This document shows, one piece after another, positions 1 to 64,000 of a DNA stretch of 64,000 nucleotides. A program made the position numbers and the translations under genes. Within the stretch, counting starts at the first letter, position 1. The number at the start of each line of letters is the position of its first letter. The notes under the pieces are model-generated. The model did not search any database. It had not been told where the DNA came from and was given only the letters and a program-made list of their open reading frames with translations. The DNA comes from Methanosphaera sp. Lineage in GTDB: Archaea; Methanobacteriota; Methanobacteria; Methanobacteriales; Methanobacteriaceae. Location: assembly GCF_022768985.1 (NCBI RefSeq), contig NZ_JALEKL010000001.1, forward strand, positions 1 through 64,000, read 5' to 3'.

Positions 1-200
1 ATAAATTTATTAATCATTTATGATTGATTTCTTTAATCTCCTCTCTTTTTTTATAGAACATGTCAGTTTATTTTTATAAACACAATATATTTTATTTTTT
101 AAATAACGATTATTTTTAGTTATTTTAGTTTTTTAATGATGTAATTTAAATTTTATGAATGATATAAATAATAATTAGATATAAGGATGTGAATTTTTTT
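1..200. other. AT-rich leader region upstream of argJ
   Basis: No gene is visible here. The stretch is very AT-rich and ends with the ribosome-binding sequence of argJ. A TATA-like run lies around 160-180 (ATGATATAAATAATAATTAG), consistent with an archaeal promoter, but no operator-like repeat stands out. Confidence 0.5.
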
Positions 201-1397
201 ATGAAAATTTTAGAAGACGGAATTTGTTCAATTAAAAGTATTAAAGTAAGTGGATACCGTGAAGGTAAATACGGTGTAATGGTAATTTATCATGAAAATT
301 CCACAGCAGCAGCAGTTTATACAAAAAATAAAGTATATGCTGCACCTATCGATGTTACACGAAAACATATTGCAGATGGAAATATCTCAGCAATTATTGT
401 AAATAGTGGAAATGCAAACTGTTACACAAAAGAGCAAGGTATTGAAAATGCAAATAAGATGGCAAAAATTGCAGCAGACTATCTTGACATAAAAGTTGAA
501 GATGTTGCTGTTGCATCAACTGGTGTTATTGGACGTCAAATGCCAATGGATATACTAGAGCCTATTGCAATAAAGTCACTTGAAAGTCTTGACAACAATC
601 GTGAAGTTGCAAATAATGCAGCTGATGCTATTCTTACAACAGATACAGTACGTAAAGAATGTGCAGTAGAAGGTCAACTTGAAGATGGTACTAAATTTAG
701 GGTAGCAGGATTATGTAAAGGATCAGGAATGATAGCACCTAATATGGGTACAATGCTTGGATTTATAACAACAGACCTTGAAGTACCAAGAGATCAACTT
801 GAAGCTATGCTACGTGAAAGTGTAAAACGTTCATTTAACATGGTAGTTGTAGATGGTGATCAAAGTACAAACGATACAGTAATATTAATGTCTACAAATG
901 AAGTTAAAGGAGAAGTTGATGATAACTTTAAAGAAGCACTAGACTATGTATGTCAAAGTCTTGCAAAACAAATTGCAAAAGATGGAGAAGGTGCAAAACA
1001 CTTCCTTGAAGTTGAATGTAGTGGAGCAAGAAGTGAAGATGATGCAATTACAGTAGCACGTAGTGTAGTATCATCAAGTCTTGTAAAATCAGCAATCTTT
1101 GGTGCAGATCCAAACTGGGGTCGTATCATTACAGCAATGGGATATTCAGGAGTAGATTTTGACCCTGATGAGGTAAGTATTTCACTAATAGCAGGTGAAA
1201 ATAAGGCTACAATTGTAGATTGTGGAGTTGTAATGACATATGAAGATCCTGCAATTCTTGAAAATGCTGAGGCAATAATGAAAAATAAGGACATCCGAAT
1301 AAATGTAAGTCTTAATGATGGAGATAGCACAGCTGTTGCTTATGGATGTGACCTAACATATGATTATGTTAAAATAAATGCTGAATATACAACATAA
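201..1397 (+). CDS. argJ: Bifunctional glutamate N-acetyltransferase / ornithine acetyltransferase ArgJ
   Basis: ArgJ transfers the acetyl group from N-acetylornithine to glutamate, which closes the acetyl cycle of arginine synthesis in the cytoplasm. The conserved self-cleavage region KGSGMIAPNMGTMLGF is present; the Thr of NMGTML (about residue 184) is the expected N-terminal nucleophile after autoproteolysis. The N-terminal AVYTKNKVYAAP and the SGNAN and TGVIG segments also fit the family, and about 398 residues is the usual length. An in-frame GTG at 189 could start the protein, but the AAGGATGTGA sequence is placed correctly only for the ATG at 201. It is followed 49 bp downstream by argB, and argC lies further on the same strand, so this is an arginine cluster. 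The family alone does not prove that the mono- or bifunctional form applies. Confidence 0.95.
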   Translation: MKILEDGICSIKSIKVSGYREGKYGVMVIYHENSTAAAVYTKNKVYAAPIDVTRKHIADGNISAIIVNSGNANCYTKEQGIENANKMAKIAADYLDIKVEDVAVASTGVIGRQMPMDILEPIAIKSLESLDNNREVANNAADAILTTDTVRKECAVEGQLEDGTKFRVAGLCKGSGMIAPNMGTMLGFITTDLEVPRDQLEAMLRESVKRSFNMVVVDGDQSTNDTVILMSTNEVKGEVDDNFKEALDYVCQSLAKQIAKDGEGAKHFLEVECSGARSEDDAITVARSVVSSSLVKSAIFGADPNWGRIITAMGYSGVDFDPDEVSISLIAGENKATIVDCGVVMTYEDPAILENAEAIMKNKDIRINVSLNDGDSTAVAYGCDLTYDYVKINAEYTT

Positions 1398-1446
1398 AAT
1401 AGATATACTAAGATTTTAAAATATAGATAAATGGAAATGATTTATA

Positions 1447-2343
1447 ATGGTAGATGAAGAACAAATAAATATTACAGATGTTTTAATAGAAGCATTACCA
1501 TACATTAAGAAGTTTCATGACAAGAAGATCATGATTAAGTATGGTGGACATGCAATGATTGATGAAAATGCTATGAGTTCAACAGCAAGAGACACAGTAC
1601 TTCTCAAATACGTTGGAATGCAACCTCTTGTTGTTCATGGTGGAGGACCTGAAATTTCAAGATCAATGGATAAAGTAGGAAAAGAACCTAAATTTATCAA
1701 TGGTCTAAGAGTTACAGATGCAGAAACCATGGATATTATTAAAATGGTACTTGTAGGAAAAATCAACACAGAAATCATGTCAAAAATATGTCTCCATGGT
1801 GGTAAAAGTCTTGGTATAACAGGTAAGGATTCATTCCTTGTTGAATCATCCAAGAAAGAACCAACAAAAGTTAAACATGACAATGGTGAAGTACTAGAAG
1901 TAGACCTTGGATATGTAGGAAAAATTGATAAAATTAACACAAAACTTGTTGATGATCTAACATCAAATGACTACATCCCTGTAATATCACCTATTGGTAT
2001 TGATAAGGAAGGTAATTCACTTAACTTAAATGCTGATACTGTTGCAGGTTCAATTGCATCAGCTATAGATGCAGAAAAACTCATAATTCTCACTGATGTT
2101 CCAGGACTTCTTGCAGATCCTGATGATCCTGAAAGTCTTATACGTCGTATAAGAACAGATGAACTTCGTGAACTAATAAAAGATGGTACAATTGCAGGTG
2201 GTATGATTCCAAAAATTGAAACATGTATTAATGCTGTTGAAAACGGTGTAAAAACAGCACATATTCTTGATGGAAGACTTAACCATTCAATACTTCTTGA
2301 AATCTTCACAAAACATGGAATTGGAACAATGGTACGAGAATAA
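1447..2343 (+). CDS. argB: Acetylglutamate kinase ArgB
   Basis: This is an amino acid kinase family enzyme that phosphorylates N-acetylglutamate, the second step of arginine synthesis. Visible motifs are the phosphate-binding KYGGHAM near residues 31-37, HGGGPEI near 64-70 (substrate-binding Gly loop), NLNADTVAG and the C-terminal GGMIPKIE segment. At 298 residues it is full length. It starts at an ATG preceded by GGAAATGAT and sits 49 bp after argJ, so co-transcription is likely. The gene ends in a G-rich then T-rich stretch that looks like a terminator, which would separate it from the RNase H gene that follows. Confidence 0.96.
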
Positions 2344-2385
2344 AAAGGGGGGGATAAATTTACATCCTTTTTTTTACTTTCTTCT
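2341..2385 (+). terminator. Probable terminator after argB
   Basis: Immediately after the argB stop there is a G-run ending in GGAT, then ATCC followed by eight T. The short GGAT/ATCC stem and T-run look like an intrinsic-type end. A purine-rich G-run here is unlike the C-rich tracts seen after most other genes of this window. Confidence 0.4.
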
Positions 2386-2472
2386 CTTTTTTTAGATACT
2401 TACCTTTTTTTATGAAATACACACACTTTTTTTTATATAATTAAATAATTTTATTTTAATGGGAGCTAATTT

Positions 2473-3369
2473 ATGAAATCTGTCAAATTAAATGACTATG
2501 AAATTGAAAGATTTAACACACTTACAAAACATCTAAATCATCAAAAACCACACCAATATGAAGCAGTACGTATAAATGATGAAGGAATAGTACTAATACT
2601 GTATAATTCAGCAAAGCTAGTATATAATGAAAATAAAAAAACACTCGATATACTTAGTCTTATTTTAAATGAAAGACGCTACCTATGTAGTGATCCAAAA
2701 GTAACCACACCTAAAAATAAAACAAGCACACAAGATAATAAACTTAACATAGAAAACTACTCAAATACAATAGGATCTGATGAAACAGGAAAAGGTGAAT
2801 GGTATGGACCACTAGTTGTATGTGCTACCTCTACATCAAATCATGAAAATATACAACTTAGAAAAATTGGTGTAAAAGACAGCAAAAAACTATCAAAAAA
2901 TCAGATATTTACACTCTATCATGAAATTGAAAAAATAGGCATAAACTATGAACTAATAGCACTAAAGCCCTTCAGCTACAACAAGTTATATAATAAATTT
3001 AAATCCGAGGGAAAAAACCTTAATCATATGCTTGCACATATTCACTCAAAATGTATAACACAACTACTAGCTAAAATGGAAAATACAGACAACACACTAG
3101 TTATTGTTGATAAATTTGACTACAAAAAGATGAATGACTATCTTAATGTAGATGATAAAATAAATGTAGTGCAACAATCAAATGCTGAAAGATACACACC
3201 AGTTGCAGCTGCAAGTATAATTGCAAAATATCATTATGAGAAAATTTTAAAACAATTAGATGAAAGATATAATATTAACATAAAAAAACAACAACCTAAA
3301 GATATAAATAAGGAAATATTAGATAAAGTAGCAAAGACACATTTTAAAAACGTTGCAAAATATCTATAA
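2473..3369 (+). CDS. rnhC: Ribonuclease HIII-type protein
   Basis: The protein is expected to cut the RNA strand of RNA/DNA hybrids. Its catalytic core starts at GSDETGKGEWYGPLVV (residues 101-116, acidic pair D103-E104), followed by KDSKKL (D136), VIVDKFD (D213) and NAERYTPVAAASIIAKY near 237-253, all typical of the RNase HII/HIII fold. The GKGEWYGPL version of the motif and the roughly 90-residue N-terminal extension, which would be the TBP-like substrate-binding domain, fit RNase HIII better than the RNase HII normal in archaea. It lies between argB and argC on the same strand with its own GGGAG ribosome-binding site. Transfer from a bacterium such as a gut Firmicute is an inference. Confidence 0.85.
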   Translation: MKSVKLNDYEIERFNTLTKHLNHQKPHQYEAVRINDEGIVLILYNSAKLVYNENKKTLDILSLILNERRYLCSDPKVTTPKNKTSTQDNKLNIENYSNTIGSDETGKGEWYGPLVVCATSTSNHENIQLRKIGVKDSKKLSKNQIFTLYHEIEKIGINYELIALKPFSYNKLYNKFKSEGKNLNHMLAHIHSKCITQLLAKMENTDNTLVIVDKFDYKKMNDYLNVDDKINVVQQSNAERYTPVAAASIIAKYHYEKILKQLDERYNINIKKQQPKDINKEILDKVAKTHFKNVAKYL

Positions 3370-3432
3370 ATATGGGAATTTTATGTAATAAATTTAAATA
3401 GAAAAAAAACTATAAGTGGAGAATTAATAATT

Positions 3433-4458
3433 ATGAGTAAAATTGATGTAGCAATCATAGGAGCAAGTGGATATACAGGTGGAGAACTAATGAGACTACT
3501 CATCAACCACCCAAAAGTAAACATAAAATATGTTACAAGCCGTAAAAATGAAGGAGTAGATGTATCAGCACTACATCCAAACCTAGAAGATGTAGACCTA
3601 CAATTTTCAAATCCAGAACCAACACAGGTAGATGCAGATGTAGTTTTCAGTGCACTTCCACATGGAGCATCAATGAAGCTTGTACCACAATTTTTAGATA
3701 ATGGATCAAAAGTAATAGATCTAAGTGGAGATTTCAGATTTTCAGATCCAAAAGTATATGAAAAATGGTACAATATAGAACATATCCACCCAGAACTTGA
3801 AGCTGTATTTGGACTTCCAGAAATAAACCGTGAACTAATAAAAGATGCAGACTTAATTGCAAATCCTGGATGTTTCCCAACAGGTGCAATACTATCAAGT
3901 CTACCAATAGTAGAAAATGAATTAGTAGACAGAATTGTAATTGACAGTAAAACAGGAGTAAGTGGAGCAGGAGTAAATCCATCACAAACCACACACTATC
4001 CTGTATGTGCAGATAACATAAAACCATATGCTATTGCAAGTCACAGACACACACCAGAAATACGTGAACAACTTCATAACTTTGGAAGTGGAGATGTAAA
4101 AGTATCATTTACACCACACCTTGTACCTGTAACACGTGGAATACTAACAACAAATCACAGCTTCCTTAAAGATGATGTATCAGCAGAAGATGTATACAAC
4201 TTATATGCTGAATACTATAAAGATGAACCATTCACACAAGTACTTAAAGATAATAAACTTCCACTACTTGCAAGTGTACGTGGATCAAACAACTGCCAAA
4301 TAGGTGCAATAAGTGTTGATGATGTAGGACAACTTGTAGTAATAGCAGCAATAGATAACCTTGTAAAAGGAGCATCAGGACAGGCAATACAAAACATGAA
4401 CATCATGTTTGGCTTTGATGAAAAAGATGGACTTAGAAATGCTGGACTATTCCCATAA
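3433..4458 (+). CDS. argC: N-acetyl-gamma-glutamyl-phosphate reductase ArgC
   Basis: ArgC reduces N-acetylglutamyl-phosphate to the semialdehyde with NADPH, the third step of arginine synthesis. The N-terminal nucleotide-binding loop GASGYTGGEL is at residues 10-19, the catalytic Cys is C147 in NPGCFPTGA, and the HRHTPE segment near residue 203 supplies the conserved His. The length of 341 residues is normal for the type 1 family. The start ATG follows GTGGAG. It is 63 bp downstream of the RNase HIII gene and 66 bp upstream of the flavodoxin genes, so it may be cotranscribed with either. Confidence 0.96.
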   Translation: MSKIDVAIIGASGYTGGELMRLLINHPKVNIKYVTSRKNEGVDVSALHPNLEDVDLQFSNPEPTQVDADVVFSALPHGASMKLVPQFLDNGSKVIDLSGDFRFSDPKVYEKWYNIEHIHPELEAVFGLPEINRELIKDADLIANPGCFPTGAILSSLPIVENELVDRIVIDSKTGVSGAGVNPSQTTHYPVCADNIKPYAIASHRHTPEIREQLHNFGSGDVKVSFTPHLVPVTRGILTTNHSFLKDDVSAEDVYNLYAEYYKDEPFTQVLKDNKLPLLASVRGSNNCQIGAISVDDVGQLVVIAAIDNLVKGASGQAIQNMNIMFGFDEKDGLRNAGLFP

Positions 4459-4524
4459 ATTAAATAAAAGTAGATATACTATAAATACTAACTATAATAA
4501 TAATTAATGGGGAGATGAAATGTT

Positions 4525-4986
4525 ATGACAGACTTAGTAGTTTATTATTCAAGAACACAACAAACAGAAATTGTAGCACAAACAATATCTGATGAACTTG
4601 GTGCAAAACTCATAGAAGTTAAAGATCAAAAAAATAGGGATGGATCTATAATGTATATGAAAGCAGCAGTAGATGCAATGAGAAATGCAGATACAGATAT
4701 TAAATATGATGATGTAAATCTAGCAGACTACGAGACAATCTACATTGGAGGTCCTGTATGGGCATCAAAACCTACACCTGCTGTGCGAAAATTTATAGCA
4801 GAAAATGATTTTACAGATTGTAATGTTATAACATTTGCAACAATGATGTCAAGTGGAGATAAGCCAACACTTGATATTATGAATTCTGAAATTAAGGCAA
4901 AAGGTGGAAATATTCTCAGATCATTTGCTATTGCAACAAAAGATACTGATGTTAAAAAATTAACACTTGATGCACTAAGAAAATAA
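4525..4986 (+). CDS. Flavodoxin-family protein
   Basis: This is a small FMN-binding electron carrier or oxidoreductase. The N-terminal VVYYSRTQQTEIVAQ is the phosphate-binding loop of flavodoxins, and YIGGPVWASKPTP near residue 72 is the isoalloxazine-binding loop. It is 153 residues, a single flavodoxin domain with no extra parts. It is followed 11 bp later by a second, related flavodoxin-like gene, so the two probably arose by duplication and are cotranscribed. The redox partner cannot be told from sequence. Confidence 0.85.
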   Translation: MTDLVVYYSRTQQTEIVAQTISDELGAKLIEVKDQKNRDGSIMYMKAAVDAMRNADTDIKYDDVNLADYETIYIGGPVWASKPTPAVRKFIAENDFTDCNVITFATMMSSGDKPTLDIMNSEIKAKGGNILRSFAIATKDTDVKKLTLDALRK

Positions 4987-5006
4987 GTAAAAGGGGGATG
5001 TTATTG

Positions 5007-5474
5007 GTGTCTGAGGCTATAATTTATTATTCAAGAACTGGAAAAACACGATATGTTGCACGTCAAATAGCAAAAAAGGTAGGTGCTGATGAATTTGAGA
5101 TAAATGATCTAACAATACGTTCAGGACTATCTGCATATATCAGCTTTGCATTTGATAAAATTGTACAAAATAGGACAAAGATTGAACCTGAAAGTGTTGA
5201 TCTTACAGGTTATGATAAGATATATATTGGATCACCAGTATGGGGTGCTGATATTGCACCTGCAATCTATGAAATAATAGATAATACAGATTTTAAGGGT
5301 AAGGATGTTGTTGTATTTACAACATTTAAGAAATCTGGTGCTGAAAGATCACTGTCAATATTAACAAATCTTATACAACTTAAAGGTGCAAATGTTATTA
5401 AGGCATTTTCTATATCATCAGAAGATCTTGATGAATTTATGGAAAATACAAAAATTGCCGTATCAAAACTATAA
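5007..5474 (+). CDS. Flavodoxin-family protein, second copy
   Basis: This paralogue of the preceding gene has the phosphate loop IIYYSRTGKTRYVARQ at its start and YIGSPVWGADIAP as the second flavin loop. The preferred start is the GTG at 5007, because the GGGGGATG ribosome-binding sequence lies 6-7 nt before it. An ATG at 4998 overlaps that sequence and is less likely. The protein of about 155 residues is a complete flavodoxin domain. A pyrimidine/purine-rich termination zone (5500-5540) separates it from the convergent Mur ligase gene. Confidence 0.83.
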   Translation: MSEAIIYYSRTGKTRYVARQIAKKVGADEFEINDLTIRSGLSAYISFAFDKIVQNRTKIEPESVDLTGYDKIYIGSPVWGADIAPAIYEIIDNTDFKGKDVVVFTTFKKSGAERSLSILTNLIQLKGANVIKAFSISSEDLDEFMENTKIAVSKL

Positions 5475-5543
5475 AAAAATAAGTATAAAATTAAAAATAA
5501 AAAGAGAGTTGTAATAGGGAAGGAGAGGAAAAATAGAAAGACT

Positions 5544-6971
5544 TTATTGTTTTTTAAGTCTGTTTTTTACTTCATCCCATACAACTTGTTCTTCTCCACA
5601 CCCTGTAACAATTACATATTCATATTCTGATTTTTTAATTAAATCTATAATTGCATCAACTCTTTTTTCAAAGTCATATTCAACAGATGTGAAATCACAA
5701 TTAAGTCCAGTTTTTTCTATTTCATCATAGTATTTGCGTGCTGCATCAGTTGATACACGACCTGGCATTACACTAATATGTGTTGGTTTTGAATTTTTAA
5801 TTACATGCATGTGATCTTTAAAGATTTCTTCTTCATTTTCATCTGCTGTTGTATAGATAAATTCAAAGTCATTACCATTTATGATTTGTTTCATAAAGTT
5901 TACATTTGCATTAAGTGCATCTCCATTGTCTCCCTGTCCAATTCCCACTTTTTTATTTGCAAGTTCCACTACTTCAAATCTTCCAGGAGGTAGGATACTG
6001 AAACTTAATGAATCAAAATAACTTTCAAGGTCATCTTTTAGTTGATCAACTCTGCTTGTAAATGCAGCATAGGCTGTTGTTGCTGCTAGTACATTGTATA
6101 TATTGTATGTTCCAAAGAGTGGTAGTTTATATTCTACATCTACACTGATTTTATCATCAAGTGTTCTGTTATAAACTTCTCCTTCTATTTTTATGTTCAT
6201 GTTTGTGGTTGTAATTTCAACACTTGTTACTTTTATGTCAGGTTCAACTCTTCTAAATCCACATTCACATGAGTATTTACCTCTTTGATTCATAAAGTTA
6301 TGTGTATATGTTAAGGGTTTGTCACAATATGGACATGCTACATCACCAATTGATTCATCAGTTATGTTATCTACATCAAATCCATAATATATTACATGAT
6401 TTTCATCTTTTTGTCTTTCACATCCAATATATGTTGTATTTGGATCATCAGCATTTGTAATAATAATGCCACCATGCATTCCCTCAGAGAGCATATTTTT
6501 AGCTTTCACATAGTCTTTAAATAACTTTTTAACACCAAGAACCTGTGTATGTTCACGTGAAATATTTGTATATATAACACCCATAGGTTTTACTTGACTT
6601 TGAACATTTTGTGGCTGTCCATGTTCAATATCACGTATACCATATTCAAATATTCCAATGTCAGATTTCTTAGCAAGTATAGCTGTAGTAAGTGCATAGA
6701 TTGTATTGTTATCCACACTTTTTGTTATGTCATAGAATCTATTAAAAAGTTCAATAATCATGGTGGTAGTTGTTGTTTTACCATTTGTACCTGTAATAAG
6801 AATTGATCCATCCCTGATTTGATCTTTAATGAGCATGTTAAGATTTTCAACTCCCATATTTTTAAGGTATAAATACCCAGGATATGCTTTTCCACCTGTA
6901 GGCATAACTTTTAATACTAGATATGTTAATTTCCCAATTAACTTTGATATACTATATTTTAGATTTGCCAA
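5544..6971 (-). CDS. MurT-like Mur ligase family protein with zinc ribbon (DUF1727)
   Basis: This is an ATP-dependent amide ligase of the Mur family. The P-loop GTNGKTT is at residues 61-67, and NADDPNT near 173-179 and GRFEV near 330 are Mur-type motifs. Inserted in the central domain is a four-Cys zinc ribbon (C213, C216, C235, C237), which is a hallmark of MurT, the partner of GatD in amidating the glutamate of bacterial lipid II. The C-terminal segment resembles DUF1727. No GatD-like glutamine amidotransferase gene is adjacent. In Methanobacteriales such ligases are linked to pseudomurein peptide assembly, so a role in the cell wall is likely, but the actual substrate is inferred. It is 475 residues, full length, and lies 200 bp downstream of a minus-strand gene group. 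Confidence 0.8.
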   Translation of the reverse strand: MANLKYSISKLIGKLTYLVLKVMPTGGKAYPGYLYLKNMGVENLNMLIKDQIRDGSILITGTNGKTTTTTMIIELFNRFYDITKSVDNNTIYALTTAILAKKSDIGIFEYGIRDIEHGQPQNVQSQVKPMGVIYTNISREHTQVLGVKKLFKDYVKAKNMLSEGMHGGIIITNADDPNTTYIGCERQKDENHVIYYGFDVDNITDESIGDVACPYCDKPLTYTHNFMNQRGKYSCECGFRRVEPDIKVTSVEITTTNMNIKIEGEVYNRTLDDKISVDVEYKLPLFGTYNIYNVLAATTAYAAFTSRVDQLKDDLESYFDSLSFSILPPGRFEVVELANKKVGIGQGDNGDALNANVNFMKQIINGNDFEFIYTTADENEEEIFKDHMHVIKNSKPTHISVMPGRVSTDAARKYYDEIEKTGLNCDFTSVEYDFEKRVDAIIDLIKKSEYEYVIVTGCGEEQVVWDEVKNRLKKQ

Positions 6972-7118
6972 ACCATTAGTCCTCCTTTAAATTTGGTTTG
7001 CTTATTTTTTTTTGTGTTAAAATAAAAAAATTATATTATAATTATATCTATCTATTTTTATTAATATATGTAATCTAATCATTTATTATTTAAAAAATAG
7101 AGTTTTAAAAAGAATAAT

Positions 7119-7149
7119 GGAAATCACATCAATTAAATGCGATTTTTCC
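7119..7149 (-). terminator. Hairpin downstream of the RNA-binding protein gene
   Basis: An imperfect inverted repeat (GGAAATCaCAT ... ATGcGATTTttCC on the plus strand) lies about 25 bp past the stop of the minus-strand gene ending at 7174. On the minus strand it is followed by ATTATTCTTTTT. It looks like a terminator and would separate that gene group from the MurT-like gene. Confidence 0.45.
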
Positions 7150-7173
7150 ATATGTAATTTTTCTCAAAGGTGG

Positions 7174-7593
7174 TTAGGTGATGATCCAATTGATAACATC
7201 ATCTGGTGAATCTGTTACTATTTCAACTTCAATATCTCCAAGTACAGAGAGATCCTCATCTGACATATTAAAATGATTATTATATGCTGATTGTTTATTT
7301 ATATAAAACTTAATTGTATCATCATTGGTATTGGATCTTAATATAAGACGTGCAAGATCTACTGAATCTGTTGATTTGATAAGCTCAGATATTCTAGTAA
7401 GTAGTGTTATATCACCACATGCACATAGTATATCATCGTTTAACTTGTTTATTTCCAGGTCGTCTTGGCTCATATTTCTTATACTGCTTTCTACCTTTTT
7501 TTGGCTTTCTGTTTTGTTTAGCTTTGCCCTTAGGCTTACCTTTGCCTTTAGGCTTGATTTTTCGTTGTTGTTGATTTTTAGGTTTGATTTCAT
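7174..7593 (-). CDS. RNA-binding protein of the COG1325 / DUF54 family
   Basis: The C-terminal two thirds fit the archaeal COG1325 family, thought to bind RNA and to be linked to the exosome: a Leu-rich helix, LARLILRSN, the core FYINKQSAYNNHFN and the LGDIEVEIVT ending. The N-terminal VSLRAKLNKTESQKKVESSIRNM matches the usual opening strand and helix of the family (normally NKTEDxEKV), so the long reading frame from 7593 appears genuine. This means that its first 53 or so codons overlap the 3' end of the upstream kinase-like gene in another frame. No convincing ribosome-binding site precedes the ATG, so translation may be coupled to the upstream gene. A later Met (residue 41) would cut into the conserved part. 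Confidence 0.72.
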   Translation of the reverse strand: MKSNLKINNNEKSSLKAKVSLRAKLNKTESQKKVESSIRNMSQDDLEINKLNDDILCACGDITLLTRISELIKSTDSVDLARLILRSNTNDDTIKFYINKQSAYNNHFNMSDEDLSVLGDIEVEIVTDSPDDVINWIIT

Positions 7594-8197
7594 TTACAAT
7601 CAGTGCTCTCACATTATTTTTAAATACTTGTATTGGTCCTTCATTTATAAGCATGTAATCGGCAAGTGCAATAACTTCACCAATTCCAAATTTAAGTTCA
7701 CGTCTGTCTCTTTCAAGGAAGTCTTTATATTCTGCTGAATCATCACTTCTTTTACGACGTTTTAGTCTGTTAAATCTTGCCTCTGGATTTGAATGTATAG
7801 CTATTACTTTGAAGTTTTTAAAGAATTTCTTAAAATACTTAACTTCCTGTGGACTTCTAATTCCTTCTATCATATAGACGTCTTGTTCTATCTTTTTATA
7901 CTTTCTTGGAGCTTTGTTTTTATTTTTATTATGGATCTTTTTAACCTGTGTTTTCTTACGATATCTACTGTTTTTTGCATGGGTTTGTATATGTTTAACA
8001 CACCTGTCTGCTACAACATTATTTCCATACTTTTTTCGTAAATTCACAGCAGCAGTTCCAGGTGAACAATTTCTTAGCTCAGCTTCTTTACGTATTACAT
8101 CACCCATACTTATTGTATAGATATTTTCTTTTTTTGCTATACGTGAGATTATACTCTTTCCTGAACCTGGCAAGCCTGTTATTCCATATACCTTCAC
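7433..8197 (-). CDS. UPF0200 / dephospho-CoA kinase-like P-loop protein with basic tail
   Basis: The protein is a small P-loop NTPase. The Walker A loop GLPGSGKS is at residues 8-15, SMGDVIRKEA at 30-39 and EGIRSPQEV at 111-119, matching archaeal UPF0200 proteins related to adenylate and dephospho-CoA kinases; the substrate is not established. Two features are unusual: a Lys/Arg/Asn-rich insertion at about residues 76-103, and a very basic C-terminal tail from residue 207 (repeats such as KPKGKGKPKGKAK). The tail is encoded in DNA that also codes for the N-terminus of the next gene, so it may be an extension created by loss of an earlier stop codon. The gene starts 17 bp after the phosphopantothenate synthetase gene, suggesting one operon. 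Confidence 0.78.
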   Translation of the reverse strand: MKVYGITGLPGSGKSIISRIAKKENIYTISMGDVIRKEAELRNCSPGTAAVNLRKKYGNNVVADRCVKHIQTHAKNSRYRKKTQVKKIHNKNKNKAPRKYKKIEQDVYMIEGIRSPQEVKYFKKFFKNFKVIAIHSNPEARFNRLKRRKRSDDSAEYKDFLERDRRELKFGIGEVIALADYMLINEGPIQVFKNNVRALIVNEIKPKNQQQRKIKPKGKGKPKGKAKQNRKPKKGRKQYKKYEPRRPGNKQVKR

Positions 8198-8214
8198 TTA
8201 ATAAACTCTCCCAT

Positions 8215-8958
8215 CTAGTTAAATCTTGTAATTATATCATCTATTGCATTTTTAAGGTTATCTTTGTTGTTAAATGAATCAATTTTCATCTGTAGTTCTT
8301 CTTTATCCATATCCATGTATTTTTCAACTGCACTTATTAGTTGTGGCATTACACGTACAATGTTATCTACAATTGTTACTGTTGATGTTTGTGCAGTTCT
8401 TGAAAGTGGGTTAAGATCAACACTTATTGTTGTTTTATGATTGTTAATTGTTAATTTTTCTGCACGATCTCCATCTTCAAGTGGTATAAATATAACATCT
8501 GCCTTACTTATTCCATCAATACTTACAGGTGATCTTGGACCATTAAGATCTGGAGTATCAATAAATTCATCATCATTTGTTCCAAGAATCTTTTTAACAC
8601 CAAGATCTTCATAAACTTTTGAGATGTTTGCTACTCTTTCATCAGTTCTGTAATAGAGGTTAATTTCAACAGGTATGTCAAGTAGATTTGCAAGTTTTGC
8701 AACATCCTCTGCAACAAGTGCTGTTGTATTACCATTAACAGATAGTACAGCATTCTCAGCACACAATAGGTAGCATGCAGCTGCATCTATTGTATTTTTT
8801 GAATTTTCTGTGGTTTTCTCACCTATTAGGTAGTCAAATGTTTCACCACGTCCATGTGCTATCATACCTGAATCTGCAAGTATTCCATTTTTATGTGCGT
8901 CTACTATTTTTTCACGATAAACTAATGATTTGTATCTTGGATGATCTTTATTTAACAT
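8215..8958 (-). CDS. 4-phosphopantoate--beta-alanine ligase (archaeal phosphopantothenate synthetase)
   Basis: This enzyme joins 4-phosphopantoate and beta-alanine using ATP, in the archaeal version of coenzyme A biosynthesis (COG1701, DUF137). Supporting segments are HPRYKSLVYREKIVDAHKNG at the N-terminus, ADSGMIAHGRGE, the SVNGNTTALV loop and the C-terminal SVDLNPLSRTAQTSTVTIVDN. At 247 residues it has the normal length. It is the first gene of a minus-strand group with the UPF0200 protein and the RNA-binding protein. The neighbouring dephospho-CoA-kinase-like protein would fit a CoA theme, although UPF0200 is not proven to be a CoA enzyme. Confidence 0.9.
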   Translation of the reverse strand: MLNKDHPRYKSLVYREKIVDAHKNGILADSGMIAHGRGETFDYLIGEKTTENSKNTIDAAACYLLCAENAVLSVNGNTTALVAEDVAKLANLLDIPVEINLYYRTDERVANISKVYEDLGVKKILGTNDDEFIDTPDLNGPRSPVSIDGISKADVIFIPLEDGDRAEKLTINNHKTTISVDLNPLSRTAQTSTVTIVDNIVRVMPQLISAVEKYMDMDKEELQMKIDSFNNKDNLKNAIDDIITRFN

Positions 8959-9105
8959 ATATTATAAAATAAGTTTTTTTTAATATTTAGAATTTACTTT
9001 AAATTTAATATTTTTAGAGAAATTTTAGTAATAAAAAGAGATATTTAATTTTAAAAAAATAAAATAAGAAAAGGTGGTGATGTGAAAAGATTGAAAGATC
9101 AATAT

Positions 9106-10467
9106 CTAGAATCTTTTATTTTTCTTTCTTTCTTTTTCTGCTTCTTCTCTTGCAATGGTTTTTCTACCTTTTTTCTTATTTTTCTTAGGTTTATTTTCTT
9201 TATCTGTATTTCCTGTTGCTGACATTGCAGCCATTTCACTTTTTGGTGATTTTACAAGGAATGTTTCCATGTAATCTGCAAATACAGGTCTTGTAATAAA
9301 GATACCTACAAGTACACCAACTACTGTTGTTACAGCGAAACCTGTTAACATACCAATACCTGTTGCACCTCTTGAAAATCCAATATATGCAAGTGGAAGC
9401 ATAGCAGCTACAAGAGTTCCAGCTGATGCATATACAATGAAGAATGCATGCTTAATTCTTGTTTTAACTATGTTTTTACGATTACTTCTATCTGCTCTTG
9501 CAAGTACTTCATCTGTCATTACAATTTGGTCGTCTACTCCTGTACCAATCGATGCAATGATACCGGCAATTGCAGCTAAATCCAGGTTCCAATGTGTTAT
9601 TGATGCAAATCCAAGAACAATAATTACCTCAGATACGCTTGTAACAACGATTGGAATTACAAGATTTGGTGATTTATATTTTAGAGAAATTACAACTACA
9701 ATAGCAGCAAGTGCAAGAAGACCTGCAATAATTGTACCAAGTTCAAATTGTGAACCAAGCTCTGCTGATACACTGTTTACTCCACTAATTTCAAGTTTTA
9801 CAGGAAGTGCCCCTGATTCTAAAACTGTGTGTATATCTGTTGCTTTCTCTTGTGCTTTTTCTTTTGATTGTTCTCCACCTGAAACTTCAATATCTGTAGA
9901 TGCTGCTCCATTTGCAAGTCCAGCATCAAGTTCTGGTGATGATATAAGTTCATCATCAAGGTACATTTCTACCTTTGCACCAGCTTGTCCTTGTGCAACT
10001 TGTGCAAATTTATTTGCTGCATCAACATTTACACTAAATGGTACAGACCATCTGTTACCTTTAACTTCAGCAGATGATACTGTTTGAATATCAGCACCTG
10101 TAAGTGCTGTTTGTCCATTTATTTTTGCTTCAAATTTACCAGGTGTACTTATGATGTTTTGTACTTCCTCGGGCTTGACCCCTGCTATTTCCACAATAAC
10201 ATCCTGATCTCCACTTTGACGTACTTTTACATCACTAATACCAAAGGCGTTAAGCCTTTTATCAAGAACTGATGTTACTGTTGTCATTGTGTCTTGATCT
10301 ACTGGTTCTTGAAGGTGCAGTTGTATCATTGATCCTCCTGCAAGGTCAAGTCCTTCTTGTATTCCAAAGACTCCAACAGAAACTATACTTGCAATAAGTA
10401 GTACTGCAAGAAGTATTGTTCTTGGTTTTTTTAGAAATGCTTTAGTGGTCTGATTAATGTCTACCAC
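9106..10467 (-). CDS. secD: Protein-export membrane protein SecD
   Basis: SecD works with SecF at the Sec translocon to aid export and release of proteins across the membrane. The first membrane span is at residues 17-36, followed by [13 protein letters not shown], the D1 motif of the family. A large extracellular domain follows, then five more spans, including the D4 region [17 protein letters not shown] with the conserved acidic residues. The C-terminal 40 residues are strongly charged and rich in Lys and would lie in the cytoplasm. It overlaps the end of secF by 14 bp, so the two are translationally coupled. Confidence 0.93.
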
Positions 10468-11344
10468 CTCTGTGTTCTACGTGCCATTTTAATATACCGA
10501 AGTTCATAAGCCATGTGGATAATAAATCTGATACTAATCCAAGAATTAGTACAGCAGATATTTCTTCAAGAACTGATGCTGCAGGTATGAATAATTTAAC
10601 AACAATAAACAATACAATCATTGAAATTAATGCTGTAATTGTAAGTGTTAAACCTGTCTTACATGCTCCTTCTGCACGTTCATCAAGTGTTCCTTCACGA
10701 CGTTTTAGAAGACGTGTTGTTAGAAGAATATCTGTATCTACACCATACCCTATAAGCATTAAAAGAGCACCTACACTTGCAACAGAAATTGGTATACCAA
10801 ATATTGACATACCTCCTACTGCAATTGAAAGGTTACATACAGCAGATAATATAATAGCTGCTGATGGTACAGGATCTCTAAATACGAAAAATACTGTTAC
10901 TGCCATAAAGATAAATGCAAATGCTAATGCATAGATTATCTGTTCCATAGCAGCTGATGTAAGAAGAGCTCCTACACTTTTAAAACTCATTATTTTATAT
11001 GAGCCTGCCATTTTATCTTCAAATGTTACCTGGTTGACGTCATCTGGAATTTCTACTGTTGCAGTTTTTCCACTTATTGATACATCAATATTACTTATTC
11101 CAAGTTTTGATTCAAGATCACTTGTTAAGGCTGCCTGTGATGTAGATTCATCTACTTCTAATGTTACTAATGTTCCTCCTTTAAGATCTACTCCTTCATT
11201 TAGTCCGAAAACTCCGATGTATAGGAGTGATAGAACCATTAGTATGATTGGAATTAATATCAGAGGCTTATGAGACTGGCGTGTTAGAAAGTTAATTATA
11301 TCCACGTTTATGTCTCTCCTCATTTGATTTACAATATAATCCAT
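10454..11344 (-). CDS. secF: Protein-export membrane protein SecF
   Basis: SecF is the partner of SecD. It shows a first span at about residues 28-48, the [15 protein letters not shown] motif, an extracellular domain and the five-span C-terminal half with [16 protein letters not shown], the conserved D4 motif. The order secF-secD is the reverse of the order in bacteria and is common in euryarchaea. The ATG at 11344 has only a weak ribosome-binding sequence; an internal Met (MRRDIN, residue 8) is an alternative start. At 296 residues it is full length. Confidence 0.92.
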
Positions 11345-11545
11345 CTATGGGTTTTAGTTTTTTTATGTTAAAATTAACTAAAGAAATTATCCAAAATAAT
11401 GGATTAAAAGTATATATTAAGTTTTAGTTTTAAAAGTATATAAAAGTAAATAATATAAAAATAAAAGAGATTTAGATTTTAAAAAAAAGAAAGTTTGTGA
11501 GTTAAAAAAATAATAACTCATATATGTGTGTGGATAATTATATTT

Positions 11546-12331
11546 TTATCCAATGTTTAGTCCACCAAGTTGTATATTACTATTTAAGTTTATTTTGTTT
11601 TCACTATTGTCATAGTTAGGTGTTTTAAAGTCAAATACTTGATTAGTACTTTGTTTATTTGGTGTGTTCATATTAACTCCACCAAGATCAATATTTGAAT
11701 GTATATTATAGTCTGCTTTTGTCTGGTTTATATTTAATCCACCAATACCAATTGTTGAATTTACATTAAGTGTACCTGGCATATTACCAATAATATTAAC
11801 TCCACCAAGTGTAACCTGGCTGTTGATGTTATCTATTACTCCACCATTAAGATGTATGTCACATCCACCTAGTGTTATAGTTGAATTTAACTCGTTAATA
11901 TGAGCATTTTTACTTACATCATAGCTAAGTCCACCAACATTACATTTAGCATTGATATTGTAGTGGTATTTGCTACTTAGTGTTATAATTTCATCCTTAT
12001 TTGAGTTAACATCCATATTTAATTGGTCACCATTTATGTTATGTGTTACATTCATTGAATCATTACTGTTGTTTGTATTAGTCGTGTTTATACTATAGAT
12101 TGTATCTGTATCTGCAAATTTTATTTGACATCCACCAACTTCTTGGTTAATATTTAAGTTAACTGTTGTTATTGGTGTTTCATTTGTAATATTGCCTGCA
12201 TCTAATGTGTCAATTTTATATGTTGGCTTATCATCCATTACATTGTCATTTATCACATGATATGAACATAGACATATTGATGCTAAAATTACTAATATTA
12301 CAACTATACCCATTTTTTTATCACTAACCAT
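11546..12331 (-). CDS. Exported repeat protein with LGG(V/L)NI motifs
   Basis: I do not recognise a named family. A hydrophobic N-terminal segment (residues 8-25, ending in CLCSY) would be a signal peptide, lipoprotein-like signal or membrane anchor. The rest is rich in Asn, Thr and Ile and repeats a short unit: NSTITLGGCDI, NSQVTLGGVNI, NSTIGIGGLNI, HSNIDLGGVNM and NSNIQLGGLNI, spaced about 23-35 residues apart. Two weaker copies (VGGCQI, VGGLSY) lie earlier. The alternating pattern with Gly-Gly turns suggests a beta-solenoid similar to the C-terminal domain of LiaF or to DUF4097-type proteins. The gene starts one base after the stop of the Yip1-like gene, so the two form an operon. Confidence 0.75.
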   Translation of the reverse strand: MVSDKKMGIVVILVILASICLCSYHVINDNVMDDKPTYKIDTLDAGNITNETPITTVNLNINQEVGGCQIKFADTDTIYSINTTNTNNSNDSMNVTHNINGDQLNMDVNSNKDEIITLSSKYHYNINAKCNVGGLSYDVSKNAHINELNSTITLGGCDIHLNGGVIDNINSQVTLGGVNIIGNMPGTLNVNSTIGIGGLNINQTKADYNIHSNIDLGGVNMNTPNKQSTNQVFDFKTPNYDNSENKINLNSNIQLGGLNIG

Positions 12332-12332
12332 A

Positions 12333-12854
12333 CTAGATCAACCCCATGATGATTATTGCAATTATTGCTAAAAATCCATTACAACATAAAAATGAGCGTA
12401 CATATCCAATGTTATATATTGTATTTACAGCAGTTATTTGAATTACTAGCTTCCATAATGGAACAAATAGTAGTGCTACTAGAATTAGTGGCTTAAATGT
12501 TGATAGTGCAAGTGTAACTATTGTAACAAGATCAATAGCTGAGGTGTATGATATCATATTAAATGTTTGCATAAATCCACCTTTTGCACCAAATAGACGT
12601 GTAAATATCATTATAAATATGGTATTTGTAATGTTGCCAATTAATGTCATAATAATAAAAGCAATTGCAACAATTATTCCAAAGGATATACATTGTGTTA
12701 TTAATCCTATTATTATACCTAATAAAATCTGAAAGACAACACTTATGGCTATTCCCATCTTGTCTTCATCTTGATTTTTAAGATAGAATAATTCATCAGG
12801 TGATGTAATAACTCGTCCAGTTGTTGTGAATAATTCCATAATTTTTGATTTCAT
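12333..12854 (-). CDS. Yip1-domain-like polytopic membrane protein
   Basis: The 173-residue protein begins with a short soluble part (FTTTGRVITSPDELFYLKNQDEDK) that resembles the entry into Yip1/YIPF family domains, then has four or five hydrophobic spans. GAKGGFMQTFNMISYTSAIDLVTIV is the most conserved-looking stretch of such proteins. Archaeal Yip1-like proteins have no settled function. It is the first gene of a two-gene operon with the LGG-repeat exported protein, which suggests the pair acts together at the membrane or cell surface. Only the domain family call is reasonably supported. Confidence 0.68.
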   Translation of the reverse strand: MKSKIMELFTTTGRVITSPDELFYLKNQDEDKMGIAISVVFQILLGIIIGLITQCISFGIIVAIAFIIMTLIGNITNTIFIMIFTRLFGAKGGFMQTFNMISYTSAIDLVTIVTLALSTFKPLILVALLFVPLWKLVIQITAVNTIYNIGYVRSFLCCNGFLAIIAIIIMGLI

Positions 12855-13055
12855 AATAATATTATATATGGCTAGTAGGTAGTATATAATCTTTATTTAG
12901 GGAGCTTTGCTAAATCATAATATTCATTATTAAATAAGTGAATGTAATGTTTAAATTATTAGTTTAATTAAAGCTAGATTTAATATTCATGTATTTATTT
13001 TAGAAATAGTTTTATGAAAAGTAAAAAATGGTGGGGAAGAAATAAATTGAATTTC

Positions 13056-14087
13056 TTATAATCTTTTTAAGAATTCAACAATAAGTTTTACAGTATCTTC
13101 AACATCTTTCATATTTACAACACTTGTAGGTGTGTGTATGTATCTTGATGCACTTGAAAGTGTAGCTGTTGCAATACCTTCACGTGTAAGATGGATTGCT
13201 GTAGCATCTGTTGTACCACCATCTCCAACTTCAACTTGGTATTCAATATCTGCTGCTTCTGCTGCTTCAATTAATAATTTTTTCATCATAGGATGTGTTA
13301 TAAGTCCACGACCACTAGCATCAGCAAGTGATATTACAGGTCCTTTACCAGCTTTTACAGATGCATCTTCAGGTTTTACACCAGGATGATCTCCTGAAAT
13401 TGTAACATCAAGAGCAATTGCCATGTCAGGATTTAATTTAAATGCTGATGTTTTAGCACCTTTAAGACCTACTTCTTCTTGTACTGTACCTACACCATAT
13501 ACTGTTGCATCAACATCATCAAGCTGTTTCATAACTTCAACCATTACAGCACAGCCTACTCTGTTATCTAATGCTTTACCCATTACAAGATCATTAAGAC
13601 ATTCTCTGAATTCTGTATGGAATACAATAGCATCACCTACAGATACAAGTTCTTCTGCTTGTTCTTTTGAATTTGCACCGATGTCTATGAACATATTCTG
13701 GTATGGGATGATTTTTTTAGCTTCTTCTGCTGATGTAATGTGAGGAGGTTTTGATCCAATAACTCCTGGAACTTCTCCATCTTCTGTTTGTATGTATACT
13801 TGTTGGTTAAGAAGCATTTGATCGTTAATTCCACCGATTTTTACAAATCTGATAAATCCTTCATCATCAATGTAGCTTACCATAAGACCAATTTCATCCA
13901 TGTGTGATGCAAGCATTACTGAAGGTTTTCCTTCTACACCTTTGTGTGTTGTAATTACATTTCCCATGATGTCTGTTTCCATTGAGTCAACTTTACCATC
14001 AAGTTCATCTTTGATTATTTCACGTACATTTTCTTCAAATCCAGAAATTCCACATGATTCTGATAATTTTTTAAGTAATTCTTTCAT
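13056..14087 (-). CDS. M42-family metallopeptidase (aminopeptidase)
   Basis: This is a cytosolic peptidase with two zinc or cobalt ions that removes N-terminal residues from peptides. Metal-ligand motifs of clan MH are present in order: SHMDEIG near residues 61-67, ALDNRVGC in the middle, QEEVGLKGA with the catalytic Glu pair, [12 protein letters not shown], and the final His in YIHTPTSVV. At 343 residues it has the usual length. The TET-forming M42 family includes glutamyl, leucyl and lysyl aminopeptidases, so the preferred residue cannot be fixed. It stands alone on the minus strand, divergent from the next gene. Confidence 0.92.
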
Positions 14088-14387
14088 CTAAATATACCTC
14101 TATTGTATTTTTTTTTATATTAATTGAAAAATTCTTATATTTATATAATTTCTAAAGTAAATCAATTTTATTTGCTTTATATTAAATAATATAGTTACTT
14201 TTTAATATTAATGTATGTTATATTTTTCATTATTTTATATAATAAAATACTAATAGTATATTTAATATAGATAATTAATGAATAAATTTTTTAAAAATTA
14301 AATTAATTTTTTTTTTAGGAAAAAGGAGTTTATCTAGTAAATTTTTAAAATAAATTTCTTTAAATAAATTAAGAGTGGATTAATAAT
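14088..14387. other. Divergent intergenic region, AT-rich
   Basis: This 300-bp stretch separates the M42 peptidase and the membrane protein gene at 14388. It is nearly all A and T and should hold both promoters. I see no gene, no clear inverted repeat and no hairpin. An AAAAAGGAG run at 14321-14329 has no adjacent start codon. Confidence 0.5.
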
Positions 14388-15536
14388 ATGGATGCATTAA
14401 CAATAATAATAATGTTGATATTGTTCGTTATTGCTATGATATTTGTATTTTCAACAGCTCTTCTAACACCATATCTTGGTAAGAAAAATCTAATCTCTGT
14501 AATTCTACTAGGATTTATAGTAGGAGCAGTAGGTGGAGCCTTCCTGCTTTCACCAATTGTAGATGATATACCAGATTTTAGTCGTACAATAATAGAAGAA
14601 AATGTTGAAGGTACAGATGAAATTAGTATGGGCTTATCAACAAATAGAAATATAACTCAAACAATAGAAAATATATCATCAATTTCTGGTGTAAATAATG
14701 TAGCATATACAGGTATTGAAATACGAATGGATGAAGAATTTGATTCACCATCGTCTGAGTCACGTTTCCTCTCAGTTCTCCAAAATAGTAATGATGCAAT
14801 CGATGAAGTTACAGATATGGGAGAAAACAACACATACTTTGTAAAAATAAAAGAAAATGGTGACCCACAATCAGTACTAAATAGTATCTATGCTGTATTT
14901 GGATCTGAAAACTATATTCATCTAAGATACACATCAATGGATGCAAATGCAACAGTTGATGCAAATAATGTTACAAAGATAATGAATGCAATAACAGATA
15001 ATGGTGTTATAATACACAATGTAACAGGACCTACAGAAGATCAAGTTAAAGTTGTAAATGACATCATACCAAACCAGACAGATGTTGTAATAATTGCAGC
15101 AGTTCTTGGAGTTATAGTTGCAATTGTAGGATTCTTTATAGATTCACTATTTTCAATGTTTAAAAAATCTAAAAAATCTAAAGAATCAACACGTGAACAA
15201 ATTAAAAGAAAATCAGTACCAGCATCACAAAGACGTAAATTCAGTACACAGAAAAATCAGCCATCACGTGATTCAATAGATATATTTAATGATGAATCAT
15301 TTGAAAATAGTAAAAAACAAAATCTAGGATCAAATAGAAACTTCAAACAATTAACAGATGAAGATCTTAAAGAAAGACAAAAACAAAAAGATGATGGTGA
15401 AGAACCAAAATCTAAAAAGTCAATAAAAATGCCTAAATTAAGATCAAAATCTGAACCAAAAAGAAGAAAAGTGGATGAAACAAAAGGAGCACCTAAACGT
15501 AAAGCTCCAAAATTCAGACCAAAACAGAGGAAATAA
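14388..15536 (+). CDS. Membrane protein with extracytoplasmic domain and charged C-terminal tail
   Basis: I do not recognise the family. Two hydrophobic spans are at residues 4-26 and 36-56, a mainly acidic domain of about 170 residues follows (with NITQTIENISSISGVNNV and NDIIPNQTDVV), and a third span lies near 230-252. The last 130 residues are cytoplasmic-looking and extremely charged, with KKSKKSKES, RRKFSTQKNQ and a run of Lys/Arg/Pro (KRKAPKFRPKQRK). A tail like this could bind RNA, DNA or phospholipid. The protein has no catalytic motif that I can see. Similar membrane proteins are known in Methanobacteriales only as conserved hypotheticals. Confidence 0.75.
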   Translation: MDALTIIIMLILFVIAMIFVFSTALLTPYLGKKNLISVILLGFIVGAVGGAFLLSPIVDDIPDFSRTIIEENVEGTDEISMGLSTNRNITQTIENISSISGVNNVAYTGIEIRMDEEFDSPSSESRFLSVLQNSNDAIDEVTDMGENNTYFVKIKENGDPQSVLNSIYAVFGSENYIHLRYTSMDANATVDANNVTKIMNAITDNGVIIHNVTGPTEDQVKVVNDIIPNQTDVVIIAAVLGVIVAIVGFFIDSLFSMFKKSKKSKESTREQIKRKSVPASQRRKFSTQKNQPSRDSIDIFNDESFENSKKQNLGSNRNFKQLTDEDLKERQKQKDDGEEPKSKKSIKMPKLRSKSEPKRRKVDETKGAPKRKAPKFRPKQRK

Positions 15537-15748
15537 AACACCTTTGATAATAAGGGATATTAATCCACTTTCTTAATTTTTTTTATTCTTTTTTTTCAAT
15601 AATTCTTTTTATTTATATTAATTACACAACACCTCTTTTTAGAATACTTATCAAAAAAAAACCTTATTTTTTCAATTAATATAATTTTTTATAAAATAAA
15701 AATCATAAATTAATAATGAACTTTTATATAATGGGGAAATAAGATAAT

Positions 15749-16465
15749 ATGAAATCAGTTATACTATATTCAGGTGGAAAAGACAGTACAATGGCACTAT
15801 ATCATGCACAACAAAATGGTGATGAAATATATGCACTACTAACAATGGTATCAAGAAATGATCAATCATACATGTTTCATGTACCAGCAATAGATATGGT
15901 AGACTACACAGCAGCAGCAATGGAATTACCAGTAATAGAAGTTGCAACAGATGGAGTAAAAGAAGAAGAACTAGATGACCTTGAAAAAACACTAACACGC
16001 CTAAAAGATAAAGGAGTTGAATGTGTATATTCAGGAGCAATAGAATCAGTATATCAGAAGTCAAGAATAGACAATATCTGTGAAAAACTAGGACTTAAAT
16101 CAGTAGCACCACTATGGCATCAAGATCCACTAGAATATATGAATGAAATAATTGACCTAGGCTTTGATGTAATACTAACAGCAGTAGCAGCATATGGACT
16201 AGATGAAAAATGGCTAGGACGAAAAATAACAAAACAAGCACTAGATGAACTAGTAGAACTAAATAAGAAATATGGAATCCACATAGCATTTGAAGGTGGA
16301 GAAGCAGAAACACTAGTATTAGACGGGCCAATGTATGACAGACGGGTTGTAATTGATGATGCTCAAAAAGAGTTTGGATATGACAGTGGACTATATCTTA
16401 TAAAAGATGTGCATCTTGAAGAAAAATATGACTACAGTCTAGATGAAGAAGGAGAAGATAATTAG
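15749..16465 (+). CDS. dph6: Diphthine--ammonia ligase (Dph6, ATP-PP loop family)
   Basis: The enzyme amidates diphthine to diphthamide on translation elongation factor 2, using ATP. The ATP pyrophosphatase loop SGGKDS is at residues 8-13. Other family segments are HVPAIDMVDYTAAAMELPV, the YSGAIESVYQKSR motif, and FEGGEAETLVLDGPMY near residue 190. At 238 residues it matches the archaeal Dph6/COG2102 family. An alternative label for this family is simply ATP-binding PP-loop protein, but the GEAETLV motif favours Dph6. It is a single gene with a GGGGAAATAAG leader. Confidence 0.9.
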   Translation: MKSVILYSGGKDSTMALYHAQQNGDEIYALLTMVSRNDQSYMFHVPAIDMVDYTAAAMELPVIEVATDGVKEEELDDLEKTLTRLKDKGVECVYSGAIESVYQKSRIDNICEKLGLKSVAPLWHQDPLEYMNEIIDLGFDVILTAVAAYGLDEKWLGRKITKQALDELVELNKKYGIHIAFEGGEAETLVLDGPMYDRRVVIDDAQKEFGYDSGLYLIKDVHLEEKYDYSLDEEGEDN

Positions 16466-16523
16466 AATCATTAATATCTAAACTTCTTCATTTAAATACT
16501 CTTTTTTTTATATAATATTTTTT

Positions 16524-16976
16524 TTAGTAATATGAATGTGCATATGAATAAATACCCATTTCAAGACGGAAATATGGTATTAATAAATAAATTAATACTG
16601 CAATTACAATAACTAAAATAATTACAACAAAAATTAAAAGTTGAACTCTTGATTCTAATTTTTCATGTTCATCAATGAGAACTTCAAATTTCTCTTCATT
16701 TGTTAAACTATCATCTCTAAGTTTATTTCTAACTTTTACAGGAGTATTATTTCCATTTTGATTAGTATTATTTACTTGTTTATTGTTTCTTTTAGAATTA
16801 TTATTTCCATCAGGATTTTTATTGTTTTTAGTTTGGTTGTTATTTCCATTAGGAATGTTATTGTTTCTTTGAGGGTTATTATTTTCATTAGAATTATTAT
16901 TAGAATTTACATTTTCTTTATTTGGTGGTGGATTTTCTCCAAAATAGTGGATATCTGATTCTTTTTCATCAACCAT
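16524..16976 (-). CDS. Asn-rich protein with C-terminal membrane span
   Basis: No known family. The first 75 residues are mostly Asn with some Lys, Gln and Pro (NNNSNENNNPQRNNN-type), so they are disordered and low complexity. A short charged helix (TNEEKFEVLIDEHEKLESRVQ) follows, then one strong hydrophobic span of about 22 residues near the C-terminus and a short aromatic tail. It could be tail-anchored in the membrane with the Asn-rich part on the inside. The length of the Asn tract may vary between strains because it is built on AAT/AAC repeats. Confidence 0.6.
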   Translation of the reverse strand: MVDEKESDIHYFGENPPPNKENVNSNNNSNENNNPQRNNNIPNGNNNQTKNNKNPDGNNNSKRNNKQVNNTNQNGNNTPVKVRNKLRDDSLTNEEKFEVLIDEHEKLESRVQLLIFVVIILVIVIAVLIYLLIPYFRLEMGIYSYAHSYY

Positions 16977-17112
16977 TACTAATTTCTCCTTATTTTTTGA
17001 GTTAATTAATTGATAGTTTTATATGATATTTCTAATAAAATAGGATGTTAATTTTAAAATAAGTTAAAAAAAAGTAAGTATTTATTTTAGATTATATTTT
17101 ATTTTTTTTTTT

Positions 17113-17232
17113 TCATATTGAGTATACAAATATAAATAATGGTATTCCCAGTACTATTATTGTTATTATACATGATATTATCATTAGCTTATATGGTGGT
17201 ATTGATGCAAGTTTTTCTTTTATATTTAACAT
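17113..17232 (-). CDS. 39-residue membrane microprotein
   Basis: This short reading frame starts at an ATG on the minus strand preceded 7 nt upstream by a strong AGGTGAT ribosome-binding sequence. The peptide has a short polar start (MLNIKEKLASIPPYKL), a Cys-containing hydrophobic span of about 20 residues (MIISCIITIIVLGIPLFIF), and ends at a TGA. It lies 50 bp after the stop of the flavoprotein gene on the same strand, so the two are probably cotranscribed. The function is unknown. The strong ribosome-binding site and clean membrane span are the reasons to believe it is a real gene. Confidence 0.6.
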   Translation of the reverse strand: MLNIKEKLASIPPYKLMIISCIITIIVLGIPLFIFVYSI

Positions 17233-17281
17233 AACATATCACCTTTTTAAAAGTGGGTGGTGAAGGGGGAGGTAAATTAAA

Positions 17282-17836
17282 TTATTGCATTAGTTTTAAT
17301 GCTATTTCTTGTGCTTGTTTTAGTACATCATCTGCATTTCCACTATTTGGCTTACCTTCTCCTGCTGATAGTACTGCTTCAAGTTTAAATCCTATTGATT
17401 CAAAGAGTTTTGCTCTTTTATTGATATATTCATCGTAGTATCCGCTTGTTGCACCGTATGTGAAGATTACTGCTGCTTTCTTATTGCCTGTAAGCATGTT
17501 TGGTGTGGATTTTGTCATGGAGTAGAATCTGTCCATGAAGATATGACCTTGTGCATTTATTTCTCCAAAGTAGTTTGGTGCAGCAAAGATAATTGCATCA
17601 GCATCATTATCGAATTGATCCATTATCATTCTGAAATCATCTTTAATTACACATTTTGATGGTTTTTCAGGATTTCTGCATCCTCCACAACCCTGACATC
17701 CTTTTATATTTAAATCATCAACATAGTATACTGTGTTTTGTCCACCATTTTCTTTGATTGTTTTTGTCATTGTTTCGACTATTTTTGAGCAATTCCCATT
17801 TTTTCTTGGACTTGCAATTATACTTATTGCTTTCAT
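17282..17836 (-). CDS. Iron-sulfur flavoprotein / NADPH-dependent FMN reductase family
   Basis: The protein should bind FMN and possibly a 4Fe-4S cluster and shuttle electrons. The N-terminal IIASPRKNGNCSKIVETM is the FMN phosphate loop; the Cys cluster C47-x2-C50-x2-C53-x8-C62 (KGCQGCGGC) resembles the compact cluster motif of the methanogen iron-sulfur flavoprotein Isf, although the last spacing is a little long. AAPNYFGEINAQ follows as the flavin-binding segment. At 184 residues it is full length. In methanogens such proteins are linked to oxygen and peroxide defence, which is inferred only from the family. Confidence 0.82.
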   Translation of the reverse strand: MKAISIIASPRKNGNCSKIVETMTKTIKENGGQNTVYYVDDLNIKGCQGCGGCRNPEKPSKCVIKDDFRMIMDQFDNDADAIIFAAPNYFGEINAQGHIFMDRFYSMTKSTPNMLTGNKKAAVIFTYGATSGYYDEYINKRAKLFESIGFKLEAVLSAGEGKPNSGNADDVLKQAQEIALKLMQ

Positions 17837-18033
17837 TTTAATTTTCTCACTCCTAAAAAATTCTTCTATTATAATCTTATTTTCTGATTTTATATAATTA
17901 CTACAAATAAAATATGTTTTAAAAAAATATTAATTTCATAATAAATTATTCTTTAATTACATATATCTTTATTAAAAATAATATTTAATAATATTATCTA
18001 GCTATTAACAATGAAAAAAAGGAGGATATGATA

Positions 18034-18603
18034 ATGACAAAAGATTATGAAATACTGGATATTATGAGAAATGAAGATCATGTTGTTGTTGCAGAACTTA
18101 TGGATGATGATATGAAACGTGATGTTCTAGCATATGAAATGAAACGTCTTGATGAGGTTGTTCCATTTCTAAATAAAGGTCTTCAAGAAGCACTAGATAA
18201 ACAAGAGGCAATTGTAATAATTAAGGAATTTGACTATGAACCAGGAGATCAACTAACAGGTGAAAGTTCAGCATTAACACTAAGAACAGAAAGTGGTAAG
18301 ATTATTGGTGAAATGGTATATGATGAAGATGAAATTGAATATCTCAAGGGAGATCCAACAGCATACTTTATATCAGATAACTTTGTAACATATTCAGATC
18401 CAACAGCAGTAGGTGAAAAACAGTTCTTTGTATTTGAAGGTGAAGATAGTAGCTTTATAACAGATAAAGATCTTGAAAGTACTGTTGAAAGTCTTATTGT
18501 TGGAGTTCCATCAACTGAAACTGACCATTATATCCGTGATAGATTCAATTTATCTAGTGAAAGAAAACTTGGAACACTTATCATAGGATTTACACCAAAT
18601 TAG
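18034..18603 (+). CDS. Hypothetical acidic protein, 189 residues
   Basis: I do not recognise this protein. It is soluble and very acidic, with many Asp and Glu residues (AELMDDDMKRDVLAYE, GEMVYDEDEIEYLKGDP), and alternates short helices and strands. No catalytic motif is visible. The ATG at 18034 is chosen over the one at 18028 because the GGAGGAT ribosome-binding sequence at 18021 sits 7 nt before it. The gene is followed 52 bp later by a ferredoxin-like gene on the same strand, so a shared operon is possible. Confidence 0.7.
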   Translation: MTKDYEILDIMRNEDHVVVAELMDDDMKRDVLAYEMKRLDEVVPFLNKGLQEALDKQEAIVIIKEFDYEPGDQLTGESSALTLRTESGKIIGEMVYDEDEIEYLKGDPTAYFISDNFVTYSDPTAVGEKQFFVFEGEDSSFITDKDLESTVESLIVGVPSTETDHYIRDRFNLSSERKLGTLIIGFTPN

Positions 18604-18655
18604 ATAAAATAATACGAACTAAAATATATATCAAAATTAATGTGGTGATTATTTT

Positions 18656-19366
18656 ATGGATATAATGCAATATACAGAAAATCTTACAGACATCTGTGGT
18701 GTTGCACATTTAATGGAGGATAAAGAAAGACTAATTGAGACATATGGAGATGACATATGTAAATATCCATATGCAATCGTTGTAGGACATCTCATGGATC
18801 ATGATATAATAGAATCAATACCACTAAGTTATAATGATGATAAAATAGCACAGGATTATCTTGATGAATACTTTAATTCTCATCAAAGAGCTGCAAAAAT
18901 AGCAGATAAAATTGCAGATTTTATAAAAAAACAAGGTTTTGATGCTATTGTACTTGATGTTAGTGGTGATTCTGATGAAGTTAACCTTAAGATGCCATTT
19001 AGTAATAAGGCAAGTGCAAATATTGCACATATTGGATGGCTTGGAAAAAATAATCTTATGATAACAAAAGAATTTGGTCCAAGACTTACATGGGTTACAA
19101 TACTTACAAATGCAGATTTAAAAGATTACATCAAAGATGAACAAGATTCTCTCTGTGGTGATTGTAAGTTATGTGTTAATGCATGTCCTGGTAATGCAAT
19201 ATGTGATGATCAAGATCCTAGAAAATCATATGATCCAGTTGCATGTGGTGAGTACTTAAAGCAAAGACGTGATGATGGTCATCCTGTTGCATGTGGAATG
19301 TGTCTTTATATCTGTCCTTATGGAAATGAAAAAACAGCAAAACTACGCAGTAATGCTGAAAATTAA
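18656..19366 (+). CDS. QueG-like 4Fe-4S protein
   Basis: The C-terminal third holds two 4Fe-4S motifs, CGDCKLCVNACPGNAI and a second set CGEYLKQ... CGMCLYICPYG, separated as in the QueG (epoxyqueuosine reductase) and reductive-dehalogenase group. GWLGKNNLMITKEFGPRL before the first motif is also typical of that group. It is about 236 residues, shorter than QueG, lacks the bacterial C-terminal repeats, and archaea make archaeosine, not queuosine. Its substrate is therefore unknown; a cobalamin-linked reductase remains an option. It lies next to the acidic hypothetical gene and is convergent with uvrC. Confidence 0.75.
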   Translation: MDIMQYTENLTDICGVAHLMEDKERLIETYGDDICKYPYAIVVGHLMDHDIIESIPLSYNDDKIAQDYLDEYFNSHQRAAKIADKIADFIKKQGFDAIVLDVSGDSDEVNLKMPFSNKASANIAHIGWLGKNNLMITKEFGPRLTWVTILTNADLKDYIKDEQDSLCGDCKLCVNACPGNAICDDQDPRKSYDPVACGEYLKQRRDDGHPVACGMCLYICPYGNEKTAKLRSNAEN

Positions 19367-19399
19367 CTTCTCCTCCACATCTTATACCCTTTATTTTAA

Positions 19400-21190
19400 T
19401 TAATTTTTATGTAATGTATCATATATTGTATATGCAAGTTTTTCATTTATCTTATCAACTTTTAGTATTTCATCAGGCGTTGCATCTTTTATTGCATCAA
19501 GGCTTCCAAAATGTAGCATAAGTGCTTGTTTTCTTTTAGGTCCTACTCCTGGTATTTCATCAAGTTCTGATTTAAGAAAGGCATTTTTACGTAGTGTTCT
19601 ATGATATGTTATTGCAAAGCGGTGTGATTCATCACGTACATACTGGAGAAGTCTTAGTGCTGATGATTTACGTGGAAGTATTATGGGATCACTACGTCCA
19701 GGGATATATACTTCTTCAAATTTCTTAGCAAGACCAAGTAGTGCTACATCTTTAATTTCTAGTTCATTAAATACTTCAACTGCCATTGCAAGTTGTCCTT
19801 TTCCACCATCAATTAACACTAAATCCGGCTTTATATCAAGTGATTCTGTGCTGTTTTCTTTAAGATTTTCATCTGTAACATAACTGTATCTGCGTGTTAG
19901 TACTTCTTTCATCATTGCAAAATCATTAGGTCCTAGTGTTTGCATCTTAAATTTACGATACATGCTCTTATTTGGCTTTCCATCTTCAAATACTACCATT
20001 GATGCAACAGCATGTATTCCTGATATATTTGATATATCAAATGCTTCAATCCTATATGGTAGTTTTTTAAGGTTAAGATATGCTTTAAGCATAAGAAGTG
20101 GGTTGTCTTCTTTTTTTGTATTTTCATTTAGGCTTATTTTTGCATTTTTCTTTGCAATATTTATTAGTTTCTGGTAGTGTTCATCTTCTGCTATTTTTAT
20201 TTCAACATTTGATGTATGTTTCTGATTAAGCCATTCATTTATTACTTCCTGATCTTCAAATTTATGTTCTACTATTATCATATCAGCAATGGGTGCTGTG
20301 ATGTAGTATTGTTTTATGAATTCTGTTAGTATTTGTTGATCAGTTAATCCATCTATTTGTTTTAGTGTTAGGTCATCTTTACGGCTGGTTTTTCCTCCAC
20401 GTACTGATAGTATTACAACACTTGCCTGGTGTGTGTTATGTTCTATTGCTATAATATCCTGGTTTAAATCCTGTGTAATTTGAATATTTTGTTTTTCAAG
20501 TGTTACTTTTATTGTATCTATCTGATCACGAAGTATTGCAGCCTTTTCAAATTCCATATTCTTTGAACTTTCATGCATATCTGATTCTAATTTTTGAATA
20601 ATTTCTACGTATTTTCCACCTAGAAGTTGTTTTGCATATTCAATATTTTCCATGTATTCATCATATGATATTGCATTAATACATGGTGCTGAACACTGCT
20701 TTATCTGGTAGTTAAGACATGGTCCATCCATGTGTTTGCATGTTCTAATTTGGAAGTTTTTATTTATAAAATCAATAAATTCACGTGCCTTTGTAGCATT
20801 AGGATATGGTCCAAAATATGATGCTTTATCATCATAGATACGACGTGTAAGAAAGATACGAGGATACTCTTCATTTGTTATCTTAATAAATGGATATTGT
20901 TTTCCATCTTTAAGTCTGATATTATAGTGTGGTGTATGTTTTTTAATAAGTGTAGCTTCAAGAATCAATGCCTCTTTTTCTGTATCTGTAAGAATATATT
21001 CAAGATATGAAAAGTGCTTCATTAAAATTCTAGTCTTTGGATGATCAAGTTTTTCTTCATCTTTAAAGTAGCTACGTACACGTTTTTTAAGATTTTTAGC
21101 CTTTCCAACATAGATAATTTCATCATCTTCATCATGCATTATATAAACACCAGGCTTTCCTGGAAGTAGGTTAGGATCTGTTATTTTCAT
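19400..21190 (-). CDS. uvrC: Excinuclease ABC subunit C
   Basis: UvrC makes the two incisions of nucleotide excision repair with UvrA and UvrB. The N-terminal GIY-YIG nuclease domain is clear (GKPGVYIMHDEDDEIIYVGKAKN region, residues 12-35), as are the UVR motif near 205-235 (NMEFEKAAILRDQI), the RNase H-like second nuclease domain (IEAFDISNISG, LVLIDGGKGQL) and the C-terminal helix-hairpin-helix (IPGVGPKRKQALMLHF). At 596 residues it is complete. In archaea uvrABC is found in some mesophilic methanogens and is considered to have been acquired from bacteria. No uvrA or uvrB is in this window. Confidence 0.95.
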   Translation of the reverse strand: MKITDPNLLPGKPGVYIMHDEDDEIIYVGKAKNLKKRVRSYFKDEEKLDHPKTRILMKHFSYLEYILTDTEKEALILEATLIKKHTPHYNIRLKDGKQYPFIKITNEEYPRIFLTRRIYDDKASYFGPYPNATKAREFIDFINKNFQIRTCKHMDGPCLNYQIKQCSAPCINAISYDEYMENIEYAKQLLGGKYVEIIQKLESDMHESSKNMEFEKAAILRDQIDTIKVTLEKQNIQITQDLNQDIIAIEHNTHQASVVILSVRGGKTSRKDDLTLKQIDGLTDQQILTEFIKQYYITAPIADMIIVEHKFEDQEVINEWLNQKHTSNVEIKIAEDEHYQKLINIAKKNAKISLNENTKKEDNPLLMLKAYLNLKKLPYRIEAFDISNISGIHAVASMVVFEDGKPNKSMYRKFKMQTLGPNDFAMMKEVLTRRYSYVTDENLKENSTESLDIKPDLVLIDGGKGQLAMAVEVFNELEIKDVALLGLAKKFEEVYIPGRSDPIILPRKSSALRLLQYVRDESHRFAITYHRTLRKNAFLKSELDEIPGVGPKRKQALMLHFGSLDAIKDATPDEILKVDKINEKLAYTIYDTLHKN

Positions 21191-21284
21191 TGTAAAATAT
21201 TCACCACCAAAATCTAAATAGAATTTTATAAAAAAAAGAGTATAATTTCAAAAAAAGGTAAAATGTATGTGGAAGTTAAATCCA

Positions 21285-21695
21285 CTACTGTGTTATTATT
21301 GTTACATTAATACAACGATTACATCTTGGACCGTCAACTTCAAGGAAAAATATTGACTGCCATATGCCAAGTGATAATTTTCCATCAACAATTGTGAGTG
21401 TTTGACTTTGACATCCAACTATCATACTCATAAGATGACTTTTTGCATTATTATCAATCATGTCATGTCTATAATTACCATCAGGTATGATATTTTTAAT
21501 AAAGTTGATAAAATCATATTTAAGACCTTCTTCATCTTCATTAATTATAATATTTGATGTTGTATGTGTTGTTTGAATATTAATAAGGCCATTTTCAATA
21601 TTATTTTCAGATATAATATCATCTATCATATCTGTAATATTTACAAGTTCAACAGAATCTTGTGTATCAATTGTTATTTTTTCATTAATTATCAT
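21285..21695 (-). CDS. YjbQ / UPF0047 family protein
   Basis: The protein belongs to the small YjbQ family, shown by QTTHTTSNIIINEDEEGL, the YRHD segment, the HLMSMIVGCQSQTL core, and the conserved C-terminal LGIWQSIFFLEVDGPR. A low thiamine-phosphate synthase activity has been reported for some members, but the in vivo role is unsettled. At 136 residues it is the normal single domain. It begins 14 bp after the stop of pyrI on the same strand, so it is likely in the tgtA-pyrI-yjbQ operon. Confidence 0.88.
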   Translation of the reverse strand: MIINEKITIDTQDSVELVNITDMIDDIISENNIENGLINIQTTHTTSNIIINEDEEGLKYDFINFIKNIIPDGNYRHDMIDNNAKSHLMSMIVGCQSQTLTIVDGKLSLGIWQSIFFLEVDGPRCNRCINVTIITQ

Positions 21696-21709
21696 AGCAC
21701 ATCTTTTTT

Positions 21710-22171
21710 TTAGAATTGTGATTCTATATCATCATAGTCCATGTTTCTTTCACAATATCTGCATTTTAGAAGTATTGGTTCTTTACTTTCAACATGGAAT
21801 ATGTTTTCAATAGGTTCATTTGAATTTGTAATACAGTTAGGATTACTGCATTTTACAACATCATGGATGTCATCATTAAGTTTAAGTTGTGATTTTTTAA
21901 CAATTTCATAGTCACGTATAATATTAACTGTAGCTTTAGGTGCAAGAAGTACGAGTTTATCAACTTCTTCTTGTGATAATTCTCGTCCTTCAATTTTTAT
22001 AATATCTTTACGTTCCATATCTGGTGATTCAACATTGATTGCTACCATTATTGATGTTTCATCATCAGGTAAGTTAAGCATACTTAGTATGTTAAGTGCA
22101 CGATTTTTTTTAATATGATCAATTACTGTTCCATTTCTTATTGATTTTACTTTTAATTCTGTTTTAGACAT
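21710..22171 (-). CDS. pyrI: Aspartate carbamoyltransferase regulatory chain
   Basis: PyrI binds nucleotide effectors and controls the PyrB catalytic subunit of pyrimidine synthesis. The allosteric domain (KVKSIRNGTVIDHI, ALNILSMLNL, KDIIKIEGRELSQEE) is followed by the zinc-binding domain with C108, C113, C137 and C140. At 153 residues it is full length. The pyrB gene is not adjacent. It lies 36 bp downstream of tgtA on the same strand. Confidence 0.95.
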   Translation of the reverse strand: MSKTELKVKSIRNGTVIDHIKKNRALNILSMLNLPDDETSIMVAINVESPDMERKDIIKIEGRELSQEEVDKLVLLAPKATVNIIRDYEIVKKSQLKLNDDIHDVVKCSNPNCITNSNEPIENIFHVESKEPILLKCRYCERNMDYDDIESQF

Positions 22172-22207
22172 AAAACAACCACCCTCTAATAATTATACTT
22201 TTTATTT

Positions 22208-24226
22208 TTATTGTTTTTTATTTTTCCATTTACGTGTTTTTATTGCTTGTGCTGAGTTAAAATCATTTATTTCATAGCTTGCAAGAAGTGATTTACCAAA
22301 TGCTAGAAGTTCATCATCTTCATTTACAATTAATACTTCATCATTACGACGAATATCTTCATCACAACTTATTACAAACTTATTAAATACAGATTTTCCT
22401 TTAAGTGCATATTCTTCAACATCACGGGTTATTACAACACGTTTTTGTGGAGCATCAAGATATTCATGTAGTCTTATTGCACCAAGATCAGATAATATAA
22501 GGAATCCATCATTTGCACGCATATTTACAATGTTTTCATTACCTTCAAATACATGTCTGATTTTTCCAGTTTTACGACTTTTTTCAATCTTAATTTTGTC
22601 AGGATCACATCCAAAGAGTGCTTCACCACAACCTGATCCAAACTGGTAGTCTGCAATCTGTCGTAATCTATCAAAGTCACTTATTTTTGCATCTGCAAGT
22701 TGTAGTTCATCTTCAATTATTTCAAATCCATCAATTTCAAGATCAAATTTTTCAATGATCTTTTTATGTATTAATACATTTTCATATTTTGTGATGTAAG
22801 TTTCTATTGCATCTTTTATGAATTGTTTTGATGTTTCATCATGTATTGATGGTGATTCATTTTGTGCAAGTGGATAGAATTCATCAACACCAAGTGGTAT
22901 GATTCCAAATGGAATATCTGCAACAACAACATCAGCACCTCTATAGTCTAGGACTTCCTTGTTATTTGTATAGTATGATGCAATTTTTTGTGTGTATTTT
23001 TTAATATATTCCTTGTTAAGATACTTGGTGTATGGTTTTCTTGTATGTGGAAGTATTATGAGATTTTCACTTTCTGGTTTTATATTTTCAAGTTGTTTTT
23101 TATGTCTTAGTACTTCAGGACGTGATAGTGATTCTTCTCCTGTATAGAAGAATGCTGATTTTTTACTGCTTGGATTTAGTTTTTCCATATCTTCCTGATA
23201 CATTTTAAGTTGACGTAGTCCATCAAGTAGGAATGGATGTGCACGACATCTTAGCTCTACAAGTTTCATTAATTCTCCATCAACAATTGCCTGTCTTATA
23301 CGTCTGATTTCTGCAAAACTTACACGTAGATTATGTTCTGCTATAAGTTTTGTACGTTCTTCCTGATCCATTGCACGTAGATCATCAGGTGTATATTCAC
23401 TACATACACGACAGCTACATGGCATTTCTACTAGATCTTCAAGACGTAGTGTTCCATCAGGCATCATGAAACGATTCTTATTTGCATATAATACATATGC
23501 TGCACTATCAAAGAGGTCACATCCCATTGCAACTGCAAGTGCAAATACCATTGGATGTCCTGCACCCATAAGATGTCTTGGTTTATCTTCAGGAAGTCCT
23601 CGTATTGAATACATTACAGCATCAACAAGATCTGCATATCTATACATTTCCATAAGTGGTACAACAGCACCAATAGGATAGATGTCTGCATCATTTTTTG
23701 CAATTTCCTGTGCACATTTTAATCTTAAATCAGGATATGTTGATCCCTGCACTACACTGTTTAATATGAGATCTTCACGTACATCCATTGCTTCTTTTGC
23801 TCTTTGAATTGTAATTTCAAGATCTTCTTCTGCTTGTTCACGACTTACATATGGTGCTGTTGGAATATCAAGTGATGTTCCTATATCTGTTTTTATTGCT
23901 TCTTGAAATTTTATAACTTCTTCATTTGAAATATCAATATCACCATATACAGATAGTTGGAATGATCCTGAGTCTGTTTCAATAGTGTGTGGGAAGTTAA
24001 TTAAGCTGTGTACTCCTTCCTCTAATGCTTTCTTTTTAAGTTCTTCATTTTTGTAGATGATGTAGGAGTTTGTTATTACAATTTCAGCTCCTAGTTTTTC
24101 AACATCTATTGTTTGTTTTCCAGGATGTACAACAGGCATAAGTGCTGGTGTTGTAACTGTTCCATGTGGTGTTTTAAATTTTCCTATTCTTCCCATTGCA
24201 TCTTTATATTTTATTTCAAAATCCAA
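22208..24226 (-). CDS. tgtA: Archaeal tRNA-guanine transglycosylase (ArcTGT)
   Basis: ArcTGT exchanges guanine 15 of tRNA for preQ0 on the way to archaeosine. The catalytic barrel shows ETDSGSFQLSVYGD, the GAVVPLMEMYRYADLV segment, and GAGHPMVFALAVAMGCDLFDSAAY with an active Asp. A zinc site is made by the cluster PCSCRVCSEYT plus a later His. The C-terminal domains end in a PUA domain (VVITRDVEEYALKGKSVFNKFV). The length of 672 residues matches archaeal enzymes. No archaeosine synthase gene is adjacent. Confidence 0.94.
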   Translation of the reverse strand: MDFEIKYKDAMGRIGKFKTPHGTVTTPALMPVVHPGKQTIDVEKLGAEIVITNSYIIYKNEELKKKALEEGVHSLINFPHTIETDSGSFQLSVYGDIDISNEEVIKFQEAIKTDIGTSLDIPTAPYVSREQAEEDLEITIQRAKEAMDVREDLILNSVVQGSTYPDLRLKCAQEIAKNDADIYPIGAVVPLMEMYRYADLVDAVMYSIRGLPEDKPRHLMGAGHPMVFALAVAMGCDLFDSAAYVLYANKNRFMMPDGTLRLEDLVEMPCSCRVCSEYTPDDLRAMDQEERTKLIAEHNLRVSFAEIRRIRQAIVDGELMKLVELRCRAHPFLLDGLRQLKMYQEDMEKLNPSSKKSAFFYTGEESLSRPEVLRHKKQLENIKPESENLIILPHTRKPYTKYLNKEYIKKYTQKIASYYTNNKEVLDYRGADVVVADIPFGIIPLGVDEFYPLAQNESPSIHDETSKQFIKDAIETYITKYENVLIHKKIIEKFDLEIDGFEIIEDELQLADAKISDFDRLRQIADYQFGSGCGEALFGCDPDKIKIEKSRKTGKIRHVFEGNENIVNMRANDGFLILSDLGAIRLHEYLDAPQKRVVITRDVEEYALKGKSVFNKFVISCDEDIRRNDEVLIVNEDDELLAFGKSLLASYEINDFNSAQAIKTRKWKNKKQ

Positions 24227-24437
24227 AATTTGATTCCCCTTTATATATTTTTTTTAGTATAAATTGTAAATTTTATTTTATCTAAAGAAATTTTTCTATT
24301 AATAATTATGTATGTTATCTTTAAAATTAATATTTTTACATAAAATAAGAGAAAATATAAAAAAATGTATGAAACTACACCAATTAAAAAAAATGTAAAA
24401 ATGATGAGGGGGGGGGGAAAAGTTAAATATTTCAGCA
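24227..24437. other. Intergenic region with a run of ten G
   Basis: This AT-rich gap between tgtA and a glycosyltransferase gene contains no gene. At 24408-24417 there are ten G in a row, which on the minus strand is a C-run just past the stop of the glycosyltransferase at 24438. It is the most extreme case of the C-rich tracts that follow many minus-strand genes here. Confidence 0.5.
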
Positions 24438-25517
24438 TTATACTATTTTATGATATGCTTTCTTTGCTACATCTTTTGCTTTTCTTAGTGGTCGTGTTAT
24501 CTTCCAGCTATCTGAATTTAGCATATCATATGTTGATCTGCATAGTATAAATTCCTCAGCAGACTGTGTTATTAGGACTTGTTCAAAGATCTTCTTATTT
24601 TTATATGTGAGATTTGCAATAAAATCACTATAGAGTTCTTCATTATCCAATACCTTAATGAAGTCTTCTCTCATATACTGGTAGTATTCTTCTTTAAATT
24701 CATCCTTAATTTTCTTAAATCTCATATTTGCAAGGAAAACCTTTTTATTGTAAAGTGTTTCTTTATGTTCTTCAAATACTCCATATTCACGGAACACATC
24801 CCATACAAGATTAAATATATCTATTGAGTCAATAAAGCGACGATCTCCTGCTGTTGTTGATGATGTTGCATACCATCTTCTTTTAAATAAAAATTCAGGA
24901 TGGAAGTAGATTCTCTTAGCACTGAAAAGTACTTTCCAGAAAAATACATTATCATCAAATACAAGACCCTCAGGGAATCTGATATGATTATCTTCAATAA
25001 ACTTACGATTATAAAGCTTACTCCATGGTGTTACAGTTATCTTAAATATAAGATCTTTTACATCCTCATAGCTAAATATTTGATCCTTTACACGGTGGGC
25101 TACCATGTTCATACTGTAATTTTCAGCTTCATAGTATTTATCTTGTTCATCATCATAGTTTATTGCCTTAAATAGTACAAAGTCAACATCTTTTTGTGTT
25201 GCAATATTATATGTATCTTCTAGTGCATTAAGTTCAAGAATATCATCAGAATCCATTAAGAAGAGATATTCACCAGTTGCCATGTCAATTCCACGATTTG
25301 TTGCAACAGCATGACCACCATTTTCCTGACTTACAACAGTAATTCTTGGATCTTTTGCTGCATATTCATTAAGAATATCAAGTGAATTATCAGGTGATCC
25401 ATCATTTATACAGATAATTTCAATATCCTCCAGTGTCTGATTTACTATTGTATCAAGACTTTGACGAAGATATTTTTCCACATTATATACAGGCATTACA
25501 ACTGATACTTTTACCAT
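24438..25517 (-). CDS. Family 2 glycosyltransferase
   Basis: This is a GT-A fold glycosyltransferase that probably adds a sugar to a surface glycan. The N-terminal VSVVMPVYNVEKYLRQSLDT is the typical GT2 start, CINDGSPDNS supplies the nucleotide-sugar acidic residues, and FLMDSDD is the DxD metal site. The C-terminal half is unlike other domains, and it ends with SWKITRPLRKAK, a short motif often found at the end of such surface-glycan enzymes. At 359 residues it is complete. Its start overlaps the end of the upstream gene by 7 bp, so the glycosyltransferase genes are an operon together with glf. Confidence 0.88.
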   Translation of the reverse strand: MVKVSVVMPVYNVEKYLRQSLDTIVNQTLEDIEIICINDGSPDNSLDILNEYAAKDPRITVVSQENGGHAVATNRGIDMATGEYLFLMDSDDILELNALEDTYNIATQKDVDFVLFKAINYDDEQDKYYEAENYSMNMVAHRVKDQIFSYEDVKDLIFKITVTPWSKLYNRKFIEDNHIRFPEGLVFDDNVFFWKVLFSAKRIYFHPEFLFKRRWYATSSTTAGDRRFIDSIDIFNLVWDVFREYGVFEEHKETLYNKKVFLANMRFKKIKDEFKEEYYQYMREDFIKVLDNEELYSDFIANLTYKNKKIFEQVLITQSAEEFILCRSTYDMLNSDSWKITRPLRKAKDVAKKAYHKIV

Positions 25518-26713
25518 AATTTCACCAGGGTATGTTTAATTTTCTTTAGTACTTTAATTGTCATACTTTTAGTTTTACGTAGTGGCTTTGTAACTTTCCA
25601 ACTTGATGAATTTGAAACCTCAAAGTTTAGTTGTCTTTGTTGTTTCATTATATCATCAGCACTTTTAGAGTTAATAAGCTTTTCAACTTCCACATATTTT
25701 CGTATAATCATAGCATCAGGGAAGTAGGTGTGCATCTGTGTAACTTCAAGAAGAGCTCTTTTAATTGTCTGAAATTCATTAAATAGTGCATCTTCATCGT
25801 CTTTATTTATAATACATAGTCTTAGATAGATCATTTCCTCATTTTGCATCTCAAAGAATGTATTATTTCCATCTTCAAAGATTTCATGTACAATTTTAAG
25901 TAATTCATCATCTGATCTGTTACGATTAAGTGATAAAAATATTACCAGCTGATCTTTGTAACGTCCTGCCAGGTCATAAAATCCATTATCTTCAAGTATG
26001 TCAATTGTCATCTTAAAATGCATCATATAGTCATACTTTTTTGTGTAACTATCTACTTTTGCATTTGTTCCACCATTTGTCATATAGTTGTATCCATATA
26101 GTGTTATTGGTGTTGTATATATCTTATCACTACATGCTAGTGCTTCTGCCATAAATACAGGGTCTTGTCCACGTAGAAGATCTGGGAATTTAATGTTATT
26201 TTCATCTATAAATTCACGTTTGAATATATTTTTATAAAATGCCCATGGTATACCATAGTCTGTTGAATTAAGACATTCATATTCATTAAATTTTGTGTAA
26301 TTATTTTTATCATAATTAAAATTGTCCACTTTTTTCATGTTTTGTGTGATACGTTCAAGATTTGCACATACTATATTTGCATCATTTTTATGTCCATATT
26401 CATACATTATTTTCAATGCATCATTATCCATGTATCTGTCATCTGCATCAAGAAATGCAATATATTCACCACATGCATTTGCTATTCCATTGTTTCGGGC
26501 ACTTCCTGATCCCTGATTTTCCTGGTTTAAGACTTTTATAAAGTCATACTTTTTTGCTTGTTGTTTTAGAATTTCAAGTGAATTATCAGTTGATCCATCA
26601 TTGATACATATTAATTCTACATCTTTAATAGTTTGTCTTGCAAAGTTTTCAATTGTATCTTCAAGAAATTCTTCTGCCTCATATATGGGCATTATAACAG
26701 AAACTTCCACCAT
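25511..26713 (-). CDS. Family 2 glycosyltransferase
   Basis: The N-terminal VSVIMPIYEAEEFLEDTIENF, CINDGSTDNS and the FLDADDRYMD metal site place it in GT2. The middle (ERITQNMKKVDNF, GQDPVFMAEAL) is nearly the same as in the frameshifted neighbour at 26934-27985, so those two are recent duplicates. It also ends with SSWKVTKPLRKTK. At 400 residues it is complete. It is followed by the third enzyme, overlapping by 7 bp. The sugar and acceptor cannot be deduced. Confidence 0.88.
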   Translation of the reverse strand: MVEVSVIMPIYEAEEFLEDTIENFARQTIKDVELICINDGSTDNSLEILKQQAKKYDFIKVLNQENQGSGSARNNGIANACGEYIAFLDADDRYMDNDALKIMYEYGHKNDANIVCANLERITQNMKKVDNFNYDKNNYTKFNEYECLNSTDYGIPWAFYKNIFKREFIDENNIKFPDLLRGQDPVFMAEALACSDKIYTTPITLYGYNYMTNGGTNAKVDSYTKKYDYMMHFKMTIDILEDNGFYDLAGRYKDQLVIFLSLNRNRSDDELLKIVHEIFEDGNNTFFEMQNEEMIYLRLCIINKDDEDALFNEFQTIKRALLEVTQMHTYFPDAMIIRKYVEVEKLINSKSADDIMKQQRQLNFEVSNSSSWKVTKPLRKTKSMTIKVLKKIKHTLVKLW

Positions 26714-26933
26714 CTATGTTTTCTCCCCAATATTACTGAAAAATAAATAAATTAGAAAAAGAAATTTATTATTTTTTTTATTTTTAGTTAATATTTATTT
26801 ATATTATTTAAATTATTAAAAAATTTCCTATATAAGATAATAGTATTTATGAAGTAGAGTTGAAAGTTGTTTATGAAAAAATATTAAAAAAAAAGAAGTA
26901 GAAAAAAGGGGGGAGGAGGTTGTAGGTGGTGTT

Positions 26934-27985
26934 TTAGTTAACTTGTGAGTCAAGTTTCATGTAACTATTTACAATAAGTGGATGCATAAGTATGTTATCA
27001 TCATATTTACGTACAACTTTACGTATATGACGTTTTATTGGCCAGTATTCTTCATATAACTCTTTTGCATTGTCATGGTTAAGTATCATAAAGCGTAGAT
27101 ATATTAATTCTTCATCATGACTTTCAAAATATGGTGTATCTTCATCTTCAAAGATGTCATGTATAATTTCAATTAATTCATGATCATCACAATTACGATT
27201 AAGAGACAGAAATGTTATTAATTGATTTTTATATTTAACAGCAGATCTGACAAATCCAGCACGACTTAGTATGTCAATTGTCATCTTAAAGTGCATCATA
27301 TAGTCATATTTTTTAGGATAACTATTTACTTTTGCATTTGCACCACCATTTGCTGCATAGTTATATCCATAAAGTGTAGTTGGTACTGTGTAGATTTTAT
27401 CAGTATTTACAAGTGCTTCTGCCATGAAAACAGGATCCTGTCCACGTGCAAGATCTGGAAATACAATGTTATGTTCTTCAAGATAGGTGCGTTTAAATAT
27501 ATTTTTATAAAATGCCCATGGCATACCATAATCCTGTGATTTTACAGATCCATACTCATTACATTTAAGGTAGTTATTATCCTTGTAGTTGAAGTTTTCC
27601 TCAATTTCACCATCAAGACTCACACGCATAAGATCTGCACATACTATATTTGCATCATGTTCACATCCATAGTTATACATCTTCTCTAGTGCATCATTAT
27701 CTATGAATATGTCATCTGCATCAAGAAATGCAATATATTCACCACATGCATTTGCAATTCCATTGTTTCGGCATATCCTGATCCCTGATTTTCCTGATTT
27801 ATCACATGTATAAAATCATATTTTTTTGATAGTTTATCTAGTATTTCAGCTGACTTATCTGTTGATCCATCATTAACACAGATTAGTTCTACATCATGTA
27901 GTGTTTGTTTTGTGAAGTTTTCTATTGTATTTTCAAGAAATTCTTCAGCCTTATATACTGGCATTATTACAGATACTGCAACCAT
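26934..27985 (-). pseudogene. Frameshifted family 2 glycosyltransferase
   Basis: This gene is a close copy of the one at 25511-26713 but is broken by one missing base. The first part (27985 down to about 27771) encodes VSVIMPVYKAEEFLENTIENF, CVNDGSTDKS and ENQGSGYA. At 27770-27771 the plus strand reads TCGGCATATCC, where the intact copy has TCGGGCACTTCC, so one C of the coding-strand run CCC is lost. After this the reading frame jumps, and the downstream frame continues as IANACGEYIAFLDADD and MYNYGCEHDANIVCADL. There is no other stop in the second part, which suggests a recent event or an assembly error. It also lacks the SSWKVTKPLR ending of its copy. The start ATG at 27985 follows GGGATGT. 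Confidence 0.8.
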
Positions 27986-28016
27986 TATTTCTACATCCCC
28001 ATATTTTCTCAACTAT

Positions 28017-29117
28017 TTATTGTTGTTCTTCTTTTACTGTATTTAATGCTTCTTTTATTACCTGATCCATGTTCATGTATTTATACATTCCAAGTCTTCC
28101 ACCAAAGATGATTTTATCTTCATCATCTGCTAGTTTTGCATATTTTTCATATAACTGTGAGTTTTTATCATCATTTACAGGATAATATGCTTCCTCACCT
28201 TTAGTCCAGGTTTTTGGATATTCATATGTTATAATTGTCTTATCAGACTTACTATCTTCAAAGTGTTTATGTTCAATTATACGTGTATATGGAATTTCTG
28301 CTTCTGTATAGTTTACAACAGCATTTCCCTGGTAGTTTTCTATGTCTTTAGTTTCACTTTTAAATTCAAGTCCACGATATTCAAGTTCACCATAGCAGTA
28401 GTTGTAGTATTCATCTATCATTCCTGTAAAGAGTACTTTATCTGCTATTGCATCCCATTTTTCTTTGTCATCAAAGTAGTTTACATCTGTTTTAACTTCA
28501 ATTCCATCAAGAAGTTTTTCAATAAGTTCTGTATATCCATCTAGTGGAATTCCCTGGTATAGGTCGTTGAAGTAGTTGTTGTCGTATGTAAATCTTACAG
28601 GTAGTCTTTTAATAATGAATGATGGAAGTTCATTACATGGTTTTCCCCATTGTTTTTCTGTATATCCTTTAATTAGAATTTTATATATTGTAGGTCCTAC
28701 AAGATTTATTGCTTGTTCTTCAAGATTTGCTGGATTTTCTGTTTTATATTCTTCTTTTTCTGCTTCTATTATTTCTTTAGCTTCTGCTGGTGTTTTTGTC
28801 TTCCAGAGTTTATAGAATGTGTTCATGTTAAATGGTAGGTTGTATAGTTCACCTTTATAGTTTGCAATTGGTGAGTTTGTAAATCTGTTAAATTTAATGA
28901 ATTGATTTACATAATTCCATACTTCTTCATCTGATGTGTGGAAGATGTGTGCTCCATATTTGTGTACATTGATGTTTTCCTCTTTTTGTGTGTAGATATT
29001 TCCACCAATTGTACTTCTTTTTTCAATTACTAGACATTTTTTTCCAATCTTATTCATTTCATGTGCAAATACTGAACCAAAGAGTCCTGATCCAACAATT
29101 AAATAGTCATATTCCAT
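28017..29117 (-). CDS. glf: UDP-galactopyranose mutase
   Basis: Glf is an FAD enzyme that converts UDP-galactopyranose to UDP-galactofuranose for surface glycans. The FAD-binding GSGLFGSVFAHEMNK near residues 8-22, EKRSTIGGNIYTQ, HKYGAHIFHT, and the C-terminal GGRLGMYKYMNMDQV motif are present. At 366 residues it is full length. It stands upstream of three glycosyltransferase genes on the same strand and is the most likely supplier of their donor sugar. This suggests that a galactofuranose-containing glycan decorates the cell envelope. Confidence 0.96.
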   Translation of the reverse strand: MEYDYLIVGSGLFGSVFAHEMNKIGKKCLVIEKRSTIGGNIYTQKEENINVHKYGAHIFHTSDEEVWNYVNQFIKFNRFTNSPIANYKGELYNLPFNMNTFYKLWKTKTPAEAKEIIEAEKEEYKTENPANLEEQAINLVGPTIYKILIKGYTEKQWGKPCNELPSFIIKRLPVRFTYDNNYFNDLYQGIPLDGYTELIEKLLDGIEVKTDVNYFDDKEKWDAIADKVLFTGMIDEYYNYCYGELEYRGLEFKSETKDIENYQGNAVVNYTEAEIPYTRIIEHKHFEDSKSDKTIITYEYPKTWTKGEEAYYPVNDDKNSQLYEKYAKLADDEDKIIFGGRLGMYKYMNMDQVIKEALNTVKEEQQ

Positions 29118-29346
29118 TAGTAAATCCTCATTTATTTATTTTATAATAATAATTATTTTTTTCCATCTTATATTTTAGATGTTTTATTTAATTAATATTT
29201 ATCTTTTCTTTATCTTTTAAAAGTATAAGAAAATTTATTAAAATTATATAAAAAAAAGTGTGTATGTATTTTTTTATTAAAAATTAAATAATCTAGTTAA
29301 CATATATAATTATTAATTAGAATAAGGATTGGGACTTTAGATATTT

Positions 29347-29946
29347 ATGTCAAAATTAGGTCAGAAAATACTAAGTTTAAGTAATAGTTTTAAATTCTAC
29401 AGAGATTCATATCAAAAACAGAAAGATGAACTAAGAAATCTTAGAAGTCAACTTAAATCTAAAGATAAAACTATTGCAGATAAAGATAATGTAATTAGAA
29501 ATAAAGATAGTGAAATTCAACACCTCAGATCATCAAAATATGATGAATTAAATAATTTAAGATCTCAAAAAGATGAAGTTATCACAACAAAAGATGTGAC
29601 AATTGAATATCTCAGATCTGAAAATAACAAGTTATTTAATGAAAACCAGGTACTTGTTGAATATAACAATGATCTTAAAGAACAAATAAAGATCAACAAG
29701 GAGATACGAAACATACTAGGTGATGTGAAAAATTCATTAAATAATGAAAAACAATTAAGTGCTGATAGATTTAAGACACTACATACACTTTCTGAATTTA
29801 ATCATGTGGATGTTGCAAATTCAATTGAAGAACTTAAATTTATAATTGAAAATAAAGAACTATTATATGATTTTACACAAGAATGTGATGTAACATCAGA
29901 TGATGATGAAGATAGTGATGTTGTAGATAGTAGTTATAATAACTAG
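29347..29946 (+). CDS. Coiled-coil protein
   Basis: The protein has no recognised family. About residues 25-125 form a long coiled coil with heptad-like Leu/Ile positions (LRNLRSQLKSKDKTI, IRNKDSEIQHLRS, LNNLRSQKDEVIT). The C-terminal third is an acidic helical domain ending with a Ser/Asp-rich tail (TSDDDEDSDVVDSS). There is no membrane span. It sits alone, divergent from glf and 220 bp before purA. It could be a cytoskeletal or scaffolding protein, but that is only a shape-based guess. Confidence 0.75.
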   Translation: MSKLGQKILSLSNSFKFYRDSYQKQKDELRNLRSQLKSKDKTIADKDNVIRNKDSEIQHLRSSKYDELNNLRSQKDEVITTKDVTIEYLRSENNKLFNENQVLVEYNNDLKEQIKINKEIRNILGDVKNSLNNEKQLSADRFKTLHTLSEFNHVDVANSIEELKFIIENKELLYDFTQECDVTSDDDEDSDVVDSSYNN

Positions 29947-30171
29947 GATAAATACTTAGTTAACTTTTTTTCATATACTTTTCTTTTTTTATTATTAAAT
30001 TATTATAGAAAAGTTTTTATTAAATTGTATAAATAAATATATAAGTAAATAACCTTTAATTAAAGGTATAAATAAAATTAAATGAAAAATTATAATATTT
30101 CAATTTTTTCAAATTTAATGAACTATTATAATATAAAATTTTATAAGGATTAGATAAAGGAGATATAAAAT

Positions 30172-31194
30172 ATGACATGTACCATATTAGTCGGGGGACA
30201 ATGGGGTGACGAAGGTAAAGGAAAATGTATCACTTACTTTTGTACCAAAGATAAACCAGAAATAATTGCAAGAGCAGGAGTAGGACCAAATGCTGGTCAC
30301 TCAGTAGAACACAACGGTGAAAAATATGGATTAAGACTTGTACCATCTGGTTTCTTTAATACTGATGCACAATTATTAATAGGTGCTGGAGTTCTAGTAA
30401 ATCCTGAAGTATTTAAACATGAACTAGACTATCTTAGTAAATACAGCCTTGAAGGTAGAACATACATGGATTCAAACTGTGCAATAATTACAGAAGATCA
30501 CATTGAATCTGATAAAGCATCAAAATACTTATCTGAAAAAATAGGAACAACAGGTAGTGGATGTGGACCTGCAAATGCAGATAGAATCAACCGTAAAATT
30601 GACTATGCAAAAGATGTTGATGAAGTTGCAGATTATGTTGCAGATGTACCATCAATTGTAAATCAGGCAATAGATGAAGGTAAAAATGTATTTATTGAAG
30701 GATCACAAGGATTTGGACTTTCATTATACTATGGAACATATCCATTTGTAACAAGTAAAGATACCTGTGCAAGTACAGCAGCAGCTGATGTTGGTGTAGG
30801 ACCTACAAAAATTGATGAAGTAGTTGTAATATTTAAAGCATACATTACACGTGTAGGAGAAGGACCATTCCCAACAGAAATTTCACCAGAAGAAGCAGAA
30901 AAACTTGGACTTGAAGAATATGGTGTTGTAACAGGACGTAAAAGAAGAGTAGGACTCTTTGATAAAGAGTTTGCAAAAAGATCCTGTATGATTAATGGAG
31001 CAACACAAATAGCACTTACATGTATTGACAGATTATATCCAGAATGTGCAAAAGTAAATAAATATGAAGATTTATCACAAGAAGCACGTGACTATATTGA
31101 AGATATAGAAAAAGATGTAGGAGTTCCAATTACTATCATATCAACAGGTCCTGACCTTGAAGATACAATAGATCTTCGTGATGAAAAATTATAA
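30172..31194 (+). CDS. purA: Adenylosuccinate synthetase
   Basis: PurA converts IMP, aspartate and GTP to adenylosuccinate, the first step from IMP to AMP. The N-terminal [11 protein letters not shown] loop with the catalytic Asp is at residues 8-18, GPNAGHSV follows, and [19 protein letters not shown] and the [11 protein letters not shown] segment are all in place. At 340 residues it is the short archaeal form, which lacks some bacterial loops. The ATG follows GGAGATATAAA. A C- and T-rich stretch follows the stop. Confidence 0.96.
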
Positions 31195-31296
31195 ACCCCT
31201 CTTATATCTCATTTTTTTACTTTTTTTTTTAAATTATTTTAACTTTATAATTAATAACTACTTTTTATTCATAACATATTTTTTCTAATTTTCTTT

Positions 31297-32208
31297 TCAT
31301 AGTGATGATTCAATAAGCCTGTCAATTAGTTGTGTGTAGTTAATTCCACATGCTTTTGCACTCTTTGGTATTAAACTTGCCTGACTCATACCAGGAAGTG
31401 TATTTAATTCAAGAGTATAAAATATACCATTATGCAGTATAAAATCAACACGTACATATCCACGACAATTAAATGCATTCCAACAGGCAATTGATGTATC
31501 ATTTAATTGTTTTTGAAGAGCATCATCTAGTTGTACTACTTCTTCTTTTGCTGCTATATTTTCATCATCTGAATACTTTGATTCATAGTCAAAAAATCCT
31601 GCCTGTGATGTTATCTTAATTGTTGGAAGTACTTCACCATCAACTATAAATGATGTATACTCCTCACCATCTAGATATTCTTCAACTAAGATAGATTCAT
31701 CAACACTTAATGCCTTATTTAGCGCATCGGCTATGTCCTCTTTTTTATCTACTTTAAATGTTGCAACACTAGGTCCACCATTACATGGCTTTACAATAAC
31801 AGGATATCCTATCGTATCAATTGCATCATAGTTAATTACATCACCATTTTTTATGTGAATCCATTTGGCTGTTGGAATTGATGCACTTTTAAGTATCTTT
31901 TTTGTCATATTCTTATTCATACAAAGAGCACTTGTTAGCACATCACATCCTGAATACTTTATATTCATAGCCTCAAGCATTGCCTGAATTGTTCCATCTT
32001 CACCAAATTTACCATGAAGTATAATAAGTGCAAAGTCAACATCATCTGGCATCTTATTGACTACATCCATTGGCTCATCAACTATAAGTTCATATACATT
32101 ATACTTTGTTGTGTCAATATTTTCTACTACTATTGCTCCACCACTGAGTGATATTTCACGTTCTGTTGAAATACCACCCATTATTACTACAATATTTAAT
32201 TTTTTCAT
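31297..32208 (-). CDS. D-alanine--D-alanine ligase-like ATP-grasp protein
   Basis: The protein has the ATP-grasp fold of Ddl enzymes: VIMGGISTEREISLSGG at the N-terminus, LHGKFGEDGTIQAMLE (substrate loop), ATP-binding IVKPCNGGPSVATFKV, EEYLDGEEYTSFIVDG, and the metal site TLELNTLPGMS. At about 303 residues it is complete. In bacteria Ddl makes D-Ala-D-Ala for murein, but pseudomurein has only L-amino acids, so the true substrate in this archaeon may differ. The start is taken at the ATG at 32208; the GTG at 32217 is less likely. It is divergent from tatD. Confidence 0.85.
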   Translation of the reverse strand: MKKLNIVVIMGGISTEREISLSGGAIVVENIDTTKYNVYELIVDEPMDVVNKMPDDVDFALIILHGKFGEDGTIQAMLEAMNIKYSGCDVLTSALCMNKNMTKKILKSASIPTAKWIHIKNGDVINYDAIDTIGYPVIVKPCNGGPSVATFKVDKKEDIADALNKALSVDESILVEEYLDGEEYTSFIVDGEVLPTIKITSQAGFFDYESKYSDDENIAAKEEVVQLDDALQKQLNDTSIACWNAFNCRGYVRVDFILHNGIFYTLELNTLPGMSQASLIPKSAKACGINYTQLIDRLIESSL

Positions 32209-32324
32209 ATTTTCCACACTACTTTATTTTTTTTAGGAATTTATTTTTTTCCTAATTTAATATAATTATTATCTTTGTTATAAATAAAAAAATATATTTT
32301 TTTATAAAAATAGATGTTATATAC

Positions 32325-33113
32325 ATGGAACTTATAGATATTGGTCTTAACTTAATGCATAAATCATATGATAAAGATAGAGAAGATGTAATTAACAATG
32401 CAAAAGATGTGGGAGTTACAAAGTCAATAATAACAGGAAGCAGTATCCCATCAAGTATAAAAGCAGCACAATATGCACAGAAATATCCAGGCATACTTTA
32501 TTCAACATGTGGTGTACATCCACATGATGCTAAGATGTGTGATGAGAACACCATTGATACACTACGTTCTTTAGCTGAGAAACCATCTGTTGTTGCAATT
32601 GGTGAATGTGGTCTTGACTATAATCGTAACTATTCACCACAAAATGTACAGCGTAAATGGTTTGAAAAACAGGTAGAGCTTGCAGAAGAACTTAACATGC
32701 CACTATTTTTACATGATCGTGAAGCATATGATGATTTTGCAAAGATTTTACGTAAACATAGAAGTGTTGCAAAAAGATCTGTTGTTCATTGTTTTACAGG
32801 TACAAAATATGAAGCAGAAGACTACCTTGATCTTGGCTGTTATATTGGTGTGACAGGATGGATATGTGATGAAAGACGAAATAGTGACCTGCTTAAGGCA
32901 ATACGTGTTATTCCACCTGAAAGATTAATGATTGAAACTGATGGACCATTTCTCATTCCAAGAGATCTTAATCTTAAAGGTAAAGATAAAAGTAGAAATG
33001 AACCAAAATATCTGCCACATATTTTAGAGGTTATTGCAAAACAAATGAATATGGATGCACAAACTCTAGCACATCAGGTAACAGAAAATACAACTCAATT
33101 TTTCAATCTTTAA
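32325..33113 (+). CDS. TatD-family metal-dependent hydrolase
   Basis: TatD proteins are amidohydrolase-fold nucleases or esterases. The family segments GVHPHDAK (His ligands), IGECGLDYNRNYSP, PLFLHDREAYDDF, VVHCFTGTKYEAEDYL, and ETDGPFLIPRDL are in order. The usual N-terminal HxH metal motif is changed here: the start reads MELIDIGLNLMHKSYD, so the His pair typical of DxHxH is missing, as in eukaryotic TATDN1-like members, which begin DIGxNLTD. At 262 residues it is complete. Its function in DNA repair or D-aminoacyl processing is inferred from the family only. Confidence 0.88.
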   Translation: MELIDIGLNLMHKSYDKDREDVINNAKDVGVTKSIITGSSIPSSIKAAQYAQKYPGILYSTCGVHPHDAKMCDENTIDTLRSLAEKPSVVAIGECGLDYNRNYSPQNVQRKWFEKQVELAEELNMPLFLHDREAYDDFAKILRKHRSVAKRSVVHCFTGTKYEAEDYLDLGCYIGVTGWICDERRNSDLLKAIRVIPPERLMIETDGPFLIPRDLNLKGKDKSRNEPKYLPHILEVIAKQMNMDAQTLAHQVTENTTQFFNL

Positions 33114-33238
33114 TGAGTATTATTTTCTACATCCTCTACTCCTTTTTTTTATAATATATTAACTTGAAATTACAAATATTAAATAATCTAAGAATATAAT
33201 TTTTTTTATTAAAAACTTTACGGGGAAATCTGGATTTT

Positions 33239-34600
33239 ATGACTTCAATTAATGATGCAATATCTTTTTTAAATGATCTTACAGGAAAAACTGATCTGTC
33301 TAACTATTTTAGAAGTTGTCTTGAAGAAAATGGATTAACAGAAACTGATGGATATCTTATTAAATCTAAACTTAACTATGAGGTATTATCAGAGAAAATT
33401 CGTTTAAGTGATATAAATAAACGTTTAAATTTTCTAGTTTCAGATGTTGCAGATAAAAAGGCATATAATGGTGATATATCATTTAATATGGATCTTATAT
33501 TATATCTTTATAATCAGCCATCTGCAAAAGTCACATGTGATAATTGTGGTTGTGAACTTCTTTTAATTGATAAATACTGTAGCAAGTGTGGTAGTGAATT
33601 TATTCCAAAGATTTCATTTATGGATTTGATGGCTGCAGTTGACTTAGAAGATATTCTTCCAGGTGATATGCTTAAAATTAATGAAGATAATACTGTTGAG
33701 AAAATTGCATTTAATTCAACAGTTAAATCAACTGATGATAAAACACTTAAAGAGGTTTATGAATCTAAAATTGAAGAAAATAGGCTTAATTTTAAGTTTT
33801 TTAAAATTCTTCTTCTTTCATCAATTCGAAATAAGAATGTTATTGATTCACAAAAGGTATATGATTATAATGTTAATCTTAATGAGGCAATAGCAGATCT
33901 TATTGATGAGGGTTTTATTAAGTTATCAGAAGATGCAAATTTAGAAGATGATAATAATGGTAGTGATACTTCATTTTCACTAACAGATATGGGTAGTGTT
34001 ATGCTTGATGAATATTATGAGGTTCTTTTATATGATTTGTTTATAAAAGATTGTGGTGTTGATGATATCAAGGAATTTAATAATTTAATTGAATCAAATA
34101 TCACAGATAATGAAAATTATAGTCAAAAATTAATATCAGATGATGTTAATGTTGATGAATTTTTAGATGTAACTTTAACATATGATGATATTATACCTAA
34201 ATATCTTAAAAATATGAAAGACATATATCTAAATTCAGGTAATTTAGAGAAGTATCTTATTTGTTTTGATGTTGAAGCATACTTCTATGAACGTGCAGAT
34301 AAAAAAAGAAAATGGATAATTGCACTTCTTAAAAGATTTATAGCAAACATTAACATGGGATATTTAATAAAAGAAAACAGTAATGGTATTATAAATGCAT
34401 CATCACTAAAATATATGCAAAATATCCTAACTAAGTATTCAATACAAATAGATGAACTTGAAAAACTATTTAATGTAGCATATAATAGTTTTGATACACA
34501 GTTTTTTAAATTTTCACTCCAAACAACACTTGAATATCTTCTCAGAAGCTTTGATGAGGATGTAGAAGAAATTGATATGGAATTAAAATCAAAGTATTAA
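33239..34600 (+). CDS. Zinc-ribbon protein of unknown function
   Basis: The 453-residue protein is soluble and acidic. A four-Cys zinc ribbon lies at C100, C103, C114 and C117 (CDNCGCELLLIDKYCSKCG). N- and C-terminal parts are mainly helical, with no membrane span or catalytic motif. I do not recognise a family. It ends only two bases before the convergent gene at 34603, which also has a zinc ribbon. Confidence 0.72.
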   Translation: MTSINDAISFLNDLTGKTDLSNYFRSCLEENGLTETDGYLIKSKLNYEVLSEKIRLSDINKRLNFLVSDVADKKAYNGDISFNMDLILYLYNQPSAKVTCDNCGCELLLIDKYCSKCGSEFIPKISFMDLMAAVDLEDILPGDMLKINEDNTVEKIAFNSTVKSTDDKTLKEVYESKIEENRLNFKFFKILLLSSIRNKNVIDSQKVYDYNVNLNEAIADLIDEGFIKLSEDANLEDDNNGSDTSFSLTDMGSVMLDEYYEVLLYDLFIKDCGVDDIKEFNNLIESNITDNENYSQKLISDDVNVDEFLDVTLTYDDIIPKYLKNMKDIYLNSGNLEKYLICFDVEAYFYERADKKRKWIIALLKRFIANINMGYLIKENSNGIINASSLKYMQNILTKYSIQIDELEKLFNVAYNSFDTQFFKFSLQTTLEYLLRSFDEDVEEIDMELKSKY

Positions 34601-34602
34601 TT

Positions 34603-35589
34603 TCATAATTCAATATTATATTCTTCCTGTTTTTTTAGATTTTCAATTCTTTGTTTTTCAATATTTTTAACTATTTTTTCATAGTTTACTATTTTCTCAT
34701 GTATCTCTTCTTCATTTGTTATTTCATAGCTTTCACATATAAGATTCATAAGATTTACATTACGAAATATTGGAAAGTTTGGAATTACTTCATCATTAAT
34801 ACATATTGGCTTCATATTTGCTTTTGTATTATTTTTAATAAATTCCTTTTTTATCTGTATTTTTAGTTGTTTATCTATGAAGTTATTTAGTATGTTTATT
34901 ATACTTTCACTCATTGGTTTTCCTATTATTAATGCTTTTTTTATGATGTCCTCATCGTAGTTAATATCATGACATATTGAGTTAAATGATGAAAATGATA
35001 CATATTTTTCATCTAGAAATTCACGTTCTGTTGAACTTGCACAGTATTCACTAATAAGTAGTATTTGTGGTATTGATGTTATAGTTTGAATATATGCATC
35101 AAGCATTGATGATGATTTAATATTCCAGATATACATTAGTATTTGTTTTATTATTTCATTAAATAGAAAGTGTGTTAGTTCATGAAGTAGTGTTGCTATT
35201 TGTTGGGCACTATCAAAGTTGTTGTCAACTTTTATTATGTTAAATAGGTATTCTCCATAGCTTTTTTCATCTTCTTTTGTTGTAACTATTGTATATGCTT
35301 TTGCTATCTCTTTTACTCGTTGAAATGTTGTCATGTTACGTTTATATATGATGTTATTTTGTCCATTTTCTATGATGTTTTGGATTATTATTTCATATAT
35401 TTCAAGAGTTAGTATGAAATCATTAAGACTTCTTTGTTTTTCTTCATTAAATAGTTCATCTATTGTATTTATTTGCTGATTTATGTTGAGAAGATTGGTA
35501 TTTCTAAGAATTTCACCACAACTTTCACAGAAAATACTATTTGCACTATTTTTATGTGCACAATTTGAACAATAAATTTCATTTGTCAT
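34603..35589 (-). CDS. Zinc-ribbon protein with HExxH metallopeptidase-like motif
   Basis: The N-terminus is a double-CxxC zinc ribbon (YCSNCAHKNSANSIFCESCG). In the middle lies ATLLHELTHFLFNEI, an HExxH motif at residues 139-143 when counted from an upstream in-frame TTG. About 40 residues later comes ISEYCASSTER, where a Glu could be the third zinc ligand, as in gluzincin-type peptidases. The motif and helix context suggest a zinc peptidase or a regulator of the ImmA/IrrE kind, but the similarity is too weak to name. The rest is Asn/Ile-rich and soluble. The start is the ATG at 35589. Confidence 0.7.
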   Translation of the reverse strand: MTNEIYCSNCAHKNSANSIFCESCGEILRNTNLLNINQQINTIDELFNEEKQRSLNDFILTLEIYEIIIQNIIENGQNNIIYKRNMTTFQRVKEIAKAYTIVTTKEDEKSYGEYLFNIIKVDNNFDSAQQIATLLHELTHFLFNEIIKQILMYIWNIKSSSMLDAYIQTITSIPQILLISEYCASSTEREFLDEKYVSFSSFNSICHDINYDEDIIKKALIIGKPMSESIINILNNFIDKQLKIQIKKEFIKNNTKANMKPICINDEVIPNFPIFRNVNLMNLICESYEITNEEEIHEKIVNYEKIVKNIEKQRIENLKKQEEYNIEL

Positions 35590-35862
35590 ATTAATCAATA
35601 AAAAGAAATTAGTTTTTAATTTATAAAATAAAATAGTAAATTTACTATTTAAATTATTTATAAGTTATTTATAATAAAATAAGTAGGTTAAATTTTTTTT
35701 TGAGAGATATGGAGGTGATGGATTGGAGGTTATATTAATATATTTTATATGAAAGGGTGGTTATCTTTTTTTTATTTTCTAAGGTTTCTCATTAAAACTT
35801 ATCAGACTAAATATAATTCCACTTCTTAGTCGTCATCTAAGTATTAATTTTTTTTGTTGTAT

Positions 35863-36483
35863 CTATTCATCAAGTACTGGTACAAGTTCTGGTTTCATTG
35901 TTTTTAATGCTTTCATTATAATTACAGTTACTACTGCTTCAAGTACTCCTACAAGTGCTTCAACAGGTACTATTGTCATAAATGCAAAGCTTATTGGATA
36001 TACTCCTGCTAGTGCATATTCAACTGATGCTACAACACCAAGTAATGTTATTGTACCAAATGCTGATACTGCTATTGCTGCTGTTTTATTGAATTTTTCA
36101 ACAAGCATGAAGAGTCCTTTTGCAAATATTGGTGCAAGTATTGCAAGGTTAAGTAGGTTTAATCCTAGTGTTGATACTCCTCCTTCACCAATTAGTATTG
36201 CCTGTATTATTGTTACAAATGTATATACAATAACTGATGATTTGAAATCATATAATGTGATTATTGTTATGAGTGATACATGAACACATGCTGCAACTGG
36301 CAGTGGTAGTTCTATCATTTGTACAATTACTGCTGCTACAATTAGTAGTGCTATTTGTGGTATTTGTCTTTCTGTTAGGTTTGATTTTGATTTTAGTAGT
36401 ATTGCAACTAATGCTATTATTACAATTATTGTTGTAATTATTAGGGGTGTTCCCATTGGTATTAATCCATCCGGTATGTGCAT
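35863..36483 (-). CDS. CbiM-like S component of an energy-coupling-factor transporter
   Basis: The protein begins MHIPDGLIP, the hallmark N-terminus of CbiM/NikM, in which His2 and the amino group bind cobalt or nickel. Six hydrophobic spans follow. The ATG at 36483 is supported by a perfect AGGAGGTGA 8 nt upstream, so His2 is secure. The middle His-containing loop (PVAACVHVSLITI) differs from the usual GTSGHL of classical CbiM, so the substrate is uncertain. No cbiN, cbiQ or cbiO gene is adjacent. The divergent gene starts 382 bp away, and the shared intergenic region holds a CsoR-like operator. At 206 residues the protein is complete. Confidence 0.78.
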   Translation of the reverse strand: MHIPDGLIPMGTPLIITTIIVIIALVAILLKSKSNLTERQIPQIALLIVAAVIVQMIELPLPVAACVHVSLITIITLYDFKSSVIVYTFVTIIQAILIGEGGVSTLGLNLLNLAILAPIFAKGLFMLVEKFNKTAAIAVSAFGTITLLGVVASVEYALAGVYPISFAFMTIVPVEALVGVLEAVVTVIIMKALKTMKPELVPVLDE

Positions 36484-36865
36484 GACATTTTCACCTCCTT
36501 AATGTTTTTTTTTAAAACTTTATCAATTTACATTTAAAAAAAATCATAAAAATCTTTTTTTATAAATATAATTAACTTCCTACAATGTAATTTATTTAAT
36601 ATACTATATAAACTTAATATAACCCTATACGGGTATAGACTATAAGTTAAATTAATATAGAACTAAAATTAGTTATTTTTAAATGAAAATATGCTCATAT
36701 GTTAATTTATTATATGAATAATTGATCATATGATAATATCGGGGTAATAACTTATTATAAAAAGGTATTATAAAATAACAATAATTAAAACATGAAAAAC
36801 AAAAATAAATACAATAGATAAAAATTTTTTTTATACCACTTCACACAACACCATAGGGTGATTAA
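36484..36865. promoter_or_regulatory. Divergent regulatory region between cbiM-like and aldo-keto reductase genes
   Basis: This 382-bp region has no gene. It contains at least three inverted repeats: a 6-2-6 palindrome CTATAC-GG-GTATAG at 36625-36638, ATATG-CT-CATAT at 36689-36700, and ATATGA-N8-TCATAT at 36712-36731. It ends with the GGGTGAT ribosome-binding site of the plus-strand gene. The density of repeats between two divergent genes suggests regulation by more than one protein. Confidence 0.6.
36622..36641. promoter_or_regulatory. CsoR-like operator site
   Basis: The sequence ACCCTATACGGGTATAGACT has a G3 tract and the GGGTATAG core also present in the four sites near the CsoR-family gene at 51490-51762. 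It is a weaker match because its G tract is shorter than in those sites. It resembles known CsoR operators, which have a G-tract flanked by TACC/GGTA-like half-sites. Confidence 0.45.
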
Positions 36866-37705
36866 ATGAAACTAGCCTTTGAAATAGAAAAACTACCAAA
36901 TAACCAGATAGATAAAATACTAAAACAAATCAAAGATGAAGATATAATACTTGACATATCAAAACTAAAAAAACAACAAATAAAACAAGATCTACATGAA
37001 TATAAAATAACACAAAAACTACCAATAACAACAATAAAAGACCAAGACCAGCTTAATGAAATATTTCAAAAACAACTAGATTTGGCAAACACAGATTACT
37101 TCTACAACTACCAAGTACCTGACATATACATGGAAGATGAAAATATAGACATAAAACATTTCATCAAAAAACAAGAAGATAAAATAAAAAACATAACAAT
37201 AATACCACACATGGGATCAGAAAAACTAGATGAAATACTAACAAAAAATGACATATTTAACTTTATACAACTTCAAATAAACTACCTTGACTACTACAAC
37301 AACACCATAGAATCAAAAAAGTCATATGAAGTAGCAATAAAACATAACCTTAATGTAACAGTTGAAAATCCACTAAAATCAAACAAACTACTAAATCTTC
37401 CAGAAAATATTAAAAAAACACTACAAAACTATAATAGACAAACACCAGATATGTGGGCTTATAGATTTGCAATAACACTAGAAAATACAAAACAACTACA
37501 CTTTAAAATACAAAGCAGTAGTCAAGTTGAAAAATTAATTAAAATATCCAAAGACATAAAACCACTAAGTGATGATGAAATATTACAACTTAAAGATGCA
37601 GTAGATATGATAAATAACATGAATATTACAGGTGGATATCCAATTGGGTGTAGTGGATCATGTGGAAGCTGTAATATTACAGGATGTCACAGCAGAATAA
37701 TATAA
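36866..37705 (+). CDS. Degenerate aldo-keto reductase-like protein with Cys-rich tail
   Basis: From about residue 55 the protein aligns with the two neighbouring aldo-keto reductases: TQKLPITTIKDQDQLNEIFQ, TDYFYNYQVPD, then FIQLQINYLDYYNNTIESKK and VTVENPLKSNKLLNLP. The catalytic His of LLHNVS is replaced (FYNYQV), and the N-terminal region that carries the catalytic Asp and Tyr (YFDTAYIYH in the neighbours) is lost, so reductase activity is unlikely. The normal C-terminal 4Fe-4S domain is replaced by a short tail with four Cys and a His (CSGSCGSCNITGCH), which could bind a metal. It stands 10 bp before the next gene and behind a region with a CsoR-like site. A metal-binding or regulatory role is only inferred. 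Confidence 0.72.
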   Translation: MKLAFEIEKLPNNQIDKILKQIKDEDIILDISKLKKQQIKQDLHEYKITQKLPITTIKDQDQLNEIFQKQLDLANTDYFYNYQVPDIYMEDENIDIKHFIKKQEDKIKNITIIPHMGSEKLDEILTKNDIFNFIQLQINYLDYYNNTIESKKSYEVAIKHNLNVTVENPLKSNKLLNLPENIKKTLQNYNRQTPDMWAYRFAITLENTKQLHFKIQSSSQVEKLIKISKDIKPLSDDEILQLKDAVDMINNMNITGGYPIGCSGSCGSCNITGCHSRII

Positions 37706-37715
37706 TTAAATAGGA

Positions 37716-38861
37716 GTGTGTGTTAATATTCAAGACATATTTAAAGATATAAAACCATTAGGCTTTGGACTTATGAGACTACCAGTAGATGATGAAGATG
37801 ATCTTAAAACAATAAACATCGATAAATTCACAGAAATGATTGATACATTTATGGATCATGGTTTCAACTACTTTGATACAGCATACATCTACCATAAAGG
37901 ATGTAGTGAAAAGGTACTAAAGAAAACCTTAGTAGATCGATATCCTCGAAATTCATATAAGATAGCAGATAAAATGCCAATATTTGACCTTGAATGTGAA
38001 GAGGATATGCAAAGAATCTTTGATGAACAACTACAAAAAGTGGGAGTTGACTACTTTGACTACTACCTGCTTCATAACGTATCAACAAAACATATGAAGA
38101 AATTTACAGAAATTGACTCATTTAATTTCATAAAAGAGATGAAAAAACAGGGAAAGATAAAACATATTGGAATATCATCACATGACACACCAGAGTTTCT
38201 TGATAAAATACTAAAAGCTCATCCTGAAATTGAATTTATACAGCTTCAACTAAATTACTTAGACTGGCAAGATGCAAATATCCAGGCAAAAGCATGCTAT
38301 GATATTGCATGTAAGTATGATTTACCAGTAATTGTGATGGAACCACTTAAGGGAGGATCACTAGTAAACATACCACAAAAAGGAGTAGAACTTTTCAAAG
38401 AATATGATGCAGATAAATCAATTACATCATGGGCATTTGATTTTAATTATAGTCTTGATAATGTGGTCATGATGCTTAGTGGAATGAGAAACCTTGATGA
38501 AGTTAATGAAAATATGCATACAATTGATAACTTCACACCAATGAATACTGAAAAATATAAGATAATAGATAAAGTACGTGATATAATACTTAAAACTATT
38601 GAAATTCCATGTACAATGTGTGGCTATTGTCTAGATCATTGTCCTGTTGGCATTAATATAGCTAAGTATTTCAGCCTCTATAATACACAAAAGCTACTTA
38701 ATCATAAACATTCAATTGCAATGTATTATCGAAACTATATATCACAGCCTAATGTTAAACCATCTGAATGTATCAGATGCATGAAGTGTATAGACTATTG
38801 TCCTCAAAATATAGATATTCCATCATATCTCATAAAAGTTACAAATACATTTGAATCATAA
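37716..38861 (+). CDS. Aldo-keto reductase with C-terminal 4Fe-4S domain
   Basis: The first 285 residues are an aldo-keto reductase barrel with the catalytic set YFDTAYIYH, ADKMP and YLLHNVS. The C-terminal 90 residues carry two 4Fe-4S motifs, CTMCGYCLDHCPVGI and CIRCMKCIDYCPQNI, as in the ferredoxin-linked COG1453 group. The start is unusual: the GTG at 37716 overlaps the AGGAG ribosome-binding sequence, and no ATG stands at the correct place, so the true start is uncertain. At 381 residues it has the length of the family. Substrates are unknown. It follows the degenerate copy and faces a third copy. Confidence 0.88.
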   Translation: MCVNIQDIFKDIKPLGFGLMRLPVDDEDDLKTINIDKFTEMIDTFMDHGFNYFDTAYIYHKGCSEKVLKKTLVDRYPRNSYKIADKMPIFDLECEEDMQRIFDEQLQKVGVDYFDYYLLHNVSTKHMKKFTEIDSFNFIKEMKKQGKIKHIGISSHDTPEFLDKILKAHPEIEFIQLQLNYLDWQDANIQAKACYDIACKYDLPVIVMEPLKGGSLVNIPQKGVELFKEYDADKSITSWAFDFNYSLDNVVMMLSGMRNLDEVNENMHTIDNFTPMNTEKYKIIDKVRDIILKTIEIPCTMCGYCLDHCPVGINIAKYFSLYNTQKLLNHKHSIAMYYRNYISQPNVKPSECIRCMKCIDYCPQNIDIPSYLIKVTNTFES

Positions 38862-38927
38862 AAAAATAATAAAAAAAAAGAAAAATATTAGGGTGGTGAA
38901 TATAAGGATAGATTATTATATTATAAT

Positions 38928-40091
38928 CTATTCTTCTTTTGCTTCTTCTTCACTTCCAAATCCATAGAGTGGTATTTCAAATCTTTTTGCAACATCTTTA
39001 AGATAGCCTGGTATGTCAAGTTGTTGTGGACATACATCCATACATTTTCCACATCCAATACAATCTGATGCAATACCATTTCCTTCTATTTTTGCATAGT
39101 TTGTATATGCATTTCCTGTTGCTGTATATAAGTCAATATTTTGTATCATTTCATGGTTGTACATACTAAATAATTTTGGTATGTTAATATTTTTAACACA
39201 TGAACTTAAACAGTAGTTACATGCTGTACAATCAACTGTTATTTTACTGTTTATAATTTTTACAACTTCATCTATTATTTTATGTTCTTCATCTGTTAAT
39301 GGTTTTATGTCTTTGAATATTTCAATATTTTTTTTAAGTTGTTGTGTATTTCCTGCACCTGAAAGTACATATGATACTCCTTCAAGTTCTGCTACAAATC
39401 TTAAAGCCCATTTTATTGGATCTTCACCATTATGTTCTTTCATTAGTTTTTGAGCATCTTCTGGTACATCAACTAGAAATCCACCTTTTAGTGGTTCCAT
39501 AACTATAACTTCTTTGTCGTATTTACGTGCTACTTCATAGCATTTGCGTGCTTGTATGTTTTCATTTGATTCCCAGTCAAGGTAGTTGATTTGTAGTTGT
39601 ACAAATTCTATCTCTGGGTGATGTTTTAGAATATTTTCAATGTATTCTGCATTTGCATGTGTGGATATTCCCAATTTTTTAATTTTTCCTTCTTTTTTCA
39701 TTTTATTTACAAATCCAAAGGAATCTGCTTTAAGATACCCATCCTCTGATAGTCCACTTACATTGTGAAGCATGTAGTAGTCGAAGTAGTCTATATTTAA
39801 GCGTTCAAGTTGGTTGTTAAATAATCCTTCAAGTTCTTCTTCTTTAGGATTCATGTAGATTGGAAGTTTATCTGCAATTATTACATCCTCACGAGGATAT
39901 CTTTCAATTACTCCCTTTCTTAGTGCAACTTCACTCATTTCATCATGGTAGTAGTATGCTGTATCAAAATAATTAAGACCACTTTCCATGCATAGATCTA
40001 CCATCCTATTTACTTCTTTTTGATCTATACTTTTTACATCATCTTTATCTGTTAGTGGTAGTCTCATCATTCCTAATGCTAGTTTTGACAT
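38928..40091 (-). CDS. Aldo-keto reductase with C-terminal 4Fe-4S domain, second copy
   Basis: A paralogue of the previous protein, with YFDTAYYYHDEMS, ADKLPI and YMLHNVSG for the catalytic set. The C-terminal two-cluster domain shows CTACNYCLSSCVKNI and CIGCGKCMDVCPQQL. It is on the opposite strand, convergent with the previous gene. At 387 residues it is full length. An NADPH-free, ferredoxin-linked reduction is plausible for this group, but the substrate is unknown. Confidence 0.9.
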   Translation of the reverse strand: MSKLALGMMRLPLTDKDDVKSIDQKEVNRMVDLCMESGLNYFDTAYYYHDEMSEVALRKGVIERYPREDVIIADKLPIYMNPKEEELEGLFNNQLERLNIDYFDYYMLHNVSGLSEDGYLKADSFGFVNKMKKEGKIKKLGISTHANAEYIENILKHHPEIEFVQLQINYLDWESNENIQARKCYEVARKYDKEVIVMEPLKGGFLVDVPEDAQKLMKEHNGEDPIKWALRFVAELEGVSYVLSGAGNTQQLKKNIEIFKDIKPLTDEEHKIIDEVVKIINSKITVDCTACNYCLSSCVKNINIPKLFSMYNHEMIQNIDLYTATGNAYTNYAKIEGNGIASDCIGCGKCMDVCPQQLDIPGYLKDVAKRFEIPLYGFGSEEEAKEE

Positions 40092-40641
40092 AGTATCATC
40101 CTTTTTTAAATAATGTATATTAGTTTTTTAATTTTTTATTTTATTTTATTTTTTTTTATAAAATATTTTATAATTCATTTATTGTCTTTTTTTTGAAATT
40201 TTAGTAAAAATTAATATTCTCATTTTTTTTGGATCTAATCTTTCTAAAATTAATTTTTTTTATATAATTTATGGGGGCTTAAGCATCCATTAGTTGGGGG
40301 ATTAGTTTTGTTTTTTAGATCTGTTTTTAAAATAGGGTGATTATTATTTTTTATATATTAAACTTAATTTCTTTGGTGGTTAATTTTCAATATCTGGTGT
40401 GGATATTGCTTTGTTTTCATGTTATAGGAGGTTAATATTGTGTTAAAATATATTATTTTAATATTATTTAAAGCTACCTATTCAATTTTACAATACAATT
40501 AAGTAATATTTATTTTATTTTGTCTAATTTTTAGGTAATTAATTATAAATAGTATAAAATTATAAATAAAAATTAATCAATGTTTAAAAAATACATTGAT
40601 TAAATAAAATATTTTTAAAAAGAGGTGTTATAGGAAAGGTA
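40092..40641. other. Long intergenic region before the first adhesin
   Basis: About 550 bp without a convincing gene. The middle part (40270-40440) is unusually rich in G and T, with GGGGGCTTAAGC and GTTGGGGGATTAG. A strong AGGAGG at 40427-40432 precedes a 20-codon reading frame starting with GTG at 40440, which I do not call as a gene. The end near 40560-40630 has the adhesin promoter and a direct repeat of AATCAATG/ATTGATTAAAT type. Confidence 0.45.
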
Positions 40642-43600
40642 ATGAATAAAAAAATAATACTAACACTCATAATTTTAACAATTATAATATGCACCAATAC
40701 AAGCATAGCCCAGGAAAATACAACAACAACCACAATAGATGTTCAAACATACACACAACTTTCAAATGAAATAGACAACATTAAAAATTCAAACATAACA
40801 ACATATGAAATAAATCTCAAAAAAGATAACTACACAATAAATAATGATATAAGATGGATGCATGATGAAAATAAAAAACTACCAAATCTCATAATAAATG
40901 GACATGGATGTACAATAAATGGATCAGATACGAATGTATTTCTAAAAACAGGACGTAACACAAATCTAACACTAAATAATATGACAATATCAAATACATA
41001 TGATAACACCTATTCTGCCATTTATAACATGGGAAATTTAACACTCAACAATGTAATATTTCAAAACAACAAAATATCATCACTATCCATACTTGGTGGT
41101 GGTGCAATAAACAACAATGGAAATCTAGAAATAAACAATTCAACATTTATAAACAACACAGCAGTATATGGTGGAGCAATATTTAACTTAAAAACAGACT
41201 TTAACAATGCCCATATAACAATTAACAACTCAAATTTCATAAATAACACAGCAGAAAATGGAAGCTGTATCTATAGTAGTGATGCAAAACTTATAACAAT
41301 AAACAATACAAACTTCACATCAAATAATGCAATAGATTCAATGATCTATTCAAACTATAGGACACAACAAATAACAATAGAAAACTCAAATATAACAGAT
41401 AACACCAATACATTAGCACTAATAAATTCACAATCAAACATAGAAATAATAAATTCCACAATAAAATCAAATAAAAACACAAATGGAGCATTAATTAAAA
41501 CAACAAAAAGTAGTATAATAAATTCACAGATATGCCAAAATATTATCGACATACTACTTGATGCAAACTTTAATGATGTGGAAATAAAAAACTCCAATAT
41601 CTCAGAAAATAACATAAAAAATATAGCAATAAACAACATAAATTCCCAGATTTACATACAAAACAATACCTTCTATAGAAATATAGTTAAAAACCAGGCA
41701 CTAATATATGATACATCAAAAACTACCAATGTAGAAAATAACCTATTTAAAGATAATAAGGCATTAAACCTATTTTATGGGAATTGCTCTACATTTAATG
41801 TAGTAGTAGATAACACATATATTGGAAATAATCTTACAAATACAACAATAAAACTTGACATTAAAGATGAATATATGGCAGATGAAAATATTACAGCAAA
41901 CATAACAGTTATGACAAATCCAGTATATAACACAACAATTACAACAGGAACAATAAAGATAAGCTATAATGGAATTATAATAGACACAGCAACTATTACA
42001 AATTCAACATACCAGCTAAATAAAAACATAGATTATGTAGGAGTACTACCATTAACAATAGAATACTGTGATGATATAAACTTTAATTCATATAAGATAA
42101 ATAAAACAACTGCAATTATATCCCCATCATATCATATCAAAATAGTAGCAGATGATGAATTTAATCTTAAAGATGAAATAAAATATAGCATAATAGTTGA
42201 AAATCAAAACAATAAAACACTACATAACATAACAATATATGATGTCATAGCACAAAATCTAGATGTAATAGATACATCCCATAAATTAGATGAAAACTCC
42301 TGGATTATTGAAAAACTAACACCAGGTGAAAATAGAGCACTGATGATAAAAGCATATGCAAAAAATCCTACAGATGTCATGATAAAATTAAGCTGTGATA
42401 TGCGATTTGTTAAAAATACATCAACTACAACATGTAATATCAAATATAAAGCTCCAAATTACATCATTAAAGTAACACCAACACAATACAGATATGGAGA
42501 TAAAGTATGTGATTTTCAAATACAAAATACTGGTGGAGTTGGATATAACATAAATATTAGCCTAGATTTAGCATCAAAAGATAGAAAAACTAGAAAAACA
42601 TACACTTACAATCAAATTATTTCAAATGAAACAATAACAATTAAACCTGACATATGTATTGAAGATATTGGAAATATTACAACAACAATAAAAATAGAAG
42701 ATGAACAATTAAATAACAATACAATTATTCTAACACACAATATAGAAAAGCCATACATAGTATTTGATGATATTTATTCAAATGCAGGTGGTAATGTTAA
42801 TATCACAGCAAGAGTTGAAAACATAAATGCAGGTAATATTAAAGTAAAATCAGTCTTTAAATTAAATTCAAAAACAATACCAGGAGTAATAAGATACACA
42901 ACAGATGGTAATGTTATAGTTTTAAATTATAATATTTCAACTTCTATAAAAAATCAGGAAAATAGGCTTGATGTGGTATGTGATATAAAAGATTATGATG
43001 TTTTGAGAAATTCATCAAAACTCTATATTGTAAAGTTAAAAACTAAATTGCATCTTCAAGAAAATATTAAAATTACACCAGGTGTTAAAACAAAATTTAA
43101 GATATACTTGGTTGATGAAAATAATAATCCTGTAATTAAGGGTAGGGTTGTATTAAAGATCAATAAAAAAACACTTACAAATTCAGATGGTAAAAAGATA
43201 TATGTTAATATTACAGGTGGTATTGGTGAATTTACATATATGATACCATATGATTTTGTAAATAGTGAATATAGATTTGATGTTATATATGGTGAAAATA
43301 ACATGTATAATGGTTGTAGTGCTAATACAAAATTAAAGATTATAAAACAGGATATTATTGTTGAAATTTTAAACTCTACCTATATGGTTGGTGATAAATT
43401 TATGGTTTTTATAGATATAAAGGCAAATAATACAAAACTACCAATATATGGTGGAAATTATGCACTTAAGATTAATTCAAAAACATTACTTGATAAGGTT
43501 CATCTTACTAATTCATCAATAAGTGTTTGTTTTGATAATCTTAATTTCAGTAGCATTAATAGTATTACATTTTGCTATTCTGGAAATTCTGCATATAATT

Positions 43601-43686
43601 CAAAGAAGGTAGTTGAAAATTTAAATTTATTAACTGATAGTAGAAATTTAATTATTAATGATGAAGAATTTACTAAAATTCACTAA
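40642..43686 (+). CDS. Adhesin-like surface protein with beta-helix repeats
   Basis: A secreted, Asn/Thr-rich protein of 1,014 residues. A signal peptide covers residues 1-25 (cleavage near SIAQE). Residues about 90-390 are a right-handed beta-helix built from polymorphic-membrane-protein-type repeats (LTLNNVIFQNN, LEINNSTFINNTAVYGGAIF, ITINNSNFINNTAENG). About residues 500-590 look like a DUF11-type domain (YHIKIVADDEFNLKDEIKYS...), and the rest has Ig-like units, such as VLKINKKTLTNSDGKK. No C-terminal membrane anchor or pseudomurein-binding repeat is visible. Such proteins are abundant in gut Methanosphaera and Methanobrevibacter. The ligand is unknown. Confidence 0.85.
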   Translation: MNKKIILTLIILTIIICTNTSIAQENTTTTTIDVQTYTQLSNEIDNIKNSNITTYEINLKKDNYTINNDIRWMHDENKKLPNLIINGHGCTINGSDTNVFLKTGRNTNLTLNNMTISNTYDNTYSAIYNMGNLTLNNVIFQNNKISSLSILGGGAINNNGNLEINNSTFINNTAVYGGAIFNLKTDFNNAHITINNSNFINNTAENGSCIYSSDAKLITINNTNFTSNNAIDSMIYSNYRTQQITIENSNITDNTNTLALINSQSNIEIINSTIKSNKNTNGALIKTTKSSIINSQICQNIIDILLDANFNDVEIKNSNISENNIKNIAINNINSQIYIQNNTFYRNIVKNQALIYDTSKTTNVENNLFKDNKALNLFYGNCSTFNVVVDNTYIGNNLTNTTIKLDIKDEYMADENITANITVMTNPVYNTTITTGTIKISYNGIIIDTATITNSTYQLNKNIDYVGVLPLTIEYCDDINFNSYKINKTTAIISPSYHIKIVADDEFNLKDEIKYSIIVENQNNKTLHNITIYDVIAQNLDVIDTSHKLDENSWIIEKLTPGENRALMIKAYAKNPTDVMIKLSCDMRFVKNTSTTTCNIKYKAPNYIIKVTPTQYRYGDKVCDFQIQNTGGVGYNINISLDLASKDRKTRKTYTYNQIISNETITIKPDICIEDIGNITTTIKIEDEQLNNNTIILTHNIEKPYIVFDDIYSNAGGNVNITARVENINAGNIKVKSVFKLNSKTIPGVIRYTTDGNVIVLNYNISTSIKNQENRLDVVCDIKDYDVLRNSSKLYIVKLKTKLHLQENIKITPGVKTKFKIYLVDENNNPVIKGRVVLKINKKTLTNSDGKKIYVNITGGIGEFTYMIPYDFVNSEYRFDVIYGENNMYNGCSANTKLKIIKQDIIVEILNSTYMVGDKFMVFIDIKANNTKLPIYGGNYALKINSKTLLDKVHLTNSSISVCFDNLNFSSINSITFCYSGNSAYNSKKVVENLNLLTDSRNLIINDEEFTKIH

Positions 43687-43998
43687 AGGGAGGGAAATCC
43701 TTGGAGAATATAATTTAACAATAGAGTTGTTATTTTATATTTTAGAGTTTATATTACAATGAATTATTTATTTTAGGAGGGTTTTCTTTTAAATTAAATC
43801 CTCCCACTTAAACTCCTAAATCATATAGTGTTTTATCTATATGTTGTGGTTAATTTTTATGTATTTTTACTTATTTCAATTTTATTTTATAATTTTAAAG
43901 TAAAATTTATTAAAAATAAAATTATTCAAGTTAACTATAAATAAAATCAAGTATAAATTATTTTCTAAGTTTTAGTAAATTATTTTAGAGATGATATA
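43687..43998. other. Intergenic region after the adhesin with a hairpin
   Basis: The 312-bp gap holds no gene. A 9-bp stem GGAGGGTTT (43776-43784) and AAATCCTCC (43796-43804), with one G-T wobble, lies in it and may act as a terminator or RNA structure. The remainder is AT-rich and contains the promoter of the next gene. Confidence 0.5.
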
Positions 43999-44337
43999 AT
44001 GATTATAGTAAATGCAACACTAATACCAAAAGAAGACAAAAAAGATGAAATCATCAATATGGCAGACGACATAATAACAGAAAGTCGAACACACAAAGGA
44101 AACATAGCATATAACATGGTTGAAGATGTAGAAAATCAACAACTTAAAATCCTAGAAAAATGGGAAACAAAAGAAGCACTAGAAAACCACATGCAAACAG
44201 ATGTATTTCAAGACTTTGGAAGTAACACAAAAGACCTACTTCAAAAAGAACCAAAAGTAGGAATATACTTCGCAGAACTTCTAAATGATAAATCAGGCAA
44301 AGAAAAAACAGAAATAAAACTCATCCATTATGACTAA
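43999..44337 (+). CDS. Antibiotic biosynthesis monooxygenase (ABM) domain protein
   Basis: A single small alpha/beta domain of the ABM superfamily is shown by MIIVNATLIPKEDKKDEII at the start, SRTHKGNIAYNMVED, and ILEKWETKEALENHMQT, which is the characteristic second half of the fold. Members are putative quinol monooxygenases or heme-binding proteins, so the reaction is unknown. It is 112 residues, and the ATG has a GAGATGATATA leader. It is convergent with the mscS gene. Confidence 0.85.
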   Translation: MIIVNATLIPKEDKKDEIINMADDIITESRTHKGNIAYNMVEDVENQQLKILEKWETKEALENHMQTDVFQDFGSNTKDLLQKEPKVGIYFAELLNDKSGKEKTEIKLIHYD

Positions 44338-44407
44338 AATAAATAATTAACTTAAAAATAAAACTTTCTCTCCGCAAAAAAATAAACTTAAAAATATATA
44401 AAAAGAG

Positions 44408-44450
44408 GGGTGTTAAAGTAAAAAAAAGAAAACTCCAAGCTTTAACACCC
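44408..44450. terminator. Perfect 11-bp inverted repeat between convergent genes
   Basis: GGGTGTTAAAG (44408-44418) and CTTTAACACCC (44440-44450) are perfect complements around a 21-base loop, between the convergent ABM and mscS genes. It may be a bidirectional terminator or a hairpin RNA. Confidence 0.5.
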
Positions 44451-44494
44451 TTAATATCTCCTTTCCAATATGAAAAAAATTAGACTCATTTTTT

Positions 44495-45313
44495 TTAGTA
44501 ATCATCATTATCCTGACTATGGTCAACTTTAAGATAAATCTCACCAAGAAGCTCAGATACAATAGTTTTTCGCATGTCAACATCACTAATTGGAAGAACA
44601 GCTGTAATGTCGACCTTTTCATTATCAAAACTTCGAACATACAACTTATAATCAAAATCTTTTAAGACATTATCATTTGATTCAATAACTTCTCTTATAA
44701 TTTTAAGATTATCATTAAGATGATCATTTTTAGATAATGAAAACTTCATACGCTGCATAAAACAACCATTTGCTGTATGGTTAATATATGCTTTTTGTGA
44801 AAATATAATATTTGGAATAATAACAACTTCATTTTTAGATAAAAGCTCAACAGACTTAAATCCAATCTTCTGGACTGTTCCTTTATATTTATCAACTTCA
44901 ATTACATCTCCAACTTTAAATCTTTTCTCGGCAATAATACTAAAACCAGCAATAAGATTTGATAAAATATCACGTGTAATAAGTGATCCACCAACAGTTA
45001 AAAATCCAAGACTTACAAATAAAGTTGTAATATTAATACCAAACACATCAAGAACAGATAATACAATAACAACAATAGTTATAATACGAAGAATTTTAAC
45101 AATAGATGAAATATTCTCATCACTAAATAAGTCAACCTTCTTATGAAAATCAACAATAAAATGCTTAATAACTTCACATAAAATAATGGGAATAATAACA
45201 ACAATTAAAACCTTAATTATAATATCAATATTTATCATATCAAATATAAGTTCAAGATTATTAAAATCAATATTTAAAAGACCCTCTAAAGTCAAAAAAT
45301 AATCACCTACCAT
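44495..45313 (-). CDS. Small-conductance mechanosensitive channel MscS family
   Basis: A membrane channel that opens under osmotic stress. Three hydrophobic spans are followed by the pore-lining helix and beta domain: FGINITTLFVSLGFLTVGG (pore helix), NLIAGFSIIAEKRFKVGDVIEVDKYKGTVQKIGFKSVEL, and IIPNIIFSQKAYINHT. The C-terminal cytoplasmic cage domain follows. At 272 residues it is the short MscS type. Confidence 0.9.
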   Translation of the reverse strand: MVGDYFLTLEGLLNIDFNNLELIFDMINIDIIIKVLIVVIIPIILCEVIKHFIVDFHKKVDLFSDENISSIVKILRIITIVVIVLSVLDVFGINITTLFVSLGFLTVGGSLITRDILSNLIAGFSIIAEKRFKVGDVIEVDKYKGTVQKIGFKSVELLSKNEVVIIPNIIFSQKAYINHTANGCFMQRMKFSLSKNDHLNDNLKIIREVIESNDNVLKDFDYKLYVRSFDNEKVDITAVLPISDVDMRKTIVSELLGEIYLKVDHSQDNDDY

Positions 45314-45442
45314 AAAAGTTCACTTTCTTATTACTTATTATGTAGAATGATTTTAAATTAATTTATGTATCCTCCAAAAAAATAGTAGTTTTTATAATAA
45401 ATTTCATAAAGAGGAGGAGATGTAAAGGGTGGTTATTTTTTT

Positions 45443-46819
45443 TTAGTTTTCATCTACTTTTGCATGTTTAAATCCACTGAGTGATAGTACTACTGCAATT
45501 ATACATAGTATTGTTGATATGATCATTGTAACTTGTGAACTTTCAATTAGTAGTGGATAGTTTGCAGGAACTATTGGAACATTTCCCATAATAAATGCAA
45601 ATATTAAAGATAGTAGTCCAAGACTAAATGATTGTCCTACAGTTCGTACAGTTGAAAGTGATGCTGATGCTGTTGCTGCATATTTTTTATCAACACTACT
45701 CATTATTACATTATTATTTGGTGAGGAGAAGAGTCCAAATCCTACTCCTTGAAGTATCATTGCAACTATAATTGCATAAAATGGTACAGTGTCTATGAAG
45801 ATAAATATAAACATTGCAATAGTTACAAGTACCATTCCAATTGCTGCAATAATTTGAGGTATTACTTTATCAGATATACGTCCTGATATTGGTGAAACTA
45901 TTGCCATAAGAAGTGGTGTAATTATAAGAATTATACCTGTTGTTTGACTATCAAGTCCTTGTATGTATTGGAAGTGATAGTTTAGAATGTATATTACAAC
46001 AAATGTTGCAAAATAACTAATAAGTGATGCTATATTTGATGCTGTGTATGTTTTATTTTTAAATAGTCTTATTTCATATATAGGATGAGTGTAGTTTAGT
46101 TCATATTTTGCAAATACTACAAACATCAATAAGCTTATTATTACAAGTATAACTCCAAGTGTTTCATTAAGTATTGTAAATCCATACATTAACACTATCA
46201 TTGCTGCAATAAAAAGTAATGATCCTTTTATGTCAAGTGATGCATGTGGATCTGTAATCCATTCTTTTTTAACTGCATAAAGTAGGTAGTATGCAATTAT
46301 TGCAAGTGGTATTGTTATGTAGAATATTATTCTCCATGTCATGTTATGTACAATAATTCCACTTACTGTTGGTGCAAGGCTAAGTCCAATGTATACACCT
46401 GTTACATTAAGTCCTATTGCCTGTCCACGTTTTTGTGGTGGTATTTGCTGGGTAATTATTGACATTACATTTACAAATAGTACTGCTGATCCTATTGCCT
46501 GTATTATTCTTGATGCAAATAGGAATTCTATGTTCATTGCAATACCAGATAGTACTGCTCCTATTATATATATTATTATTCCGATTCTTAGTGTCCTGTT
46601 AAGTCCATATTTTGAGGCTACCCTTCCAAGTGGTACACCTACTGCTGCAATAATTAGTAAGTAAATATTAACAATCCAGTTTTGAAGTATGTTACTTAGA
46701 TGAAATTCACTTCCAATCATTGGTAGTGCAACTGATATTGCATTTGATGTAAATGCCACTGTGAAAGAGGATAATATAGCCATGATTATGACGTATTTAT
46801 TTATTTTATTTTCATCCAT
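45443..46819 (-). CDS. MFS drug-efflux-type transporter (DHA2 family)
   Basis: A polytopic transporter with about 14 predicted spans in 458 residues. The typical motifs LGRVASKYGLNR (motif A between spans 2 and 3) and GLNVTGVYIGLSLAPTVSGIIVH (motif C, which marks antiporters) are seen. AFTSNAISVALPMIGSEF opens the protein, as in EmrB/QacA. Drug or metabolite efflux is likely, but the substrate is unknown. It is a single gene divergent from the next one. Confidence 0.9.
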   Translation of the reverse strand: MDENKINKYVIIMAILSSFTVAFTSNAISVALPMIGSEFHLSNILQNWIVNIYLLIIAAVGVPLGRVASKYGLNRTLRIGIIIYIIGAVLSGIAMNIEFLFASRIIQAIGSAVLFVNVMSIITQQIPPQKRGQAIGLNVTGVYIGLSLAPTVSGIIVHNMTWRIIFYITIPLAIIAYYLLYAVKKEWITDPHASLDIKGSLLFIAAMIVLMYGFTILNETLGVILVIISLLMFVVFAKYELNYTHPIYEIRLFKNKTYTASNIASLISYFATFVVIYILNYHFQYIQGLDSQTTGIILIITPLLMAIVSPISGRISDKVIPQIIAAIGMVLVTIAMFIFIFIDTVPFYAIIVAMILQGVGFGLFSSPNNNVIMSSVDKKYAATASASLSTVRTVGQSFSLGLLSLIFAFIMGNVPIVPANYPLLIESSQVTMIISTILCIIAVVLSLSGFKHAKVDEN

Positions 46820-47005
46820 TATTTCATTTCCATTATTATTATTTTCTATCTAAAATCTTAATCCATTCACATATGGACTTATAATATGATATTTATAATT
46901 TTTAATTAAAAAAAGTTGTATATTGATATAATTGATATAAATAATATAAAAATTAAAAAATAAAACTATAATATAATTAAATGTAATTAAAAAGGAAACT
47001 TAACT

Positions 47006-47506
47006 ATGATAAGTAAGGATAATACAAAAAAATATGCAAGTAGTGTTTTAATTTCAACAATTGAAGAATTATTTGATTATAAGGAAAATACAATTGATGC
47101 ATTTTTTGATGACTTTGTTGAAACATATAAAAAAGATAAGAAACTTAAAAAAGATTATAAAGATAATGAAGTTGTAGATGAATACTTAATTACAGAGCTT
47201 GAAAAAAGTTTTACACAAAATGATATTGGTCGAGTTCTACAAAAACAGATGGTTGAAGCAAACAATGAGGCAATTGAGGATTTAGCAGGTGTTGTTGATG
47301 AAAAACTTATGCCTGTTCGTGCAGCTTTAATTACAGCTTTAGGTTCACAGCAAAACTATGATGTATTTAAAAAGTATGTTACAGAAAATATTGTAATGAC
47401 CAATCTTAACTTATCTACAGCTACAATTAAGGCATTAAAAACTATGAATATTTCTGGTATGAAAGCAGCAGAAATTATGCAACTCATATCACAGGTAGAC
47501 TACTAG
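47006..47506 (+). CDS. Hypothetical helical protein, 166 residues
   Basis: I recognise no family. The protein is soluble and all helical, with charged segments (KKDKKLKKDYKDNEVVDEYL) and a C-terminal helix pair (NLSTATIKALKTMNISGMKAAEIMQLI). No catalytic motif. It is preceded by AAAGGAAACTTAACT and ends 300 bp before the convergent aquaporin gene. Confidence 0.7.
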   Translation: MISKDNTKKYASSVLISTIEELFDYKENTIDAFFDDFVETYKKDKKLKKDYKDNEVVDEYLITELEKSFTQNDIGRVLQKQMVEANNEAIEDLAGVVDEKLMPVRAALITALGSQQNYDVFKKYVTENIVMTNLNLSTATIKALKTMNISGMKAAEIMQLISQVDY

Positions 47507-47814
47507 ATTTATGTGAAATTTAAATAATATCCCCACCCTAATTTTTACTTTTTTTTGATGATTTTAGAATAATATTTTTATATAAAAAAAAAGAATTTAT
47601 TTTATGAAAAAAGAGGAGTGTATGCTATTTTTTTGAAAAAATTTTATTGTTAAAAATTAGAATTAAGAATTATAATTTAAAAAAAAGTAGTTAAAAGTAA
47701 AAAAGAAGAGTTTAAAAAAAGGGGTTTAATTTAGAAGATATTGTTGTAAATATCTTAATTATTTATTTATCCCAAATATTTATTTTTAAATGTTAGTTCT
47801 TCTTTTTTTTGCGT
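47507..47814. other. Intergenic region with terminator-like hairpin
   Basis: No gene is visible in these 308 bp between convergent genes. After the stop at 47506 there is CCCCACCC then a T-rich run. AAGATATT (47735-47742) and AATATCTT (47749-47756) form a perfect 8-bp stem, possibly the terminator of the minus-strand aquaporin gene. Confidence 0.5.
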
Positions 47815-48549
47815 TTATGCTGGTGTTTCTTCATGGAAGTAATCATATAAGTATACTGCTACTATTGCTCCAAGTATTGGTGCAATTAAGTATATTGGAT
47901 ATAGGTTAAGTGCACTTGCACCTGTTACTATTTGATTTAATACCATAGGTGTGAGTGCACGTGCTGGGTTTACTCCACATCCTGAGAAGTTACCTAGTGA
48001 AATTACGATACCTGCAAGTACAAGTCCAATTGATAATGCTGCATCTGCTGCAGTTGTTTTTGGATTTACTGCTGTTGCCATAATTACATACATAAGTAAG
48101 AATGTACCAAGGAATTCAGCTATGAATATTCCTATCCAACTTATATCTCCGAATGCTCCTACAGATCCGAGTACTCCTTTTGTTGCTGCTACAGGTCCAA
48201 TTATTGCAAGAAGTGCTGCTGATGCAATGAATGATCCTACAACTTGTGCAATAACGTATGGAATTACATCTTTTCCAGGGAATCTTTTTCCTACCCATAA
48301 AGCTATTGTTACAGCTGGGTTAAAGTGTGCTCCTGATACTGAACCAAAAGCATAAATTGCTACTACTAATGCGAGTCCGAATGCTAAACCAATACCAATC
48401 CAGTCTGGCATTGTTATTCCTAAATTGTATATACTTGTTGTTGTTGGACCTCCATTAATAAGTAAGGTTAATACAACTGATGCTGTACCAAAGAATACTA
48501 ATATGAAACTTCCAATTACTTCAGCAAGTAATTTTTTCATTTCAGTCAT
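47815..48549 (-). CDS. Aquaporin/glycerol facilitator (AqpM-like)
   Basis: A six-span channel of the MIP family, 244 residues. Both signature boxes are present: GAHFNPAVTIALW for the first NPA and GVNPARALTP for the second. AqpM of Methanothermobacter carries water and some small solutes including H2S, and this is probably its relative. The substrate is not fixed by the visible filter residues. It has a long 570-bp divergent upstream region. Confidence 0.92.
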   Translation of the reverse strand: MTEMKKLLAEVIGSFILVFFGTASVVLTLLINGGPTTTSIYNLGITMPDWIGIGLAFGLALVVAIYAFGSVSGAHFNPAVTIALWVGKRFPGKDVIPYVIAQVVGSFIASAALLAIIGPVAATKGVLGSVGAFGDISWIGIFIAEFLGTFLLMYVIMATAVNPKTTAADAALSIGLVLAGIVISLGNFSGCGVNPARALTPMVLNQIVTGASALNLYPIYLIAPILGAIVAVYLYDYFHEETPA

Positions 48550-49128
48550 TTTTTTATCTCCATAATTAATTAATATATAACATTTGTAAACTTCATATTT
48601 TTTTTTAGGAAATTTTTTTGAAACGCGATTTTTAAATTTCCTTTTTGGGTTTACTTCTGTCTTATAAACAATAGTATTAATGTTTAAGTATTTAAACCTT
48701 AGTTTAAAATAATTAATACTAATTGAAAATTATTTTTTAGAATTTATTGCATTGCATATTTTATCTATTATACTTTACTTTTTTTAAACTATTTTAATGA
48801 TTCTTTAAAAAAATTATACAATTTTTAGTCAGACCTAAATTTATGTGTTGAAAAGGTATATATAAATTAAAAACAAATATTTAATTAATACTATAACTTA
48901 AATAGATACACTAAACACCACAAAATAAAAAGAATTTTTTAACTCATTTTAAAAACAACATCCAATTTAATTGACTAATTAAGATCTTAAAATGAAATCC
49001 TATTTATATAATAAATATTCTTAATTAAAAAAACAAACATAAATAACAACAATAGGTCAATGACTTTAATAAAAAAAATTTAATAAAAAAAAATTATAAC
49101 CTAAAGAAAATATGGAGTGTTACTAGTC
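48550..49128. promoter_or_regulatory. Divergent intergenic region, aqpM and egsA
   Basis: No gene is visible. A perfect 7-4-7 inverted repeat, TTTAAAC-CTTA-GTTTAAA, lies at 48691-48708 on the aquaporin side. A TATA-like GGTATATATAAATT is at 48855-48868. The rest is AT-rich. The 7-4-7 repeat is a good candidate operator. Confidence 0.45.
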
Positions 49129-50175
49129 ATGGATTTTAGAGATGTTCAATTACCCAGAGAAATCCACACAGGAGCAGGTGCAATAGAAAAACTACCAAAA
49201 TTATGTGAAAAACTTCTAGATAACAAAAAAGAAGTAGTAGTAATAACAGGACCTACAACTAAGAAAATAGCAGCAGATCATGCTGTAGAACTACTAGAGG
49301 ATGTAAACTTTGATGTTACACAGATCATAATTAAAAAAGGTTCACAACAAACAGTAAAAACTGTAACAGAACAATCAAAAAATGCAGATGCTATAATTGG
49401 TGTTGGTGGAGGAAAAGTAATTGATGTATCTAAAATGGCAGCAACTCAAAATAAAATACCACTCATAAGTGTACCAACATCAGCAGCACACGATGGAATT
49501 GTATCATCACGTGCATCAATAAAAAATGAAAATGGTACAGTATCACTAAAGGCAGATGCACCATTTGCAGTAGTTGCAGATACACAGATAATTGCACAAG
49601 CACCATACAGATTTCTAGTTTCAGGATATGCAGATATAATATCAAATCTAACAGCAGTAGAGGACTGGAAACTAGCACATAAACTAATAAATGAACCATT
49701 TAGTGATTCAGCAGCAGCACTATCAACACTAACTGCAACAAAACTAATAGAACAAGCAGACATTATGAAACTAAAAAATATAGAAAGTGCTGATGTTATA
49801 ATAAAAGCACTAATAAGTAGTGGTATTGCAATGAGTATTGCAGGAAATAGTCGACCTGCAAGTGGCTCTGAACATAAATTTAGCCATGCACTAGATATAA
49901 TTGCTCCAAAACCAGCACTTCATGGAGAACAATGTGGTGTTGGAACAATAATGATGATGTATCTTCAAGGTGGAGATTGGAAATCAATACGTTCAACACT
50001 AAAAGATGTTGGAGCACCAGTAAATGCTAAAGATCTAGGCATAGATGATGAATATATAATAGAAGCATTACTAAAAGCACACCAGATACGTAAAGAAAGA
50101 TACACCATACTTGGTGATAGAGGATTAACACGCCAAGCTGCAGAAAATATTGCACATAAAACAAAAGTAATATAA
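49129..50175 (+). CDS. egsA: Glycerol-1-phosphate dehydrogenase [NAD(P)+]
   Basis: EgsA makes sn-glycerol-1-phosphate from dihydroxyacetone phosphate, the first step of archaeal membrane lipids. The NAD-binding [15 protein letters not shown], the metal-site segments [14 protein letters not shown] and [11 protein letters not shown], and the LHGEQCGVG motif are present. At about 348 residues it is complete. The preferred start is the ATG at 49129, because GGAGTG lies 10 nt before it. An in-frame GTG at 49117 overlaps that sequence. The UPF0179 gene follows 17 bp later. Confidence 0.96.
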
Positions 50176-50192
50176 TGGAGGATTTAATTTAG

Positions 50193-50615
50193 ATGATAAC
50201 ATTAATAGGTACAAATTTAGCAAAAAAAGGATTAGTATTCACATTTAATGGTGGAGCTAAAAAGTGTGAAAGTTGCAGATTTAAAAATGTATGCTTAAAC
50301 TTAGAAAAAGGACGTAAATATGAAATTGTAGATGTACGTCGTGTAACACATAAATGCTCTGTACATAAAGATAATCGTGTACAGACAGTAGAAGTTAAAC
50401 CTGCAACAATAAGAACAGCAATTGCATCAAAAAAAGCATATCATGGTTCAACAATAATATTCAGATCTCAGGATTGTGATGAAGAATGTGAAAACTATGA
50501 TATATGTCATCCTGAAGGATTATATGATGATGATACATGTAAAATTGAGGAAATTGGTCCAAAACTTTCATGTAAATGTAGTAATGATTTAACAGAAGTA
50601 ATACTTAGTCATTAG
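50193..50615 (+). CDS. UPF0179 family protein
   Basis: A conserved archaeal protein of unknown function, 140 residues. It is rich in Cys with several pairs (KKCESCRFKNVCLNLEKG, THKCSVHKDNRVQ, CDEECENYDICHPEG, SCKC), so metal or cluster binding is likely. It is probably cotranscribed with egsA, 17 bp apart, with a ribosome-binding sequence GGAGG. No enzyme activity is known for the family. Confidence 0.85.
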   Translation: MITLIGTNLAKKGLVFTFNGGAKKCESCRFKNVCLNLEKGRKYEIVDVRRVTHKCSVHKDNRVQTVEVKPATIRTAIASKKAYHGSTIIFRSQDCDEECENYDICHPEGLYDDDTCKIEEIGPKLSCKCSNDLTEVILSH

Positions 50616-50759
50616 AAAATTTGATTTTTTATCAATTTTTCTTGGAAAATTATACTATAAAGATAAATATATTTTTATTCAAAAGTAAATAATAGTAAAA
50701 GAGTTTTAAAACTAAACAATTAAAACTATGAAAAAATTATTTGAGGGGATTTTATTAAC

Positions 50760-51452
50760 ATGTCAAAAAATATTTTAAAAGAAAATGTTGGAAAAAAAGC
50801 TGCAGATCTAATTAAAGATGGACAGATTGTAGGTCTTGGAACAGGATCAACAACACACTACTTTATTAGACATTTAGGTGAAAGAATTAAAAATGAAGAA
50901 TTAAATATTCTTGGTATTCCTACATCATATCAGTCATTAATTATTGCAAGAGAAGCAGGAATTAACACCACAACTCTTGATGAATATGATATTGATGTTG
51001 CAGTAGATGGTGCAGATGAAGTAGATGAAAATCTTAACTTAATTAAAGGTGGAGGAGCAGCACATACCCTAGAAAAACTCGTTGATAGTTCTGCTAAAAA
51101 GTTTATTGTAATTGTTGATGATAGTAAAATGGTTAAACAGTTAGGTGAATTCCCTGTACCTATTGAAATAATTCCTGAAGCACTTCGTATTGTAAAAGAA
51201 AGTCTTATTGATATGGGTGGAAAACCTGAACTTAGGATGGGAGTTCAAAAAGATGGTCCTGTAATAACAGATAATGGTAACTTTATTGTAGATACTAAAT
51301 TTGATTCTATACGTAATCCTCAAAAACTTGAAAAAGAATTAAATATTCTTCCTGGTGTTGTTGAAAATGGTATTTTCACAAATCTTGTAGATAAAGTTAT
51401 TATTGGTAGTCCATCTGGTATTAAAGAAATTAATAAAGATGATATTTTATAG
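50760..51452 (+). CDS. rpiA: Ribose-5-phosphate isomerase A
   Basis: RpiA interconverts ribose-5-phosphate and ribulose-5-phosphate for nucleotide and sugar synthesis. The loop [43 protein letters not shown] (catalytic Asp and Lys), [10 protein letters not shown] and the C-terminal PGVVENGIF match the family. At 230 residues it is complete. It precedes the CsoR-family gene by 37 bp on the same strand. Confidence 0.95.
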
Positions 51453-51489
51453 TTAAAATAGAATTTTTTTTTATGGAGTTGTATATTTT

Positions 51490-51762
51490 ATGAAGCAATG
51501 TATGGATTTGGACAATCTTCACAGACGTCTTAGAAAGATTGAAGGACAAGTTGCTGCTATTGATCGTATGATTGAAAAGGATGTTCCATGTGAGGATATT
51601 CTTATGCAGGTTAATGCTGCAAAATCAGCTCTTAATAAGGTTGGAAGTATTATTCTTGAAGGACATATGAATCATTGTGTTAAAGATGCAATTGATAAGG
51701 GTGATAGTTCTGAGGCTATTGAGGACTTATCTAAGATTATAGATTATTATTCAAGAATTTAA
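51490..51762 (+). CDS. CsoR/RcnR-family metal-sensing repressor
   Basis: An all-helical repressor of 90 residues (DUF156). The N-terminal NLHRRLRKIEGQVAAIDRMI motif is typical of the family, and the metal ligands line up as C34 (PCEDIL), H59 and C63 (GHMNHC), that is the Cys-His-Cys pattern of copper-sensing CsoR. FrmR has Glu and RcnR has His at the third place, so they are less likely, but nickel-sensing InrS shares the Cys-His-Cys set. In these proteins metal binding releases the operator. It follows rpiA with only 37 bp between them. The downstream region has four operator-like sites in front of microprotein genes. Confidence 0.9.
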   Translation: MKQCMDLDNLHRRLRKIEGQVAAIDRMIEKDVPCEDILMQVNAAKSALNKVGSIILEGHMNHCVKDAIDKGDSSEAIEDLSKIIDYYSRI

Positions 51763-51983
51763 TTATTAAATTATAATATTTTCCCCTCCCTTTTTTTGAT
51801 TTTTTTTATTGTTGTTTTTTTGTATTTTATTTCATTTTTCTTTATTTTTTAAATCTTCATATTTTTTGTATTTTTCTTAATTTTTTTTTATTAAATTTTT
51901 TTGTATAACTCTCCGATTTGCTTTATTTTCGGCGATTTGAGGGTCATTACCTTTATATAGTATAAGTGTTAAATTATTTATTA

Positions 51984-52003
51984 TACCTTAAGGGGTATAG
52001 GTA
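51984..52003. promoter_or_regulatory. CsoR-like operator site 1
   Basis: TACCTTAAGGGGTATAGGTA lies 25-44 bases downstream of the TATA box start, so it overlaps the expected transcription start. TACC and GGTA are its outer half-sites around a G4 tract, as in CsoR operators. Confidence 0.65.
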
Positions 52004-52131
52004 CAGATGTATCATTTAACATGACATGATACACATTAAAAAAAACTTGAAAGCAACCGTAGTCTCTGATAAAAAAGGCATTATGGGGATGTTATTTTTT
52101 GATGAGAATTTTTTTAATGAAAAATGAAATG

Positions 52132-52150
52132 TACCTATAGGGGTATAAGT
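52132..52150. promoter_or_regulatory. CsoR-like operator site 2
   Basis: TACCTATAGGGGTATAAGT differs from sites 1, 3 and 4 mainly in its right half. It lies 64 bases before the ATG of the first microprotein gene. Confidence 0.55.
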
Positions 52151-52214
52151 AAAATAAGACTTTAATCTGAGAAATTAAAGAAACTAAACATAAAATATAC
52201 ATAAGGTGATATAA

Positions 52215-52337
52215 ATGAATATAACAGGTAACATTAAAAATATATTAGGTAGTATCGTAATGCTTCCAATTGTTGCAATGGTAGGATTTTATATGTATGT
52301 ATATGAAAGACATCCAATTTATACACCAAAATGTTAA
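52215..52337 (+). CDS. Membrane microprotein, copy 1
   Basis: A 40-residue peptide beginning MNITGNIKNILGSIVMLP. A single hydrophobic span (residues 10-28) includes MLP in its middle, and the C-terminus FYMYVYERHPIYTPKC is shared with the two copies downstream. GGTGATATAA precedes the ATG. The conserved His, Met and Cys could bind a metal, but that is a guess. It is too short for standard gene finders and lies directly behind two CsoR-like operator sites. Confidence 0.72.
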   Translation: MNITGNIKNILGSIVMLPIVAMVGFYMYVYERHPIYTPKC

Positions 52338-52408
52338 ATTGGAATTCATCATATACTATTGTTAAATAAATAAAAAAATAGTTATAAAAAAAATAGTAAT
52401 GGCATAAT

Positions 52409-52455
52409 ACAACATTTAACTTACATATTCTCTAAGTTAGGGGTTGTCTTTTTTT
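52409..52455 (+). terminator. Hairpin and T-run after microprotein copy 1
   Basis: ACAAC-ATT-TAACTTA pairs with TAAGTTA-GGG-GTTGT around a 9-base loop, giving a long stem, followed by C and seven T (52449-52455). It is a terminator-like end located before the next operator. Confidence 0.6.
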
Positions 52456-52468
52456 ATTGAAAAGATAA

Positions 52469-52488
52469 TACCTAAGGGGGTATAGGTA
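52469..52488. promoter_or_regulatory. CsoR-like operator site 3
   Basis: TACCTAAGGGGGTATAGGTA, with a G5 tract and TACC/GGTA half-sites. It is identical to site 4 and lies 115 bases before the ATG of copy 2. The leader contains a CTATTT...AAATAG hairpin (52547-52570). Confidence 0.68.
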
Positions 52489-52603
52489 TTGTTTATGTTG
52501 TATCAAAATGTGTAAATAAAAATTAAAAAAATTAAAGAATACTTTTCTATTTTTCATAAATAGGAAATAGAATTTAAATCAAAAAAAAGTGTAGGTGATA
52601 TAA

Positions 52604-52738
52604 ATGAATAAAATAATAAAACAAACAGGAAAACTACTACTTAACATATGTATGCTTCCACTTATTATTTTAGGAGCATTTTATATGTATGTATATGAAA
52701 CACATCCAATTTATACGCCAAAATCATTGAAAAACTAA
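52604..52738 (+). CDS. Membrane microprotein, copy 2
   Basis: A 44-residue peptide starting MNKIIKQTGKLLLNICMLPL with a hydrophobic span at about residues 10-30 and the conserved ending FYMYVYETHPIYTPKSLKN. A Cys (C16) and Met lie inside the span. The ribosome-binding site GGTGATATAA precedes the ATG. The preceding region has operator site 3. The tiny gene at 52761 follows 22 bp later. Confidence 0.75.
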   Translation: MNKIIKQTGKLLLNICMLPLIILGAFYMYVYETHPIYTPKSLKN

Positions 52739-52760
52739 ATAAAAAAAGGGGGAAATTAAA

Positions 52761-52856
52761 ATGAACTTCATGTCAAAAATAATGAAGAGATTCAATGGTA
52801 TAAACTATGATTACATTATCTATTCACAAAAATATCTAAGATACTTTATGAATTAA
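52761..52856 (+). CDS. Tiny protein of 31 residues after microprotein copy 2
   Basis: The reading frame has GGGGGAAATTAAA before its ATG and codes for a basic, Tyr-rich peptide (MNFMSKIMKRFNG..., then DYIIYSQKYLRYF). It lacks a membrane span and is not related to the microproteins. It lies inside the same transcript as copy 2 and ends before the next hairpin. The function is unknown and it could be a spurious frame. Confidence 0.45.
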   Translation: MNFMSKIMKRFNGINYDYIIYSQKYLRYFMN

Positions 52857-52884
52857 AATAAAAAAAACTACAAGTGGGCATTAT

Positions 52885-52931
52885 ACAACATTTAACTTAT
52901 ATATTTTCTAAGTTAGGGTTGTCTTTTTTTT
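52885..52931 (+). terminator. Hairpin and T-run before microprotein copy 3
   Basis: The same stem as after copy 1 (ACAAC...TAACTTA pairs with TAAGTTA...GTTGT), followed by eight T (52924-52931). It would end the transcript of copy 2 and the 31-residue frame. Confidence 0.6.
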
Positions 52932-52944
52932 ATTGAAAAGGTAA

Positions 52945-52964
52945 TACCTAAGGGGGTATAGGTA
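52945..52964. promoter_or_regulatory. CsoR-like operator site 4
   Basis: TACCTAAGGGGGTATAGGTA, identical to site 3, 116 bases before the ATG of microprotein copy 3. Confidence 0.68.
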
Positions 52965-53080
52965 TTGTTTATGTTGTATCAAAATGTGTAAATAAAAATT
53001 AAAAAAAAAATAAATTTTACTTTTTCTATTTTTAATAAACAGAAAATAGAAATCAAATCAAAAATGTAAAGGTGGTAAAT

Positions 53081-53215
53081 ATGAATAAAATAATAAAACA
53101 AACAGGAAAACTACTACTTAACATATGTATGCTTCCACTTATTATTTTAGGAGCATTTTATATGTATGTATATGAAACACATCCAATTTATACGCCAAAA
53201 TCATTAAAAGCATAA
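53081..53215 (+). CDS. Membrane microprotein, copy 3
   Basis: A 44-residue peptide identical to copy 2 except for the last residue (ending SLKA in place of SLKN). It has the same span with an internal Cys and the FYMYVYETHPIYTPK ending. GGTGGTAAAT precedes the ATG. It is followed by a different tiny gene at 53239. Confidence 0.75.
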   Translation: MNKIIKQTGKLLLNICMLPLIILGAFYMYVYETHPIYTPKSLKA

Positions 53216-53238
53216 AATAATAAAAGGAGGAAGTTTAT

Positions 53239-53331
53239 ATGAATAGCATCAAAGAAAAAGCAGAAAAAGCATTAATGTATGCATGTGGAATATTACTTGT
53301 TGCAGCAATAGTAGTATCAGTAGTAATGTAA
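53239..53331 (+). CDS. Tiny membrane protein of 30 residues after microprotein copy 3
   Basis: GGAGGAAGTTTAT before the ATG is a strong ribosome-binding site. The peptide has a charged helix (MNSIKEKAEKAL) and a single hydrophobic span (MYACGILLVAAIVVSVVM) ending at the C-terminus. It has no match to the other microproteins. It may be a second membrane component of the same transcript. Confidence 0.6.
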   Translation: MNSIKEKAEKALMYACGILLVAAIVVSVVM

Positions 53332-53666
53332 ATTTTTTATTTTTATTTTTTTTATTACTATGAAATTAGTAAAACCTAAATTCATAACAATATATTATAA
53401 ATTAAAAAAAGTAAACTAACCACCCATAAAAAAACTAATACAATAGGAAAATAAAAGATAAATTAAAAAAAATAAATACTTTTATTTTATATTTTTTTCT
53501 TTCATGAAAAAAAAACTTGTTTTTATTTATATATGTAAAATTAAAAAAAGTAGTCTTAAATCTAACCAATTAGATAAATTTCCAAAAAAAGTAGTATAAA
53601 TTAAAAAAATATTATAAAAGGTATTTTTTTAGATAAAAATACCATCAAAGATTAAAAAAAGGCAAT
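53332..53666. other. Intergenic region with histone terminator hairpin
   Basis: No gene is visible. GGTATTTTT (53620-53628) and AAAAATACC (53635-53643) form a perfect 9-bp stem with a 6-base loop, 24 bases beyond the stop of the minus-strand histone gene, which suggests a terminator. The rest is AT-rich. Confidence 0.5.
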
Positions 53667-53876
53667 TTAAAATTTCATTTTTAAAGCTAATTCAATATCT
53701 TCAGCTTTAACTGTTTTTCTTCCTGAATGTTCAGCAATTTTCACTGATTCTTCAGCAATTTCATGTCCAATTTCTGCTAAGCACTCTGAAAGTTCAATTT
53801 TTGCGTTTTTTGTTGATCTTTGTGCACCAGCATCTGCTAATATTCTTCCCATGGGTGCTAAAGGTAATTTATTCAT
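53667..53876 (-). CDS. Archaeal histone
   Basis: A 69-residue histone-fold protein that wraps DNA. The family segments are LPLAPMGRILADAGAQR at the start, ARI-like helix NAKIELSECLAEIGHEIAEES, and AEHSGRKTVKAEDIELALKMKF at the end, which are typical of HMf-type histones. It forms dimers and longer hypernucleosomes. The gene stands alone with a 7-3-7 inverted repeat upstream at 53928-53944. Confidence 0.96.
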   Translation of the reverse strand: MNKLPLAPMGRILADAGAQRSTKNAKIELSECLAEIGHEIAEESVKIAEHSGRKTVKAEDIELALKMKF

Positions 53877-54316
53877 TTATAAGGACTCCTTTAAATTTTT
53901 TTCATATTAAAATATCTGATTTCAAGGCCTATTTAATAAATAGGAACTAATATGATATTAAATTATATTAATATTAAATTATTTAAAGCTTTTTATTTTA
54001 AATCAAAAAAATTATATATCAAATAAGACATTAAAACAAAGTATTATTTATAATATTAAAATTAATCAAATAATACTTATTTTAAAGATAAAATAAAGCT
54101 AATTGATTTTAATTGAAATTTTTAAAGTTTTAAGATATTATTTAATTTATTTTTAAAAATTAAATAGTTAGAATAACATAAATAGTATATATTAATAAAT
54201 CATTTTTTATCAACTACTATTTTATTTTTCTTATAGATCGATAAAATTAATGATTTAAATAAAAAGAAGAACTTTTAATATTATTTTAATAATGAAACAC
54301 AAATAGGGGTTATTTT
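53877..54316. promoter_or_regulatory. Divergent intergenic region, histone and ABCE1
   Basis: No gene is visible. The histone gene has AAGGAGTCC-type bases 5' to its ATG and a perfect inverted repeat CCTATTT-AAT-AAATAGG at 53928-53944, about 55-70 bases upstream. The ABCE1 side is AT-rich up to GGGGTTATTTTTTG. Confidence 0.5.
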
Positions 54317-56098
54317 TTGAGTCGAATTGCAATATTAGATAAAAGTAAATGTCAACCAAAAAAATGTAACTACATGTGTATAGAATACTGTCCAGGAGTA
54401 AGGATGGAAGAAGACACAATAGTTATAAGTGAAGATAAAAAACCAGTAATATCAGAAGAATTATGTCAAGGATGCGGAATCTGTGTAAATAGGTGTGTAT
54501 TTAATGCAATAAACATCATCAACTTACCAGAACAATTAGATGAAGAACCAATACATAGATATGGACAAAATAGTTTTGAATTATTTGGTATGCCAAAAAT
54601 AGAAGAATCATCAGTAGTAGGACTTCTAGGACCAAATGGTATAGGAAAATCAACAATACTAAACATCTTATCAGGACAGATAATACCAAACTTTGGAAGA
54701 TACGATGAAGAGGCAACATGGGATAATGTAATAGAACACTTTAAAGGATCACAACTTCAAAGCTACTTTAAAAAACTAAGCAATGGAGATGTAAAACTTG
54801 CATATAAACCACAAATGGTAGATCTTCTTCCAAAAGTAACACAGGGAAATGTAAAAACACTACTTGAAGGTGTAGATCAAAGAAACAAATACGATGAAGT
54901 TGTAGAAAAACTAGAACTTACAAATATTGTAGATCGTGAAATAAAAAATCTATCAGGTGGAGAACTTCAAAGAATAGCAATAGCAGCAGCAGTACTTAAA
55001 GATGCAGACTTCTACTACATAGATGAACCTACCTCCTGGCTTGATGTAAAACAAAGACTAAATACAATAGAGGTAATACGTGACCTAACTGAGGAAAAAC
55101 GTAGTGTACTTGTAATTGAACACGACCTTGCAACAGTAGATGCTATGAGTGACTATGTTCATGTAATGTATGGACAAGAAGGAGGATATGGTGTAGTATC
55201 AAATCTTAAAGGTGTACGTGTAGGAATAAATGCATATGTAAAAGGATTCCTAGCAGAAGAAAACATAAGAATACGTGATCAACCAATTAAATTTGAGATA
55301 AGACCACCTAACCAGTTAGTTGAATCAGAAATTATAACAGAATATACTGATTTTTCAAAAGAATTTAAAAACTTTAATCTTGAAGTTGAAGGTGGAGAAA
55401 TACCAGAAAGTCAGGTAATAACAGCATTTGGACCAAATGGTATTGGTAAAACAACATATGCAAAACTTCTTGCAGGAATAGAAAAACCAGATAATGGTGA
55501 AATTAAAGAAAAAATAGATATTGGATATAAACCACAATACATACAAACAGACTTTGATGGAACAGTAGAAGATTTCCTCTACATGAATGCTAAAGGATAT
55601 ACAACAAACCTTTTCAGAACTGATATCTTAAAACCATTTGATCTTGACAAAATACTTGATAAACAAGTAAGTAAACTATCAGGTGGGGAACTTCAAAGAC
55701 TTGCAACAGCTGTAACATTATCTGAAGATGCTGATGTATATCTTCTTGATGAACCTACAGCATTCCTTGATGTAGAACAAAGACTTAAAGTTGCAAAGGC
55801 AATAAAACATATCGTAACACGTGATGATAAAGCAGCAATTATTATTGACCACGATATTGTATTTATTGACTATGTATCAGATCGTGCAATGGTATTTTAT
55901 GGACAGTCAGGAGTTGAAGGAAAAGCAACAGCACCAATACATCTTCGTGATGCAATGAACAAATTCCTTAGTGATGTAAAAATAACATTTAGACGTGATA
56001 AGGAAACAAACAGACCAAGAGTAAATAAATATGACAGCTTCCTTGATAGGGAACAAAAACAGAAAGGTGAATACTACTACCTTGAAGAAGAACAATAA
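54317..56098 (+). CDS. Ribosome-recycling ATPase ABCE1 (Rli1)
   Basis: ABCE1 splits ribosomes after termination. The N-terminal two-cluster domain has [16 protein letters not shown] and [16 protein letters not shown]. The first ATPase half has Walker [10 protein letters not shown] near 109-117 and LSGGELQR near 213-220, followed by the D loop and Walker [12 protein letters not shown]. The second half has GPNGIGKTT near 375 and LSGGELQR near 453. The start codon is TTG (54317) after AGGGG, which is unusual, but the encoded [12 protein letters not shown] is the normal N-terminus. It is 593 residues, full length. Confidence 0.96.
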
Positions 56099-56140
56099 TT
56101 TAATATAAAAAAAATAGATTTAATGGGAGAGTTTATATAG

Positions 56141-57319
56141 ATGCATGTAATGATTATACCAACAATGGGATGTCCTGCAAATTGTAGCTACTGCTGGAGT
56201 TCTGAGCAAACATCACAGATAATGACAAAAGATACAGTTGATGATATAATAAATTGGCTTAAGAATTTTAAAAGTGAACCAACAACATTTACATTTCATG
56301 GAGGAGAACCATTACTTGCAGGATATGAATTCTATGAATATGCACTAGGGGCAATTGCAGATGAGTTAAGTGATCTATATCCTGCATATGCAATACAGAC
56401 AAATTTATGGTTGATGGATGAAAAAATAGCAAAGCTTTTTAAGAAATATGACATTCCAGTGGGAAGTAGTCTTGATGGACCTCGCCGGTTTAATGATATT
56501 CAAAGAGGAGTTGACTACTATGATAAGACCATGCATGGATATGAAATAGCAAAAGAAAATGGATTAAATGTAAGTTTTATTAGTACATTTACAAATTTCT
56601 CAATAAAACATAAAGAGGAAATATTTAATTTCTTTAAAGATAATCATCTTAACATGAAGATCCACCCAGCATTAAGTTCAATAAAAAGTCATAAGAGTGA
56701 TAATTTTGCACTTGATCCTGAAGATTATGGGGAGTTAATGCTTTACTTGCTTGATGAATACCTGGATATTGCAGATACTGTTGAGCTTAAAAATATTGAT
56801 CATCTCTGCAAGGGAGTATTAAGAAAAAAGGGATGTGTATGTACATATGTAGATTGTATGGATTCAACCTTTGCAATAGGACCTGATGGAAGTATCTATC
56901 CATGCTATCGTTTTGTTGACATGCCAGATTTTAAAATAGGACACATATCAGATGCTCCATCATATGAAGAGCTTATGGACAGTAAAGCTGAAAAACTACT
57001 CAAACAATACAAGGAATTTGTAGATGAAAAGTGTCATGACTGCAAACACATAGACTACTGTCGTGGAGGATGTCCATACAATGCACTTGTAATGGATGAA
57101 AAACACCAGGTAAGCTGTGTAGATCCACACTGTACTGCATATAAGATGATCTTTGATAAGATTGATGAGCTTATGAATCAAAAACTAAACTTTGCATTTG
57201 ATGAACTAAATGATGTAATAGAAAAAGATTTCAACTTCACATTAAATGTAGGATTTGAAAACAAGCCAAAAGAAGACACAAAGAAATTCACAGTAATGGA
57301 TATAGCACTAAAAGACTAA
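56141..57319 (+). CDS. Radical SAM/SPASM enzyme, peptide-modifying type
   Basis: The radical SAM motif CPANCSYC is at residues 12-19, with GGEPLLAGYEFYEY and the SSLDGPR segment. The C-terminal SPASM region holds Cys sets (CTYVDC, CYRFVD, CHDCKHIDYCRGGCPYN, CVDPHC) for extra iron-sulfur clusters. The N-terminus MHVMIIPTMGCPANCSYCW is close to the methanogen putative peptide-modifying family (TIGR04083-type) and the anaerobic sulfatase-maturase fold. No precursor peptide gene is visible next to it, so its substrate is unknown. At 392 residues it is complete and lies 42 bp after ABCE1. Confidence 0.88.
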   Translation: MHVMIIPTMGCPANCSYCWSSEQTSQIMTKDTVDDIINWLKNFKSEPTTFTFHGGEPLLAGYEFYEYALGAIADELSDLYPAYAIQTNLWLMDEKIAKLFKKYDIPVGSSLDGPRRFNDIQRGVDYYDKTMHGYEIAKENGLNVSFISTFTNFSIKHKEEIFNFFKDNHLNMKIHPALSSIKSHKSDNFALDPEDYGELMLYLLDEYLDIADTVELKNIDHLCKGVLRKKGCVCTYVDCMDSTFAIGPDGSIYPCYRFVDMPDFKIGHISDAPSYEELMDSKAEKLLKQYKEFVDEKCHDCKHIDYCRGGCPYNALVMDEKHQVSCVDPHCTAYKMIFDKIDELMNQKLNFAFDELNDVIEKDFNFTLNVGFENKPKEDTKKFTVMDIALKD

Positions 57320-57537
57320 AAAAAATAACCTTTATATATAATCTCCCTATTTTTATCCCCTTTTTTTGAAATATTTCACAAATACAGTTGTTCGTATTTA
57401 ATAATACTACTTTTAAGTTATTAATACATTAAAAATAGATATATATAATAGTATAACATATTAATTATACATTATTTTAAGCATTTAAAATAAAATAATT
57501 AAAATAAATAAGAATTTAATAATTTAAGAGGATAATT

Positions 57538-60500
57538 ATGAAAAATAATACTAATAATAAGTTAATTTCATTCATTATTATTCTACTGTTTTTTATAACA
57601 ATAATATGTGCAGTAAATGCAACAGATAATGTAGATGATACAACAATATACACATATAGTGAAGATAGTACACATCAATTATCACAACCTGACATAACAA
57701 CTGCAAATAAAGATAAAAAAAGTAGTGATAGTAAGATAAATACAAACCAAAAACAAACAAAACAAGCAATAGATGTAAATAACTATGAAGAACTCTACAA
57801 TAAAATAGAAGACATCAAGGCAAACTCAACAAACAATGAGGAAACAATAAATCTAAACCCAGGAAACTACGATATAACAAAAACAATAAACTGGATGAAT
57901 ACAAAAACAACAAAAACACTCACAATCAATGGAAACAAACAAACACTAGATGGACAAGGACAATACCAATTTATAATAATTCAACAAATGGATCAGTGAT
58001 AAATAATAAAGGAACAGTTAAAATTGAAAACTCAAATTTTAACACAAACAATGCAACACGTGGAGCAGTAAACTACAATGATGCTGGTAATCTGACAATT
58101 AATTCATCAAACTTCACAGATAACTATGCAACAGAAAATGGTGGAGTAAACTATAATAGTAATGGTAATTTAATTATTGAAAATTCAAACTTCAATGATA
58201 ATGTAGCAGATTTTGGTGGTGGAGTAAATACCAACTATCTTGGAAATGTATCAATAATAAAATCATACATAACAGGCAGTGCATCAAATTCAGGTGGAGT
58301 TAACAATAATCTATTTGGTATTTTAAAAATTATTGACTCAAATATCACATCAACTTTTTCAACACATAATGGTGGAATAAATTATAACAATAATGGTACT
58401 TTAATTATTGAAAATTCAAATTTCATAGACAATAATGCTACAGGATGTGGTGGAGTAAACTATAATGAAGCAGGTATTATATCAATAAATAATTCAAACT
58501 TTACAGATAATAATGCTACAGAATTTGGTGGAGTAAATTATAATACTGATGGTAACATTACAATAAACAACTCAAACTTCAATAAAAACAATGCAAATTG
58601 TAGTGGAGTAAATTGTAATGTTCTTGGAAATACTGTGATTGAAAATTCAAACTTCTCAGATAATACTGCTACCTATGGTGGAGTAAATTGTAATGAAATG
58701 GGTAATTTAAGTATTGAAAATTCAAATTTTAATTGTAACAATGCAACAGTAGGAGGTATAAATTATAACCAAAATGGTGCTACTTTAACAATAAGAAATT
58801 CCAATTTCACATCTAATACTGCAGAAGATTCAGGTGCAATAAATTATAATTCATATGGTAATTTAACAATATATACTTCAAGTTTTTCACATAATACTGC
58901 TATGTATGGGGCTGTAAATTATAACAATAATGGTATTACAACAATAGATAACTCAAACTTTACAAATAACAATGCAACAGATGGAGCAGTAAACTATAAC
59001 AAAGCTAATATGACAATTACAAATTCAAACTTCAACACAAATAAAGCATCAGCTAATGGTGGTGTGAATTATAACTATGCAAATGCTACTTTAGCAATTG
59101 TATCTTCAAACTTCACAAGCAATAATGCAAAACGTGGAGGAGTAAATCTTAACAATGGAACTTTAACAATTACCACATCAAACTTCAACAATAACAATGC
59201 AAGTTCAGGTGGTGTAAATTATAACTATGCAAATGCTACATTAACAATAAACATATCAAGCTTTACATCAAATACTGCAACAAGTGGTGGAGTAAACTAT
59301 AACAATAAAGGTAATATAACAATAGATACTTCAATCTTCACCTTAAATAATGCAAAAAGTGGTGGAGTAAACTATAACTATGGAAGTAATTTAACAATTA
59401 ATAATTCAGGCTTCACAAATAACTCAGCAGATGCTAATGGTGGTGTAAATTATAACCAAAATAGTAATCTTATAATTGTATCTTCAAACTTCACAAGCAA
59501 TAATGCAGTATATGGTGGAGTAAACTATAATAGAAATAATTTAACAATAGAAAATTCAAATTTCATAACTAACAAGGCAGTATGTGGTGGAGCAAACTAT
59601 AATGATGGTGCTAACTTAACAATTAACAACTCAAATTTCACAGGCAATGTTGCAACATCAAATGGTGGAGCTATAATATCTTATACTTCATTAAATAGTC
59701 TGTTGTATATTGAAAATTCAGTATTTATTAATAATTATGCAAATGATAATTCAGCTATATGGATAAAAGGATTAAATACAACAACAATAAAAATAGCACA
59801 CTTTCAAATAAACTTAACTCATCAATTAATCCCATAAAACTAACATCTCCACTATTAATAAAAGATCTGGAAAATACTACAGTTGTAAACTTCACATATA
59901 ATGGTAGTGTAATTAATCAAACAACACCAGATGCAAATAAAACAGTAGCAGTTAATTATACATTTAAAGATGTAGGAGTTAAAACAGTAAATATTAACTA
60001 TCCAATACTTATGGGAAATAATATAACTCTCACAGTTGATGTGCTTAAAGATAATGTTAGCATGGAAATTATGAATATTAATGAAACTAAATCTGCAGGA
60101 AAACTTAATGTTGAAGTATTTATTAAAGATAGTAAAAATAACACTGTAAATGATGGATTCATAATATTTAAAATCAATGGAAAAACCATAAAAGAACAAT
60201 ATAATAGTAGTAAAACACTTAAAGTTGCAGTGGTAGATGGATGTGCAAAACTTAGCTATAATCTATATAACTTTGATAATAAAACTGTACTTGGATGTGG
60301 AGTATATAATCTTGAAGTTAAATATATAAGTGAAAACTATAATACACAAAGTGCAAATAAGACTTTAAATCTAGTGAAAACAAAACTTGGTGACAACCAA
60401 CTAGGTCCTATTAGAGTTAAAGTAAATGAAAATGCTAAAATTAAGATGACATTAACTGATGAATTTGGAAACTTCCTTAAAGGTGAAAACACTGTAATTA

Positions 60501-61301
60501 TCAGAATTAATGGAAGAACACAAATAAGGCAGGAAATTAAAAATGGAAAACTCGATGTCATATTAGATACAGCTAATTTCTCAGCAAAAAAATACACAAT
60601 AAACATGGCAATATCATCAAATAATAGATATGAAGATGTATATAGAATTCCAACAACACTAACAATCATAAAAAGAAATGCAATATTAAACATTGATAAT
60701 ACAACAACACATACAAATGGGAAAACTACCAATACATGCAACAGTGAAAGATACAGATGGAACTCTTCTTAATGGATCTGTAACACTTAAAATTAATGGT
60801 GTTGTGCAAAAAGATGCAAGTGGAAATGTTATTAAATTTGATGTTACAGATGGCATAGTAGATGGTATATATCAACTTCCAGCAATGAGTGCTAAAAACT
60901 ATACACTATCACTTATGTATGTAAATAGTAAATATTCAACACAGGCAAATTCAACACTCATATTAACAAAAACAGACATTGAAGATCTTGACATTAAAGA
61001 AGTAGTAACACAAAAAGGTGATGATACAACAATAAAAACACAGATAAAAGACATAACAGAAAAACCATTAGTTGGAACTACAAAGGTAGTAATTAAGATA
61101 AATGGTAAAAAGGTAAATTCAACAACAATAAGCAGTGGAATGGTAGATGATAAAATAACAACAATAATAAACAATGGCATACTTGACACAACAATCGATA
61201 CACACAACATGAAAGAGGGAAACTATAATATGACAATAATACTTGGTGAAAACAGCTACTACAACTCAAAAACTGTGATGATACCACTTATAATAAAGTA
61301 A
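57538..61301 (+). pseudogene. Adhesin-like beta-helix protein, frameshifted
   Basis: One gene of about 1,254 codons is broken into four reading frames by three single-base indels. Part 1 (57538-57999) has a signal peptide, the EELYNKIEDIKANSTN leader and LTINGNKQTLDGQG. Part 2 (to 59837) has about 25 tandem beta-helix repeats of the GGVNYNxxGNLTIxNSNFTxNNAT type. Parts 3 (59759-60772) and 4 (60693-61301) are Ig-like units such as FIIFKINGKTIKEQ and TVKDTDGTLLNGSVTLKING. The shift points are near 57966-57976 (one base missing), at the A-run 59789-59793 (one A missing) and at the GGG of 60719-60721 (one G extra). No other stops occur, so decay is recent or these are assembly errors. Confidence 0.78.
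58020..59700 (+). repeat. Tandem beta-helix repeats in the second adhesin
   Basis: About 25 copies of a unit of roughly 22-25 residues (about 70 bp), with the pattern NYN..GNLTI.NSNFT.NNAT..GGV. Neighbouring copies are often similar at the DNA level, for example GGTGGAGTAAACTATAA recurs several times. Such repeats can expand or contract by recombination and may help change the cell surface. Confidence 0.8.
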
Positions 61302-61474
61302 ATAGAACATTATAGTTTTTTTTCGTATCTCATCTCCCCCTTTCTTCTCTTTTTTTTATATAAATTTTTTAAAAATATAATTCTAATTACAAACATATAA
61401 ATATATTATAAAAAGAAGAATTCTAATTTATTTTCAATCATGGAATTTTTCACAATATAGGAGTTTTATTTTAT

Positions 61475-63271
61475 ATGACTAACAAATATAAGGAGTTTAT
61501 ATGTAATAATAAATCAAATATTTTATATGTTTTCATATTATTATCTATACTACTTTTAATAACTATTCCTAAATTACTTATGCAATACCATGTAGGAGTT
61601 GCAAATTGGGATAGTTTTCTATATCTTGAAAATGGTCGTAACTTCGCAAAGATGGGATGGGGTGATGTTCCAAGTATTGCTCCAGTATTTCCTATGATGA
61701 TTGCTAAGTTATTTTTACTTGCAGGACATACATATTCAGAGGCAATATTTAATCTTGATGCACTCTTTTATATCATAGGTGTTATTGGTGTATATCTTAT
61801 TTTAAGATTTAAGTTTTCAAATCTAACATCACTTCTTGGAAGTATGATCTATGCCACATTTACACTTCTCTATTCATGGGCAGCAATTGGTGGTAATGAT
61901 ATTATAGGAACAACAGGTACAATACTTACAATTTACCTACTACTAAAGGCAGCTGGTGGTAATTCTAAGTTTTACTATTTGATGTTTCCTATTGCAGCTT
62001 ATTCATTTCTTTCAAGATATACAGCAGGTGTAATGCTTTTTGCAATAATATTTTATATCCTCGTAAATAAGCTTGATATGGCAAAGATTAAGGATATTAT
62101 AGTTGGAGCAGTTATTGGAGTAGTAAGTATAGTATGGTTTTTAAATCAGTTTAATAAAACACTTGGTACACCATTTCCATTTCTTGGACAATTTAGTGGT
62201 ACAGTATCAAATGTTAAGGTGATGGATGCAGGATTTCTACCAGATTCATGGTATTATATAAATCATATACCAAACTATCTTGCAAGTACAATACCACGTG
62301 GTGCAACATTTAATGCACTTATAAATCCAATGGGAAATATTCCAACAATACTATCAACACTTTACATTATACTTATGGTGGCAGGAATTGCAGCTGTATT
62401 TTACAAGATTATCAAAACTGTATATACATCAGATATTAAATTTGCAACAAAGAAAAATATCACATTAACAATTCTTGCAGCTGTATTGTTTATTGTATGT
62501 TTTATAACAATATGTGGTGTATCATATCTTATGTCATCTATTATATTCATGGTTGCACTTTTAATATTATACTATGTTCTTAGAGGCTATGATATTAAAT
62601 ATCTTGACTATGATTTTATGATGATACTACTGTTGTTTGTATATGTGGTTTTCCAGTCTGTAATTTATACAAAAAATGACAGATACTTCATAACAGCACT
62701 TCCATTTATTGCATATTTCATAATTAATGCTATTAGTTGTATTTATGAATTTATAGATTCAAAAATATCTCTAAAACCTAAAATATCAACAATCATATCT
62801 ATATGTGCTGTTATATTTTTAGTAGTTAATGCACTTTCATTTACACAAAGTATACCAACTGAAAATCAGTACTCAGATATTGATGATGCATGTAACTGGT
62901 TTAATGAAAATCATGGCAATTATAACAATTCAACAATTATATATTCAGATAACTGGCCTGCTGTTACATGGTATCTTAACTTATATATTCAAAGAGGAGT
63001 ACCAGAATCAGACACACCAGATGGACTTGCCGAGTTTTCAAAGTTTATGTTATGTGAAAATTCAACACATAGTGCAGCATCATACTATATTCAGACAACA
63101 AATACAGATAAAAATATGACTTTTCCTGGATTTTCAAAGATCTATGAAAAAGGAACTGTTGCAATCTATCAAAATAACTACCTAGAAGATCATAATCAGT
63201 CACAATTTAGAAGTAGTGAATATAGAAACTATACAGATAACTTATTTAGCAATATGACAGAGGAGAAATAA
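61475..63271 (+). CDS. Polytopic membrane protein, glycosyltransferase-like (GT39/PMT-like)
   Basis: At 598 residues, with about 12 hydrophobic spans. After the first span comes a loop with NWDSFLYLENGRNFAKMGWGDVPSI, which fits the DD/DE-type first loop of lipid-linked sugar transferases, and a second-span region follows (YSEAIFNLDALFYIIGVIGV). The C-terminal soluble part (ENQYSDIDDACNWFNENHGN...) lies outside. The family is likely a dolichyl-phosphate-sugar-type transferase, but the donor is unknown. A second, related gene follows 3 bp later. Confidence 0.7.
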   Translation: MTNKYKEFICNNKSNILYVFILLSILLLITIPKLLMQYHVGVANWDSFLYLENGRNFAKMGWGDVPSIAPVFPMMIAKLFLLAGHTYSEAIFNLDALFYIIGVIGVYLILRFKFSNLTSLLGSMIYATFTLLYSWAAIGGNDIIGTTGTILTIYLLLKAAGGNSKFYYLMFPIAAYSFLSRYTAGVMLFAIIFYILVNKLDMAKIKDIIVGAVIGVVSIVWFLNQFNKTLGTPFPFLGQFSGTVSNVKVMDAGFLPDSWYYINHIPNYLASTIPRGATFNALINPMGNIPTILSTLYIILMVAGIAAVFYKIIKTVYTSDIKFATKKNITLTILAAVLFIVCFITICGVSYLMSSIIFMVALLILYYVLRGYDIKYLDYDFMMILLLFVYVVFQSVIYTKNDRYFITALPFIAYFIINAISCIYEFIDSKISLKPKISTIISICAVIFLVVNALSFTQSIPTENQYSDIDDACNWFNENHGNYNNSTIIYSDNWPAVTWYLNLYIQRGVPESDTPDGLAEFSKFMLCENSTHSAASYYIQTTNTDKNMTFPGFSKIYEKGTVAIYQNNYLEDHNQSQFRSSEYRNYTDNLFSNMTEEK

Positions 63272-63274
63272 TAA

Positions 63275-64000
63275 ATGTTTGAAAAACTAAATACTAAGAA
63301 AAATATGCTAGCTGTTGTTTTTGTATGTTCTGTCATATATACATCAATTCTTGTATGTATGCAAAATATTATTGGTGTTAATTACTGGGATATATTTGTA
63401 TATCTTCAAAATGCAATGTTATTTTCAAATATTAATATTGGAAGTCAACTTGCACTTCCACCAGTACTTTCTCTTCTTGTTGCAATACCATTTAGAATGG
63501 GATTTATATCAGAGTTAAGTTTGTTTTGTGTTTCAGGATTGCTTTTTATTGCACTTCTTGTTGGAATATACCTGCTTTTCATAAGACGATATACACCTTT
63601 TATATCATTTATGGGAAGTATGTTTTTTGGAATGCTTTCTGTTGTTGTAACATGGGCTGTTAGTGGTTCATGTGATCTTCCAGCATTATCATTTGCAATA
63701 TGGGCAATACTTTTTACAATCTATGCACTTGACTATGATTTTAAATACTTCTATGTTGCATTTATATGCTTTATATGTGCATTTTTCACACGTTATACTG
63801 AAGGATTTATCTTATTTGTAATTCTTAGATATTTTGTTATGAATATTGATAAATTTAAAAAACAGGCAACAAAGAAGAAGGTTATAAAGTTAGTGGCTTT
63901 CATGCTTTTATGTGGTGGTGTTATTGCTGCTGCATATCTTATAAATCAGGGAAGAATTCCATTTATTAGCCAGTTTATTGAGGTGTCAAAAAGTAGTCAG
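63275..64000 (+). CDS. Polytopic membrane protein, partial at window end
   Basis: The gene begins ATG at 63275, 3 bp after the previous stop, and stays open for 242 codons to the end of the window. The N-terminal NYWDIFVYLQNAMLFSN mirrors the loop NWDSFLYLENGRNFAKM of its neighbour, and TWAVSGSCDLPALSF and TRYTEGFILFVIL also match it, so it is a paralogue. Likely a GT39/PMT-like membrane glycosyltransferase. The C-terminal part is missing. Confidence 0.75.
   Translation, partial: MFEKLNTKKNMLAVVFVCSVIYTSILVCMQNIIGVNYWDIFVYLQNAMLFSNINIGSQLALPPVLSLLVAIPFRMGFISELSLFCVSGLLFIALLVGIYLLFIRRYTPFISFMGSMFFGMLSVVVTWAVSGSCDLPALSFAIWAILFTIYALDYDFKYFYVAFICFICAFFTRYTEGFILFVILRYFVMNIDKFKKQATKKKVIKLVAFMLLCGGVIAAAYLINQGRIPFISQFIEVSKSSQ

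Follow-up and report, generated by a model that had tools for sequence, protein, structure and literature searches.

A gene for a CsoR-family metal-sensing repressor in Methanosphaera sp. is followed by an array of three very small membrane protein genes, and the locus as a whole is best explained as a metal-responsive transcription unit (probability roughly 0.6) in which CsoR would control these genes through operator-like sites placed in front of them. Comparison of genomes leads to the prediction of a defined operator, a regulon, and a new, previously unnamed microprotein family with invariant residues. The array lies within the window, the whole 64,000-nt stretch of DNA that was analyzed. 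Within the genus it is one member of a larger regulon that elsewhere includes a pump; the original prediction, made from the DNA of the window, missed both this regulon and the restriction of the microprotein to the genus. The features of the locus are as follows.

50760..51452, + strand: rpiA-like gene, an open reading frame directly upstream of csoR
51490..51762, + strand: csoR, CsoR-family metal-sensing repressor, 90 aa, PF02583
51952..51959, + strand: TATA box, TTTATATA, starting 30 nt before operator 1
51982..52003, + strand: operator 1, TATACCTTAAGGGGTATAGGTA, a pattern match
52130..52151, + strand: operator 2, TGTACCTATAGGGGTATAAGTA, ending 63 nt before microprotein 1
52215..52337, + strand: microprotein 1, 40 aa, single membrane span
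52467..52488, + strand: operator 3, AATACCTAAGGGGGTATAGGTA, ending 115 nt before microprotein 2
52604..52738, + strand: microprotein 2, 44 aa, single membrane span
52761..52856, + strand: small open reading frame behind microprotein 2, 31 aa, with a ribosome site; coding status uncertain
52943..52964, + strand: operator 4, AATACCTAAGGGGGTATAGGTA, ending 116 nt before microprotein 3
53081..53215, + strand: microprotein 3, 44 aa, single membrane span, duplicate of microprotein 2
53239..53331, + strand: small open reading frame behind microprotein 3, 30 aa, with an AAGGAGG ribosome site and one hydrophobic span; coding status uncertain

The repressor and its microprotein array

The csoR gene is present once in the window genome, as it is in each genome, and follows an open reading frame whose product resembles ribose-5-phosphate isomerase. 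This rpiA-csoR order is kept across Methanosphaera at the csoR loci compared. The csoR product had been proposed to be a CsoR-family sensor with Cys34, His59, and Cys63 as ligands, and this is borne out: PF02583 covers residues 8 to 85 (E = 4.1e-29; 101 bits against a cut-off of 22.8), and the three residues are all present, each position being conserved in 62 of 63 aligned relatives. An extra cysteine, Cys4, which is a fourth potential ligand, is conserved in 57 of the 63 sequences of this close subfamily. The closest solved structures are those of CsoR (4m1p and 4adz) and InrS (5fmn), and relatives with 85% to 96% identity come from assemblies named Methanosphaera or Methanobacteriaceae.

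The peptides encoded downstream likewise have the properties first ascribed to them. Their open reading frames of 40 to 44 residues share the motif FYMYVYExHPIYTPK, in which x is R or T, and one hydrophobic span is predicted in each; for microprotein 2, AlphaFold returns a single helix spanning residues 3 to 33. All three are preceded by ribosome sites of the form GGTGA or GGTGG. Copies 2 and 3, together with their operator-like sites, stem from a recent duplication in tandem of the entire unit (identity in 275 of 304 aligned columns) and therefore do not count as independent evidence. The peptides were also thought to lie outside known families, and neither Pfam nor NCBIfam yields a significant match, the best being PF13131 (DUF3951) at E = 0.074, below the cut-off. 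The small open reading frame at 52761 to 52856 has no match in these collections, a search of the microprotein leaders against Rfam recognizes no riboswitch or known RNA, and no bacterial-type terminator is called at the array. By our own reading of the sequence, an AT-rich stem and a T-run precede sites 3 and 4.

The probable operator and its association with csoR

The four 22-bp operator-like sites match the pattern TATACCNNNNGGGGTATAGGTA with at most two mismatches; shuffled windows contain none, and 0 are expected by chance. These four are the only such sites in the 1.6-Mb window genome, and all fall within the array, which thus constitutes the whole regulon detectable there. Every one of them has the form TACCNNNNGGGGTA, with TAC/GTA inverted repeats flanking G-tracts and a half-site spacing of 8 bp. 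The expectation that such a site stands before each peptide is confirmed for all four sites, except that site 2 ends in TATAAGTA and not, as had been stated, in TATAGGTA. A TATA box at the expected distance is found at site 1 only, sites 2 to 4 being without a clear one.

Comparison across genomes makes it very probable that these sites are the operator of CsoR. With up to two mismatches allowed, the 20 Methanosphaera genomes contain 94 matches to the pattern, compared with 2 to its reverse. Outside the genus, the comparison covered 100 further genomes of the family; in those that have csoR, every site (46 of 46) falls no more than 270 bp from that gene, as a rule in the interval separating it from a P1B-ATPase gene. 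Sites are found in 37 of the 65 genomes having csoR versus 3 of the 35 lacking it (Fisher p = 1e-6), and the csoR-lacking genomes contain only three sites altogether. Methanobrevibacter-type genomes have the order csoR, site, P1B-ATPase, followed in some by a CopZ-like HMA protein, and in several unrelated bacteria with csoR-ATPase loci, whose CsoR is 53% to 66% identical, the same class of site adjoins csoR or the pump.

The shape and placement of the sites bear on the same question. Published CsoR type-2 operators are TAC...GTA pseudopalindromes with G-tracts and a spacing of 9 bp (PMC3902906), which the sites resemble. Within the genus, a TATA-like box occurs no more than 60 nt ahead of 79 of 92 sites, compared with 8.7% of random positions. 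Its most frequent starting point is 30 nt before the site, which puts the site where transcription is expected to begin, a position that suits a repressor. FeoA-domain and DnaJ-like genes, which are unusual targets for CsoR, also have sites in front of them, as might be seen if another regulator owned the operator and csoR lay nearby by accident; however, the invariable adjacency to csoR outside the genus, the near absence of sites from genomes without csoR, and their recurrence beside csoR in bacteria make such ownership scarcely plausible. The proposed layout of a CsoR-linked operator and microprotein is, on these comparative grounds, supported by the homologues of the peptide, their linkage to csoR, the sites upstream of them, and the same sites beside csoR elsewhere. 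Binding of CsoR to the operator, with derepression, is accordingly graded here as highly likely, again from comparison of genomes.

Distribution, regulon, and loss of the pump

A profile built from 16 microprotein sequences finds matches in 16 of 20 Methanosphaera genomes, a sample that includes the near-duplicates G009/G019 and G008/G018, and in 12 of the 13 genomes whose completeness is 90% or more. The exception among these 13 is G016, which has no sites either. Homologues had been anticipated across Methanobacteriales, an expectation that holds for the genus and not for the order: a profile search of 151 genomes across the order, outside the genus, recovers only fragments with stops (E about 0.007-0.008). 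These marginal fragments, together with weak matches to long frames that are taken as unrelated, were rejected as homologues beyond the genus. Descent from the N-terminus of a P-ATPase was likewise rejected, the profile matching no ATPase frame at E values up to 5.

In most Methanosphaera genomes that have it, the microprotein sits directly behind csoR, and the linkage noted in the window is thus upheld. Each copy has an operator-like site ahead of it, and the distance from the end of this site to the start codon is typically 28-116 nt. Residues Y27, Y31, P35, and Y37 are invariant, and F26 and E32 nearly so. Values of dN/dS are 0.11-0.45 in nine of ten pairs, the remaining within-array pair giving 0.84; from these ratios and the conservation it follows that the coding sequence is under selection and, as judged by substitution patterns, that the selection on the microprotein genes is purifying. 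The array itself seems to gain and lose units, since G001 carries a promoter and a perfect operator behind csoR with no open reading frame after them (L124:2849-2870), an orphaned regulatory site, and what look like degenerate extra copies remain in G002 and G017.

Beyond the array, regulon members were listed by the nearest open reading frame with a ribosome site, a procedure that is error-prone for very small genes. Sites precede the microprotein in 16 Methanosphaera genomes, stand-alone FeoA-domain proteins in 11, and a csoR-type P1B-ATPase with a CPC motif in 7, all of which also have the microprotein; G004 has the site, the microprotein, and the csoR-type pump in apparent operon order. 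A PacL-like gene followed by a P-ATPase with a YSC motif is directly observed behind the operator at two loci (L125 and L136), and the pair is inferred from spacing at four others (probably L104, L110, L117, and L151). This PacL-like protein matches DUF6110, with DUF1490 just below the cut-off. Sites additionally precede 30- to 34-residue NNIS-type peptides and a few DnaJ-like genes. From these related genomes, the CsoR sensor probably switches on the microprotein and many other very small proteins.

Several further observations concern individual members. The FeoA loci carry one to three sites each (L083, L084, L091, L093, L097, and L102, and likewise L111, L118, L129, L135, and L141), and some have an additional nearby site of the form ACTATGGGGGGTATAGTAT. 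FeoAB iron import was rejected as a regulon member: FeoA stands alone, with no FeoB behind it in the nine loci examined. A second hydrophobic microprotein (EHFS or MNIFFKIGEVIFKIFAGFLILLALFIEHFS type) occurs under the same operator at L105, L109, L116, L129, and L135; its resemblance to the first is weak (E about 0.01-1), and the two are perhaps related. A 43-residue, soluble-looking family with the motif YTYIKPNxIYTTKK is also found there (L092, L103, L126, L138, and L139), and the one member searched against Pfam and NCBIfam has no match.

The absence of a CopA- or CopZ-type target from the array, remarked on at the outset, extends to the genome, which lacks the csoR-type pump. No pump or chaperone in the window genome has the site, whereas in outgroups the pump carries it, and no such site lies upstream of the canonical copA of the window genome. 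Altogether, nine genomes, including the window genome and the closed genome G014, have the microprotein and lack the csoR-type pump. Where it occurs, the csoR-linked pump has CPC in TM6 and HNxGS in TM8, which is not the P1B-1 copper signature. The C-H-C triad of CsoR and the CopZ-like neighbor in relatives favor Cu(I), and Zn, Cd, Ni, or Co could serve instead because of the conserved Cys4 and the HNxGS in TM8; on these motifs, Cu(I) is by a small degree the more probable effector of CsoR.

The canonical copA of the genus merits separate mention. In 16 genomes it is split in the same way at an A9 run between two HMA domains (for example, G000:C11 at about 22.6 kb, - strand, L200; also L203, L218, and L269-L281). 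A stop immediately behind the run (AAA AAA AAA CNN TRA) terminates HMA1, and HMA2 and the ATPase follow in the -1 frame; in two genomes, G014 (with A10) and G001, the gene is in frame. A shared downstream RNA structure was looked for at the A9 site and none was found. In E. coli, copA itself also yields a putative chaperone by -1 frameshifting (PMC5009743), and the A9 run is a candidate for similar conserved -1 recoding or for transcriptional slippage.

The csoR-pump pair appears ancestral, since other Methanobacteriaceae and bacteria have it as well. In Methanosphaera the pump is gone from the csoR locus, and the csoR-type pump is lost altogether in the window genome, G014, and others. Under the proposed history, an ancestral operon of csoR, operator, and P1B-ATPase would have become a scattered regulon rich in small proteins, the operator spreading to many small-protein genes and the microprotein taking the place of the pump behind csoR.

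Proposed function and comparison with known systems

In the proposed mechanism, apo-CsoR would bind the operators on the transcription starts and block expression. A soft metal ion, for which Cu(I) is the default candidate, would then bind C34, H59, and C63, perhaps together with C4, whereupon the metal-bound CsoR would leave the DNA and the microprotein units would be expressed. The microprotein would enter the membrane as a single helix whose conserved tail, Y-x3-Y-E-x2-P-I-Y, lies at one face of it. There it would serve as a small effector in metal stress, and its most likely action is to bind a transporter or another membrane complex and modulate it. Conserved Cys and His residues are absent, so the microprotein itself is unlikely to carry metal; the lack of a conserved soft-metal ligand and its persistence in genomes without the csoR-type pump make it neither a classical metallochaperone nor an obligate subunit of that pump. 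Action on a transporter or complex is put forward tentatively.

More specific roles can be weighed against the same data. The microprotein could be a dedicated pump partner, a subunit or stabilizer of a P1B-ATPase as PacL is for mycobacterial Ctp pumps; the operator is common to microprotein and csoR-type pump in 7 genomes, the microprotein precedes the pump in apparent operon order in G004, and M. tuberculosis csoR-pacL3-ctpV has the same layout (PMC13043812). However, nine genomes do without the csoR-type pump, which rules out an obligate partnership with it, and the microprotein has no DUF1490 or DUF6110 match, GxxG motif, or long cytoplasmic domain, so a dedicated role of this kind is rather unlikely; the ubiquitous pumps of the CopA or ZntA type could nevertheless be its partners. 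By analogy with Methanosarcina mazei MtrI and MtrR, it might instead modulate an unrelated, for example energy-conserving, membrane complex during metal stress. Such modulation of the methanogen Mtr complex by small proteins under stress is documented (PMC12774963, PMC13370731), and independence from the csoR-type pump fits this role, to which we assign only a minor share of the probability. A membrane-active growth-arrest peptide of the TisB kind, with metal stress as the inducer in place of DNA damage, would account for the short hydrophobic span, the stress-type repressor, and the duplication in the array; yet the strongly conserved residues at the end of the span and in the tail, unlike those of generic pore formers, and the absence of a recognizable antitoxin-like RNA make this improbable.

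The preferred reading remains that of a small membrane effector under CsoR control. The array and the regulon, as read from their sequences, point to a small-protein response to metal stress. A still bolder and more doubtful step is that CsoR, once tied to a single pump operon, has within one archaeal genus come to govern a regulon consisting largely of lineage-specific membrane microproteins that act as effectors of metal stress independently of the csoR-type pump. If true, this would mean that a metal regulator can take on very small membrane proteins as its principal targets. The function of the genus-specific microprotein can be tested in a gut archaeon, M. stadtmanae being a relative that is available in culture. 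A literature search found no paper on CsoR targets in methanogens.

Among known systems, M. mazei MtrI and MtrR offer the parallel of stress-linked small proteins on a methanogen membrane complex; they belong to the genus Methanosarcina and not Methanosphaera, and the likeness is one of proposed role (PMC12774963, PMC13370731). In csoR-pacL3-ctpV of M. tuberculosis, the csoR gene is followed by a gene for a small single-span membrane protein under its control (PMC13043812), a layout like that in the window; the Methanosphaera regulon has, in addition, a PacL-like gene of its own (DUF6110) that stands together with a P-ATPase gene. Unlike PacL, the microprotein is smaller and without a metal-binding tail, and the GxxG in the membrane span and the Glu/Ala-repeat cytoplasmic domain are absent from all three microproteins of the window. 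The bacterial csoR-copA/copZ systems share with Methanosphaera a PF02583 regulator with C-H-C ligands and a G-tract pseudopalindromic operator, and in related methanogens, too, a P1B-ATPase comes next, sometimes followed by a CopZ-like chaperone. In Methanosphaera, however, the TAC/GTA half-sites are 8 bp apart, compared with 9 in the published consensus, csoR is followed by a microprotein array and not by a pump, and the sites are distributed over many genes.
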